IMG/VR virus record: IMGVR_UViG_3300032829_000020
Span: 1-41,629 of that record
From: a virus
Length of the DNA: 41,629 nt
Direction: 5' to 3' (one strand)
Both the position numbers and the translations under genes were made by a program. Numbering within the stretch: the first letter of the stretch is position 1; every line of letters starts with the position of its first letter. Shown piece after piece: positions 1 to 41,629 of the stretch. Below the pieces are notes generated by a model, which worked only from the letters and a program-made list of their open reading frames with translations, was not told where the DNA came from and searched no databases.

Positions 1-353
1 GCGTAGTCGTCCCAGGTGGCGTCGACGTCGACGACCGCGCAGCGCGCCACCCCCACCTCCACGGTGATCGCCCGCGGCAGCTGGCAGTTGGCGGGGTCGA
101 CGACGGGCGCGGGGATGCGCTTGGTGCGGTAGCGCTGCGCGACCCGCACCCACAGGAACGGGGCGTCGCAGCCGGGTTGGGTCGTGTGCGCGTCCCACGC
201 CGCGGTGGCGGGCCCCTCCCCGGCGAAGAAGTGCACGTCGGTGGAGCCCTGCACCGGGGGCCAGGGGCCGTTCGGGTCGAACGCGTCGGCCAGGGTGCCC
301 ATCACGATGGAGACCGCCTCGATGGCGGGATCGGTGGGGGCGGGCGACGACAT
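1..353 (-). CDS. Head-tail connector-like protein (partial, 3' end outside window)
   Basis: The gene starts at an ATG at 353 and runs off the left edge, so about 117 residues are visible. It begins MSSPAPTDPAIEAVSIVMG and contains a region reading HFFAGEGPATAAWDAH, followed by CDAPFLWVRVAQRYRT. The upstream gene ends with TAA at 354-356, immediately before this start, so the two are probably translated together. Position directly after the head-to-tail adaptor, and the compact alpha/beta look, suggest a neck or connector protein. I do not recognise a specific family, so this rests mainly on context. Confidence 0.6.
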   Translation of the reverse strand, partial: MSSPAPTDPAIEAVSIVMGTLADAFDPNGPWPPVQGSTDVHFFAGEGPATAAWDAHTTQPGCDAPFLWVRVAQRYRTKRIPAPVVDPANCQLPRAITVEVGVARCAVVDVDATWDDY

Positions 354-1139
354 TTAGATTACCGACGGTGCGCATTGCAGCTTGGCGGGGTTGACCGCCG
401 CCAGCCACAGGTCGATCTCGGCTATCCCCGTCTTGCCTGCCTCCAGGATGCGGGTGGTGTCGATCTGGTAGGACACGCCCGCACGGTTCACGTTGGTGAC
501 GTTGCGGGGCAGGCGGCACTTGTCGCCCTGGCAGGCGGCCAGGAACTCCTTGGCCAGCACCCCGGTCAAATGCGCCAGCTCCGGCGGGACGGGGTTGCCG
601 CACAGGTACTCCACCGACCACGTGTTGTGGTGGCCCATGGGCCGCGACAGGTCCTGGCGGGGCCAGTGGTGGCCGCGGCTCTCGGGGCCGTGGGCGACGT
701 CGGCGGCTCCGCGGACCCGGTACAGCATGTCCCCTTCCAGGGTGTACTGGTCGGCGTCGAGGATGGTGTCGCCGATGGTGACGGCGATGACCTCGCGTGC
801 CGGGCCGGGTAGGTGCACCGCGCCGGGCCCCGACAGGCGGCACATGGAGCCGCAGCCGCACCACCAGTTGACCCAGCGGTCTCCCTCCCAGGACAGTAGG
901 TAGCTGGTGACGGCGGCGTAGTCGCCGGAGTAGCCGTAGCTGCTGCGCCGCGACCACCACGGCATGGTCTGGATGCAGGGCCGCACGATCTGGTCGACGA
1001 GCCCGTACTGGCGCCCGGACAGGGCCCACATGGTGGTGATCGCCAGGTTGATCGCCGCGTTCTGGTTGGCGGCGCCTTCGTCGTCGGCCGACGACAGCGG
1101 CGGTAGGCAGAACAAATCTACGGGCCATTGGAGTCCCAC
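354..1139 (-). CDS. Head-to-tail adaptor
   Basis: The protein has 261 residues. It opens with a Trp/Cys-rich segment (WPVDLFCLPPL) and a helix that resembles the alpha-helical start of gp6-like adaptors of actinobacterial siphophages. Near the C-terminus it reads CRLPRNVTNVNRAGVSYQ and then FLAAVNP-like WLAAVNP, a pattern I know from annotated mycobacteriophage adaptors. Such proteins form a ring below the portal and receive the tail. The start is GTG at 1139, because the preceding gene stops at 1159 and no ATG lies in between; I see no strong Shine-Dalgarno. It abuts the next gene without spacing. Confidence 0.7.
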   Translation of the reverse strand: MGLQWPVDLFCLPPLSSADDEGAANQNAAINLAITTMWALSGRQYGLVDQIVRPCIQTMPWWSRRSSYGYSGDYAAVTSYLLSWEGDRWVNWWCGCGSMCRLSGPGAVHLPGPAREVIAVTIGDTILDADQYTLEGDMLYRVRGAADVAHGPESRGHHWPRQDLSRPMGHHNTWSVEYLCGNPVPPELAHLTGVLAKEFLAACQGDKCRLPRNVTNVNRAGVSYQIDTTRILEAGKTGIAEIDLWLAAVNPAKLQCAPSVI

Positions 1140-1158
1140 GGGCTTGACGGTAGTCGGC

Positions 1159-4100
1159 TCAGGTGCGGGCGGGGACGCGCAGCCGGCTGCGCCCCGCCAC
1201 GGTCAGCGTGCCGCGCCGGGCGGGGGCGGTGAGCTTTTCGCTGTTGGGGCGCACTCGCAGGTCGGGTTCGGCGGCTACGGTCAACAGCTGCGGCGCGCGG
1301 GCGGGTGCGCGCAGCTTGGGTTCGCCGGGCACGGGCCGGGCCTGCTGGGGGTGCAGCACCGCGGGCCCGCCGTAGAGCCTGACGACGACGGTGTCGGACA
1401 GGGCCAAGGGGTCGGTGTGGGGGCGTTGCGCGTCGAGGCGGGTCGCGAGCTTGTCGATGAGGTTTTCGGGGTCGGCGGCGGCGACGCGGTGGGCGAGTTG
1501 GAAGGTGGCGATGTCGGTGAGCGCGACGGCGTCGGCCGGGGTGGCGGCCCCGGAGGTGTAGTAGACGTCGGTGATGGCGACGTGGTCGGTTGGGTGGGGG
1601 TGGAACCCCTGGGCGAGCACTCCCGCTATCGAGGCGTTGACGGTTGCGGTGGCGTCGGTTCGGGCATCGAGCCTGGCGGCGGCTGCGGGGGTTGCGGTGG
1701 CGGTGAGGGCGGTGTCCAGCGGCGCGCCGCGCGTCGCCGACGCTGTACCCGTCGCTGTGAGGGTTTGGGTCGCGTCGACTCTCAGCCCTGCGGACAGGGT
1801 GGCGGCGGCGGTGGCGGTGACGGCCTGGGTTGCCATCGGCCCGGTCGTGGCGGCAGCTGTTGTGGTGGCGGTGACCGTCAGGCTGGCGTCGGCCCTCAGG
1901 CCCGCGGTGACCCTCGCCGTCGGGGTGGCGTTGACGGTTTGGGCGGCGTCTGCGGTGGCGGATCGGGTGGCGGTGGCCGTCGCGGTCGCGGTGAGCGCCT
2001 GCGCCGCGTCGGCGGGGGCGTTGTGTGCGAGTCCGGCGGTCGGGGTGGCGCCAACTGTTTGGTTGGCGGCCAACGCCAGGTTGGCGGTCAGGCTCGCGGA
2101 GGGGGTCGCGACGATGGTTTGGGTGGCCTGCGGGCCGGTCGCCGAGCTGGCCGAGGCGGACGCAGTGATGCTCTGGGCTGCGTCGACTTTCAGGGCCGCG
2201 GTCAGGGCCGCCGAGGCTGTCGCGTTGACGGTTTGGGCGGCGTCTGCGGCGGCTGCCTTGTTGACGGTGGCGGCGGGTGCGGCCGTCGCGGTTTGCGCGG
2301 CGGAGGCCAGGGCGCCGTAGGTGACGCTCGCAGATGGGGCGACGGCCGCGGTCTGCGCGGCGTTGGCCAGTAGCGCCGCACCCAGCGCGGCGATTGGGGC
2401 GGCAGTGAGCGCCTGGGCGTCGGCGCAGACGGCGGCGCGTGTGGCGCTGGCAGCCGCGGTGGCGTTGACGGTTTGCGTGGCGTCGACGTGCAGCGCGGCC
2501 TGCGCCGACGCCGCTCCTGTCGCTGTGATGCCCTGGGTTGCGTCGCAGACGGCGGCGCGCGTGGCGCTGGCAGCCGCGGTGGCTGTGATGGTCTGGGTTG
2601 TGTTGGCCAGCAGGCCTGCCGTCAGGGTTGCGGCCGGGGTTGCTGCGACGGTCTGCGCGGCGGCGGGTTGAGCGTTGTGCGCGAGGGTGGCAGCCGCAGC
2701 GGCTATGCCCGTTTGTGCCGCGTTGGCTTGCAGTGCTGCGGTCAGTGCTGCCGAGGCGCTGCCTGTCACTGCCGCCGCAGCGTCGCATATTGCGGCCCTG
2801 GTGGCGCTCGCCGATGGCGCGGCGGTGATGCTCTGCGCGGCGTCGCAGACAGCTGCCCGGGTGGCGGTGGTCGCCGCGGTTGCGGTCACGGTCTGTGTCG
2901 CGTTGGCGAGTAGCGCTGCTGTCAGGGTGGCGGCGGCGGTGGCGTTAACGGTTTGCGGTGCGTCGGCGCCTCCGGCGGCGGCGGCCGCGGCGGTGGCGGT
3001 GATGGTTTGGGCGGCGTCGGCTTTCAGTGCCGCGGTCAATGAGGCCAACCCGGTGGCGGTGACGGTCTGGGCGGTGTCGGCGGTCGCGTTGTGGGCCGCG
3101 GTCGCGGTTGGGGTCGCGGTCACCGCCTGTGCGGCGTTGCCCAGGAGTACGGCGGCCAGGGTGGCGGCACTCGCGGCCGTCGCGGTTTGCGCCGCATTGG
3201 CGAGCAGGGCCCCGGTCAGGGTCGCAGCCGGGGCGGCCGTCACCGCCTGCGCGGCGTTGGCCTGCAGCGCGGCGGTCGCTGTCGCTGTCGCGGTTGCCGA
3301 GGCCGTCTGGGCAGCGTTGCTCAACAGCGCCGCGGCCAGGGTGGCGGTTGGCGCTGCCATCCCGGTCTGCGCCGTATTGGCCAGCAGCGCCGCGGTCAGG
3401 CTGGCACTGGCGGTTGCCGTGGCCGTCTGGGCGGCGTTTGCGTTGAGTGCCGTGTTGGCGCTCGCCGCCGCGGCCGCCACGACTGCCTGGGTTGCGTCGC
3501 AGACCGCCGCCCTGGTGGCGGCGGCTACCGCGGTGGCTGTGGCCGCCTGGGCGGCGTCGGCCAGAAGCGCCCCGGTGAGGGTGGCTGCTGCGGACCCGAC
3601 GATGCTTGCGGCGGCGTCGACTGGCGTGTTGTGCGCGACGGTCGCAGCCGGGGCGGCCGTCACCGCCTGCGCGGCGTTGGCCAGAAGCGCCCCGGTGAGC
3701 GTTGCCGCCGGTGTTGCCGTGACCGCCTGGGCGCCGTTGGCGAGCAGCGCTGCCGTTAACGAAGCCGACCCGGTCGCGGTGACGGTCTGCGCCGTATTGG
3801 CCTGCAGCGCTGCGGTCGCGGCGGCGGCCGCTGCCGCGGTCACCGTCTGGGCGGCATTGGAGAGCAGCGCCGCGGCAGCGAGCGCCGCCGGGCTGGCGGC
3901 GACGGTCTGGGTCGCGTTCGCCGACAGCGCGGCCGTCAGGGTCGCGGTCGGTGCGGCGGTGGCCGTCTGGGCGGCGTTGGTTTGCAGTGCCGCGGCCAGG
4001 GTGGCTGCGCTGGTTGCAATGCCCGTCTGGGCTGCGTCGCAGACGGCGGCGCGGGTCGCGGTGGCGGCGGATGTGGCGATGGCCGCCTGGGCCGCGTTGG

Positions 4101-5562
4101 CGGACAGCGCTGCGGTCAGGGTTGTTGTCGGCGCGGCGGTGACGGTTTGCGCGGCATCGCAGACGGCGGCGCGGGTAGCGGTCGCCGCCGCGGCGGCGGT
4201 GGCGGTCAGCGCCGCATTCGCTTGCAGTGCACCGACCAGGGTGGCGGCGGTCGTGGCCGTCGCGGTCTGGGTGGCGTTGGCGAGCAGGGCTGCGGTCTGG
4301 GCGGCCGTGGGGGATGCGACGGCGGCTGCGGCGGCGTCGACGGGCGCGTTGTGGGCGATGGTGGCTGCGCCTGTGGCTGTGACGGTTTGGGCGGCGTCGG
4401 CGGGCGTGCGCGTGTAAGAAATCGTGATGTCGACGTTGTCGAGGCGGAAAATGCCGCTCGACGACGTGCCGTCGTGAGTTGCGGTGACGAGCATCTGCAA
4501 CCCAGCGTTGATCTGCGCCGGCGTCGGCGCCACGTTAGGCGTGAACGCGACCGTCGATACAGCCGTGGTCAGGGTGATCGTCTGCGCCGCCCCGATAGCC
4601 GAGCCGCCGCTGTCCAACAACTGCGCGGTGATGCTCGCCCAACGCGCCACGGTGTTGACATATCCCCGCAAGACCGCGTTGATCGTGATAGAGGCGTCGG
4701 TGGGCACCGACGCCGCGCCGAAATACCCGCCCGGCGTGATGGTGCCGACAGCATTGGCGGTTGAAGTTGTGAACACGCAGTAAGTGACCGGGTACAGGCC
4801 GAAAGTGCCGTCGTAAGCATTGGCGGAGGTGGCCGCCCCGCCCGTATATGTCCAGGTGGAGCCGGTCGGGCCGGAAACCGACGTGCCGCGGCTCAAAACA
4901 GCGCCGGGGATGGTCGGCAGCAGAATAACGGCGATGGCCGACCAGAACCCGCTAGTGACTGTCGCGGAGATTGTTTGCGCCGAACCGGTGGCCGCGACGT
5001 CGCCGATCATGAAACCGGCGTCGGTGCCGCCGGCCGAGGCGTGGTTGTACCGTGTTGAGCCGTTAAACGCGGAAAAGCTGCCGTTGGGGGCGCCGAACGC
5101 CACAACGATCATCGCCCCAGCCGGGGCGGTCACCGAAATCGACGCCGTCGTGCCCGAGCCGCCGTTGGTGGAGCACGTGCTGATAGAGCCGACACCCAGG
5201 TAAGACACCGAGCAGCCGGCCAGGCCGGTCACCTCATTGTTGGTGTCGGTCACCGACGCGGCGACGGTCTTGGAGCCGCTGGGCGCTCCGGTCATCCCGA
5301 ACAGGGTGGTGTTTCCGTAGCCGGTGTTCGAGTTGTTGTGCTTCGACGTGCCCAGCGCCGCGCCCATATCCACGGTGTTGTAGCTGCAGGACTCGCTGGT
5401 GTCGGTGCTGGCCGCTGATGAAGTTGTGGTGTCGCGGCTGGCCATTCCGGCGATAACACACGCCCCGGACGCCGCGTTATGCGCCCACGAAATGTTGGTT
5501 GTCGCCGTGGTTTGCGCCCAAACATCGTTGCCGGCGCCGACAGCATCGAAAATGACAGCCAC
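1159..5562 (-). CDS. Giant Ala/Thr-rich 20-residue-repeat virion protein
   Basis: This 1467-residue protein has three parts. Residues 1 to about 385 are a Gly/Ser/Thr-rich N-terminal region, whose first 90 residues resemble the whole of the small gene just upstream. Residues about 389-1320 are about 47 tandem units of roughly 20 residues with consensus (N/D)AAQTVTATxAAxLTAALLA; many units end in ATRAAVCD or AHNAPVD variants. The C-terminal ~145 residues are non-repetitive and Arg/Pro-rich. Regular hydrophobic Ala/Thr/Val periodicity suggests a fibrous beta-type stalk. It lies between a tail-associated glycosidase and the head-tail adaptor, so a tail fibre or surface fibre is the best guess. 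The start is GTG at 5562, three bases after the previous stop. Confidence 0.7.
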   Translation of the reverse strand: MAVIFDAVGAGNDVWAQTTATTNISWAHNAASGACVIAGMASRDTTTSSAASTDTSESCSYNTVDMGAALGTSKHNNSNTGYGNTTLFGMTGAPSGSKTVAASVTDTNNEVTGLAGCSVSYLGVGSISTCSTNGGSGTTASISVTAPAGAMIVVAFGAPNGSFSAFNGSTRYNHASAGGTDAGFMIGDVAATGSAQTISATVTSGFWSAIAVILLPTIPGAVLSRGTSVSGPTGSTWTYTGGAATSANAYDGTFGLYPVTYCVFTTSTANAVGTITPGGYFGAASVPTDASITINAVLRGYVNTVARWASITAQLLDSGGSAIGAAQTITLTTAVSTVAFTPNVAPTPAQINAGLQMLVTATHDGTSSSGIFRLDNVDITISYTRTPADAAQTVTATGAATIAHNAPVDAAAAAVASPTAAQTAALLANATQTATATTAATLVGALQANAALTATAAAAATATRAAVCDAAQTVTAAPTTTLTAALSANAAQAAIATSAATATRAAVCDAAQTGIATSAATLAAALQTNAAQTATAAPTATLTAALSANATQTVAASPAALAAAALLSNAAQTVTAAAAAAATAALQANTAQTVTATGSASLTAALLANGAQAVTATPAATLTGALLANAAQAVTAAPAATVAHNTPVDAAASIVGSAAATLTGALLADAAQAATATAVAAATRAAVCDATQAVVAAAAASANTALNANAAQTATATASASLTAALLANTAQTGMAAPTATLAAALLSNAAQTASATATATATAALQANAAQAVTAAPAATLTGALLANAAQTATAASAATLAAVLLGNAAQAVTATPTATAAHNATADTAQTVTATGLASLTAALKADAAQTITATAAAAAAGGADAPQTVNATAAATLTAALLANATQTVTATAATTATRAAVCDAAQSITAAPSASATRAAICDAAAAVTGSASAALTAALQANAAQTGIAAAAATLAHNAQPAAAQTVAATPAATLTAGLLANTTQTITATAAASATRAAVCDATQGITATGAASAQAALHVDATQTVNATAAASATRAAVCADAQALTAAPIAALGAALLANAAQTAAVAPSASVTYGALASAAQTATAAPAATVNKAAAADAAQTVNATASAALTAALKVDAAQSITASASASSATGPQATQTIVATPSASLTANLALAANQTVGATPTAGLAHNAPADAAQALTATATATATRSATADAAQTVNATPTARVTAGLRADASLTVTATTTAAATTGPMATQAVTATAAATLSAGLRVDATQTLTATGTASATRGAPLDTALTATATPAAAARLDARTDATATVNASIAGVLAQGFHPHPTDHVAITDVYYTSGAATPADAVALTDIATFQLAHRVAAADPENLIDKLATRLDAQRPHTDPLALSDTVVVRLYGGPAVLHPQQARPVPGEPKLRAPARAPQLLTVAAEPDLRVRPNSEKLTAPARRGTLTVAGRSRLRVPART
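1606..4398 (-). repeat. Tandem ~60-bp coding repeats (about 47 copies)
   Basis: This is the DNA of the repeat domain of the giant protein above. Each unit is about 60 bases and in frame, with frequent recurrence of variants of GCGACGGTCTGGGCGGCGTT on the plus strand. Units are degenerate rather than identical, and a few are 18 residues long, so the array has diverged by point change and unit loss. The boundaries are approximate, set by where the (N/D)AAQT motif starts and stops. Confidence 0.8.
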
Positions 5563-5565
5563 CGG

Positions 5566-5862
5566 CTATCCCCCGTCGCTATGTAGGCTCTGGCTGCTGT
5601 GCACCACAGTGTGGCTGCAGGTCTGGGCCGTGCCGCCGGTGTAGCTGCCGTTGGCGATGCCGGCGCCGACCGAGTCGCAGGTAACGGCCGCTGCCGTGAT
5701 GCCGCAGGACCGGGTCCAGCTCGAGTAGCCGGAGCTGCCGTAGTAGGCGCCGACCCCCACCATCAGGCAGTTGTCGGAGGCGCCGATAGCGTGGGTGAAG
5801 GCGAGGGCGTTGATGCTGGTGCCGTGCGCCCCAGCGCCGACCGCGCTATAGGCGACGGCCAC
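5566..5862 (-). CDS. Short paralogue of the repeat protein's N-terminal domain
   Basis: The 98-residue product begins MAVAYSAVGAGAHG. It aligns by eye with the start of the downstream giant protein (MAVIFDAVGAGNDV), including later conserved Gly, Cys and Ser-rich stretches. It ends with TAG at 5566-5568, three bases before the next start. It may be a small standalone virion protein using the same beta-rich domain, or a truncated tandem duplicate. Both genes are read in the same direction and are presumably co-translated. No catalytic motif is visible. Confidence 0.55.
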   Translation of the reverse strand: MAVAYSAVGAGAHGTSINALAFTHAIGASDNCLMVGVGAYYGSSGYSSWTRSCGITAAAVTCDSVGAGIANGSYTGGTAQTCSHTVVHSSQSLHSDGG

Positions 5863-5869
5863 GGTTACC

Positions 5870-7402
5870 TCACAGCAGCGCTAGGGGTTTGAACCACACC
5901 CAATCGACGAGCATGTACGCGGGGAAGTCGCTGGCTTTCGGGTGCGCCAGGTAGCCCGGGTCCATGGCGAAGTTGATGATCCAATAGACGCTCTGCTGCG
6001 TGTCGGGCCACACCCCGGCCGGCACGTTAGCCGACGTCCACGCCCCCATGATCAGGCTGTCGACGCCGATCTGGATCTCGTCGGCGGTGCGCAGCATCCA
6101 GTAGGTGTGGAAGTCGTCGCCGGCGTTGACCCCGTTGGGCACCGGCAGCTCGTCCTGCAGCGTGGTCATCGGGTTCTTGTGCAGGTAGACGTGCGTGTTG
6201 TACTTCGTGGAGTCGCCGAACATCTCCATCATGTCTATTTCGAGATAGTTGCCCGGCAGCTGGTTGTACGCGACATAGAGCTGCCACACCGCGGGGAACC
6301 ACGACAGGCCCGACGTCTGGGCGACGGACTTGGGGAACTTGACCCGCGCCGCGGACCAGCCGAGCCCCATGTTGAACCGCTGCCGCGACGTGAACCGGCC
6401 GCTGATGTTGGGGATGGTGATGGCGGTGCCCGGCGGGAACGGCGTGGTGACCCCCTCGTTGAGGATCCCCTGGTTGACGTACTCCCGCAGGACCGCGGGG
6501 CTGGTGCCCCACGCCGCGGCGATGCTCGCCCACGTGTCGCCGGGCTGCGATATGTAGGGATGGTCGCAGCTGGTGTTGCTGTAGGTGCCGCCGACGCCGG
6601 TGGCCTTGAGGACCACGTTGGAGTCGCCGTCGAGGTAGACCCGGTCGGTGGACGGGTCGTAGGTCTGGTTGCCGCCCTGGTTGATGCTGTCGAGCTGCCA
6701 CAGGGTCTGGTTGATGGCGGAGCCCGCCGGGCCGTCGAAGTTGTCGAACACCTCGGTTGTGGTTTGGATGCCGTACGCCCAGTCGCCGGGCACCCCGACG
6801 TAGGGGCCGCTCGGTGCCGCGCACACCCCGGCGGGCGGTGCGGCGTTCCACAGCGGCGGCAGCCCGGGCGGCGGCGGGGGCGGCGGGGGTGGGGGCGGGG
6901 TGTAGGTGAACCGGTCGACGGCGCTGGTCGTGGACACGCCGCCCGGGGTGGTCACCGTCACGTCCACGGCCGCGTCCGCCCCGGCGGGCGACACCGCCGA
7001 CACCGCGGCGTCGGACACGACGCTGAACGAGGCCGGGGCGGTCCCGAAGTCGACCGCGGTGGCCCCGGTGAAGCCGCTGCCGGCGACGGACACGGTCGTG
7101 CCGCCGGTGTCGACGCCCGTGTTGGGGGTGACCGACGTGACGACCGGGACCGGCGGCGGCGGTGGGGGAGGAGGGGGTGGCGGGGTGAGCGGGTGGCTGG
7201 TTTCCCAGGCGTCCAGGACGGCGGCCAGGTCGGCGACCAGGGCGTGCAGCGGCGCGCCCGCGACCGGCGCGGGCACCGTGGCCGGCGTCCCCAACACCTG
7301 GATGAGCGCCTTCACGTCGGGGGCTTCCGGGGATGTCGGGTGGGCGGCCAGCCAAACCTGCAGGGCGCCGATGAGGCCCTGCACGCGCGGTGCTGTGGTC
7401 AT
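5870..7402 (-). CDS. Tail-associated GH16 glycosidase with IPT/TIG domain and embedded LysM
   Basis: The protein has 510 residues. Residues 1-72 are a helical N-terminal segment and 74-84 a poly-Pro linker. Residues 86-168 are an IPT/TIG beta-sandwich (VTSVTPNTGVDTGGTTV). A second poly-Pro linker spans 169-179. From about 215 to the end is a GH16 beta-glucanase/galactanase-like domain; its catalytic signature ExDxxE is present as E388-I-D390-M-M-E393. Residues about 283-332 (ISQPGDTWASIAAAWGTS to AITIPN) read as a LysM peptidoglycan-binding motif inserted inside the GH16 fold. In the family, the two Glu act as nucleophile and acid/base on beta-glycans. Its place among tail genes suggests a virion enzyme that opens cell-envelope polysaccharide during infection; the exact glycan is unknown. 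Confidence 0.8.
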   Translation of the reverse strand: MTTAPRVQGLIGALQVWLAAHPTSPEAPDVKALIQVLGTPATVPAPVAGAPLHALVADLAAVLDAWETSHPLTPPPPPPPPPPPVPVVTSVTPNTGVDTGGTTVSVAGSGFTGATAVDFGTAPASFSVVSDAAVSAVSPAGADAAVDVTVTTPGGVSTTSAVDRFTYTPPPPPPPPPPPGLPPLWNAAPPAGVCAAPSGPYVGVPGDWAYGIQTTTEVFDNFDGPAGSAINQTLWQLDSINQGGNQTYDPSTDRVYLDGDSNVVLKATGVGGTYSNTSCDHPYISQPGDTWASIAAAWGTSPAVLREYVNQGILNEGVTTPFPPGTAITIPNISGRFTSRQRFNMGLGWSAARVKFPKSVAQTSGLSWFPAVWQLYVAYNQLPGNYLEIDMMEMFGDSTKYNTHVYLHKNPMTTLQDELPVPNGVNAGDDFHTYWMLRTADEIQIGVDSLIMGAWTSANVPAGVWPDTQQSVYWIINFAMDPGYLAHPKASDFPAYMLVDWVWFKPLALL

Positions 7403-7443
7403 GCGCCGAGCCTAGCCAGCCACCGTGTGCCCCCGGGCGCGGC

Positions 7444-7833
7444 TTAGGCGGCCAGCGGCGAAAGGGCTAGCTGGCAGGTGTTCTGCGTCAGCGTGTCGCC
7501 GGACGCCCACGCCTTGGACAGGGTCAGCTGCACCGACCAGTAGAACGTGCCCCCCGAGCTTGACGACCAGACAGCCTGGTCGGTGATGGTTTCGGTGACC
7601 CCGGTGTTGGTCCAGCTGGGGGCGGTGGAGCTCATCGTGATCGTTCCCGTCACCGCCGCCGCCATGTACAGGCGGGGGCGCACCGTCGACCCGGTCGACC
7701 CGCCCGTCGTCCCGGCTGCGCCCGTGGCGGCGGTGTGGTTCTCGATGTAGAGCGACGAGACGGAAAACGACGTGCCGACCAGGGTGTTGAGCAGCGCGTT
7801 GGCGCATGCGACTGTCGCGAGGCCATCAGCCAT
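7444..7833 (-). CDS. Small tail-surface protein, unknown
   Basis: The 129-residue protein begins MADGLATVACANALLNTLVG and is rich in Ser, Thr and aromatic residues alternating in a beta-sandwich-like pattern (for example GGTFYWSVQLTLSKAW). Proteins of this size and opening occur among tail genes of actinobacteriophages, but I cannot assign a family with certainty. It lies 41 bases upstream of the GH16 gene and downstream of a 51-residue gene, all in the same direction. A fibre-tip or adaptor role is inference from context. Confidence 0.55.
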   Translation of the reverse strand: MADGLATVACANALLNTLVGTSFSVSSLYIENHTAATGAAGTTGGSTGSTVRPRLYMAAAVTGTITMSSTAPSWTNTGVTETITDQAVWSSSSGGTFYWSVQLTLSKAWASGDTLTQNTCQLALSPLAA

Positions 7834-7887
7834 TAGCCGGGCACCCTTCTGTGAGCGGTCCTTGTGCTTACGCGGGACTCTACGGAC

Positions 7888-8043
7888 TCAGGGTGTAGGC
7901 CCGAGGATCTCCTTCGCCTGGGCGCGGAACGCCGCGTCGGTGATGTCGGAGGCGATCAGGGCGTGCAGCGCCAGCACCTTCTCCCCGGCGGTGTACACGG
8001 AGGCGGTGGCCTCTATCGAGGCGCCGATGACTATGTCGCTCAT
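7888..8043 (-). CDS. Small hypothetical protein (51 aa)
   Basis: The product begins MSDIVIGASIEATASVYTAG and ends AQAKEILGPTP. The start ATG at 8041-8043 overlaps the TGA of the upstream glycosyltransferase gene as ATGA, which strongly supports the start and translational coupling. It is mainly helical with no Cys or catalytic motif. The function is unknown. Confidence 0.6.
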   Translation of the reverse strand: MSDIVIGASIEATASVYTAGEKVLALHALIASDITDAAFRAQAKEILGPTP

Positions 8044-9734
8044 TTCTTGGCCGGCTTTCGGTCGGGGAACAGTTCCGGGTCGTCGCGGCCCAGGAAGCGT
8101 TGGTTGTCGGCCGGCCAGACCGCTTTCTTGGTGAGGTGGCCGGTGACGAGCCCGAAGTCTATCCACACCCGCGCCCCGAGTTTGGTGCGGGCGGTCTGGC
8201 AGAACCACAGGTCGTGCGAGTAGCCGACGTCGGGACTGTCGGGCACGAACATTTTCAGGTCGGCGGGCCATTTTTCGAGGACCCAGCGGGCGATGGTGGT
8301 GAACCCGAACCCCACCGCGGCGACCTCGTACAGCGCGGGGCGCGCCAGACCGATCTGCACGGCCCGGGCGTTGATCTGGCGCAGGTTGCCTTCGCCGTCG
8401 GGCAGGTAGGCGTAGGCCCGGTGCGGCGGGTCGTGCATGCAGTACAGCGACCCGACGATGTGGTGCTCGTCGCCGTAGCGGGCAATCCTGTCGAACGCGT
8501 CCTTGTCGGCTACGTTGTCGTGCTCGTGGATCACCAGGTGCGTCCAGTCGTCGCGCTCCAGCGCCCGGTCGACCATGTCCTGCATCGCCATGGACAGGCA
8601 CGCGCCGTTGACGGTCAGCACGTCGGTGACGTGGGTTTTGTCCATCGCGTCCCACATCAGCAGCCATTCGACGTCGACGTGGTGCCACAGGGGCCGTATA
8701 ACCAGCAGCCGGTTGGGTTCGGCGGGGGCCACCGACACGTACTCGCCTTTGATCTGCTCCCACCCGGCTGTCGCTTCGTGGACGGCGCCGGGGGCGGACC
8801 GGGCCAGCAGCTCGGCCACGTCGGCGGCGAACTGGGCCGGCTCGGCGGCGATCACCGCACGGTAGCCGTCGAAGCGCCGTGTCTGGCGGGGGTAGTCGGT
8901 GAGCATCACGTGGATCAGATCGGCGGCGCGTTCCTCGCAGCCCTCCTCCGCGTCGTCGATTTTCAGGTCGGTGGGGATGGCGATGTCGACGGGGTTGGCT
9001 GCGGCGCCGCGGCGGTTGGTGACCACGCAGCAGCCCAGCGACGCGGCCTCGGCGGGCAGCCGGTCCTTGCCCGGGTGCGGCCCGAAGTCGATGTAACACT
9101 TGGCGTGGGAGAGGACTTCTATGACCTCGTCGCGGGTCATGTCCTCCAGCGCCACGGCCTTGGGTTGGTCGTGCTCCCCGAACCGCGCCGTGAGGGCCCC
9201 TAGGACCCGTTCGGTGCGCCACAGGCCCTTGCGGGGGTTGAACGCCACCACGTCGCGGCGCTGCCCGGTGGGCGGGGCGGCGAGGAATTCGTCGGCGACG
9301 TAGTCGAACAGCCGCGCGGCCGGGCCGAGTTCGTTGGCCTCCAGGTACAGGCGCGCGTATTCGCTGGAGTAGATGTGCAGGTCGATGCGGCGGCGCAGCG
9401 TTTCGACGCGCTCGGCGACGTCGGTGGCGCCGGCCACGAAGTAGTCGACGCTCATCCACCAGAACCACAGGCGGCACGGCGGGGCGGTGCCCACCAGGTC
9501 GGCGTACACCTCGGGCAGGATCACCGTCGAGGTGGGGGTGAAGTCCTCGACGGTGGCCACCGGCGCCCCGTAGCGGCGGTACGGCTCGGGGGTGACGTGC
9601 CGCCCGGAGAACGGGAAGTAGACGACCGCGGCGCGGCCTGGGGTGATGCGGTTGACCGCTGCGACGAACTTGTGGCACAGCTCCGGGCCGCCGGTGACGA
9701 CCCCGGCGGGGCACACCACGAACATGTCGCTCAT
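8040..9734 (-). CDS. Two-domain glycosyltransferase
   Basis: The protein has 564 residues. The first ~330 look like a GT-B enzyme: a Rossmann-like start (MFVVCPAGVVTGGPELCHKF) and a C-terminal nucleotide-sugar motif around HPGKDRLPAEAASLGCC followed by VVTNRRGAA. The last ~220 begin LLVIRPLWHHVDVEWLL and carry an acidic EHD triplet in HLVIHEHDN, a likely metal/nucleotide-sugar site of a GT-A fold. Two fused transferases could add sugars consecutively. Its start overlaps the previous stop as ATGA. It lies among tail genes, as do the other transferases here; glycosylation of virion proteins is the likely role, with a DNA or host-wall target as alternatives. Confidence 0.75.
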   Translation of the reverse strand: MSDMFVVCPAGVVTGGPELCHKFVAAVNRITPGRAAVVYFPFSGRHVTPEPYRRYGAPVATVEDFTPTSTVILPEVYADLVGTAPPCRLWFWWMSVDYFVAGATDVAERVETLRRRIDLHIYSSEYARLYLEANELGPAARLFDYVADEFLAAPPTGQRRDVVAFNPRKGLWRTERVLGALTARFGEHDQPKAVALEDMTRDEVIEVLSHAKCYIDFGPHPGKDRLPAEAASLGCCVVTNRRGAAANPVDIAIPTDLKIDDAEEGCEERAADLIHVMLTDYPRQTRRFDGYRAVIAAEPAQFAADVAELLARSAPGAVHEATAGWEQIKGEYVSVAPAEPNRLLVIRPLWHHVDVEWLLMWDAMDKTHVTDVLTVNGACLSMAMQDMVDRALERDDWTHLVIHEHDNVADKDAFDRIARYGDEHHIVGSLYCMHDPPHRAYAYLPDGEGNLRQINARAVQIGLARPALYEVAAVGFGFTTIARWVLEKWPADLKMFVPDSPDVGYSHDLWFCQTARTKLGARVWIDFGLVTGHLTKKAVWPADNQRFLGRDDPELFPDRKPAKK

Positions 9735-10030
9735 CGGCCTCGTTTGCCTTTCGCCAGCCTGGAGAGGGCGTCGGCCAGACACCAGCAGATCATCTCCGTG
9801 CCCTTGGCCTCATGTTCGGCGATGTGCATGAACATCAGCGCGTTCTGGGTGACCTCCGCCACGCTGGGCGGGTCGGCGGCGCCGAATTCGGCGCGGTAGG
9901 CCGCGACCATCGCCTCGACGGTGTTGCCGGCGTTGGCGCGTTTGATGTGGGAGTCGGTGATCTGGGAGAAGTCGGCGACCAGCAGGTTCGCCGCCCCTTG
10001 GACGGGCCGCGGGTTGGTTGTCGTCGTCAT
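9731..10030 (-). CDS. Hypothetical protein between glycosyltransferases
   Basis: The 99-residue protein begins MTTTTNPRPVQGAANLLVAD, has a helical middle (VEAMVAAYRAEFGAADPPSV) and a basic end. Both ends overlap neighbours by ATGA, so it belongs to a tight translation unit with glycosyltransferase genes on each side. I recognise no family. It could be a small accessory or substrate protein of the transferases. Confidence 0.6.
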   Translation of the reverse strand: MTTTTNPRPVQGAANLLVADFSQITDSHIKRANAGNTVEAMVAAYRAEFGAADPPSVAEVTQNALMFMHIAEHEAKGTEMICWCLADALSRLAKGKRGR

Positions 10031-10698
10031 GGTGAACGGCGGGCGGGGTTGAAGCCGATCAGGGCCCTCATCAGGCGGGGGTCCTGCTCGGCGTAGGTGT
10101 ACAGGCAGGCGCGGGGCTTGTTGGGGTTGTCGTCGGTCATGTCGTGGGCGCCGCCGTGGTCGAACGCGTACAGCAGCCCGTGTATCCGCCCGTGCGGCGC
10201 CAGGGTGCGGGCGACCATCGCGAACGCGGTGTCCTCCCAGCCCCACACCCCGGGCGTGAAGCCCTCGTCGTAGCCTCCGAGGTCCCAGTAGACGTCGCGC
10301 CGCGCCACGATCCCGCACGGGTGCTCGTTGGCGCTTTCGACGAGCACCTCGCAGCCGTACAGGTCGTCCTCGTCGACGCAGGCCGCGGGGATCGCCCGGT
10401 ACACGGTGTAGGGCCACACCACGAATCCCTGTGCGGCTTTGATGACGGCGGCGTCGATCTGGCGGATGTCGTGCACGATCATGTCGGCGTCCATCACGAT
10501 GACGATGTCGGTGGTGGCCGCCCGGACGGCGTTGTTGCGGGCCTGCCCGGCCAGCCACGGCTTGGCGGGGTCTGAGTCGGCCTCGATCACGTCGAACCCG
10601 TGGTCGTGCCAGAATTTGACGACCCGGTCGTGGGTGGGTATCCGCTCGGGTGTGGGTCGCCACGGGATGGCGACGGTCGCGTCGAACACGGCAGCCAT
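10027..10698 (-). CDS. GT-A family glycosyltransferase
   Basis: The protein has 223 residues from ATG 10698. It has the classic GT2/GT27 layout: an N-terminal strand (AVFDATVAIPWRPTPERI), a DxD-type metal site in IVIVMDADMIVHD near residue 75, and the C-terminal GGYDEGFTPGVWGWEDTAF motif typical of polypeptide GalNAc-transferase-like and related enzymes. These enzymes transfer a sugar from a nucleotide donor using a divalent metal. It overlaps the next gene by ATGA. Position in the tail operon suggests decoration of a virion protein. Confidence 0.85.
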   Translation of the reverse strand: MAAVFDATVAIPWRPTPERIPTHDRVVKFWHDHGFDVIEADSDPAKPWLAGQARNNAVRAATTDIVIVMDADMIVHDIRQIDAAVIKAAQGFVVWPYTVYRAIPAACVDEDDLYGCEVLVESANEHPCGIVARRDVYWDLGGYDEGFTPGVWGWEDTAFAMVARTLAPHGRIHGLLYAFDHGGAHDMTDDNPNKPRACLYTYAEQDPRLMRALIGFNPARRSP

Positions 10699-10706
10699 CC
10701 TAATGC

Positions 10707-11240
10707 TCAGGACCCGAGTAGCGAATGCTGCCAGCTGGCGGTGAGGGTGTCGGAGGGGCCTTTGGCGCTGATCCCGGCGACCGCCACCCGCGCGATCGTG
10801 TTGGCCGCCGCGGACGCGGAGTCGACGGTGATGTTGTCGTTGACGATGACGGCCTCGGTGATCGGCACCGCCGACGTCCCCTCGCCGGCCTGGTAGGTGC
10901 ACTTGTAGGTGATGACGCGGGCGGTCCCCGGCCCGGCGGGCTGCGTGGACTGCGGGTACGACGCGTCCAGCGCCAGCCCCGACCCGGGCAGGTAGGCGGC
11001 CAGCGCGGCGCCTGTGCCGGTGTTGGCGGGGGTGTTGGCGCCGGTGACCGCCCCGGTGCCCAGCCGCATCCCGGTGGGCACGGCGACGGTGCTGCCGACA
11101 CCGGCGCCGTGCTCGCCGTAGAGCTGGTTGCCGATGTCGGTGACGATGTTGTGGCCGCGGGCCGTTTCGAGGAGATTGCCCGCGGCGTCGCGGCGCTCGA
11201 ACAGAAAGTCGCCGGTGATACCGGCCGTGTCAGCCGGCAC
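10707..11240 (-). CDS. Tail/baseplate structural protein, unknown
   Basis: The 177-residue protein begins MPADTAGITGDFLFERRDAA and has beta-rich, Gly/Thr/Ala-rich sequence (GNQLYGEHGAGVGSTVAVP, ITEAVIVNDNITVDSASAA) like minor tail or fibre-base proteins. It overlaps the upstream 104-residue gene by 11 bases and precedes a glycosyltransferase gene. No enzymatic motif is visible. The structural assignment is inference from composition and neighbours. Confidence 0.55.
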   Translation of the reverse strand: MPADTAGITGDFLFERRDAAGNLLETARGHNIVTDIGNQLYGEHGAGVGSTVAVPTGMRLGTGAVTGANTPANTGTGAALAAYLPGSGLALDASYPQSTQPAGPGTARVITYKCTYQAGEGTSAVPITEAVIVNDNITVDSASAAANTIARVAVAGISAKGPSDTLTASWQHSLLGS

Positions 11241-11544
11241 CGGGGCTGCTCCCGCATGCCACGGTGAACGGGTACTGGTGGATCTCCCCGTCGTCCAGGT
11301 ACGCCGAGTTCAGGACGCTGTAGCTGGTGTTGGGGTTGCCCCCGGCCAGGCGCACCCCGGTTTGGGTGCCGCTGTAGGTGGGCGGCCCGAGCGTTAGGGT
11401 GGGGTCGGCGGCGGCGAACGTGGTGTCGACGATGCTGGTCCCGGCCGGCAGGTCAGACGTCCAGTCGATCGTCACGTCGCGGATCTCGCCGGGCAGCTTG
11501 TACACCCGGTTCGACGGCCCGGCCACGACCAGGATCTGGCCCAC
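11230..11544 (-). CDS. Small tail protein (Ig-like or fibre-adaptor type)
   Basis: The 104-residue product begins MGQILVVAGPSNRVYKLPGE. It contains VTIDWTSDLPAGTSI and later SYSVLNSAYLDDGEIHQYPF, a pattern seen in small beta-sandwich adaptor proteins of phage tails. It follows the major tail protein by three bases and overlaps the following structural gene. The specific role is not recognised. Confidence 0.55.
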   Translation of the reverse strand: MGQILVVAGPSNRVYKLPGEIRDVTIDWTSDLPAGTSIVDTTFAAADPTLTLGPPTYSGTQTGVRLAGGNPNTSYSVLNSAYLDDGEIHQYPFTVACGSSPGAG

Positions 11545-11547
11545 GGG

Positions 11548-12363
11548 TCACTCCCAGGAGCCGATGTTCTGCGCCGGGGCGACGCTGCAGGCGGCCTGGC
11601 CAGCGGGCCCGCCGAAGTAGTAGTTCGGGGGCGTGAAGATGCTGGCGATCTCCAGGCTGGTGGGCTCCCCCGACTCGGTGTAGGCGGGCGGGGGGACGGG
11701 GGTGCGTTCGATGTGGATGTGCGGGTCGGACGGGAACGGGGTGAGCAGCCGCCCTGCCTGGTTCGCGCCGACGTCGACCACGTTGTAGGGGCCGCGGCCC
11801 CACTGGGTCATGGGTGTGGTGATGCCGCTCAGCGTGATGGTCTGCAGGTCGGCGCTGATCTTGATGTCGGAGGTGACCGCGATCTCGATCACCCCGAACA
11901 GCAGGTACCCGTAGGACTTGCCGGTGCCGCCGGACGTGAACACGCCGTCGTCGTTGGTGACGGCGGGGCAGTCGGTGGACGCCCGCCCGCCCGTCCACAC
12001 CTCGAACGCGACGCCGTAGTTGGGGTCGACGGTGGACTTGTCGCGCACACCGACGGGGTTGCCCGCATAGTCCAGCACGGCGGGCCAGCCGGTGAACATC
12101 GACACCAGCCCGGTGGCCATCGAGCAGATCTCCAGGTCGACGTTGTACCACTTGCGCACCGGCGGGGTGCGGTCGGATACGCACACCAGGCCCTGGGCGT
12201 TGATCTGCTCGATGTCGTTGGCCTGTTTCATCTCGCGGCCGAGGTTGACCGACACGAAGCCCTCGATGCAGATGCGGTTCTGCGCGCCGGCTATCGGCAG
12301 GCCGCAGCTGTTGATGCGGGTTGCGCGCAGTGCCTCGCCGAAAAGCAGGGGAAACGTCGACAT
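11548..12363 (-). CDS. Major tail protein
   Basis: The protein has 271 residues. It matches the layout I know for one family of actinophage tail-tube proteins: ATRINSCGLPIAG near the start, FVSVNLGREM, then INAQGLVCVSD, DLEICSMATGL and MFTGWPAVLDYAGNPVG, followed by an AFEVWTGG segment and a C-terminal half with TLSGITTPMTQWGRGPY. Such subunits polymerise as the non-contractile tail tube, which would make this a siphovirus. The start is ATG 12363. It lies upstream of the head-tail adaptors here, an unusual order, so I keep some reserve. Confidence 0.7.
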   Translation of the reverse strand: MSTFPLLFGEALRATRINSCGLPIAGAQNRICIEGFVSVNLGREMKQANDIEQINAQGLVCVSDRTPPVRKWYNVDLEICSMATGLVSMFTGWPAVLDYAGNPVGVRDKSTVDPNYGVAFEVWTGGRASTDCPAVTNDDGVFTSGGTGKSYGYLLFGVIEIAVTSDIKISADLQTITLSGITTPMTQWGRGPYNVVDVGANQAGRLLTPFPSDPHIHIERTPVPPPAYTESGEPTSLEIASIFTPPNYYFGGPAGQAACSVAPAQNIGSWE

Positions 12364-12383
12364 GTCTTCTTCCTGCGACTTTC

Positions 12384-13148
12384 CTATCTGGCTCGGGCAC
12401 CCCTGGCGGGTCTTGGCCTGACAGTAACGGGATGGCGTGCAACAACCGGCTCGGTTTCGTACGGGCTGGGCTGCGGGAACATCTCGTTCAAGCGTGACCG
12501 GAAGTATTTGAAGCTGTGGTCCTCTGTGGAGTGGAACGGGTGGTGCAGCGGGCCGGGGCGCAGCATCTTGGGGTCGATGTGCAGTTTGGGGTCGCGGTGG
12601 TGCAGGACGCCGTAGAGGGTGCGCCACTGCGGCGGGTTGTGCGGTGTCAGGTGGGCGAACCGGGCCAGCGTCTGGGCCATGAGGTCGCGGTCGCAGGGGA
12701 ACGGGGTGTGTATCTCGTAGCAGCCCGGCTCGGCGACACCCACGTCACGCAGGGCCCGCAGGGTGGTTTGCAGCGAGTCCTGCCACCAGCCGCGCGCGCC
12801 GACGCGCCGCACCAGCTCCTTCAGCGAGGCCTCCATGGTGGGGGTGCGCCACAGGACGGGCACCGAGTCGACCGGGGCGGTGATGTACATGTCGTCGTTC
12901 ATGATGACCAGCTCGTCGGGCACGCCGGGGTGCGCGCAGGCCAGCCGCAGGTTGTTGTACAGGTTGGCCCGCGGCCACTGCGAGGCGTTGCCGCCGGGGA
13001 TGTATTCGACACCGCGGACCCACGTCGGCTTGTAGCCCACCACGAACACCGGCCCGTGCGGCAGGTTGGCCAGGGATCGCAGCGAATACGCCAGCTCGGG
13101 GTTGTGCTCGCCGTCGCGGACCGGGTAGATGATCGCCGGGACGGTCAT
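12384..13148 (-). CDS. Stealth-like / capsular-type sugar transferase
   Basis: The 254-residue protein begins MTVPAIIYPVRDGEHNPELA. It contains SLRSLANLPHGPVFVVGYKP, then NNLRLACAHPGVPDELVIMNDDMYIT. The MNDDMY motif and the preceding Asn-rich helix resemble the conserved core of Stealth-type phosphosugar transferases and related phage glycosyltransferases; a later HHRDPKLHIDPK segment fits the C-terminal conserved region. It is the third sugar-transfer gene among the tail genes, just upstream of the major tail protein. The donor and acceptor cannot be deduced. Confidence 0.7.
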   Translation of the reverse strand: MTVPAIIYPVRDGEHNPELAYSLRSLANLPHGPVFVVGYKPTWVRGVEYIPGGNASQWPRANLYNNLRLACAHPGVPDELVIMNDDMYITAPVDSVPVLWRTPTMEASLKELVRRVGARGWWQDSLQTTLRALRDVGVAEPGCYEIHTPFPCDRDLMAQTLARFAHLTPHNPPQWRTLYGVLHHRDPKLHIDPKMLRPGPLHHPFHSTEDHSFKYFRSRLNEMFPQPSPYETEPVVARHPVTVRPRPARGARAR

Positions 13149-13151
13149 GGT

Positions 13152-13616
13152 TCAGCATTCTTGCAGCGGGTTGGCCGCGGTGACGGCCAGCATGTTCCGG
13201 CGCTCCGCGGCCTCGGCTTTCAGCGCGTCCTCAAGCTGCACGAATTTGGGGTTGGTGGCGTCGATGATCCCGCCGGTCTGCGCCGCCTCCTGCAGGGCGG
13301 CGACGAACGCGTCCGCGCGGGCTGCGGCGGCGGTGTCGACCTTCTCCTCCTCGTTGGCGATGACCGTCCGACGGTTGTCCATCAGGTTGTCGCAGGCGAA
13401 CTGGCCCTCGCTATGGGCGCGCAGCCTGTGCTGCAGGCTGACCGTGTCGGCGGTGTAGCCGGCCATGATCAGCGCGAACACGACGGCGACGACGACCTGC
13501 ATGCGCCGGGGATGCGTGTCGGGTATCGAGTCGCGCCACACCCAGCCGACCACCGCCCCCATGCCGAGCAGCCCGGCGGCGACAACGACCACGACCAGCC
13601 ACTGGTCCCAGCTCAT
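13152..13616 (-). CDS. Two-TM membrane protein with helical C-terminus
   Basis: The 154-residue protein has two membrane segments, WLVVVVVAAGLLGMGAVVGW (residues ~6-27) and VVVAVVFALIMAGYTA (~40-56). A long charged helical tail with Ala/Glu follows and a terminal Cys lies near the end. Its ATG at 13616 overlaps the upstream small membrane gene by ATGA. A two-TM small protein paired with another suggests a holin or spanin-like pair, but location among structural genes also allows a membrane-adaptor role. No family is recognised. Confidence 0.6.
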   Translation of the reverse strand: MSWDQWLVVVVVAAGLLGMGAVVGWVWRDSIPDTHPRRMQVVVAVVFALIMAGYTADTVSLQHRLRAHSEGQFACDNLMDNRRTVIANEEEKVDTAAAARADAFVAALQEAAQTGGIIDATNPKFVQLEDALKAEAAERRNMLAVTAANPLQEC

Positions 13617-13813
13617 GTCGACCCGCCGTTGTCGCGGCGCACCGACCGCTGCGCGAACCAGTATCCGACCACCCCCAGCATGGCGGCGTCGACGGTGGCG
13701 AACATCGGCGCGGTCGACGGCACCCAGATCCTTACCGCGATGCTGACGATCCACGCCCCGGCGATCACGGCCGTCAGTGCCCCTCGATCAGTGACTCGCG
13801 GGAGGCGTGTCAC
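13613..13813 (-). CDS. Small two-TM membrane protein (holin-like)
   Basis: The 66-residue product has two hydrophobic stretches, LTAVIAGAWIVSIAVRIWV and FATVDAAMLGVVGYWFA, with a basic C-terminus (QRSVRRDNGG). The size and topology match small class II holins, which form holes for lysis. It overlaps the next membrane gene by ATGA. The start is GTG at 13813; I see no clear Shine-Dalgarno. The call is by topology only. Confidence 0.55.
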   Translation of the reverse strand: MTRLPRVTDRGALTAVIAGAWIVSIAVRIWVPSTAPMFATVDAAMLGVVGYWFAQRSVRRDNGGST

Positions 13814-13834
13814 GCGTGAGCACGATTCTTGTCA

Positions 13835-14284
13835 CTATTCAGCACTCTCCTCGGGCTTGTCGCGTTGGGTGGCCATCTTCCCGCGGCGGCTGCGGGCCGG
13901 CCCGGGCGGGGCGGCGGTGGGGATGTGCCCGCCTGCCAGCGCCACCTCTGCGGGGGTCTGCCCGCTGTAGGTGTTGCGGCTGGTGGGCTGCGCCGGGCCG
14001 GTCACCGCCTTGGCGTCCTCGTGGGCGGCGGCCAGGGCGGCGGCGTAGCCGCTGTCCCCGTGGGGCGACACGCTGCTGGGCGGCCCGTCGAGCAGCCCGG
14101 CCGCCCGGGCGTGGCCCTCGGCCACCACGTACTTGCGGCGGCGCCCCGAGCGGGTGTCCACCTGGATCGATTCGGGCCCGCCGACGTCCAGGAGCCTGGT
14201 CAGGGCCTGCACGCGGGCGTCGGCGTCGGCGAACTCGACCGTCGCCACCCCGTCGACGACCTCGGCTATCACACCTCTGGGCAT
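13835..14284 (-). CDS. Hypothetical virion-operon protein
   Basis: The 149-residue protein begins MPRGVIAEVVDGVATVEFAD. A compact alpha/beta first half (VQALTRLLDVGGPESIQVDT, RRRKYVVAEGHARAAGLL) is followed by a disordered Pro/Ala-rich second half. It starts directly after the stop of the upstream 286-residue structural gene (no gap). A head accessory role is likely from position; the function is unknown. Confidence 0.6.
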   Translation of the reverse strand: MPRGVIAEVVDGVATVEFADADARVQALTRLLDVGGPESIQVDTRSGRRRKYVVAEGHARAAGLLDGPPSSVSPHGDSGYAAALAAAHEDAKAVTGPAQPTSRNTYSGQTPAEVALAGGHIPTAAPPGPARSRRGKMATQRDKPEESAE

Positions 14285-15145
14285 TTACAGCTCCCCTCCC
14301 GGGATCACGCCGCTGGTCTCCACGCTCTCGGTGTAGACGGCGCCCATGATCTGCTCGTATCCGATGACGACGCTGCGTTCGGCGATCGCGGCGATGGTGT
14401 AGGTGTACTGGTCGTAGACGGGGCGGACCTGCACGGCGTTGCGCCACCCGTACACCCTGCTGGTCGCCACCAGCAGGTCCTGCAGGCCGTCGACGTAGCC
14501 GCCGCCGAACACCCACTGGTGCCCCAAGGGTGTCTGCAGGACCCCGGAGCGCACGGGCAGCACGATGCCGTACTCGACGGCTGCGGCCTCCGGGGAGGCG
14601 TGGATCAGGCCGGTGGTGTTGGTTTTGGCGAGCAGACCCTCCAGGTAGCCGACCGCCTGGTGCACGGTGGGGCGGTGCACCACCTGCCCCGGTATGGCCT
14701 CCAGGTCGGCGACCATCCTGGCGGCCAGCATCGTCTCGACGTTGACCTGCTCCTGCAGCCGCAGGGTCTGCTGCACCCGCTCCAGGATCTCGGCCTGCGA
14801 GAACAGGGTGGGGTCGCATTCGTCGTAGGCCCAGACGGTGACCGCCTCGAACGGGCCGGGGAACTGCGGGCGTATCCCGTACTTGGATTCCTCGTCGCCG
14901 GAGGTCTGCTCGGGGTCGCGGCACCACGGCGCCCCCCACACGCCCGACGCCCATTCGCCCTGGTAGTTGATCCGCCTAAACAGCACCCCGGCGTCCAGCC
15001 AGCGGGGGATAGCGTCGTCGCCGGCCGGTTCGGCGGGGTCGCGGGACAGCGGCACACCCCAGTTCGTCGCCGCGTACAGCCCGTGGGGGTTGGGGTGCTC
15101 AAGCGGCGGGTAGAACTGGGCGGACTGCAGCACCGCCTGCGACAT
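14285..15145 (-). CDS. Virion structural protein next to the major capsid gene
   Basis: The protein has 286 residues and begins MSQAVLQSAQFYPPLEHPNP. It contains FEAVTVWAYDECDP, a helix (AEILERVQQTLRLQEQVNVE), GLIHASPEAAAVEYGI, VLQTPLGHQWVFGGGY and VIGYEQIMGAVYTESVE. The order of helix, small domain and late beta segment is reminiscent of an HK97-like shell protein, so it could be a minor capsid or second shell subunit; a decoration protein is an alternative. It lies 25 bases downstream of the main capsid gene. Confidence 0.6.
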   Translation of the reverse strand: MSQAVLQSAQFYPPLEHPNPHGLYAATNWGVPLSRDPAEPAGDDAIPRWLDAGVLFRRINYQGEWASGVWGAPWCRDPEQTSGDEESKYGIRPQFPGPFEAVTVWAYDECDPTLFSQAEILERVQQTLRLQEQVNVETMLAARMVADLEAIPGQVVHRPTVHQAVGYLEGLLAKTNTTGLIHASPEAAAVEYGIVLPVRSGVLQTPLGHQWVFGGGYVDGLQDLLVATSRVYGWRNAVQVRPVYDQYTYTIAAIAERSVVIGYEQIMGAVYTESVETSGVIPGGEL

Positions 15146-15170
15146 CAGTCCTCCGTTCCGGCCTGCGGGG

Positions 15171-17036
15171 CTACGACCAGTCGCCGCCCGGCTGGAAGGT
15201 CGACGGCACCGTCAGGCTGCCGGCCTCCCGCACGCCCGTGTAGGGGCCGCAGGCGACGCTGACACGCTCCGACAGGGCACCGGACACGCAGATGGGGACG
15301 GTCACGACCTGCGACTGGTAGCAGCGCTTGCCGACCGCCAGGGCGTCCTCGACGAAGAACCGCGTGTAGCGGTTCACGGCCAGCTGCTCCTTGGGGTACA
15401 TGACGCCCAACTCGATGACGTTGCTCATCGACCGGAACCACGTCCCGGCCGGGTAGAGCAGGATGTCCATCTCGGCGGGCCACACGCCCATCGTCAGGTC
15501 GCCGGGGGTGCCGGCGTCGCGGGTCTGCCAGTCGCCGACCAGCTGCAGGGCGATGTTGCGGGCCGCGAACCAGCCGAGCACCTCGGCGTCGGTGACGGCC
15601 TTGTTGGACACGCCCTCCTGCATCGCCAAATCGGCGCGCATCACCTCGGCCAGCCACGACGGGGCCACGCCCTCGATGATCGTGTCGCGGGCCAGGCCCT
15701 TCTGCAGCCGCAGGTTGGTGGCCACCATCGCCAGGCTGTTGAGCAGCGCCGGGACCGCGCCGAACGTGTAGTTCGGGTTGATCGAGATGTGCGTGGACCC
15801 GGCGACCAGGTCGATGATCGTCCTCTTCGACAGGGCCCTTAAATGCTCCTGCGCCAGCTGCTCCATGAACCACGTGATCAGTTCGGGCCAGCCCTGGGTC
15901 TGCAGGATGCCCGCCTCGACGCAGTACCCGAGCGCGTTGAGCCGGATCTCCTCGAACTCCTCGGGGCACGGGATGTCGACGCAGTTCTTCTGCGCGGTCG
16001 GGTCCCCGCCCGAGTCGACGGCCTCCAGCTGCGGCTCGGTGTAGAACCATTCGAAGTCGTTGAAGATGGCGGTGAGGTCGGGTTCTATCGGCCAGCGGAT
16101 GCCGCCCCGGTTGATAGCGATCTCCGGGAGGGAGATCAGGTCGGTCGCGTTGGGGACGTCGCAGAAGTTGTACAGCTGCTCGGACGGGGCGCACCACCCG
16201 CCGGCCGCGACCAGCGACCCGCCGGGCAGGGCCTTCTGGTCGGTGGCCGCGTTGATGGCGGCGTACAGGGCGTGCGCGTCGGCCGCGGTCTCCATGTCCC
16301 GCGCCAGCCTCGCCAGGACCTGCGCCGAGTAGATGGCGTTGGGCGAGAACTTGTTGGGCCGGTTGCGGCTGCGGGAGCCGGGCTTGACCGAGTCGATGGC
16401 GCGGCCGAGCTCGGCGAACCCAATACGGCCCATGCCGGGCCGGTAGCCGGGGCACGACGGGTCCATCTCCCAGCCGGGCTCGCGGGTGGCGGGCACGTCG
16501 TCGCTTCTGCCCAGCCCGTCGTATCGCACCGGGCGCCGCCCGTTGGTGGGTTTCGCGGCGGCGGCCACGGGCACCGGCTTGGTGTCCTCGGGGACCGCGG
16601 GCACGTTCGGGGTCGCCTCATCAGGCTCCTCGGCCTCCTCCACCGGCTGCTCGGACTCCTCGGCCTCGCCTTCACCGTCTTCGGCTTCGGGCTCCTCGGT
16701 TTCGGGCTCCTCGGCGACCGGTTCGGGCTTGGCCTTGACCTCGGTGACCTTCTTGGCGCGCCGCAGCGCGGCGTCGACCGCCTTGCGGCGTTCCTTCTCC
16801 TTGGCCTCGGCCTCGGCTTTGGCGGCCTTCTCCGCGGCCACGGCCTCGGCCTTGGCGGCGCTGACCTGGTCGACGGCGTCCAGCAGGCGGTTGAGTTCGT
16901 CGACGTCGTCCTGGGTGAGGACTTCGCCTTCCTCGTCGCGGCGCTGGATTTCCTGGATCTCGGCGCGGGCTTGGTTCAGCAGCTCGTCGAGCTCTGCGAC
17001 GGTGGTGGGCAGCTGCTCCGGCAGTTGGAAAGCCAC
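15171..17036 (-). CDS. Major capsid protein with N-terminal scaffold-like domain
   Basis: The protein has 621 residues. Residues ~8-110 are a charged coiled coil (LDELLNQARAEIQEIQRRDE) and ~105-150 are a very acidic Glu/Pro stretch. Together they look like the removable delta/scaffold region of HK97-type capsids. From ~200 to the end is a shell-like domain including YAAINAATDQKALPGGSLV, RWPIEPDLTAIFNDFEW and a late GVWPAEMDILLYPAGTW. The adjacent MuF-fused protease probably cleaves the N-terminal region during maturation. The start is ATG 17036. Position after portal and protease and before tail genes fits the standard head order. Confidence 0.85.
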   Translation of the reverse strand: MAFQLPEQLPTTVAELDELLNQARAEIQEIQRRDEEGEVLTQDDVDELNRLLDAVDQVSAAKAEAVAAEKAAKAEAEAKEKERRKAVDAALRRAKKVTEVKAKPEPVAEEPETEEPEAEDGEGEAEESEQPVEEAEEPDEATPNVPAVPEDTKPVPVAAAAKPTNGRRPVRYDGLGRSDDVPATREPGWEMDPSCPGYRPGMGRIGFAELGRAIDSVKPGSRSRNRPNKFSPNAIYSAQVLARLARDMETAADAHALYAAINAATDQKALPGGSLVAAGGWCAPSEQLYNFCDVPNATDLISLPEIAINRGGIRWPIEPDLTAIFNDFEWFYTEPQLEAVDSGGDPTAQKNCVDIPCPEEFEEIRLNALGYCVEAGILQTQGWPELITWFMEQLAQEHLRALSKRTIIDLVAGSTHISINPNYTFGAVPALLNSLAMVATNLRLQKGLARDTIIEGVAPSWLAEVMRADLAMQEGVSNKAVTDAEVLGWFAARNIALQLVGDWQTRDAGTPGDLTMGVWPAEMDILLYPAGTWFRSMSNVIELGVMYPKEQLAVNRYTRFFVEDALAVGKRCYQSQVVTVPICVSGALSERVSVACGPYTGVREAGSLTVPSTFQPGGDWS

Positions 17037-17102
17037 GGCGGCGCTCTGACTCTCTATCGAAGGGCCTGTTTACTACGCCGCAGGGTATCTATCGGGTGTG
17101 CA

Positions 17103-17312
17103 TCACCTCGTGGGTCGCCGTTTCACCGACCGTATCGTCCCGCCGCCGGCCTCGATCGCCTTGCGCCGCGCCTGCCACGCCTGCAGGAACGGCTTCTCGG
17201 GCGGGTCTGCGTGCACCGCCGGGATCTCGGTCCCGTCGGGCAGCACCACGTAGTAGCCGACCGGGGGCGACGGTGGGATGGTGCGGCGGCCGCCGCCGCA
17301 GTTGCATGGCGT
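17103..17312 (-). CDS. Small Cys/Gly protein of the phage 'CNCGG' type, apparent ACG start
   Basis: The open frame reads (M)PCNCGGGRRTIPPSPPVGYY and goes on with VVLPDGTEIPAVHADPP, ending at TGA 17103-17105: 69 residues. Small proteins opening with a CNCGG motif are common between head genes of mycobacteriophages; their function is unknown but the Cys pair suggests metal binding. No ATG, GTG or TTG lies in frame after the upstream in-frame stop. An ACG codon at 17310-17312 sits 8 bases after a strong GGGAGGG ribosome site and would give MPCNCGGG. Either ACG is used, or an ancestral ATG has mutated and expression is reduced. Competing frames give only Arg/Pro-rich shadow sequence. Confidence 0.6.
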   Translation of the reverse strand, partial: TPCNCGGGRRTIPPSPPVGYYVVLPDGTEIPAVHADPPEKPFLQAWQARRKAIEAGGGTIRSVKRRPTR

Positions 17313-17386
17313 GTCTACTGCCCTCCCTTTGCAAGGCTCCGGTCACAGCGTAAACGCCGCCGCGTCGAACGCACCACCGCGCGGGG

Positions 17387-20300
17387 CTAGAACCCGGCCC
17401 TGGTCAGCATGTCGCGGACCCGCTCGTTGTGGGTGGGCGGGTGGGTGAACGCTGCGGCCCGCGTCAGGGCCGACTCCCGCTCGATTCGCGCATTCTCCTC
17501 GAACAGGACCTCGGCGAACGCGCGTTTGATGTCGTCGCGGGTCAGCGCGGCCGGGCCGCGGGACCCTGTCGGGTCCGGTCCGAGGGACGCCACCAGGGTC
17601 AGCTGCTGGCCCCACTCGTCCTCGAACCCGGAGGCCGCGACGAACCCGGGGGTGTTCACGGACAGGGCGGCGATCAGGTCCAGGCCGGCGCCGAAGTCGC
17701 GCCAGTCGCCCGACAGCGGCGCGGACAGGCCCTGCTCCACCAGGTCCGCGTCGGCCCACGGGGCGGCGATGCCGGACACCCAGATGCCGTGCTCGTCCTC
17801 CCCGGCCCGCACCAGCGCCCAGCAGGAGCCGGTGTTGTCGTAGTGGGCCTGCGCGGGCACACCGCTCAGGCGGCCGTCGGCGTGGCCGGTGGCGATCGTC
17901 AACCGTCCCACCGGCAGCCGGGTGCCGTCGTCGAGGCGCACCGCCGGGGAGGTGTGGAAGTGGCTGTAATTGGACGGGGATCGGGGCGCCTCCTGGCAGA
18001 GTTTCTGCACGCTGCGGTGGCACGCCCCCCAGCAGGCGATGTGCCCCACTATGCGGCCGTCGTCGAGCATCGTCGGTTGGGCCGGCCCGGGCAGCTGCGG
18101 GTCGGAGAAGTGCGACGCCGGGTATATGCGGGGCTCGTAGAACAGGGCGCTTTGCACCGCCGCCGCGACCAGCGCCACGTCCCGCGTCTCGCGCTCCGGG
18201 TGCAGCGTCAGCGACGTCGCCCCGAACGCGGGCGTGGACACCAAGGTTGTGCCCATCAACTCACCGGCGGTGAACGTGCGGTACGTCTTGGTGCCCGGCG
18301 ACAGGTTGCGCCACTCCTCCTCGCCGATCTTGTTGCCGTCCTCGTCGGTCATCTGCCAGTCCGCGCCGCCCAAATCGACCGACGGCCGGGTGACCTTGTG
18401 CGCGAGCTGCATCGCCGCCTCGTCGGCGTCCGGGGTGTTCAGCAGGTACCCCGACTCGACGATCTTGTTGCCCTTGACCTGCTCCGACTCGATGACGCCC
18501 ACCGTGGACGCGTGCTGGTGCCCCCCCATGCCATCACCGGTCTTGGACATCCACATCAGCGGTCGCGGGGCTGCCCGGATCTTCAGGTCCATCTTCTTGT
18601 GCAGCATGCGGCGGTCGGTGGTGGGGACGCCGAGGAACGCGGTCGTCGCCGTGAACGTGCGGTACGTCTCGCCGGGCTGCTGCTGGGGATCGATCTGGGT
18701 GACGGTGCCCATCTGCTCCACCTCTTCCGTCGCTGCGGTCACCGATTCCGCTTCGGCGTGCACCACGCCGCGCTTGGCGCGTTTGGCCGCCTCCTCGGCG
18801 GGCACGCGCCGCAGTTTAGGCTCCTCACCTGCACCCAGGGCGATCAGCCTGCATCGGCAGTTGTGCACGGCAATGCCATTGCCGAAGTAGAATTGTTGGG
18901 TGGTCGAGAAGTTGAAGACATCATGGTCGCCAAAGTAAACGTCGACAGCGGTGAGCTTGCTCGGCTTCATGCCGAGGGCATAAGCGTGCTGCAGATGGCG
19001 CGCACCATCGGAGTAAGCAGAGACACCATCGTCCGTCTCCTGCGCGACCAGGGACTTCCTGTGCGTTCTGGCAGCGAAGCCAACCGGATCAGGTTCGCCA
19101 AACTCGACCGTGAGGGTAGGCGCGCTATCGCCCGGGCCGCCAACGAGGCTCGCCGGTCGACGGCCGCCAGGCCGTCCAGGGGCTACTACGGCCAGGTCGA
19201 GACGGCCGTTTACAGCAGAGCCCGCACGCGCGGCGTCACCCTTTCCGCTGCCCAGCCCAACGAGCGCTGCATCGTCGCCGCCGCCGAGAAGGCCGGGGTT
19301 GAACTCCTCGGACAAGTCGCCATCGGCCCGTACAACGCTGACTTCGTCGCCTTCGAGCGCGTCGTGGTGGAAGTCCACGCCGCTCGCTACAACCCGCTGC
19401 TCTACCCCCGCATCGCGAAACGCACGATAGACCTCATCAGCACGGGCTGGCATGTGATCTACCTGTGGGGCATTGAGGGGGTCGGATGCGATGACGTGAT
19501 CGCCTGGGCGCAACAGGTGAGCGGTGACGTATCCGGCGTCGGTCAGTACGGGATGATTCGCGGTGATGGTGAGGTCGTGACCGTCAGCCGTGAGCAGATG
19601 GACGAACGCGCCGCGGTGGCGCCGCTTCGTAGCGTGAGATACCTGCTGCCCAGGCCAGGAGACTAGCGCCTCGCCGGTCACGCAGTTGATCCATTCGCGT
19701 ATTGGGGCCCTATGGTCCCCTGGAAATTCCATTTCAGAGCCGCCGACGACGAACATCCCGCCGATCGATGTGACCTGCCCGTCTGCCTCCCAATGGGTGT
19801 CGCGGGTGCGTTCGTCGAGTATAGAATTATGTGCAATAAGTCCATTCGCCGTGTACCAATGGCCACGCGTCGAAAGGTCGTACACGTACCCGCTATGGAA
19901 AATTCGCCCCACTCTGACCACCCGGTCGCGAACACACGCACCAAGCGGGTCCGGCTCGACGTCGATGAGGTCGTCGCCAGGTATACCGCCGGATGGAGTC
20001 CCGTCGAAATCTCCGTGGACCTGGGCGGCAGCCCCGGGACGGTTCGCCGCAGGCTGCGCGACGCGGGAGTTTTGAGGACCCGCGCCGAGGGCACCCGGAT
20101 GCGTTTCACCCGACCCGAGGCCGTTGCGCAGGCGCGGGCCGCGCAGAAACTCGGTGTCGAGGCCCGGCGGCGCGGCGACATCCGCGCCAACGCTGACGAG
20201 ATCGTCGCCGCGTATCTCGCCGGGGGATCCCGGCTCGCGCTCGGCCAGCGATACGGTTGTTCCGGTCAGTTGATCGCCGCCGTTGTCGCGGCGGCCGGTG

Positions 20301-21538
20301 TCGAGTTGCGGGATAAGTCCGCCGCTGGCAAGGTCCGGGTGTCGAAGATTCCCGCCGATGTCAAGGCCGCCTTCTACGGCATGGTTGCCGACAAGAACCG
20401 GGGCCGCGCCAAACCGGCCGAGGGTGTGGTTGCGATGGCGCGCACCAAGCATCGCCGCATGAGCCAGACTGTCGGCGTCAGCGAGCAGCAGGTCGCCGAG
20501 CATCTCGCCGCCAGCGGGTTCGATGTTGATCGGCAGGTCGCGGTCGGCCGCTACAACGTCGACATACTCGCCAGCGGTGTGGCCGTCGAAATCCACACCT
20601 CGCGCCACGGACCGCACCTGGGGCGGGCGACCGTCCATCGCCGCGTCGACCACATCACCGATAACGGTTATCCCGTCCTGTACGTGTGGTGCGACCGGGG
20701 CGTTAACGGCCCCGACCTTGAACAGCTCGTCACCCTCGTGAAGGAGCTGGGCGGCCACCCACCCGCGGCCGGTCAGTACACGGTGCTGCGGTGTGAGGGC
20801 CACGGCCGACCCCGAAGCTGTGCGAATCGATACAAGGGTGCCTTCGTAGCGGCGACGCGCCAGGTGGGTGACGCCGACAGCCGACACGACCGTGTCGGGG
20901 TGCACACACAGCCATTCGAGCCGGTCGGCGCCTGCGGTGTGTTTGGCGACGGCCGTGAGGGCGTGGTTGAGGATCCCGGCGGCGTGGTAGCTCGCGCGTC
21001 GCGACAGGTCGCGCAGCAGCGCTGATCCGGGTGTGATGGCTTTGCGGATGGTCGAGCGCAGCGCCGAGGTGGTGGTGCCTATGGGCGCGCGTTTGATGAT
21101 GGCCTGCAGTTCGGCTCGCACCGCGGCGGGCACTTGCGCTGCGGTGTCCCTGTAGCGGCTTGTGAAGTCGTCGCGCGCCGATTTCGCTGCGGCCAGCAGG
21201 TCGGCTGCGCTTAGGGCGGCGGTGAGTGTCCCGGTTCCGATCCCGGCGGCCAGTGCGGCGTCGTCCCATAGTTTCTCCACCACCGGCAGCACGTGCTCGG
21301 CCGCGCTGGCGTCCCACTGGTTTTGGGTGGAGCCGACAGCGTCGGGGTTGGGCGGGATTTCGGTGGCTGCGGCGGTCAGCGGGTCGTCGTCGCCGGTGAC
21401 GATCTGCCCGTCCAGTTCGGGTAGGACAGCGGCCTGCACGTGGGGCGCCCATGCGTGCAGGGCCTGTGTGTAGGCGTCCTCCAGCGCCTCCTCGGCGTTA
21501 ACGGTCTCCTCGATCGCCTCGGCGTGGTCGGGCCACAT
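17387..21538 (-). CDS. MuF-like / capsid maturation protease fusion interrupted by two inteins
   Basis: The precursor has 1383 residues; removal of both inteins leaves about 747. Residues 1-210 are the N-terminal MuF region. Intein 1 is 211-571 and intein 2 is 619-893. The MuF core is rejoined as LEWL+SILDERTRDTHW and REWIN+CRCRLIALG, the conserved DxRT..H and CRC motifs of Mu F-type head proteins. Residues ~955-1115 resemble prohead protease sequence (ESGYLLNTPDADE, TTLVSTPAFGATS). Residues ~1160-1310 carry GHIACWGACH, YSHFHT, GRLTIATGHADGRLS and AHYDNTG, as in mycobacteriophage capsid maturation proteases. It follows portal by three bases. Opposite the inteins, plus-strand endonuclease genes are encoded. 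Confidence 0.9.
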   Translation of the reverse strand: MWPDHAEAIEETVNAEEALEDAYTQALHAWAPHVQAAVLPELDGQIVTGDDDPLTAAATEIPPNPDAVGSTQNQWDASAAEHVLPVVEKLWDDAALAAGIGTGTLTAALSAADLLAAAKSARDDFTSRYRDTAAQVPAAVRAELQAIIKRAPIGTTTSALRSTIRKAITPGSALLRDLSRRASYHAAGILNHALTAVAKHTAGADRLEWLCVHPDTVVSAVGVTHLARRRYEGTLVSIRTASGSAVALTPQHRVLTGRGWVAAQLLHEGDELFKVGAVNAPVAPHVQDGITVIGDVVDAAMDGRPPQVRSVARGVDFDGHTAGEYVDVVAADRDLPINIEPAGGEMLGDLLLADADSLAHAAMLGARHRNHTLGRFGAAPVLVGNHAVEGGLDIGGNLRHPDLASGGLIPQLDTGRRDNGGDQLTGTTVSLAEREPGSPGEIRGDDLVSVGADVAAPPGLDTEFLRGPRLRNGLGSGETHPGALGAGPQNSRVAQPAANRPGAAAQVHGDFDGTPSGGIPGDDLIDVEPDPLGACVRDRVVRVGRIFHSGYVYDLSTRGHWYTANGLIAHNSILDERTRDTHWEADGQVTSIGGMFVVGGSEMEFPGDHRAPIREWINCVTGEALVSWPGQQVSHATKRRHRGAFVHLLTADGHDLTITANHPVLTDAGYVTAHLLRPGDHVIASDPLNAPQVDHMPARADEVYRAFRDAGVEQRVVASGVDFHHDALEGDEVSVVRADGDLSEEFNPGLLGGGDDAALVGLGSGKGDAARAGSAVNGRLDLAVVAPGRPGGRRPASLVGGPGDSAPTLTVEFGEPDPVGFAARTHRKSLVAQETDDGVSAYSDGARHLQHAYALGMKPSKLTAVDVYFGDHDVFNFSTTQQFYFGNGIAVHNCRCRLIALGAGEEPKLRRVPAEEAAKRAKRGVVHAEAESVTAATEEVEQMGTVTQIDPQQQPGETYRTFTATTAFLGVPTTDRRMLHKKMDLKIRAAPRPLMWMSKTGDGMGGHQHASTVGVIESEQVKGNKIVESGYLLNTPDADEAAMQLAHKVTRPSVDLGGADWQMTDEDGNKIGEEEWRNLSPGTKTYRTFTAGELMGTTLVSTPAFGATSLTLHPERETRDVALVAAAVQSALFYEPRIYPASHFSDPQLPGPAQPTMLDDGRIVGHIACWGACHRSVQKLCQEAPRSPSNYSHFHTSPAVRLDDGTRLPVGRLTIATGHADGRLSGVPAQAHYDNTGSCWALVRAGEDEHGIWVSGIAAPWADADLVEQGLSAPLSGDWRDFGAGLDLIAALSVNTPGFVAASGFEDEWGQQLTLVASLGPDPTGSRGPAALTRDDIKRAFAEVLFEENARIERESALTRAAAFTHPPTHNERVRDMLTRAGF
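18888..18893 (+). promoter_or_regulatory. Candidate -10 (TAGAAT) for the antisense endonuclease in intein 2
   Basis: TAGAAT matches five of six positions of the sigma-A -10 consensus and lies 29 bases before the ATG at 18923, leaving room for a short leader with a GAGAAG-type ribosome site at 18906-18911. I see no convincing -35 hexamer, which is common in mycobacteria. The same hexamer precedes the other two plus-strand homing-type genes in the window. Confidence 0.4.
18923..19666 (+). CDS. HTH + Vsr-like (EDxHD-type) homing endonuclease, antisense inside intein 2
   Basis: The product has 247 residues. Residues ~8-45 form a helix-turn-helix (LARLHAEGISVLQMARTIGV followed by SRDTIVRLLRDQG), typical of DNA-binding heads of homing nucleases. 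From ~110 is a Vsr-like nuclease: VAIGPYNADFVAFERVVVEV then HAARYNP and RIAKRTIDLISTGWHVIYLW, with the acidic Asp, the Glu of VEVH and its His as likely catalytic/metal residues. EDxHD nucleases of this kind are known as freestanding genes near split inteins. The gene lies wholly inside the DNA of intein 2 on the other strand, codon opposite codon. Its TAG stop is the complement of a CTA Leu codon in intein block A. The frame extends further upstream, but that part is shadow-like. Confidence 0.85.
   Translation: MVAKVNVDSGELARLHAEGISVLQMARTIGVSRDTIVRLLRDQGLPVRSGSEANRIRFAKLDREGRRAIARAANEARRSTAARPSRGYYGQVETAVYSRARTRGVTLSAAQPNERCIVAAAEKAGVELLGQVAIGPYNADFVAFERVVVEVHAARYNPLLYPRIAKRTIDLISTGWHVIYLWGIEGVGCDDVIAWAQQVSGDVSGVGQYGMIRGDGEVVTVSREQMDERAAVAPLRSVRYLLPRPGD
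19822..19827 (+). promoter_or_regulatory. Candidate -10 (TAGAAT) for the antisense endonuclease in intein 1
   Basis: TAGAAT spans the intein 1 / C-extein junction and lies 31 bases before the ATG at 19859, almost the same spacing as in intein 2 (29 bases). A transcript would begin near 19834 and read the nuclease gene against the late operon. No -35 element is evident and no Shine-Dalgarno is seen before 19859. Confidence 0.35.
19826..20908 (-). other. Intein 1 in the MuF-protease protein
   Basis: This is precursor residues 211-571 (361 aa). It has Cys1 (CVHPDTVVSAVGVTHL), block B VALTPQHRVLT with the conserved His, block F-like GYVYDLSTRGHWYTANG and the C-terminal LIAHN, followed by +1 Ser. 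The set fits a class 1 splicing intein. The insertion lies just before the conserved LDERTRDTHW motif of MuF. The central ~255 residues are Gly/Asp/Ala/Pro-rich without a recognisable sense-strand nuclease domain; they are the complement of the plus-strand nuclease gene. Splicing blocks resemble those of intein 2 (CV......VS, T..HxVLT, GD), so the two are paralogous. Confidence 0.88.
19859..21025 (+). CDS. Double-HTH + Vsr-like homing endonuclease, antisense across intein 1
   Basis: The product has 388 residues from ATG 19859. Other in-frame ATGs are 19829, the exact complement of the intein's penultimate His codon, and 19895. Two HTH modules are visible: DVDEVVARYTAGWSPVEISV with GSPGTVRRRLRDAG, and NADEIVAAYLAGGSRLALGQ. 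A Vsr-like nuclease follows: VAVGRYNVDILASGVAVEIH, then TVHRRVDHITDNGYPVLYVW. Asp (YNVD), Glu and His (VEIH) align with the sister nuclease in intein 2. The final ~39 codons run past the intein boundary and are antisense to N-extein sequence, ending at TGA opposite a TCA Ser codon. The register is codon-on-codon. Confidence 0.82.
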   Translation: MATRRKVVHVPAMENSPHSDHPVANTRTKRVRLDVDEVVARYTAGWSPVEISVDLGGSPGTVRRRLRDAGVLRTRAEGTRMRFTRPEAVAQARAAQKLGVEARRRGDIRANADEIVAAYLAGGSRLALGQRYGCSGQLIAAVVAAAGVELRDKSAAGKVRVSKIPADVKAAFYGMVADKNRGRAKPAEGVVAMARTKHRRMSQTVGVSEQQVAEHLAASGFDVDRQVAVGRYNVDILASGVAVEIHTSRHGPHLGRATVHRRVDHITDNGYPVLYVWCDRGVNGPDLEQLVTLVKELGGHPPAAGQYTVLRCEGHGRPRSCANRYKGAFVAATRQVGDADSRHDRVGVHTQPFEPVGACGVFGDGREGVVEDPGGVVARASRQVAQQR

Positions 21539-21541
21539 GGT

Positions 21542-24292
21542 TCAGCTTCCTTCCCCGTTGCGCGCGGCGAGTTTGTGGCGCACGCTGCGGCGAACCGCCG
21601 CGCGCACGTCCTCGCCGTCGATGTTCAGCAGACCCAGCACTTCGTCTTCGAGGGCTTCGTCCCACCGGTCGCCGGTGCCGCGACGCCGCCGCGACGCGAG
21701 GCCGAGTGCCCGTGACACCATCAGGTCCACGATGCCCATGTGCACGTCGTCGCGGACCTGTGCGGCCGGGGCCGCCTCCTCCTCCTCGGTTTGCGGCTCC
21801 TGCTGCGCGGGGGCTGCGGGTTTGGGTTTCGCGGACGGCAGCGCGGGCGGGCGCTGCCCGGCGGGCACTGCGGGCTGCTCGGGTGGCGGGGCGGGCGGTG
21901 TGGTCACCTTCACCACGTCGGGGCCCAGCAGCGCGACGAGCTGCGGGACCGACAGCAGGGTGGGGTCCTTGCTGACGTGGTCGCGCGCCCACACCTTCCA
22001 CCCTTCGAGGGTGGACAGGTCGTAGCCGGTGTCGTCGCCGAGCTGCAGGTAGGAGCGCAACGCGTCGGCGGTGATCGCCCCCCGGTCGAACGCCGCTGTG
22101 GCGTTGTTGGTTTTGTCGGGGTCTGCGGTCAGCCCGGTGGCGTCGTACCACAGCATGTAGCGGGTGGGGTCGATGCCCATCCTCTGAAACACAGGGCCGA
22201 CGATGCGCTCGTTGAACGCCGCGCACAGCAACTCCATCACGGGGCAAATGTGCAGCTGCACGTCCTCGTCAGCTAACTGCCAGGCCGAATTTCCGCTGAC
22301 GCAGACCTTTCCATCTCGCCGCGCGAACCACGTCCCGTTCTCGGTGGTTGGACACCAGACGACCCCGGAGTAACGTTGCCAGGACTTTTCGGCCACATAG
22401 GGAGCAAACCATTTACGAGCCGTTCCAGCTCGTAGCCAGTGGAGCGGAGTCGTGCCGAAACCGGTCTGCTGATTACGTTGCCCGCGGGTGCAGCGATAGC
22501 CAGCGAGGATCGCTGCCATCTCGATGGCGTCCAGTCGTGACGGCTCCACCTGGAAGAAGGTCCGAGCACCATGCGATAAAGCGACACCGTCGCCAAGCTC
22601 AATCAACGCATCAAGGAACAGGTGCAGCTGCGCTTCCGTTAACGTGAGAATGAACTCGGGTTTGAGCGCCTTATGCTCGCTGGTGATGTCAAACAGCGCT
22701 TGTGACTCATCGGCGTGCAGCACGAAAGCCAGCCCGGCGCGTGTTCTGGTCGGGTGATGGCGCTCTGAGACGTCACGCCCGAACACTTCACGGCACACCG
22801 CTCGCAAAGCAATGATTTCATCGGCATCGAACTTGACGATACGAACGAATTCTGTTCCAGACTCATAGCGCAACCGCGAGCCGTCCGACATGTAAGCAGC
22901 TGCGAGCCGAACGAAACTATCCGAGTACTTCGGCCCAGAAGGTAACGACACACATCTTGCAGCGGCGGGTATGCGGTCCGCCTTGGCGAAACCCTGACCG
23001 CTGGTCGTCCATCGCCATTTCCCGTTGCTAACGTGAGTCACCAGCCAGCGATGCCCTGCCGTGGACAACGATGAATGAGACGCCGCCTCCATTGACAGCA
23101 TCGGCTCATCAATCACGTCAGCACGGTAGATGTCCAGCACTGGCTGCCACTCGCTCAACCCGCTTTGCTGTAGCGTCAGCGCCATGTCGCCGATTCGCAG
23201 CTGATCCTGCCGTAACCAGCCGCGTTGTGTCAGAATTTCAGTCTGGTCGTCTTTGCACCAATGGTTTGAGCTTCGCCCCAAACCGAGGAGCCTTTCTGGG
23301 CTCACGTCCAATCCCATCGCGAGCCTGGCGATTGCGTCGTTGCGGGTCTTGATCGCGACGTCGGTGATGTTGTTCTCGAACTGCAGGTGCTGCACGTTTT
23401 TGATCTGGTCGCCGGGCACGGTGGCGAACATCGGTATCAGGGCAGCCATCGAGTCTTCGTCGTCGTAGGCCGTCTGCGCCACCTGCCACAGCAGCTCCTG
23501 CAGCTGCTGCACCGCCGACGTGCCGTCCATCGTCGGGGTGGGCGGCCCGAGCTGGTTGGCGGCCAGGGGGGTGTTCATCGGCGGCAGGGACATCTCCTGC
23601 GGCACGAACACGATGCCGTTGCCGATGAGGCGGGACTTGGAGGCGTTGGCTATGGTTTTCGTGGTGCGGTGTATCTCGTGCAGCGACCCGAGGCAGGCCC
23701 GGACCGGCGAGTCGGGCTGCGACGCCCGCCGGGCTCGGGGGATCCAGACGCGGATCAGCGAGTCGCGGGGCATGGACAGGGTGTGGCGCGACCCGTCGGG
23801 CAGCTCGATCTCCGCCCCGGCGCCGTTTCTGAAGATCTCGTCCTTCGACAGGGCGAGCCAGCGTTGCGCGGGCTCGTCGCCGGGTTGGATGATGCCCACC
23901 CACACTTCTCCGGGCACGGTGAGGCATTCGACGACGCGTTTGATGAGCTGGGTTTGGCCGAGGTGCCCACCGGCGATGCCGTTGACGACTTGGGCGGCGG
24001 CGAGGTTGTCGCAGGTGCCGGTGGGGCGGCCGGTGTCGGGGTCGATCTCGGAGGCGATGAGGCGCACCCGTGAGCACGATGAGGAGCGCCAGCCGACGTA
24101 GTAGCGGAGCTCGCCGACGGCGTCGTACATGTCCCAGGCCTCGGTTTGCCAGTCGTCGTCGGCGACGACCCCGGAGACGGTGGTCCTGAATATGCGTTGC
24201 GGGGTTTCGATGGGTTGGCTGGCGGCCACCAGGGACAGGTGGCGGTGGGCGCGTTTGGGACGGCGCACGACACGCAGGGCGGGGACCGTCAC
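21542..24292 (-). CDS. Portal protein interrupted by an intein
   Basis: The precursor has 916 residues, about 593 after splicing. The N-terminal half has the usual actinophage portal pattern: YDAVGELRYYVGWRSSSCSR then RLIASEID, GEVWVGIIQPGDEPAQRWLA, and a long helix leading to MGLDVSPERLLGLGRSSNHW. The intein occupies residues 346-668. The rejoined sequence continues SAWQLADEDVQLHICPVMEL then GIDPTRYMLWYDATGLTADP. The C-terminus is Pro/Ala-rich and acidic. Portals form the dodecameric DNA gate at one capsid vertex and dock the terminase. The gene ends three bases before the MuF start. Confidence 0.9.
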   Translation of the reverse strand: MTVPALRVVRRPKRAHRHLSLVAASQPIETPQRIFRTTVSGVVADDDWQTEAWDMYDAVGELRYYVGWRSSSCSRVRLIASEIDPDTGRPTGTCDNLAAAQVVNGIAGGHLGQTQLIKRVVECLTVPGEVWVGIIQPGDEPAQRWLALSKDEIFRNGAGAEIELPDGSRHTLSMPRDSLIRVWIPRARRASQPDSPVRACLGSLHEIHRTTKTIANASKSRLIGNGIVFVPQEMSLPPMNTPLAANQLGPPTPTMDGTSAVQQLQELLWQVAQTAYDDEDSMAALIPMFATVPGDQIKNVQHLQFENNITDVAIKTRNDAIARLAMGLDVSPERLLGLGRSSNHWCKDDQTEILTQRGWLRQDQLRIGDMALTLQQSGLSEWQPVLDIYRADVIDEPMLSMEAASHSSLSTAGHRWLVTHVSNGKWRWTTSGQGFAKADRIPAAARCVSLPSGPKYSDSFVRLAAAYMSDGSRLRYESGTEFVRIVKFDADEIIALRAVCREVFGRDVSERHHPTRTRAGLAFVLHADESQALFDITSEHKALKPEFILTLTEAQLHLFLDALIELGDGVALSHGARTFFQVEPSRLDAIEMAAILAGYRCTRGQRNQQTGFGTTPLHWLRAGTARKWFAPYVAEKSWQRYSGVVWCPTTENGTWFARRDGKVCVSGNSAWQLADEDVQLHICPVMELLCAAFNERIVGPVFQRMGIDPTRYMLWYDATGLTADPDKTNNATAAFDRGAITADALRSYLQLGDDTGYDLSTLEGWKVWARDHVSKDPTLLSVPQLVALLGPDVVKVTTPPAPPPEQPAVPAGQRPPALPSAKPKPAAPAQQEPQTEEEEAAPAAQVRDDVHMGIVDLMVSRALGLASRRRRGTGDRWDEALEDEVLGLLNIDGEDVRAAVRRSVRHKLAARNGEGS
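22289..23257 (-). other. Portal intein with LAGLIDADG-type endonuclease domain
   Basis: This is precursor residues 346-668 (323 aa). It starts at Cys (CKDDQTEILTQRGWL). The block B-like segment is STAGHRWLVTH and the last blocks read VWCPTTENGTWFARRDG then KVCVSGN, followed by +1 Ser. The penultimate residue is Gly, not His. Between them lie two LAGLIDADG-like helices, VRLAAAYMSDGSRL and LFLDALIELGDGV, encoding a sense-strand homing endonuclease. Base composition is visibly more AT-rich than the flanking portal sequence, which suggests recent arrival. A Trp in block B and Cys in block F recall class 3 inteins, although Cys1 is retained here. Confidence 0.88.
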
Positions 24293-24295
24293 GCG

Positions 24296-24532
24296 TCAAC
24301 GATAGGCACCCGGCGTGCGACCTAGGCCCTTCGGCGCCTCAGTGCCCGCCTGGCCGCCGCGTTGGCGCCGCGCACGCCGTAACGCCGGGACGTGGGGGAA
24401 CCATAGTTCGGGGTCGCAGCCTCGGCAGTTGGCGTGGATCATCCAGTCGCGGCTGATGCGGTGGTTGGTGGTGAGCCAGCGGCGGTCGGTGGCAGCGGCG
24501 ATGGTCGCGGGGGTGTACACACGCGGGGTCAT
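24296..24532 (-). CDS. Truncated WhiB-like protein
   Basis: The 78-residue protein begins MTPRVYTPATIAAATDRRWL and contains WMIHANCRGCDPELWFP, which resembles the opening of actinobacterial WhiB regulators (A-C-RG-DP-L-FFP). The rest is a basic Arg/Gly-rich tail with no further cysteines, so the four-Cys iron-sulphur site of WhiB is missing. It overlaps the methyltransferase stop by ATGA and precedes portal by three bases. It may be a decoy or remnant of a WhiB regulator, or an unrelated small Cys protein. Confidence 0.5.
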   Translation of the reverse strand: MTPRVYTPATIAAATDRRWLTTNHRISRDWMIHANCRGCDPELWFPHVPALRRARRQRGGQAGTEAPKGLGRTPGAYR

Positions 24533-25890
24533 GCGGTCACCTGGGTGGCGTGTAGGAGCCATTGCAGGGCTGCGGTGGTCTGTTGAACCACGACGCCGTT
24601 GCCGATGACGCGCAGGGCATCGCTGCGGCTGATACCGGGGACGGCGGTGACCCAGCCTTCGGGCCAGCCCATCATCCACTCACTGAACGCGGCGGATAGG
24701 CGGGGGTTGCCTTTGGTGTTGGGTTCGGTGGGTGGTGGGGCGGGGCGGGTGTGCTGTTCCCAGCGGCGGATCGCGGGCTCATACTTACCCCAACTGGTCA
24801 CCATGTCGCGGGCCTGGCCAGGTAGCAGTAGTTCGTTTTTGCGGTCACCGGATCGGTTCAGGTGACCACCATTACCGTCAGCGGTGCTCGGAGTGGCGAG
24901 TAGTGGCACGGTGGTGCGTAGGTCCATGCCGCCGTCACCGTGGACGCCAGCACCGAAACAGTCGCTGCTACGCGGCGTGGGTAGCAGTGGGCGTTGCACT
25001 TCGATCTCTAGTGATGGGCCGTGGCCGTTGCCGTTGCTGTGCTGGTTTTTCATGCGGGTGGTCCAGTCGTCCCACCACTCAATGGTCTTGTTGTCGCCAA
25101 TGTCGTTTACGGCGGGTGTCGGCAGTAGGTCTGTGATGGCTGACATATTCGGGTTGCGGCGGTTCATGTCAGCGGGGCTGTGGCCTTTGAAGTCGCGGGC
25201 AAGGGGTGTCGGCAGCAGGTTTACAGGTCCAGCACCGCTGAGGGCAGCATCAGGTCCCCCGATGAGCCGTGCTGGTTCGGGCCGCCCTTCGTGCCGTCCG
25301 TCGCACGAGGAGTCGGAAGCAGGACTTCGCCCTGTGTGCGGTTGCTGTTGTCGCGTTCGCCGCCCAAGGCGTAACTCGTCTCCGTCGTTGATCCATCTCT
25401 CGTGCTGCGCGGCGTCGGCAGCCAAGATGAACACTCGTTCGCGCTGGTGGGGGGCACTGACATCGGAAGCTCGTAGGCATACCCATTGCGTGTCATACCC
25501 GAGCGCGGCCAGGTCACCGACTGTTCGGGCAAACTCCCCGAGAACAAAGATTCCTGGAACGTTTTCCAGCACCGCCCATCGTGGTCGTAGTAGGCGAACG
25601 GCGCGCGTGATGGCCGGCCAGATGGCTCGGTGGTCGGCTGCGCCTCTGCGTTGACCGGCTGCGGACCAGGGTTGGCAGGGCCATCCCGCGCAGAGGATGT
25701 CGATGGGTTCAACGGTGCTCCAATCGGCTGTGGTGATGTCGCCGTGGTTGGGGGTGTCAGGCCAGCGGTGGGTGAGGACTTTGGCGGCGGCGGGGTCGGT
25801 TTCGGCGTGCCAGGCGGTTGTGGCGTTGAAAACGGTTTCAACGGCGAGGTCAAGGCCACCGGCGCCGGAGCACAGGGAACCGATTCTCAT
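24529..25890 (-). CDS. DNA (cytosine-5) methyltransferase
   Basis: The protein has 453 residues. Motif I is GSLCSGAGG (4-12), which binds S-adenosylmethionine. Motif IV is GWPCQPWSAAG with nucleophile Cys72, motif VI is ENVPG (109-113) and motif VIII is QRERVFIL (149-156). Motif X-like RVIGNGVV lies near the end, preceded by FSEWMMGWPEGWVT. The target-recognition region contains repeated LL(P/A)TP.....D segments. It would methylate cytosines at C5, protecting phage DNA or supplying 5-methylcytosine to the TET/JBP enzyme encoded at 37-38 kb. Both ends overlap neighbours by ATGA. A second reading frame of the same strand is also protein-like between 25221 and about 25604. Confidence 0.9.
   Translation of the reverse strand: MRIGSLCSGAGGLDLAVETVFNATTAWHAETDPAAAKVLTHRWPDTPNHGDITTADWSTVEPIDILCAGWPCQPWSAAGQRRGAADHRAIWPAITRAVRLLRPRWAVLENVPGIFVLGEFARTVGDLAALGYDTQWVCLRASDVSAPHQRERVFILAADAAQHERWINDGDELRLGRRTRQQQPHTGRSPASDSSCDGRHEGRPEPARLIGGPDAALSGAGPVNLLPTPLARDFKGHSPADMNRRNPNMSAITDLLPTPAVNDIGDNKTIEWWDDWTTRMKNQHSNGNGHGPSLEIEVQRPLLPTPRSSDCFGAGVHGDGGMDLRTTVPLLATPSTADGNGGHLNRSGDRKNELLLPGQARDMVTSWGKYEPAIRRWEQHTRPAPPPTEPNTKGNPRLSAAFSEWMMGWPEGWVTAVPGISRSDALRVIGNGVVVQQTTAALQWLLHATQVTA
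25221..25604 (-). other. Alternative-frame methyltransferase-type sequence overlapping the Dcm gene
   Basis: In the frame one base downstream of the methyltransferase frame, the same strand reads APFAYYDHDGRCWKTFQESL, then WPRSGMTRNGYAYELPMSVP, SSWLPTPRSTRDG and LLPTPRATDGTKGGPNQ. It ends at TAA 25221-25223 just before the main frame resumes an LLPTPLARD segment. This is the sequence style of target-recognition regions of phage Dcm proteins, not random shadow. Possible expression routes are an internal start (GTG in QSVTWPRSG or the ATG in SGMTRNG) or ribosomal frameshifting. It could instead be a relic of an earlier frame arrangement. Confidence 0.5.
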
Positions 25891-26087
25891 AGCATGCGGT
25901 TGTCGTGGGCGTAGTGCGCTGCTCGGGCTCGGGCGTCGTCGCGTTCGGTGGTGAGTTCAGCGACGCGCAGGTGTAGTTCAGCGTTCTCGTCGCGCAAGCG
26001 ATCCGCCTCAATGGCGGCCTTGACAGCCTCAGACTCAAGTTCGTAGACCGCGGTGTCGATCTGCACTAGCAGCTCATCGAGGTTCAC
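25887..26087 (-). CDS. Small coiled-coil protein
   Basis: The product has 66 residues and begins (M)NLDELLVQIDTAVYELESE. It is almost entirely heptad-like charged helix (LRDENAELHLRVAELTTERD), so it is probably a dimeric coiled coil. The GTG start at 26087 overlaps the upstream stop as GTGA and its own TGA overlaps the methyltransferase start. It could assist the methyltransferase or act as an independent accessory. The function is unknown. Confidence 0.65.
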   Translation of the reverse strand: MNLDELLVQIDTAVYELESEAVKAAIEADRLRDENAELHLRVAELTTERDDARARAAHYAHDNRML

Positions 26088-26501
26088 AGTGGTTCTCCGG
26101 GGGTGGTGGTGGTTTTGATGCGCCGCATCAGCGCGGCGAAGTCGGTGTACTCGCCGGTCAGATGTTCGGCGTGGCTGTCGCAGACTGCGAAGCCGTTGAC
26201 GATGGTGGTGGCTGGGTTGCGGGTGCGGTTGTCGATGTTCAAGCAGACTGCACATGCGATGGGGTTCGCACCCAATGGCGGCTTCGGAATGCTCATCAGA
26301 ACGGCACCGCCTTTTCAGCGTTCGCGGTGGGGTTGGTGAGGCGTTCTCCGCATGTGGTGCTCGGCCCGAGGCCCGCCGCGTCCCCGGCAGGGGCCCGCCG
26401 GTGAGCAGATAGGCCGGTGTTGACGAGGGCGGCTTGTAGCCCGCCGACGCGTGGGCCCCGCCGGCATGCGCCGTGGTCCCAGCGCGGCGTTTTCTAGCCA
26501 C
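25887..26501 (-). CDS. Basic 'HAGGA' protein, 3' end uncertain
   Basis: From GTG 26501 the frame reads (M)ARKRRAGTTAHAGGAHASAG, closely like the next upstream gene (ARRRRTGVSAHAGGARASAN). The start overlaps the previous stop in the same GTGGCTAG manner as its siblings. The frame stays open through two better-supported small genes and ends in phase with the coiled-coil gene, so only the first 40-70 residues look like this family. The true product may end by frameshift near 26300, or the gene may be decaying. Confidence 0.35.
   Translation of the reverse strand: MARKRRAGTTAHAGGAHASAGYKPPSSTPAYLLTGGPLPGTRRASGRAPHAENASPTPPRTLKRRCRSDEHSEAAIGCEPHRMCSLLEHRQPHPQPSHHHRQRLRSLRQPRRTSDRRVHRLRRADAAHQNHHHPRRTTVNLDELLVQIDTAVYELESEAVKAAIEADRLRDENAELHLRVAELTTERDDARARAAHYAHDNRML
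26084..26296 (-). CDS. Small putative zinc-binding protein
   Basis: The 70-residue protein begins MSIPKPPLGANPIACAVCLN and contains CxxC (CAVC) followed by CDSHAEH about 20 residues later, a likely zinc site of CxxC...CxxH type. The start ATG 26296 and the stop overlap with the next gene (GTGA) support a real, translated gene. Such small zinc proteins are common accessory genes in actinophages. No defined function is recognised. Confidence 0.65.
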   Translation of the reverse strand: MSIPKPPLGANPIACAVCLNIDNRTRNPATTIVNGFAVCDSHAEHLTGEYTDFAALMRRIKTTTTPGEPL

Positions 26502-26685
26502 GGCGCCTCCGCGCCCGGCCTGACCGGGCCGCCCGGGTGTATCCGCCGCCGCTGGCGCGGCCCGCCTTACCGACCGGGAACGGATGCGGGAACGCCATCT
26601 CGCGGAACCGCACGGACATCTCATTCGCCGACGCGCGGGCACCGCCGGCGTGTGCGCTCACCCCGGTCCGTCGGCGCCTAGCCAC
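26494..26685 (-). CDS. Tiny Arg-rich basic protein (HAGGA family)
   Basis: The 63-residue protein begins (M)ARRRRTGVSAHAGGARASAN and ends RSGRARRRRG. It is very basic, with Arg clusters at both ends and a Gly-rich middle. The GTG start lies within the end of the upstream gene (GTGGCTAG overlap), so it is translationally coupled. It is one of a series of such genes; nucleic-acid binding or DNA condensation is a reasonable guess, but no family is recognised. Confidence 0.6.
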   Translation of the reverse strand: MARRRRTGVSAHAGGARASANEMSVRFREMAFPHPFPVGKAGRASGGGYTRAARSGRARRRRG

Positions 26686-26821
26686 GACGGCCCCGACGCC
26701 GGGCTGGGCGGTGCGTCACCCTGGATCGGCCGACCGTGATCTGGTAGGTGACGGCGCCGCGGCGTCCCGAGTAGGTGCGCGTGGACGTTCTGCGGCGAGT
26801 CGCGCGTTTCTTAGCCGCCAC
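26678..26821 (-). CDS. Tiny Arg/Lys-rich basic protein
   Basis: The 47-residue protein begins (M)AAKKRATRRRTSTRTYSGRR and ends in RRRGRRG. A short central segment (AVTYQITVGRSRV) could form a beta hairpin. The GTG start overlaps the stop of the upstream gene and the stop overlaps the next GTG. It belongs to the chain of coupled basic mini-genes; the function is unknown, possibly packaging- or nucleoid-related. Confidence 0.6.
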   Translation of the reverse strand: MAAKKRATRRRTSTRTYSGRRGAVTYQITVGRSRVTHRPARRRGRRG

Positions 26822-26948
26822 GACGACGCCCCGCCTTCTTCCGGTGTTTCTTCTTCCTCACGGGCACTGCTTCGGCTGCCGCGTCCATGCCTGCGTCGGC
26901 CATGCCGCCGGGGCATACAGCGGATGGGCCGCGTTTGCTCTTAGCCAC
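26811..26948 (-). CDS. Tiny Lys/Arg-tailed protein
   Basis: The 45-residue protein begins (M)AKSKRGPSAVCPGGMADAGM and ends VRKKKHRKKAGRRRGG. It has a small helical middle between two basic ends, like a miniature histone tail. The GTG start overlaps the upstream TAA (GTGGCTAA). It sits inside the run of coupled basic mini-genes. Confidence 0.6.
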   Translation of the reverse strand: MAKSKRGPSAVCPGGMADAGMDAAAEAVPVRKKKHRKKAGRRRGG

Positions 26949-27132
26949 TACGGCCGCGCCTGCGCCCGCCACCCCGCCCACCCGGGGGCAGCGACGTGGA
27001 TGGTCCGCTCACCTGCGCGGTCGCCCCGCCGGCCACCTGGGCATGGGTGCCACCCGACCCGTACTGTCCTGCCGTGGCGTTCGACCCGCCCCGACCCCGG
27101 CCGCCACCGCGGCTGCCACGTCGACGTGCCAT
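26941..27132 (-). CDS. Tiny Gly/Arg-rich basic protein
   Basis: The 63-residue protein begins MARRRGSRGGGRGRGGSNAT and ends GGRGGGRRRGRSG, RGG-box-like at both ends with a Gln/Thr/Gly centre. It has an ideal ribosome site (AAGGAG, six bases before ATG 27132), so it probably leads the coupled chain of basic mini-genes downstream. RGG-type composition favours nucleic-acid binding. Confidence 0.7.
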   Translation of the reverse strand: MARRRGSRGGGRGRGGSNATAGQYGSGGTHAQVAGGATAQVSGPSTSLPPGGRGGGRRRGRSG

Positions 27133-27169
27133 AACTAACTCCTTCGTTGGCAGTTTGAACTTCCGTTGA

Positions 27170-27316
27170 TCAGGGTCTCTTGCGGGGCATGCGGGGCATC
27201 GACGCGGTGCTCGCCGCCGACTTACCGGCCGATGCCGCCGAGCGGGTCACACCCGCCTGCGCCGCCGTCGCCGGCTGCGACATCATCCCCCGCGGGATCT
27301 TCTTCATCATGGCCAT
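27170..27316 (-). CDS. Tiny basic Met/Ala-rich protein
   Basis: The 48-residue protein begins MAMMKKIPRGMMSQPATAAQ and ends MPRMPRKRP. The start overlaps the stop of the upstream gene as TAATG, indicating coupling. It is basic at both ends with an Ala/Ser helix between. No homologue is recognised. Confidence 0.6.
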   Translation of the reverse strand: MAMMKKIPRGMMSQPATAAQAGVTRSAASAGKSAASTASMPRMPRKRP

Positions 27317-27444
27317 TACTTGTGTCCCATCTTCCTGCGGACTTCCTTCGACACCGGCGCCGGTTGGGGCATCGGATGCGGCTTGCCCCGGTTTTCACGC
27401 AATCGGCGGTCCGCCGGGGTTTGGCGAGAGGGACGGCCTCCCAT
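27316..27444 (-). CDS. Tiny basic protein (42 aa)
   Basis: The protein begins MGGRPSRQTPADRRLRENRG and ends SKEVRRKMGHK. It is charged, probably partly disordered, and overlaps the next start as TAATG. The start follows the upstream TAA (TAAATG) and a GGAGG site lies a short distance before it. The function is unknown. Confidence 0.6.
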   Translation of the reverse strand: MGGRPSRQTPADRRLRENRGKPHPMPQPAPVSKEVRRKMGHK

Positions 27445-27552
27445 TTACATCCACCTCCACTCGCGCGGCCACAGGACGGCCGCCGCTGCCCCGATTATCG
27501 CACCGGCTATGACAGCAGAGGCGATCATCAGCACGTCGATGGTCATCCGCAT
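27445..27552 (-). CDS. Tiny single-TM membrane protein (35 aa)
   Basis: The protein begins MRMTIDVLMIASAVIAGAII and continues GAAAAVLWPREWRWM: one membrane helix and a short Trp/Arg end on the cytoplasmic side. A GGAGGGG ribosome site lies eight bases before ATG 27552. It heads the block of coupled mini-genes left of the HNH gene. A lysis-regulator or membrane-anchor role is possible but unproven. Confidence 0.6.
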   Translation of the reverse strand: MRMTIDVLMIASAVIAGAIIGAAAAVLWPREWRWM

Positions 27553-27584
27553 CGCGAGCGCCCCTCCATGCTTGCCCTCGCCGC

Positions 27585-27590
27585 TAGAAT
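27585..27590 (+). promoter_or_regulatory. Candidate -10 (TAGAAT) for leaderless HNH transcript
   Basis: TAGAAT lies exactly six bases before the ATG at 27597. That spacing places the transcription start at or next to the start codon, the typical layout of mycobacterial leaderless mRNAs; no Shine-Dalgarno is present. It gives this plus-strand insert its own expression against the minus-strand operon. Confidence 0.5.
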
Positions 27591-27596
27591 TGGCCT

Positions 27597-28211
27597 ATGC
27601 CGACCATGATTACCTATACCTGCGAGCACTGCGGAACCGCCTTCCAACGGCGGAAAGGCAGTGGCACCGGACGCTTCTGCTCCCTGTCCTGCACCGCCAA
27701 AGGCACCCAAGCCGGATGGAACCGCACCAACACCACGAAAACCTGTGAACACTGCGGCTCGGTCTTCACGATCTCGCCCAAACGGATCGACACCGCCCGC
27801 GCCTGCTCGCGCTCCTGTCTTGGCGCTTTGCAATCCGCCGAGCGGAAGGGGACATTCCAGCTGGGCGTCGACAACCCGATGTACGTCGACGGCCGATCTC
27901 CCATTCACTATCGCCGCCACCTCAAAGACTCCTGCGAGCGATGCGGCAGCACGAGGTTCCTGTTGATTCACCACCAAGACGGGAACCGCCGGAACAGTGA
28001 CCCGGCGAACCTCGAAACGTTATGTAAACGCTGTCACCAGATTGAGCACGAAGCGTGGCGGAATCTTCCGCCAAAAGGCACACCTTCACCTCGCCGAACG
28101 CCTGATCAGACCTGCAGGCGGTGCGGAGCGACTTATCATCGACCCGTCTGCGAAATCGGGAAAGGTTTCTGCTCCCGAAAGTGCGCTGCACTCTCACGCA
28201 GAGGACGCTAA
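27597..28211 (+). CDS. HNH endonuclease with flanking zinc ribbons (freestanding homing-type)
   Basis: The 204-residue protein starts MPTMITYTCEHCGTAFQRRK. Two N-terminal Cys4 ribbons (CEHCG...FCSLSC and CEHCG...CSRSC) precede an HNH core: CERCGSTRFLLIHHQDGNRR, then NLETLCKRCHQIEH. The double His, Asn and final His form the beta-beta-alpha metal site. A third ribbon (CRRCGATYH...FCSRKC) closes it. It lies alone on the plus strand between two minus-strand basic mini-genes, its end overlapping the neighbour by four bases, and looks less GC-rich than its surroundings. This is the usual signature of a mobile homing-type nuclease. Confidence 0.85.
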   Translation: MPTMITYTCEHCGTAFQRRKGSGTGRFCSLSCTAKGTQAGWNRTNTTKTCEHCGSVFTISPKRIDTARACSRSCLGALQSAERKGTFQLGVDNPMYVDGRSPIHYRRHLKDSCERCGSTRFLLIHHQDGNRRNSDPANLETLCKRCHQIEHEAWRNLPPKGTPSPRRTPDQTCRRCGATYHRPVCEIGKGFCSRKCAALSRRGR

Positions 28212-28492
28212 CGCCTCCGCCGCCGCCTACCGGCGGCAGAAAGAGCCTGGTAGCGAGCTTTTCCGAATTTCCGTCTTCCAATCCACGCAGCCAATTGAGG
28301 GCTTAGACCTTGTTTGGTGAGGTTTCGGAATCGGGCGCCGGTGCCGAGTTTGGGTGTGCGCCCCCTGCGCCGTGCGACGCCTCTGCGTGCGCTGCGGCGA
28401 CCTGCTCGCCTCCCCATGCGTCCCGCCGCCCCGCCGGTGTGGGCGTGTGCCCCACCGGCGTGGGCGTGGACGCCATGCCTGCGTCGTGCCAT
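28208..28492 (-). CDS. Basic HAGGA-family protein (94 aa)
   Basis: The protein begins MARRRHGVHAHAGGAHAHTG, then has an Arg-rich centre and a structured-looking segment (RFRNLTKQGLSPQLAAWIGR), and ends in six Arg. The HAGGA motif links it to the mini-genes near 26.5 kb. The C-terminal helix could be a small DNA-binding or protein-binding domain. The start ATG 28492 follows an AGGGAAA ribosome site. Confidence 0.6.
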   Translation of the reverse strand: MARRRHGVHAHAGGAHAHTGGAAGRMGRRAGRRSARRGVARRRGRTPKLGTGARFRNLTKQGLSPQLAAWIGRRKFGKARYQALSAAGRRRRRR

Positions 28493-28514
28493 GGCAGTTT
28501 CCCTGGTTCGGGGG

Positions 28515-28694
28515 TTAGACGAGCCGACGCGCCCGGCGCCGTCCGCGCCGCCGCACACCGCGCCCTACCGCGCGGGCTGCGTGGTGGTGCGTGCTGTGGT
28601 GCACAGCGATCGCGATGTGGGTGTGTCCTGCGTGGTGCCGGTGTCCGGTGGTGCCCACGCGGCGGCGCCTGCCGCCCATTCGCCTACGTGCCAT
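28515..28694 (-). CDS. His/Arg-rich basic mini-protein (59 aa)
   Basis: The protein begins MARRRMGGRRRRVGTTGHRH, has a His-rich middle (HHAGHTHIAIAVHH) and ends RRRGRRRARRLV. A very good AGGGAGG ribosome site lies six bases before ATG 28694. It is the first in transcription order of the MARRR-type mini-genes. His-rich plus Arg-rich composition suggests binding to metal and nucleic acid, without a recognised family. Confidence 0.65.
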   Translation of the reverse strand: MARRRMGGRRRRVGTTGHRHHAGHTHIAIAVHHSTHHHAARAVGRGVRRRGRRRARRLV

Positions 28695-28778
28695 GATCAG
28701 CCTCCCTTTCTAGGGGCTCCAGCCTCGACTTTCTGGTTGTTGGGGCTGGCGGCAGCCTAGCGCGGCGGCGTGCAAGCC

Positions 28779-29525
28779 CTAGGCGGCGTCGAGGGCGTCG
28801 ATGTCGGCGCGCAGCACAGACACGTCGATGTAGAGGGGTGCGACGGTGTCCTCGTGCAGGATGACGGCCCAGCGTTCCTCGACGCACAGATCCGACCAGT
28901 CCAGCGTCGCGGGCTGGTCCTCCGCCCATGTGACGTAGTCGTTGAATCGGTGCCCGTCGGCTTTGACCTGCAGGACGCAGTGCCCCAGGGCGGGATCGGG
29001 CTGCTGCCCGTCGGCCACGGTCCACGGCTGCCCGGCCGCGAACAGGTCCTGCGCGTCGGGTGTCAGGTTCACGCCGACGTAGAGTCCGTGGAAGGCCTGA
29101 AGGGCGGCGTCGGACGTGTCGGGGTGCACGGGGGCGAACGCCGCAATTTTGCCTGTCTGGTACCAGTTCAGCAGCAGCTGCGCGAGGACGGCGCCCTGGT
29201 CAATGCCGTCGTCGTATTGGAGGTATTCGGCGACGAGCTGGTTGGGGGTTTCGGTGGGCGGGTGTTCGTGGCCCCATGCGGCGACGGCCATCTGGTAGTG
29301 GATCCGCGCCGCGAAGGAGCAGTCCCCGACGCCGTCTGGGCGCAGCGTGCAGTCGGGGTCGGGGCCGTTGCCGTACATGCCCCAGTCGGTGATGCCGCCG
29401 GACACGTCTATCGGGTAGGCCGGTGCCGGTAGGGCACCGTATTCGTGGACCCATTTGATCGCGAACCTCTGCTCCGGCGGCAGTGCCGGGCGTCGCCCCA
29501 GTTTGCCAGCCACCCGTGTGGTCAC
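28779..29525 (-). CDS. C39-like cysteine peptidase (lysis- or wall-associated)
   Basis: The 248-residue protein contains a CTLRPDGVGDCSFAARIHYQ segment, with a Cys in a GDC setting at the start of a helix as in papain/C39 peptidases. Later GHCVLQVKADGHRFNDYVTW could supply the catalytic His and a polar partner. Proteins of this type are widespread in mycobacteriophages, often beside lysis genes. No signal peptide is visible. The GTG start 29525 overlaps the membrane-gene stop as GTGA, so both are probably made together. The substrate (peptidoglycan stem or a phage protein) is unknown. Confidence 0.6.
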   Translation of the reverse strand: MTTRVAGKLGRRPALPPEQRFAIKWVHEYGALPAPAYPIDVSGGITDWGMYGNGPDPDCTLRPDGVGDCSFAARIHYQMAVAAWGHEHPPTETPNQLVAEYLQYDDGIDQGAVLAQLLLNWYQTGKIAAFAPVHPDTSDAALQAFHGLYVGVNLTPDAQDLFAAGQPWTVADGQQPDPALGHCVLQVKADGHRFNDYVTWAEDQPATLDWSDLCVEERWAVILHEDTVAPLYIDVSVLRADIDALDAA

Positions 29526-29932
29526 GGCTTCTCCTCCTCTATCTGCATGTCTTCGGTGTCCAGCGCCGAGGCTACGCCGACGAGGTGGCTGGCCGACAGC
29601 GCGACCGGCACGACAGCCCACCACGGCCATCCGATGAGCGCAACAGGCAGGTAGGCCGCGGCGAGGCAGATCCAGAACCCGACGCACCACGGGCAGCCGA
29701 CGAAGTAGACCGCCTTATTCCAGCGGGCGGTGGCGCGTTCGAGCCGTTCGGCGTGGTGGTGGCGGCCGTGGCTCAGTGCCTCGTCGCGCCCGGTTTTGGC
29801 GGCGGCGGCACGGTGCGCCATCCACACCCGGGCGGGGTCGAGAATGACGTCGCTGTTTATCAGCCGTGTCACGCGTGAGCATGATAGGACGTAGACGGCC
29901 AGGATGAGCAGGGTCTGTCCCACGGGGGGCAC
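29522..29932 (-). CDS. DUF1360-like membrane protein
   Basis: The 136-residue protein starts at GTG 29932, seven bases after a GGAGG ribosome site. It has an N-terminal membrane helix (LLILAVYVLSCSRVTRLI), a charged His/Arg-rich middle, and a hydrophobic Trp-rich second part (CPWCVGFWICLAAAYLPVAL, WWAVVPVALSASHLVG). The arrangement R-T-R-L..D and CPWCxGFW is typical of DUF1360 membrane proteins found in many actinophages near lysis genes. The function is unknown, possibly holin-like. Confidence 0.7.
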   Translation of the reverse strand: MPPVGQTLLILAVYVLSCSRVTRLINSDVILDPARVWMAHRAAAAKTGRDEALSHGRHHHAERLERATARWNKAVYFVGCPWCVGFWICLAAAYLPVALIGWPWWAVVPVALSASHLVGVASALDTEDMQIEEEKP

Positions 29933-29949
29933 GATAACACCTCCACGAT

Positions 29950-29955
29950 TATCAT
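29950..29955 (+). promoter_or_regulatory. Candidate -10 (TATCAT) for leaderless RusA transcript
   Basis: TATCAT is followed by six bases and then the GTG at 29962, the spacing expected for a leaderless mycobacterial transcript. No Shine-Dalgarno precedes that GTG. The divergent minus-strand gene starts only 29 bases away, so this short gap is probably a bidirectional control region. Confidence 0.45.
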
Positions 29956-29961
29956 TGGGTT

Positions 29962-30498
29962 GTGACCGAGGTCAGGTTCATGGGCCCGCCGATTCGGTTC
30001 ACCGTGCCCGGGAAGGCGCAGCCGCAGGGGAGTAAGCGGTCGTTCGTCGTCACCGACCGTTTCAGGCAGCCGGTGCGTGACCGCAACGGCCGTGTCGTGG
30101 TCAACCTGGTGGAGGACAACCCGCAGGTGGGGCCGTGGCGGCAGCGGGTCGCCCTGGCCGCCCGGGTGGCGATGCGGGGGCGGCCGCTGCTGACCGGCGC
30201 GGTGAGCGTGCACCTGGACGTCGTGTTGCCGCGGCCCAAGTCGACGCCGCGGCGCACCCCGCAGGCGGTGAAGCGTCCCGACGCCGACAAGCTCGCACGC
30301 GCAATTTTTGACGCGATCACCGGCCCGGTTATCGCCGACGACTCGCAGGTGGTGCATTGGGGCGGCACGAAACGTCTCGCCGAGGCTGGCGAGGAGTTCG
30401 CGGTCCACGTGACGGTCCGGCCGGTCCTGGTGGCTGCGAGCGCCGCCGACATCGACGCGGATGTCTCCGGGCCGCTGTCGCTGTTCGCTACCTCCTAG
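29962..30498 (+). CDS. rusA: RusA-like Holliday junction resolvase
   Basis: The 178-residue protein begins (M)TEVRFMGPPIRFTVPGKAQP. It has the family core KRPDADKLARAIFDAITGPV then IADDSQVVHW: acidic residues of PDADKL and DDSQV correspond to the metal-binding catalytic Asp set of RusA. These dimeric nucleases cut four-way junctions during phage recombination and before packaging. It is on the plus strand, opposite to the late operon. A second possible start is ATG 29980 (MGPPIRFTVPGK). The C-terminal ~25 residues extend beyond the usual core. Confidence 0.85.
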   Translation: MTEVRFMGPPIRFTVPGKAQPQGSKRSFVVTDRFRQPVRDRNGRVVVNLVEDNPQVGPWRQRVALAARVAMRGRPLLTGAVSVHLDVVLPRPKSTPRRTPQAVKRPDADKLARAIFDAITGPVIADDSQVVHWGGTKRLAEAGEEFAVHVTVRPVLVAASAADIDADVSGPLSLFATS

Positions 30499-30805
30499 AG
30501 CACACCGGCCAGGCGCCCGGGCCTTGGGTGGCCATGATCCGGTCGGCGACGATGGTCTGCTGCGCGGGTGTGGCCAGGTCGGCGCGGGCGGCGAACTGCA
30601 GGCCGCCGGCCCCCACCCATGTGCTCTGCTGGATCTGGTACATGCCGTAGAAGCCGTTGCCGGTGTTGGTGGCCGGGTTGCCGCCCGATTCGCATTGGGC
30701 GATCGAGCCCCAGTCGCGTGGCAGCGGCTGCGCCTGGGCGGGGGTTGCGGATACACTGATCGCGGCGAGCAGGGCAGCACCGATTACATATGATTTGGCA
30801 GTCAT
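30488..30805 (-). CDS. Secreted Rpf-like lysozyme/transglycosylase
   Basis: The 105-residue protein has a Sec signal peptide (SYVIGAALLAAISVSATPAQ then AQ). A compact resuscitation-promoting-factor domain follows: DWGSIAQCESGGNPATNTGN, GFYGMYQIQQSTWVGAGG, then IMATQGPGAWPVCS. The Glu in CESGG is the catalytic residue of Rpf/lysozyme-like folds, and the two Cys form the typical disulphide. Rpf proteins cleave peptidoglycan glycan strands in actinobacteria, so this is a phage-borne wall hydrolase and a possible lysis or superinfection factor. It overlaps the convergent rusA-like gene by 11 bases. Confidence 0.85.
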   Translation of the reverse strand: MTAKSYVIGAALLAAISVSATPAQAQPLPRDWGSIAQCESGGNPATNTGNGFYGMYQIQQSTWVGAGGLQFAARADLATPAQQTIVADRIMATQGPGAWPVCSRR

Positions 30806-30875
30806 GGCGGGTTACCCTACTCGCCACCCCATGCGGTGTAGGGGTTCTCGACACCCGAATTCAGCGTATTCTCAT

Positions 30876-30888
30876 CGTTATCTTAACG
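30876..30888. promoter_or_regulatory. Perfect inverted repeat CGTTA-TCT-TAACG, possible operator
   Basis: A 13-base palindrome with 5-base arms sits in the AT-richer gap between the Rpf-like gene and a small membrane gene, about 70 bases upstream of the Rpf start. It could be an operator or part of a promoter for the Rpf gene. I see only this one copy with the TCT spacer, so no regulator can be named. Confidence 0.25.
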
Positions 30889-30899
30889 CGATGGCGCTG

Positions 30900-31007
30900 T
30901 TACCTGGGGTGATGGGTCTCGTCTCTTAGGACCTCCCAGGTCTCGACCGCGAAAACGGTCAGCAGGATAGCGGCCACGACCAGCAGCACGGTCAGGGGGA
31001 TGTCCAT
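30900..31007 (-). CDS. Tiny single-TM membrane protein (35 aa)
   Basis: The protein begins MDIPLTVLLVVAAILLTVFA and ends in a charged tail (LRDETHHPR). A GGGAGG ribosome site lies several bases before ATG 31007. One N-terminal membrane helix with a short polar tail, next to an Rpf lysozyme, is compatible with a small holin or holin-regulator. No family is recognised. Confidence 0.6.
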   Translation of the reverse strand: MDIPLTVLLVVAAILLTVFAVETWEVLRDETHHPR

Positions 31008-31067
31008 CGGCGCCTCCCACCCTTCGGATGCATTATTATGCGCTGGGACCACGCAGAGGAGCCCGCG

Positions 31068-31247
31068 ATGCAGTCAGTGCCGGGTCTGACGACCGTGCAG
31101 GTCATTTTCGGGTCGCTTGCCCTTGGGTGGCTCACGCAGATCGTGCCCGACATGACGGGCCTGCCCCCGGCGTTTCAGCAGGAGGCCGAGACGGTGCTCA
31201 AGGACTTGGCGCTCGTTTTCGCCGGGCACCCGCCTGGCTCGTTCTAG
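31068..31247 (+). CDS. Small plus-strand protein (59 aa)
   Basis: The protein begins MQSVPGLTTVQVIFGSLALG then WLTQIVPDMTGLPPAF, a hydrophobic first half that may be membrane-associated, with an acidic helix after it. ATG 31068 is preceded at six bases by GAGGAG, a good ribosome site. It is divergent from the small membrane gene at 31007 and its end overlaps the convergent glycosyltransferase gene by 50 bases. The function is unknown; lysis accessory is possible from the neighbourhood. Confidence 0.5.
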   Translation: MQSVPGLTTVQVIFGSLALGWLTQIVPDMTGLPPAFQQEAETVLKDLALVFAGHPPGSF

Positions 31248-32814
31248 CCGGCCGCAGGTACTCCATCGACAGCGGGGCGGGTTGGGCGTACTCGGCGACG
31301 AGCTGGCGCATGAACCCCGGCTCGCCCGTGGCCGCCGCGTAGCGCTGCGCCAGCCGCGAGTTGGCCAGGCCCGCCGCCTGGCCCTGCCATGTCCGCGTTT
31401 TCCAGTCCTTGCCGGGCCGCAGGTGCCACAGGTGGCAGATGTCCGCGTCGACGACCTCGTGCAGGCCGTACAGGGTGTCGAGCGAGCGCAGGAAGCTGAT
31501 GTCCTCCCCGCCCCATCCGGCCATGCGGGGGTCCATGCCCCCGGCGGTGAAGAAGGCCTCGGTGGGCATGATCATGCACATGGCGCCGTAGAGGTAGCCG
31601 TGGGCGACGGTGTTGCGGCTGTCGGGTTCCAGCCACGCGCCGTTGGGCGGTGAGGGCATCGCGTACGGCCGGGTCGGGTCGGTTTCGAGCAGTGTCTCGG
31701 TGTAGTCGCGGGACAGGCGGTACAGGCGGCGATAGGGGACGTGCCACAGCCTGCGCCCGGCGGTGGTGGCGGCGATGATGTCGGCGGCGCAGCGTCGGAT
31801 GACTTTTGCGTCGGGGTAGGCGTCGGCGTCCAGGATGCACAGCACTTTGCCGCGGGCGCGGCCGGCGGCCTCGTTGACGGCGCGGCACTTGCTGTAGGGC
31901 AGAGTGGGGCAGTGGCCGATGAGGATTTCGGCGTCGGGTAGCTGCGCGTGCCAGTGGCGGGCTAGCCACGCCCAGACGCGGGCGCGGTGCTCGCTGTCGG
32001 TGTGGTCGTGGTGGAACGGGACGAGCAGGCTCAGCAGGGGACGTCGCCCGCGGGTTCGGGGCGGCACGTCGGGCGGGGGGGTGATGTCGATGCGGGGGAC
32101 GGGGGTGTTCGTCGCCTCGGCCAGGGCGTCGCGCAGCCGGTTCTTGACGGCCTCGACGACGGTGTAGGGGGCGCGCCAGAACTCTCCCCAGTGCGGGTGG
32201 GTGTCGTAGATCGAGGCGTAGTCGCGGTACTTGAAGTCGCCGCCCTCGTAGGGTTTGCCGGCGTCGGGGAACAGCTCGGCCCGCCGCGGGATGCCGAAGC
32301 TGTCGGCGACGATCAGGCCGTGCAGGCTGGAGGACACGACGCGTTTGCAGGCGCCGATGTCGCGGATCACGTCGCCGGGCGCCCGGCGCGGGTCGATCAG
32401 CAGCCCGTAGGGGAACCGGGACGCGAGGCTGTCGTCGGACCAGTGGGGCACCACGCCGAGGTCGTGTTTGGCGACGATCTGCGGCGCCCAGCGCGACACG
32501 AGCAGGCCGGGGTCGCCCAGGACGGGCTGTTTGGGTAGGCCGCGGGTGCGGGCGGCGGTCAGTTTGCCGCGCAGCGCCACCACCCGCGCCAGCGACAGGT
32601 CCGCCGTGGACGTTTCGCGCAGCAGGCCGGCGCCGCAGACGGTGCCGACCCAGCCGGGGTGCAGGTGTTCGAGCACCGACCCGCAGATGACCAGGTTCGC
32701 GTCGCGGGGCTCGGCGGCGTCGTAGGCGACGTTCAGGCGGGCCATGATCCATGCGGAGAGTTCGTCGCCGAAGTTGCGGACACGCCGCCAGTGGTAGAGC
32801 TTCGGGGCGGCCAC
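31198..32814 (-). CDS. Polysaccharide pyruvyltransferase-like / GT-A glycosyltransferase fusion
   Basis: The protein has 538 residues. The first ~230 resemble the polysaccharide pyruvyltransferase family: RVRNFGDELSAWIM near the start, ALRGKLTAARTRGL, LGDPGLLVS and a VVSSSLHGLIVADSFGIP motif. The last ~290 are a GT-A transferase: LLSLLVPFHHDH, a DxD site in VLCILDADAYPDAK and the MAGWGGEDISFLRSLDT motif. The fusion could add a sugar and cap it with a ketal-linked pyruvate. The GTG start at 32814 follows a GAGGA ribosome site. It lies directly after terminase in the late operon. Confidence 0.8.
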   Translation of the reverse strand: MAAPKLYHWRRVRNFGDELSAWIMARLNVAYDAAEPRDANLVICGSVLEHLHPGWVGTVCGAGLLRETSTADLSLARVVALRGKLTAARTRGLPKQPVLGDPGLLVSRWAPQIVAKHDLGVVPHWSDDSLASRFPYGLLIDPRRAPGDVIRDIGACKRVVSSSLHGLIVADSFGIPRRAELFPDAGKPYEGGDFKYRDYASIYDTHPHWGEFWRAPYTVVEAVKNRLRDALAEATNTPVPRIDITPPPDVPPRTRGRRPLLSLLVPFHHDHTDSEHRARVWAWLARHWHAQLPDAEILIGHCPTLPYSKCRAVNEAAGRARGKVLCILDADAYPDAKVIRRCAADIIAATTAGRRLWHVPYRRLYRLSRDYTETLLETDPTRPYAMPSPPNGAWLEPDSRNTVAHGYLYGAMCMIMPTEAFFTAGGMDPRMAGWGGEDISFLRSLDTLYGLHEVVDADICHLWHLRPGKDWKTRTWQGQAAGLANSRLAQRYAAATGEPGFMRQLVAEYAQPAPLSMEYLRPARTSQAGARRKRAPSP

Positions 32815-32883
32815 GTGCTGTCCTCGTGACGGTGTGGATTCGCCCGCAAATCTAACGGGGGACGGTGCAGCCGTTAACGCCCT

Positions 32884-34569
32884 TTACCGGCGTCCAAGTC
32901 GGCGGGCCAGATGCGTCTGCACCGCGGCGGGCGTCTTGAATCTCGACACGGGGTCGGGGCGGGTGTTGATCGGGGTGGCTATCGTCATCCGGGCCCCTCC
33001 GGACAGTTTGTCGAGCCGGTCGTGGGCGATGACCGCGGCGGCGACCCTGTCTGGGCAGTGCTGCCCGGCGAACCAGTCGGCGGCCTGGTCCTCGAACACG
33101 GCCAGCTTGTGTTCGACGGTGCGGGCGCGCCGTGTCTCGAACGCCTGACGCAGGACGGCGCTGCGCCCGACCGCGTCGACGCGGGCCGGGCCGCGCCACT
33201 TGTGGATCGTGAACGGCGGCAACTCGCCCAGCGCCTTGCGCTCGATGTCGGTGAGGTCGGCGCCGCTGCGGTGCTTGGCGGCGGCGTCGGCGTGGATGGC
33301 ACGGTAGGCGTGTTCGAGGACCTGCTTGTAGGTGGTGGCGATGCTGTAGGCCTCGAACGAGATCTCGCGGGCCCCGACCGTTAACGCCAGGGTGACGGCG
33401 CGCCGCCCCCACTGGTCGCTGGTGAACTTCCCCGACCAGTCCTCGGTGAGGATTATGCGCCCGTCCTGGTCGAGGGCGGCGGCGATGATGCCGGTCTCGT
33501 CGTCGCGGCCCGTGTCTGCGGGGTCGACCCCGACGATGACGGCCACCGGGTCGGCGGGGGCTATGACCGCGCGGGGCTCGAACCACGCCCGCAGGAACAG
33601 GCCGCCGGCCGGGTTTCTGGGGACCCCCTGGAACATGCTGTACCACGTCCTCTCCCCGACCTCGCGGCGGATGGCCTCGAAGGATTCTTTGGTGAAGCCG
33701 CGCGCGGATTCCATCGCCTCCCCAGGCTGGCGGCCGAGCGCGTCGGGGATGCCACGTTCGGCGATGGCGGGGATGTTGATGTGTTTCCACGTCTTGAACC
33801 GGTCGTCCTGCAGGGCCTCCCCGGAGATGATCTGCCCGGCCAGGTCCTCGGGGTGCCAGCGGGTGCTGATGTGGATTATGGATGCGTCGGGTGATAGTCG
33901 GGTCAGCGCCACCGTGGAGAACCATTCGGAGATCTTGCGGCGGTGGTTGGCGGAGTCAGCCTCCATCTGGTTCTTGACCACGTCGTCGATGATCAACAGG
34001 TCGGCGGGCTTGCCTGTGAGGCTGGCGCCCCACCCGACGGCGACCATGCCGCCGCGGGCGCCCGCGATCTTCCAGGCGTTCACCCGGTTGGATCCCGAGG
34101 CCAGGCGGTAGCCGAGCTTGTCGGCGGCGGCGACGCCCGTGACGGGGTCGATGACGCCGGTGCCGTGCTGCTCGATCAGTTCGCGGCAGCGCCGGGACGA
34201 CTCCTCGGCCAGCGACGCCGCGTAGCAGGTGAGGATGATGCGGCAGTTGGCGTTGAGCATGAGGGCCCGCAGCGGCGCGTAGACGGCGCACAGCTGAGTC
34301 TTGCCCGACTGGGGGTGCATGTTGATGAGCAGGTTGTGGCGGGGGCGGCGCAGCACCGTCTCGATGTGCGTGGCGATGAGTTGCAGCGCCGGTGTGACGA
34401 CGTAGCGGGGGTCGATGACCTGGGCGAGGTTCGCGGCGTCGCGGTACGTCCCCGCCAGGATCTTGCGTTTCGCGCCCGCGGACAGGTATTCGAGCATCGC
34501 GTTGCGCGACTCGGGCGGCCACGCTGCTGTCAGGTTGGTGACGGCGTGCTGCTTCTCAGTGGTGCTCAT
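32884..34569 (-). CDS. terL: Terminase large subunit
   Basis: The protein has 561 residues. The packaging ATPase half carries Walker A MHPQSGKTQ (84-92), Walker B LLIIDDVV (191-198, catalytic acid in IDD) and a coupling motif ISTRWHPEDL. The nuclease half begins GVDPADTGRDDETG (347-360), the RNase H-like metal site, and has later acidic residues. TerL pumps DNA into the prohead through the portal and cuts the concatemer. No intein is present in this protein. The start ATG 34569 overlaps the kinase stop by 14 bases. No small terminase was recognised; the ParB-like gene upstream may stand in that position. Confidence 0.93.
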   Translation of the reverse strand: MSTTEKQHAVTNLTAAWPPESRNAMLEYLSAGAKRKILAGTYRDAANLAQVIDPRYVVTPALQLIATHIETVLRRPRHNLLINMHPQSGKTQLCAVYAPLRALMLNANCRIILTCYAASLAEESSRRCRELIEQHGTGVIDPVTGVAAADKLGYRLASGSNRVNAWKIAGARGGMVAVGWGASLTGKPADLLIIDDVVKNQMEADSANHRRKISEWFSTVALTRLSPDASIIHISTRWHPEDLAGQIISGEALQDDRFKTWKHINIPAIAERGIPDALGRQPGEAMESARGFTKESFEAIRREVGERTWYSMFQGVPRNPAGGLFLRAWFEPRAVIAPADPVAVIVGVDPADTGRDDETGIIAAALDQDGRIILTEDWSGKFTSDQWGRRAVTLALTVGAREISFEAYSIATTYKQVLEHAYRAIHADAAAKHRSGADLTDIERKALGELPPFTIHKWRGPARVDAVGRSAVLRQAFETRRARTVEHKLAVFEDQAADWFAGQHCPDRVAAAVIAHDRLDKLSGGARMTIATPINTRPDPVSRFKTPAAVQTHLARRLGRR

Positions 34570-35101
34570 CGGCGAGTAGTCCAGCCAGGATTGGTTGCAG
34601 GTCGTCGGGGTGTCCGCGCAGGACCGTGATCCGCTCGCGGCCGTCGAGCTTGTCGGCGAGGTTGCGGCTGGCGCTGATTCGGCCCCGCACCCAGGCCTCG
34701 TTTTGGAACCGGTTGTTGGCTTGGGAGCGCGCGACGCGCCACCCTTCGGCTTGGGGGTGGTCGAGCAGCGCCAACGTCACATCGTAGGTGGCGGTGGCGG
34801 CGAGCAGGAATCGTTGACACGCCAGGCGGGCGCCCTCAGCCAGGATCAGCGGGTAGGGCTTCGACTCCACCCATGGGACGGCGGTGTTGATGATTGTGGA
34901 GGCTAGGGCGTCGGTGCCGCCGAAGCTGGCGCGGCGGCGCCCTATCTCCGCGCCCACCGCCGCGCCGGTGCCCCGGTCGACGAGCACATCATGCGGAGGT
35001 TTGTCGCGGTAGCACGGCATCCGATCGTATCGGCTGGTCAGGGCCGCCATCAGGGTGGATTTGCCTGAGCCGGGCCCACCGGCGAGGTATATCAGACGCA
35101 T
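34556..35101 (-). CDS. P-loop kinase, probable DNA-base (hydroxymethylpyrimidine) kinase
   Basis: The protein has 181 residues from ATG 35101. Walker A is GGPGSGKST (residues 8-16). An ALASTIINTAV..ESKPYPLI strand-helix and LAEGARLACQRFLL follow, then an Arg-rich lid (RVARSQANNRFQ). This layout fits the small P-loop kinases predicted to phosphorylate 5-hydroxymethyl bases in phage DNA. Context supports it: a TET/JBP hydroxylase and an HhH amino-acid:DNA-transferase-like gene are in the same overlapping string. A nucleotide kinase is the alternative. Its start overlaps the previous stop by 10 bases and its stop overlaps terminase. Confidence 0.75.
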   Translation of the reverse strand: MRLIYLAGGPGSGKSTLMAALTSRYDRMPCYRDKPPHDVLVDRGTGAAVGAEIGRRRASFGGTDALASTIINTAVPWVESKPYPLILAEGARLACQRFLLAATATYDVTLALLDHPQAEGWRVARSQANNRFQNEAWVRGRISASRNLADKLDGRERITVLRGHPDDLQPILAGLLADEHH

Positions 35102-36171
35102 TGGCGGGCCTGCGCGATGTGGCGGCGCACGTCGACGTCGCAGAGCACGTCCACGACGAGGTGGATGCGGTCGACGGGCCCGCGGTTGGTGACGGCGTGG
35201 GGTTTGCGGGCGTCGAGGTAGTACCAGCGGCCCGCCTGTAGGTGGTGGTCGCGGCGGAGCCCGTCGAGGTCCCAGGTGTGCAGCAGGCAGTCCGGGTGGG
35301 TGAGAAGCGGGATGTGGAACCGGACAATCTGGCCGTCGCGGGTGCCGCTGTCGCGGTCGGTGATGTCGCTGTGACGCGCGAGCCGCGATCCCGCTTTCAT
35401 CTTCAGCAGCCGAACCCGCTCGGTGCGCCGCCACCACGGCACCGACTCCACGAACGCCGTCAACGACGGGGTTCGGCGGGCCAGGGTTGTCCATTGGGCG
35501 GTGCGAGTCAAATCGCTGCGGTGCTCGGCTTTCCACGGTTTGGGCATCTCGGAGGGTTTGACACCGCGGCTGGGGTCGTCAGGCCAGAACCCTTTGAGGC
35601 ATACCGCGCTCCAGCCGCCGTCGCTGTAGTAGGGGTAGTCGTCGTCCCATCCGGTGGCGGCGGCGGCTTCGGTGACGAACCCAAAGACGGTCGCTGGGTC
35701 GGTGTGGCCGACTTCGGTGACGGTGGCACGGTCCCAGGCTGCGTAGTGGGCTTGGTCGGTGGGCGGCCCCCAGCAGTGGATGATTTCGGCGGCTGCGGTG
35801 ATCCGAGTGCCCACGATGCGCCTGCCGAGGGTGGCGCATAGGGCGTTCAGCTGGCGGTCCTCGGCGTAGGTCATGATGTAGGCGTAGCGGTTCAGCTGCG
35901 GCAGCAGGTTGGGTGTGTGCGCGACTAGGGTGGCGATTCGCTGGCTGGCGGGGATCGCGAATTTCCTGCCGGTGAAGTCGGTGCGCACCGAGTCGCGACT
36001 TAAGACGCGGCTGATGACCACAGCGCGTTCGTCGCCGATTTGCTCGTCTGTTATCCACTCGGGGTGGGCGGCGAGTTCTTTGCCGGTCGGGTGGGCGAAC
36101 GCCCCAGCGTTGAACTGTTTGCAGTAGGCGCCCAGGAACCGGGCTGTCGCGGCGGGGTCTTCTACGGCCAT
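35092..36171 (-). CDS. Asp/Asn beta-hydroxylase-like 2OG oxygenase with uncertain N-terminal domain
   Basis: The protein has 359 residues from ATG 36171; an alternative upstream start would add 24 shadow-like residues. Residues ~255-345 match the aspartyl/asparaginyl hydroxylase cupin: RLARHSDITDRD (metal ligands His267 and Asp269), QIVRFHIPLLTHPDCL, LQAGRWYYLD, KPHAVTNRG (His325 ligand) and VDRIHLVVDV (Arg335 for 2-oxoglutarate). Residues ~95-135 (RYAYIMTYAEDRQLNALCAT) hint at an acetyltransferase-like fold, uncertain. It is located between the HhH transferase-like and kinase genes with overlaps on both sides, so it probably acts in the same DNA-modification pathway, perhaps hydroxylating the base adduct. 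Confidence 0.75.
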   Translation of the reverse strand: MAVEDPAATARFLGAYCKQFNAGAFAHPTGKELAAHPEWITDEQIGDERAVVISRVLSRDSVRTDFTGRKFAIPASQRIATLVAHTPNLLPQLNRYAYIMTYAEDRQLNALCATLGRRIVGTRITAAAEIIHCWGPPTDQAHYAAWDRATVTEVGHTDPATVFGFVTEAAAATGWDDDYPYYSDGGWSAVCLKGFWPDDPSRGVKPSEMPKPWKAEHRSDLTRTAQWTTLARRTPSLTAFVESVPWWRRTERVRLLKMKAGSRLARHSDITDRDSGTRDGQIVRFHIPLLTHPDCLLHTWDLDGLRRDHHLQAGRWYYLDARKPHAVTNRGPVDRIHLVVDVLCDVDVRRHIAQARQCV

Positions 36172-37052
36172 TGAATAATCTTCCCCGAGTCGCGATAAAC
36201 ATTCATCTTCGCGGGGTCGATGCCGGGCCGGATGGAGCGCCACGGCTCAGGCACGAAAGAGTCCCACGCCGCGCCGAGTAGGGCCCTGTCGGCGGCGTCG
36301 GGTAGCGTGTTGATCTCCTCCCGCAGGGCGGCGAGGTGCCGGCCCGGGTAGTAACGCCCGTCACGGGCCACGTTGTAGTCGCAGATCACGGTTTCGAAGT
36401 CGACCCACGCCAGCGGCACCCCCTCCTGCCGCAGCCATTCGCGGCACACGTTGGCCGCCTCGTGCAGCTGCGCGGGGCTCGGCTGATCGAGGTGAAAGAT
36501 CCGCTCCAAACAACGCCGGGGCCCTGACGACTCCCATAGTTGGCCGTCAGCGGCGTCGGCTGGTAGGCCGAGGACTTTGCCGGCGAATTCGGCCCACTCG
36601 AAAGCTGATTGGCGGCCCACCCCCCACACGGTGCGCATCCGCGTGGTGAGGCGCGTGAAGTTGCGGCCCGGGTCGGCTCCCAGCCCGACGGTCATCCACT
36701 GCTCCTCGGTGCGGCCGGTGAGGATTGCCGCGTAGGAGGCGAAGCGTTGCAGGACCCGGCCGCCGCGCAGGTTGCGGCGCTCCTGCGTGCAGTTGAATCG
36801 CGCCGCCTCGTGGCGGTCGGGCGCCGCGCCCCACCGGGCGGGGGTGGGCCAGCGTCGCATACACGACCACGCCGAATGCAGGTCGTCGAACGTGTTGTAC
36901 AAGGTCATCAGCCAGGTGCGCTGCTCGCGAGGCAGCTCGACGGCGGCGATGATGTCAGCCCACGGCTCCACGTCGCGGCTTTCGGCTTCGACGCGGGCGA
37001 ACTCCGTCAAATCAGCCAGCCGCCGCTGGTCAATCAGCACGAGACCCCTCAT
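36162..37052 (-). CDS. HhH-fold amino-acid:DNA transferase-like protein (alpha-glutamyl/putrescinyl-thymine pyrophosphorylase family)
   Basis: The protein has 296 residues. Family hallmarks as I know them are FNCTQERRNLRGG (86-98), a helix-hairpin-helix VWGVGRQSAFEWAEF (142-156) related to DNA glycosylases, ADGQLWESSGPRR, and a C-terminal WVDFETVICDYNVARDGRYY block followed by PGRHLAALREE. This family was predicted by comparative genomics to replace a pyrophosphate or phosphate on a hydroxymethyl base with an amine-containing group. The start ATG 37052 overlaps the TET gene by 23 bases. It would act after hydroxylation and phosphorylation of bases in DNA. Confidence 0.75.
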   Translation of the reverse strand: MRGLVLIDQRRLADLTEFARVEAESRDVEPWADIIAAVELPREQRTWLMTLYNTFDDLHSAWSCMRRWPTPARWGAAPDRHEAARFNCTQERRNLRGGRVLQRFASYAAILTGRTEEQWMTVGLGADPGRNFTRLTTRMRTVWGVGRQSAFEWAEFAGKVLGLPADAADGQLWESSGPRRCLERIFHLDQPSPAQLHEAANVCREWLRQEGVPLAWVDFETVICDYNVARDGRYYPGRHLAALREEINTLPDAADRALLGAAWDSFVPEPWRSIRPGIDPAKMNVYRDSGKIIQWP

Positions 37053-38010
37053 CGTCGTCTTTCGGCTTGGCTGCCCGGGCCTTCGGCGGCGGCGACTCGG
37101 AATTGAACCGCCAATTAACGGAGGAGACACGTCTATCCAACTTGCGAGGGTCTATGCGGCCGCCTATTGATTGAGGGATGCCAGTTTCGCCGGCGGCCAG
37201 CCGTTTAGCCATCTCGACCTCGCGTTCGGTACGTCGTTGGCGGGCCAACACTGTCTCTTCGGCGGCTTCGCGGCAGTTCTTCATGCCCCGCAGGGCGTAA
37301 TACACGACGCTGATCCGATACCCTTCGCCCTTCTTCACGCGCACGATCGGGGTGACGCCGTGAACGTGCCTGAAACCTTCAAAGAACACGACGGTCGCGT
37401 CAGAGCACGGCAGCACCACACCATATTCGGGGACGTGCAGGTGACCGCCGCGGACGCCCCTGCGGATGACGGACATCGCCGACCAGGTGGGGAAGTTGTA
37501 ACCGTCCCGATGATAGGGCAGGGCGGCGGTGTTGTTGATCACCCCCGACGTCCACAGCTTCTCCTTCCCCAGCCGCCACTGCGGCAGCACGTCACCCAAG
37601 GTGACGCGGTTAGCCTCGACCACCTCGGGCGCGAAACTGTTGAAGGTCCGGCCCAGCTGGTCTGCGTAGTTCTCCAGGACTTGTTCAACGTCGGGCTGCT
37701 CAATGCAGATCGACGTGTGGCTGCAGCCTTCGCGGCGCAACACCGGCCGACGCGGCGCGTATCCGAATGTGCGCGACTGCGACCGGTAGTTGCGGTTGCG
37801 TTGCACACCCGACGAGCAGTCCACCGTCAGCATCGCCCGCCGCAGCGGCCCCGGATCCTCCAGCGGCAGATACGCCAGGATCAGCTCGCCGGTGTCGGCG
37901 TCGTGCACAAACGCAGGCGCGTCCACGTTCGGTGTCATAACAGCCGGTTTCAGCCCGACAAGCTCGGTGGCTTGCTCGCGGGTCAGCAGGCGCGCCGCGT
38001 CAACCCTCAA
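37030..38010 (-). CDS. TET/JBP-family DNA base dioxygenase
   Basis: The protein has 326 residues. The double-stranded beta-helix core reads GVINNTAALPYHRDGYNFPT (Fe ligands His167 and Asp169), SVIRRGVRGGHLHVPEYGVV, FFEGFRHVHGVTPI (third ligand, probably His217) and GYRISVVYYAL (Arg232 for 2-oxoglutarate). Phage members of TET/JBP oxidise 5-methylcytosine or thymine in DNA to hydroxymethyl bases; one phage TET group has been shown to act on 5mC. The Dcm-type methyltransferase in this window makes 5mC a plausible substrate. The apparent start is TTG 38010, overlapping the ParB-like gene stop by 11 bases; no ATG is available in frame nearby. Confidence 0.85.
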   Translation of the reverse strand: MRVDAARLLTREQATELVGLKPAVMTPNVDAPAFVHDADTGELILAYLPLEDPGPLRRAMLTVDCSSGVQRNRNYRSQSRTFGYAPRRPVLRREGCSHTSICIEQPDVEQVLENYADQLGRTFNSFAPEVVEANRVTLGDVLPQWRLGKEKLWTSGVINNTAALPYHRDGYNFPTWSAMSVIRRGVRGGHLHVPEYGVVLPCSDATVVFFEGFRHVHGVTPIVRVKKGEGYRISVVYYALRGMKNCREAAEETVLARQRRTEREVEMAKRLAAGETGIPQSIGGRIDPRKLDRRVSSVNWRFNSESPPPKARAAKPKDDDEGSRAD

Positions 38011-38764
38011 CAGCCACCCCCGCGGGCTCGAACCCCTCCGCCTCCGGCGGGGCCACGCCGGTGTAATCCGCGAGGAGCGCCAACACAGCTTCCGTGTTGG
38101 TGTCTATCCCGCGGTCCGCCCGGAACTTCCCAAACTGCTCCTGCGCCCAAACGAACTGCGGGATCGGATACACCAACACCACCAGCCGGCTCGCCGCGTC
38201 AGCGTAGCCTTCCTTGTTTTCGGTGATGTCGTTGCTGTCGATCAGCCCATCTTCGCCGAGGCGCGGTGGGCGTTGATCGACGATCGGCGTGTCCTGCTCC
38301 TCTAGAGACGCCCGCAAATCTGATACGTCCTCGACGGTGTAGCCGATGCTCGACAGGTCCGTGTCGTCGACGCCGTTGAGCAGCGCGACCAGCTCGGCGG
38401 TGTCGTAGCCGCCGAGTTCGGCGGTGCGGTTGTCGGCGAGGTTGATGGTGCGGCAGGTGTCGTCGTCCCAGTCGCCCCAATGGACCTTCACTGACTGCCA
38501 CCGCGGGTCGGCCGGGTCGTCGGCGGCCAGCTGGCGGATCGCGCGCAGCGTGTGGTTCCCGGCCAGGATCTCGTTGGGCCGTCCGGTGTAAGTGCCGATG
38601 TTGCCGGTGAGCGGCTTGTACTGGGCATGTTTCAGCAGGGACCGCATGATCGCGTTGACGTCGCCGCGGCGGGCGTTTCGGTGGTAGTAGTTCAGCTGGT
38701 CGGGGGCGATGGTGGTGGTCGTGTCGATCAGGCCGCTCGGGGGTTTGGGGGCGGTTCTCGCCAT
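38000..38764 (-). CDS. ParB/sulfiredoxin-fold protein
   Basis: The 254-residue protein has an N-terminal ParB-like nuclease/CTPase fold: IAPDQLNYYHRNARRGDVNA, a NEILAGNHTLRAIRQL segment (residues ~64-80, nucleotide-binding loop) and CRTINLADNRTAELGGYD. The second half is acidic and unassigned. ParB-domain proteins often precede terminase and DNA-modification genes in actinophages, where they may mark or nick modified DNA. It is the first gene of the long minus-strand operon, divergent from the plus-strand genes at 38.8 kb, so its promoter should lie between 38765 and 38805. Confidence 0.8.
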   Translation of the reverse strand: MARTAPKPPSGLIDTTTTIAPDQLNYYHRNARRGDVNAIMRSLLKHAQYKPLTGNIGTYTGRPNEILAGNHTLRAIRQLAADDPADPRWQSVKVHWGDWDDDTCRTINLADNRTAELGGYDTAELVALLNGVDDTDLSSIGYTVEDVSDLRASLEEQDTPIVDQRPPRLGEDGLIDSNDITENKEGYADAASRLVVLVYPIPQFVWAQEQFGKFRADRGIDTNTEAVLALLADYTGVAPPEAEGFEPAGVAVEG

Positions 38765-38805
38765 GGCGGTATCCTAACCCCCTAGCCTACAATGCCTCCA
38801 CGGCG

Positions 38806-38811
38806 TATAAT
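38806..38811 (+). promoter_or_regulatory. Consensus -10 (TATAAT) promoter
   Basis: A perfect TATAAT hexamer lies in the gap between the divergent ParB-like gene and the plus-strand genes. Transcription would begin near 38818 and run through two tiny ORFs to the PE-PPE hydrolase. I see no strong -35 match at 17 bases upstream, which is acceptable for mycobacterial sigma-A promoters. This is the best promoter in the window. Confidence 0.65.
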
Positions 38812-38858
38812 GGGGGTAGGTGGGAACCCACGCCGAACCACCGGCCCAGGAGGGCACC

Positions 38859-38906
38859 ATGAAAAGCATCGGCTCCCCGACCAAGGCTACCCGGGTAGGG
38901 CGATGA
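38859..38906 (+). CDS. Upstream ORF 1 (15-aa leader peptide)
   Basis: The frame reads MKSIGSPTKATRVGR and is preceded at five to six bases by AGGAGG, the strongest ribosome site in this region. It ends TGA overlapping the next ATG (ATGA). It starts about 40 bases after the TATAAT promoter's expected start site. It may serve as a leader that controls downstream translation rather than as a functional peptide. Confidence 0.5.
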   Translation: MKSIGSPTKATRVGR

Positions 38907-38983
38907 TGCGGAGTTCGAATCTCCCCTGGCCACTACCACAACGGAGGAGCAATTATGACCACCACCCGTACGCCAATCAGTAG
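38903..38983 (+). CDS. Upstream ORF 2 (26 aa) overlapping the hydrolase start
   Basis: It starts in ATGA overlap with upstream ORF 1 and reads MMRSSNLPWPLPQRRSNYDH onward, ending at TAG 38981-38983. It overlaps the ATG of the hydrolase gene (38955) by 29 bases in another frame. Ribosomes finishing ORF 1 would pass into ORF 2 and over the hydrolase start, so translation of the three is probably linked. A short hairpin (GGAG-TTCGAAT-CTCC, 38910-38924) lies within it. Confidence 0.4.
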   Translation: MMRSSNLPWPLPQRRSNYDHHPYANQ

Positions 38984-40136
38984 CACTGAGGTTGAGCTTC
39001 GCCGGCTGATAGCCGAGGCACGCGCCCTCATTAAGACCAGCCCAGCAGCGGCCCGCGCGATTGTGAAAGCGGCGCGGCGGGGCGAGTTGGGCGAGGACGC
39101 CAGGCGAATCGCCAGAGGGAGGAGAAGGACCATGAGGAAAACACGGACAGCTAAAGCGGTCGCGGTCGCGGGTGTCGCCCTGGCGGCGGCCGTGGGCGCT
39201 TCCGCGCCAGTGTTCGCTGCTGACACGGTTCGCATCGACGCGCCCGGCGCGTCGGTGCCCAAGAGCCCGCTAGTGGCCAAAATCCTCGGCAGCAACGGGG
39301 AGGCCTTCTACGAGCAACACGCCCGGCAGACCGGGCAGAACTGGGTCGGGCCCACACCGCCCGGCAACGTGGTGTACTGGCCGGCGCAGGCCGGCGCGGC
39401 TTGGGGCACGCTGCAATCCCCCGGGCTGACCGGGGACCAGTCCATCGCGGTCGGCCTGCCGATGTTGAACGGCGCCATCATGTCCGCGATCAACGCCGGC
39501 GACCCGGTGGTGGTCAGCGGGGAGTCGGAGGGCACGCTGCTCATCGAGCGTGAGATTGTCACCCTCGACGACAGCGCCGCCCCGCCGTCCCCGGGCCGGC
39601 TGAGTTTCTACTTGTTCGCCGACCCGGACGAGGGCGTCGCGTCGTTGTTCCCCGTGGGTACCCGCATCCCGGTGCTGGGTTACACGGTCGGGCAGATACC
39701 GACCGACAGCCCGTACAGCATCACGCTGGTGTACAAGCAGTACGACGGCTGGTCGAATTTCCCCGATCGGCCGTGGGACTTGCCGGCTGATGTCAATGCG
39801 GTCATGGGCGCGCTGCTGAAGGTGCCGGGCACCAGTGAGACGCTGCACACCCAGGCGGCGTTGTCGAGCCCGGCGGACGCGGTTCAGATGAGCCGAACCG
39901 TCAACGCCAAGGGTGGGGTGACCACCACCTACATGGTGCCCACACAGGATCTGCCGATCCTGTCCCCGATCAAGGGTGTGCTGCCGCCGAAGGTCTACAA
40001 CGGCCTCAACAGTGCGCTCAAGCCGGTGGTCGACGCGGGCTACTCGCAGCTGACACCGAACCTGGGGCCGCACATCAGCCACGGCCGGCTGGTGCCGACA
40101 GCGCACACGCCGACCGCCCGCCACGCAACGAGGTGA
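38955..40136 (+). CDS. PE-PPE-domain serine hydrolase, possibly secreted
   Basis: The long form has 393 residues. The catalytic domain begins ADTVRIDAPGASVPKSPLVA and matches the mycobacterial PE-PPE alpha/beta hydrolase: VVYWPAQAGAAW, SIAVGLPMLNGAIMSAINAG, and the nucleophile elbow VVVSGESEGTLLIEREI (G-x-S-x-G). These cutinase-like enzymes act on esters of mycobacterial lipids. Two starts have good ribosome sites: 38955 (GGAGGAG) and 39132 (GGAGGAGAAGG). From 39132 the protein begins MRKTRTAKAVAVAGVALAAA, a Sec signal ending APVFA, giving 334 residues. From 38955 an extra 59-residue helical, basic segment precedes the signal. It could be a LysB analogue for outer-membrane release or act on the host surface. 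Confidence 0.82.
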   Translation: MTTTRTPISSTEVELRRLIAEARALIKTSPAAARAIVKAARRGELGEDARRIARGRRRTMRKTRTAKAVAVAGVALAAAVGASAPVFAADTVRIDAPGASVPKSPLVAKILGSNGEAFYEQHARQTGQNWVGPTPPGNVVYWPAQAGAAWGTLQSPGLTGDQSIAVGLPMLNGAIMSAINAGDPVVVSGESEGTLLIEREIVTLDDSAAPPSPGRLSFYLFADPDEGVASLFPVGTRIPVLGYTVGQIPTDSPYSITLVYKQYDGWSNFPDRPWDLPADVNAVMGALLKVPGTSETLHTQAALSSPADAVQMSRTVNAKGGVTTTYMVPTQDLPILSPIKGVLPPKVYNGLNSALKPVVDAGYSQLTPNLGPHISHGRLVPTAHTPTARHATR

Positions 40137-40139
40137 GTC

Positions 40140-40478
40140 ATGAAACCCCAGGGCAGGACCATGTATGCGCGGCTGGCCGCGGCGGTTATCGCCGCCGCGG
40201 CGGTCGGGGTGGTTCACCCGCCGGCCGCGCATGCCGACGCGCCGCCCGCGTGCCTCACGGCGTGGGACGGCAGCTCGGCGGTGTGCGACGGCCCGATTCG
40301 TCCCGACGGCACGTTCAAACGCTGCTGGGGCTCCAGGGCCTACGTGAGCGGGTCGCTGCTGTACTCGATCGTGATCCCGCGGATGGTGCACTGCGAGGAC
40401 GTCGACCCGTCCCAGCCGTGGCCGCTGATCCCGGTCGGGGCGCCGCAGCACCACATCGAGGTCGGGGACACGTCATGA
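40140..40478 (+). CDS. Small secreted Cys-containing protein of mycobacterial type
   Basis: The 112-residue protein has a signal peptide (MYARLAAAVIAAAAVGVVHP then PAAHA) and a mature part with CLTAWDGSSAVCDGPIRPDG followed by TFKRCWGSR and VHCED: four Cys that could form two disulphides. The CDGPIRPDGTFxRC pattern is familiar from small conserved exported proteins of mycobacteria and their phages; the role is unknown. It begins three bases after the hydrolase stop, so both exported proteins are probably co-expressed. Confidence 0.7.
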   Translation: MKPQGRTMYARLAAAVIAAAAVGVVHPPAAHADAPPACLTAWDGSSAVCDGPIRPDGTFKRCWGSRAYVSGSLLYSIVIPRMVHCEDVDPSQPWPLIPVGAPQHHIEVGDTS

Positions 40479-40645
40479 GCGCGCCGCGGGGCTGCGGCCA
40501 TATGCCGATGCAGCATTCGTGGGACGGCCGCGGGTGGGGGCAGTGCCGTGTGTGCCTGACCTGCGGGGAGATGGGGCATCCGAGGTGCCGGGATCGTGGG
40601 CACCGGTTGTGCCCGTGCCTGCAGTACGACGGATGCACGGCCTAG
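40475..40645 (+). CDS. Cys/His-rich small zinc protein (56 aa)
   Basis: The protein begins MSAPRGCGHMPMQHSWDGRG and contains CRVCLTCGEMGHPRCRDRGH then CPCL, with about eight Cys and several His, so one or two zinc sites are likely. The start overlaps the previous stop as ATGA. No signal peptide is seen, so it is cytoplasmic, unlike its upstream partner. The function is unknown. Confidence 0.6.
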   Translation: MSAPRGCGHMPMQHSWDGRGWGQCRVCLTCGEMGHPRCRDRGHRLCPCLQYDGCTA

Positions 40646-40685
40646 CGGTCATGTCATGTCGCAGACCACAATGCCACCATCGTGT

Positions 40686-40693
40686 TATAGGGT
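40686..40693 (+). promoter_or_regulatory. Possible -10 (TATAGGGT) before the next gene
   Basis: TATAGG or the overlapping TAGGGT ends seven to nine bases before ATG 40701, compatible with a leaderless or near-leaderless transcript. An AGGAAG lies too close to the ATG to act as a normal ribosome site. Confidence 0.3.
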
Positions 40694-40700
40694 AGGAAGC

Positions 40701-41207
40701 ATGGAGCTGATCCACTACGCCGCCGAGCCGGTCGTGTTCAACCGCGGCAGGCTCTACGAGCAGGGGGAACCCCGGGCGTTCATGAAGCCGAGGGGCTTCT
40801 GGGTCAGCGTGACTGGCGACGACGATTGGCCGAGCTGGTGCCACGACGAGGGCTTCGCACTCGGACAGCTGGCGGTCCCGCATGCCGTCGAGCTGGCCGC
40901 GGGCAACGACGTGCTGCATCTGCGAACCCCCGGTGACATCGACTGGTTTCACGCCGCGTATTCGGTGGAGACGGAAGATGCGCGCCTGATGCGCGGTTGG
41001 AATCTGTTTCACGAATACGTGCGCGGCTCCTGGCCGGTCGACTGGCATCGGGTCGCCGGGGAGTACGACGGGCTGATCATCGCCCCCTACCAGTACTCCC
41101 GGCGCTTCGGGCCGGGCTGGTATTACGGCTGGGATTGCGCCAGCGGCTGCGTCTGGAATTTGGACGCTATCGAGTCGGTCGGGCCGGTCGGGGTGATGCC
41201 GCTATGA
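40701..41207 (+). CDS. Conserved phage protein of unknown function (168 aa)
   Basis: The protein begins MELIHYAAEPVVFNRGRLYE and contains MKPRGFWVSVTGDDDWPSWC, LHLRTPGDIDWF, WHRVAGEYDGLIIAPYQYSR, and ends with GWYYGWDCASGCVWNLDAIE. This pattern, especially KPRGFWVSV and WDCASGC, recurs in phages and a few bacterial proteins of unknown function. The conserved Asp/Trp/Cys residues and alternating strands suggest an enzyme or ADP-ribosyltransferase-like small fold, but I cannot assign activity. It is coupled to the next gene by ATGA. Confidence 0.65.
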   Translation: MELIHYAAEPVVFNRGRLYEQGEPRAFMKPRGFWVSVTGDDDWPSWCHDEGFALGQLAVPHAVELAAGNDVLHLRTPGDIDWFHAAYSVETEDARLMRGWNLFHEYVRGSWPVDWHRVAGEYDGLIIAPYQYSRRFGPGWYYGWDCASGCVWNLDAIESVGPVGVMPL

Positions 41208-41383
41208 GTGGCGCGACCTGTAGGGAGATGTCGTCGTTGACGCTGAACGACGCCTGGCGCTCGGTGGTGGCTGCGCTGCGGTATGAGCAGCTTTTCTCCG
41301 TCGTGGCGCGTCTTCGGCGCGGCCTGTTCTGGCCGCTGCCCTCGCATGCCGATTACCTCACCGAACAATCGAAGGAGCCCTAA
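41204..41383 (+). CDS. Small hypothetical protein (59 aa)
   Basis: The protein begins MSGATCREMSSLTLNDAWRS and continues with an amphipathic helix (VVAALRYEQLFSVVARLRRG). The start overlaps the upstream stop as ATGA and the next gene starts directly after its stop. The function is unknown. Confidence 0.55.
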   Translation: MSGATCREMSSLTLNDAWRSVVAALRYEQLFSVVARLRRGLFWPLPSHADYLTEQSKEP

Positions 41384-41629
41384 ATGGCCGACACCCATGA
41401 AGTGCGATCCGGCTACGCCTACGGCTACAGCGAGGGCTGGCGCGCCGGTTATGCGCAGGCCCGTGCCTCGGCATGCGTCTCGATGGACTCCCTGATTAAG
41501 CGGTTCGAGGCCTATGCGGCCGAGAAGGACCAGCTGGGGTTCGGCGAGGCCGCGCACGGCTGGCGGATGGCGGCGGCCACGCTGCGGGGATTCGGTGAGG
41601 GTATCGCCGCCGCCGCCGCGGAGCAGACA
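41384..41629 (+). CDS. Hypothetical helical protein (partial, runs off the right edge)
   Basis: The visible 82 residues begin MADTHEVRSGYAYGYSEGWR and are helical with repeated Gly/Tyr/Ala spacing (GYAYGYSEGWRAGYAQAR), a pattern seen in small phage proteins that form amphipathic helices. ATG 41384 is preceded by AAGGAG at a normal distance. The C-terminus is outside the window. Confidence 0.6.
   Translation, partial: MADTHEVRSGYAYGYSEGWRAGYAQARASACVSMDSLIKRFEAYAAEKDQLGFGEAAHGWRMAAATLRGFGEGIAAAAAEQT

Follow-up and report, generated by a model that had tools for sequence, protein, structure and literature searches.

Phage head-protein inteins with a predicted homing endonuclease encoded as a separate gene on the opposite strand

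Introduction

In the usual view, an intein has its endonuclease inserted in frame, and those that have no in-frame endonuclease are called mini-inteins and thought to be immobile. The known members of the I-Bth0305I/EDxHD group reside in introns or are free-standing near split inteins, and we know of none that lies antisense inside an intein. An antisense homing gene is described for a nuclear group I intron of Didymium (I-DsqI), with reported cleavage of the intron-lacking site (PMC9548176).

In this work, we have analysed a virus record of 41,629 bp (the window, meaning the whole stretch of DNA), in which a head gene is interrupted by two inteins. A preliminary description of the second one had proposed a nuclease gene on its opposite strand, and had known of no described case. 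This holds in the literature searched, where no antisense or out-of-frame homing gene in an intein is named in the titles and abstract starts among the matches listed, but it has to be qualified by the antisense homing genes known in nuclear group I introns. Our analyses make it highly probable that we are dealing with a mobile intein that has its homing endonuclease encoded by a separate, overlapping antisense gene. The earlier reading is thus supported yet too narrow, since the arrangement belongs to a widespread family and is accompanied by a second antisense nuclease type and by a +1-frame version.

Results

The host gene and intein 2

The features of the locus are collected in Table 1. 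The host protein matches phrog_859 ('portal protein', E 2.9e-206), phrog_18402 ('head maturation protease', E 8.3e-35) and phrog_3517 ('head morphogenesis', E 8.1e-12). Since Pfam Mu_F reaches only E 0.19, the name MuF rests on the phrogs and on the annotation of relatives.

Table 1 Features of the head gene, its two inteins and the antisense nucleases in the window
Feature	Position	Strand	Remarks
Host gene, 1383-aa head/packaging protein	17387..21538	-	MuF-type part and maturation-protease-like part; gene interrupted by two inteins
Intein 2, 275 aa	18860..19684	-	...REWIN / C...VHN / CRC C-extein
Intein 2 blocks F and G	18860..18979	-	last 40 residues, ending VHN; also antisense start codon in most relatives
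Intein 2 block B, T41-A-N-H44	19553..19564	-	antisense of same codons is nuclease M211-I-R-G214
HTH and EDxHD/DUF559-type nuclease gene, 247 aa	18923..19666	+	wholly within intein 2; antisense and sense codons in exact register
Helix-turn-helix part, nuclease residues 9-42	18947..19048	+	Pfam matches below curated cut-offs and AF2 model
Nuclease core, residues 112-182	19256..19468	+	helix, three strands, helix, strand; conserved E114, Y137, N138, D140, E150, R167
Intein 1, 361 aa	19826..20908	-	WL / C...AHN / SILDERTR, second site
Intein 1 antisense nuclease, profile match	19943..20869	+	ORF 19712-21025, 117 nt beyond intein 1 Cys1 end

Intein 2 had been reported as a complete minus-strand intein with Cys1, TxxH and an HN/C end, and its coordinates and motifs are exact: it has Cys1, T41-x-N-H44 and a ...VHN end followed by C. 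It matches phrog_15127 ('head protein') at E 3.6e-20. Pfam Intein_splicing (PF14890) matches the whole host protein at E 1.6e-14, and intein 2 alone at E 2.9e-4, which is below the Pfam cut-off of the family. In the AF2 model of intein 2, the means of ten-residue blocks are 90 or higher at residues 1–70 and 241–275, and lower than 50 at 134–223. When this model was compared with the PDB by Foldseek, inteins dominated the best 50 of the 145 rows (top 4oz6, E 2e-4). By the model, the two ends of intein 2 have the Hint fold, and the sense product resembles a mini-intein whose linker is disordered. Since the modelled middle is below 50 and the Foldseek rows are mostly inteins, no folded nuclease is visible on the sense strand, as had been claimed. 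No in-frame homing endonuclease was found within the intein, whose nuclease is on the opposite strand and whose sense middle is disordered in the model. A sense-strand domain was rejected for this predicted disorder and for the lost constraint on position 3.

The antisense nuclease of intein 2 and its counterpart in intein 1

The plus-strand ORF, earlier said to encode an HTH part and a nuclease nested wholly in the intein, is confirmed together with its coordinates. In Pfam, its protein has HTH matches that fall short of the curated cut-offs and a weak DUF559 match (E 0.016), likewise below the cut-off. A profile made from 39 nuclease domains matches PDB 3hrl (E 1.7e-7) and I-Bth0305I (3r3p, E 1.8e-4), and the same profile is not significant against Vsr (E 0.26–0.56). 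The AF2 model of the nuclease (pLDDT 82) consists of an HTH and a helix-EEE-helix-E core. For the nuclease, Foldseek gave no match at E <= 0.001. The best hit was the CdiA toxin domain 4g6v (E 3.4e-3), and the second was I-Bth0305I (3r3p; E 4.7e-3, probability 1.00, TM 0.62 by target length). The absence of a fold match, which would have spoken against the Vsr/EDxHD fold proposed earlier, is thus not what we find: profile and modelled fold are of the Vsr/DUF559/I-Bth0305I type, though Foldseek stays above its 0.001 threshold.

Y137, N138, D140 and E150 never vary among 79 nuclease sequences, and E114 and R167 are conserved to at least 90%. Of the putative catalytic residues of the EDxHD motif, E114, D140 and E150 are conserved, but the 3r3p chain has A opposite D140. 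Intein block B may by itself account for the conservation seen at the nuclease C-terminus, which would then be its shadow. The protein sequence of the intein 2 nuclease recurs unchanged in the IMG/VR contig L014, whose DNA differs from that of the window over 18800–21000.

The site of intein 1 matches, by eye, that of Mycobacterium phage Sejanus. Its antisense nuclease is homologous to that of intein 2 (BLASTP E 2e-17, 25% identity); the profile match at E 2.1e-90 is circular, as the sequence itself is a row of the profile.

Selection on the two frames

In the register phase of the two genes, sense position 1 faces antisense position 3, and vice versa. We have compared 14 non-overlapping pairs (28 of the 101 inteins) with identity of 68–98%, coverage >0.9 and at least 15 differences. 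The changes at sense positions 1/2/3 amount to 1100/882/1952 in 4465 extein codons and to 870/330/552 in 2488 codons of the intein middles. Position 1 exceeds position 3 in the middle of 13 of the 14 pairs, the exception being L074/L085 with 68 vs 69. In the intein blocks it is again position 3 that changes most (A 38/19/85, B 121/40/152, F-G 81/37/132). The same pattern is seen in the Gordonia phages, where position 3 varies most in exteins and Hint ends and position 1 in intein middles. In the window, the GC content by codon position is.69/.52/.89 for the exteins and.81/.52/.65 for the middle of intein 2.

The changed codons agree with this. In the middles, 498 are synonymous in the antisense frame only vs 126 in the sense frame only, while the numbers for the exteins are 143 vs 1055. 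For the three closest pairs, which are 4–11% apart, the corresponding ratios in the middle are 14 to 2, 26 to 2 and 25 to 9. Since the position of change flips between the blocks or exteins and the middles, both genes are constrained, in different segments, and the selection in the intein middle is, judging from these substitutions, mainly on the antisense frame. Selection confined to the minus frame, which would have spoken against the preliminary description, is not what the homologues display. Antisense stops number 571 in 39,516 extein codons vs 0 in 25,557 nuclease-part codons, a difference on which we put little weight, given the ascertainment bias that the nuclease parts were drawn from open ORFs.

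Start signals of the antisense gene

In most relatives, the antisense start lies 60 nt from the C-end of the intein, opposite the His of block F. We have tested the codon bias in the 76 of 101 inteins that have the motif at this site, and no p-values are claimed as the sequences are mutually related. The Leu opposite the Shine-Dalgarno is encoded by CTC (antisense GAG) in 60/76, compared with 25.5% in the exteins, and the His opposite the start by CAT (antisense ATG) in 62/76, compared with 34.7%. Upstream, the sense codon pair that could yield TATAAT does so exactly in 18 of 98 inteins and within one mismatch in 40, the background in 1321 hydrophobic extein codon pairs being 0.2% and 1.9%, respectively. 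A direct count of Shine-Dalgarno motifs (59/84, with no ATG by the rule in 15/99) was discarded in favour of the codon-bias test, since the ATG had been picked by the upstream motif and the count was biased. The nuclease of intein 2, in the window and in the near-copy L014, has neither a good Shine-Dalgarno nor a TATAAT box, and the upstream box is also absent from intein 1.

The family of antisense-nuclease inteins

Searching with the nuclease by tblastn, we have found matches in 49 of the 50,697 phage records, a number that counts RefSeq/GenBank doubles and near-identical phages. Thirteen of these records were opened, from phages of Gordonia, Mycobacterium, Pseudomonas, Salmonella, Klebsiella, Cronobacter, Vibrio, Idiomarinaceae and Escherichia, and in every one the nuclease is antisense, in the same phase and inside an intein, with a host gene annotated as head, capsid, structural or hypothetical. 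An assembly artefact was rejected, since phage records from nine host groups show the arrangement. Viral contigs gave 202 relatives among 210 pattern matches in the A5 scan, and 80 of the 202 were examined. Further profile scans gave 28 (A6) and 18 (A3) in viral contigs and three in genome contigs, and the P0002, A2 and A4 scans returned close copies only.

All loci together, duplicates included, contain 146 nuclease places, 17 of which are in profile-seed loci or in L014; L015 and L016, cut from the window itself, are left out of the counts of places and phases. Opposite-strand Hint-N and Hint-C flank the nuclease in 141 places. Four have Hint-N only: L093, L100 and L140, which are near a contig or locus end, and L144, for which the C-terminal end was recognised by eye (L163). 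The remaining one (L142) has neither block and ends with its contig. A sense-strand Hint beside the nuclease was found at none of the 146 places. All 92 distinct cases (15 of them seed loci or L014), with GC from 0.41 to 0.68, share one register phase with antisense codons aligned to sense codons, and the intein frame is open in 91, being broken in L049. The nuclease stop falls inside or at the edge of the Hint-N match in 85 of the 92 and 3–117 nt beyond it in seven.

The splice motifs Cys1, TxxH and a terminal N followed by Cys/Ser/Thr were found by inspection in the window inteins and in the 13 phage inteins. Across 57 intein sequences, T41 and H44 are invariant and C1 and N275 are conserved to at least 90%. 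For 98 inteins, the +1 residue is Cys in 97 and Ser in one, and the residue before the terminal N is H in 62, S in 30, R in four, K in one and G in one. CRC or CKC follows 58 of the 98, and this main insertion site is presumably the end of the MuF domain, judging by its motif; the others precede different residues, some of them clearly elsewhere in the head gene. As far as sequences can tell, the antisense-nuclease inteins are a widespread family.

Searches from the sense side and in genomes

The intein proteins as tblastn queries matched 86 and 112 phage records. Ten inteins that the nuclease query had missed (L146–L155) were opened, and all ten have the antisense nuclease; they are not independent, with nuclease identity of 93–95% in L147–L149 and 100% in L154/L155. 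One of them, in Rhodococcus phage REQ3 (L153), is without the HTH part by profile, and its intein C-end is unmatched by the Hint-C profile. In 398 genomes of one phylum, the sense-intein profile gave six matches at E <= 1e-5. Both strong ones (G222 and G002, the latter being the search centre, picked because it bears the nuclease) have the antisense nuclease, and the four weak ones are without it. Hence the antisense frame is not routinely broken in homologous inteins, which could have undone the preliminary description, but is kept in 10/10 phage inteins and in the two strong genome matches. The candidate L220 was rejected as an intein by eye, having the appearance of an Rhs/pretoxin Hint.

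With the nuclease profile, matches occur in at least 49 of 398 and at least 26 of 201 genomes (E <= 1e-6; both search centres are among the matches). Seven of 54 genome loci are nested antisense, and they come from four strong-match genomes, three of which were known beforehand. The remaining 47 loci match weakly, most of them in the nuclease domain and three in the HTH part only, and have no Hint on the opposite strand.

Intein-free alleles

The head gene of Gordonia phage Bibwit is intein-free (...APHEVIN / CRCTC) and 95.9% identical to the Vivi2 exteins. The lengths (2304 = 3252-948 nt) indicate a precise empty site. Likewise, Salmonella phage GRNsp27 is intein-free (...PPAHPN / CRSTT), 93.0% identical to the SE1 exteins and shorter by the length of the intein (1044 = 1860-816 nt). 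That is, intein-free and intein-bearing alleles exist at one exact site in close relatives, as expected of a mobile intein. In addition, the same site in related Gordonia head genes is either empty (Bibwit) or occupied by one of three inteins (Vivi2, Kewpiedoll, Lennon), and the flanking DNA of Kewpiedoll and Lennon is 91–93% identical to that of Vivi2. The earlier suggestion that the nuclease would move together with the intein gains support from these precise alleles.

Other out-of-frame nucleases in inteins

The Gordonia phages Lennon, Thing3 and Barsten have, in an intein at the Vivi2/Bibwit site, an antisense ORF of 196 aa in the same phase, unrelated to the first nuclease. It matches I-MsoI (E 0.0013, phmmer), a cyanophage DNA endonuclease (E 2e-6) and phrog_5046 (E 2.2e-15), the last named 'HNH endonuclease', and it has no Pfam match at E <= 0.1 and no NCBIfam match. 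By these matches, the ORF is related to known LAGLIDADG enzymes. In one pair, Lennon vs Barsten, the changes at sense positions 1/2/3 are 8/4/45 in the exteins, 12/17/34 in the intein-only part and 51/6/16 in the nuclease part. A search of viral contigs with the LAGLIDADG query gave no confirmed match.

In the helicase inteins L218 and L219, a further ORF occupies the +1 frame of the same strand; its product has cysteine clusters and a DUF559-type domain. The DUF559 match scores 23.3 and 21.1 bits against a Pfam cut-off of 20.6, zf-FCS_1 stays below its cut-off, and one search of the ORF against the PDB gave no relevant match. Here, position 1 of the intein frame is the third position of the +1 ORF, and the two inteins, counted at intein-frame positions 1/2/3, differ by 84/37/39 changes within the ORF, 22/7/35 ahead of it and 8/2/18 after it. 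By tblastn, the +1-frame ORF finds 40 phage records. The two that were opened, Vibrio phages CP-T1 and 159E43-1b, have the same +1 arrangement, with host and +1 frames stop-free over 250 and 227 codons and 21 stops each in the third frame. Since both LAGLIDADG-type antisense and DUF559-type +1-frame cases occur, inteins seem to have acquired out-of-frame homing genes on more than one occasion.

Discussion

Based on the above analyses, we infer splicing, expression, cleavage of the empty site and homing as follows. Translation of the head gene on the sense strand would be followed by excision of the intein through its Hint ends, with ligation of the exteins, and the middle of the sense product would be a disordered linker that chiefly has to stay open. 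An RNA of the opposite strand would be translated from the start codon facing block F, giving an HTH protein with a PD-(D/E)xK-type nuclease. Head-gene alleles that lack the intein would be cleaved by this nuclease at the conserved coding site, and their repair on the template of the intein-bearing copy would transfer the splicing element and the nuclease together.

A long antisense ORF alone means little in GC-rich DNA. In such DNA, the antisense frame in register with any gene is prone to lack stops. The window itself is high in GC and contains many long antisense ORFs, and the plus frame is open for 745 codons, so one may ask whether the nuclease is a chance ORF with a spurious likeness to nucleases. 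However, homologues exist in host genes with GC of only 0.40–0.46, and in L154 the exteins have 18 antisense stops in 475 codons and the nuclease part none, with the bias that open ORFs were chosen. The nuclease HMM also recognises the ten inteins that were found by their sense frame, at E 1.4e-35 to 9.5e-98. It is because of the homology, the flip of selection between codon positions and the bias of the start codons that we take the antisense ORF to be more than chance, and we give the chance explanation practically no weight, the selection on the antisense frame having refuted it already. Nor do we expect that a kept intein merely carries decaying, mostly inactive copies of a nuclease. The REQ3 copy, which by profile lacks the HTH part, would fit such decay, but the invariance of Y137, N138, D140 and E150 in the 79 sequences, together with E114 at no less than 90%, argues against it, as does the dominance of antisense-synonymous change even in the three closest pairs; we regard decay as very improbable.

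Homing enzymes that disable competitor phages are known, and a real antisense gene could be a weapon that cuts rival phages rather than chiefly a homing enzyme of the intein. The occurrence of intein-free alleles in the same phage groups is in keeping with this. A weapon, however, has no need of a location in an intein, and the nesting in a splicing element at one kind of gene, the precise empty sites and the different inteins per site are what homing predicts. We consider a primary role as a weapon improbable, though somewhat less so than decay. The weapon and homing readings are compatible with each other.

Taking the antisense gene as a homing endonuclease, the joint reading of all cases, which we hold to be likely, is that out-of-frame homing genes have evolved repeatedly and are a general alternative to an endonuclease domain in the intein's own frame. 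Three types would be represented. The EDxHD type, antisense and old, is that of head-protein inteins in phages of actinobacteria and proteobacteria; the LAGLIDADG type, also antisense, would have arisen independently at the same site; and helicase inteins would carry a zinc-finger DUF559 type in their +1 frame, on the same strand. Some of the antisense ones, with a promoter-like box and a ribosome-binding site in the codons of the intein C-terminal motifs, would form a self-contained two-strand mobile element.

This suggests that some mini-inteins conceal a homing gene, either on the opposite strand or out of frame, and that surveys of intein mobility may undercount. Once decoupled from the precursor, the nuclease could have a timing of expression other than that of the head protein. 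The family would also be an extensive natural example of two antiparallel genes that share one exact codon register, where conserved residues of two enzymes face each other, and a direct test bed for the origin and upkeep of overlapping genes. In this reading, the motif DFHGD, which is conserved in these inteins, is the shadow of the nuclease motif VAVEV, and other conserved motifs of phage proteins without an assigned use may be shadows too.

Among known systems, the DUF559/MTES_1575/Vsr nucleases (3hrl, 1vsr) would belong to the same superfamily by weak Pfam and profile matches, that to Vsr not being significant, and differ in setting, as the 47 weak genome loci without an opposite-strand Hint illustrate. 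I-Bth0305I (EDxHD, 3r3p) is alike in its profile match and in having a DNA-binding part and a small nuclease domain. I-DsqI (PMC9548176) is similar in that the homing gene is opposite to the strand of the host gene and within a self-splicing element; the difference is that an RNA intron requires no open protein frame, whereas here both strands must code. Inteins with an in-frame LAGLIDADG or HNH homing endonuclease share the Hint domain, the conserved target gene and the presence/absence polymorphism, but in the present family the predicted endonuclease is a separate gene on the other strand, outside the spliced protein.

Inteins with nested nuclease genes

On the sense strand of intein 2, a conserved motif (DFHHD in the window, DFHGD in relatives) lies opposite the VVVEV of the antisense nuclease (VAVEV in relatives), which includes the conserved core residue E150. 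This sense motif is likely a shadow of selection on the antisense strand. In addition, the antisense strand at three intein C-ends (loci L005, L010, and L045) carries, as judged by eye, TGnTATAAT, an extended -10-like sequence that the codons for the terminal motif of the intein spell out.

The antisense nuclease of intein 1 in the same head protein is homologous to that of intein 2, and its ORF extends 117 nt beyond the Cys1 end of its intein. The neighbouring portal gene, inspected by eye, contains a candidate third intein whose middle seems LAGLIDADG-like, on the sense strand; no Pfam match was obtained for this candidate.

Coordinates of the features (L-numbers, loci outside the window, with within-locus positions)
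Feature	Location	Strand	Remark
Intein 1	window 19826-20908	-	
Its antisense nuclease (profile match)	window 19943-20869	+	
Sense motif, intein 2 residues 104-108	window 19361-19375		
Portal gene holding the candidate intein	window 21542-24292	-	
LAGLIDADG-type antisense ORF	L156:1485-2075	-	Thing3
same	L157:1485-2075	-	Lennon
same	L160:2001-2588	+	Barsten
DUF559-type ORF, helicase intein	L218:1625-2269	+	
same	L219:1616-2191	+	
same	L221:1686-2438	+	CP-T1
same	L222:1743-2426	+	159E43-1b
Intein with in-frame DUF559 nuclease	L210:1084-2316	-	PF04480, E 4.2e-30

Comparison with other arrangements

In three Gordonia phages the head gene has, at the same site, another intein, with an antisense ORF of LAGLIDADG type nested inside it. 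Helicase inteins of two genomes (L218, L219) and of two Vibrio phages have DUF559-type nuclease ORFs on the intein's own strand, in the +1 frame. The intein at L210, from a genome of the same phylum as a Chloroflexi MAG, carries its DUF559 nuclease in frame, which is the conventional arrangement for that nuclease superfamily.
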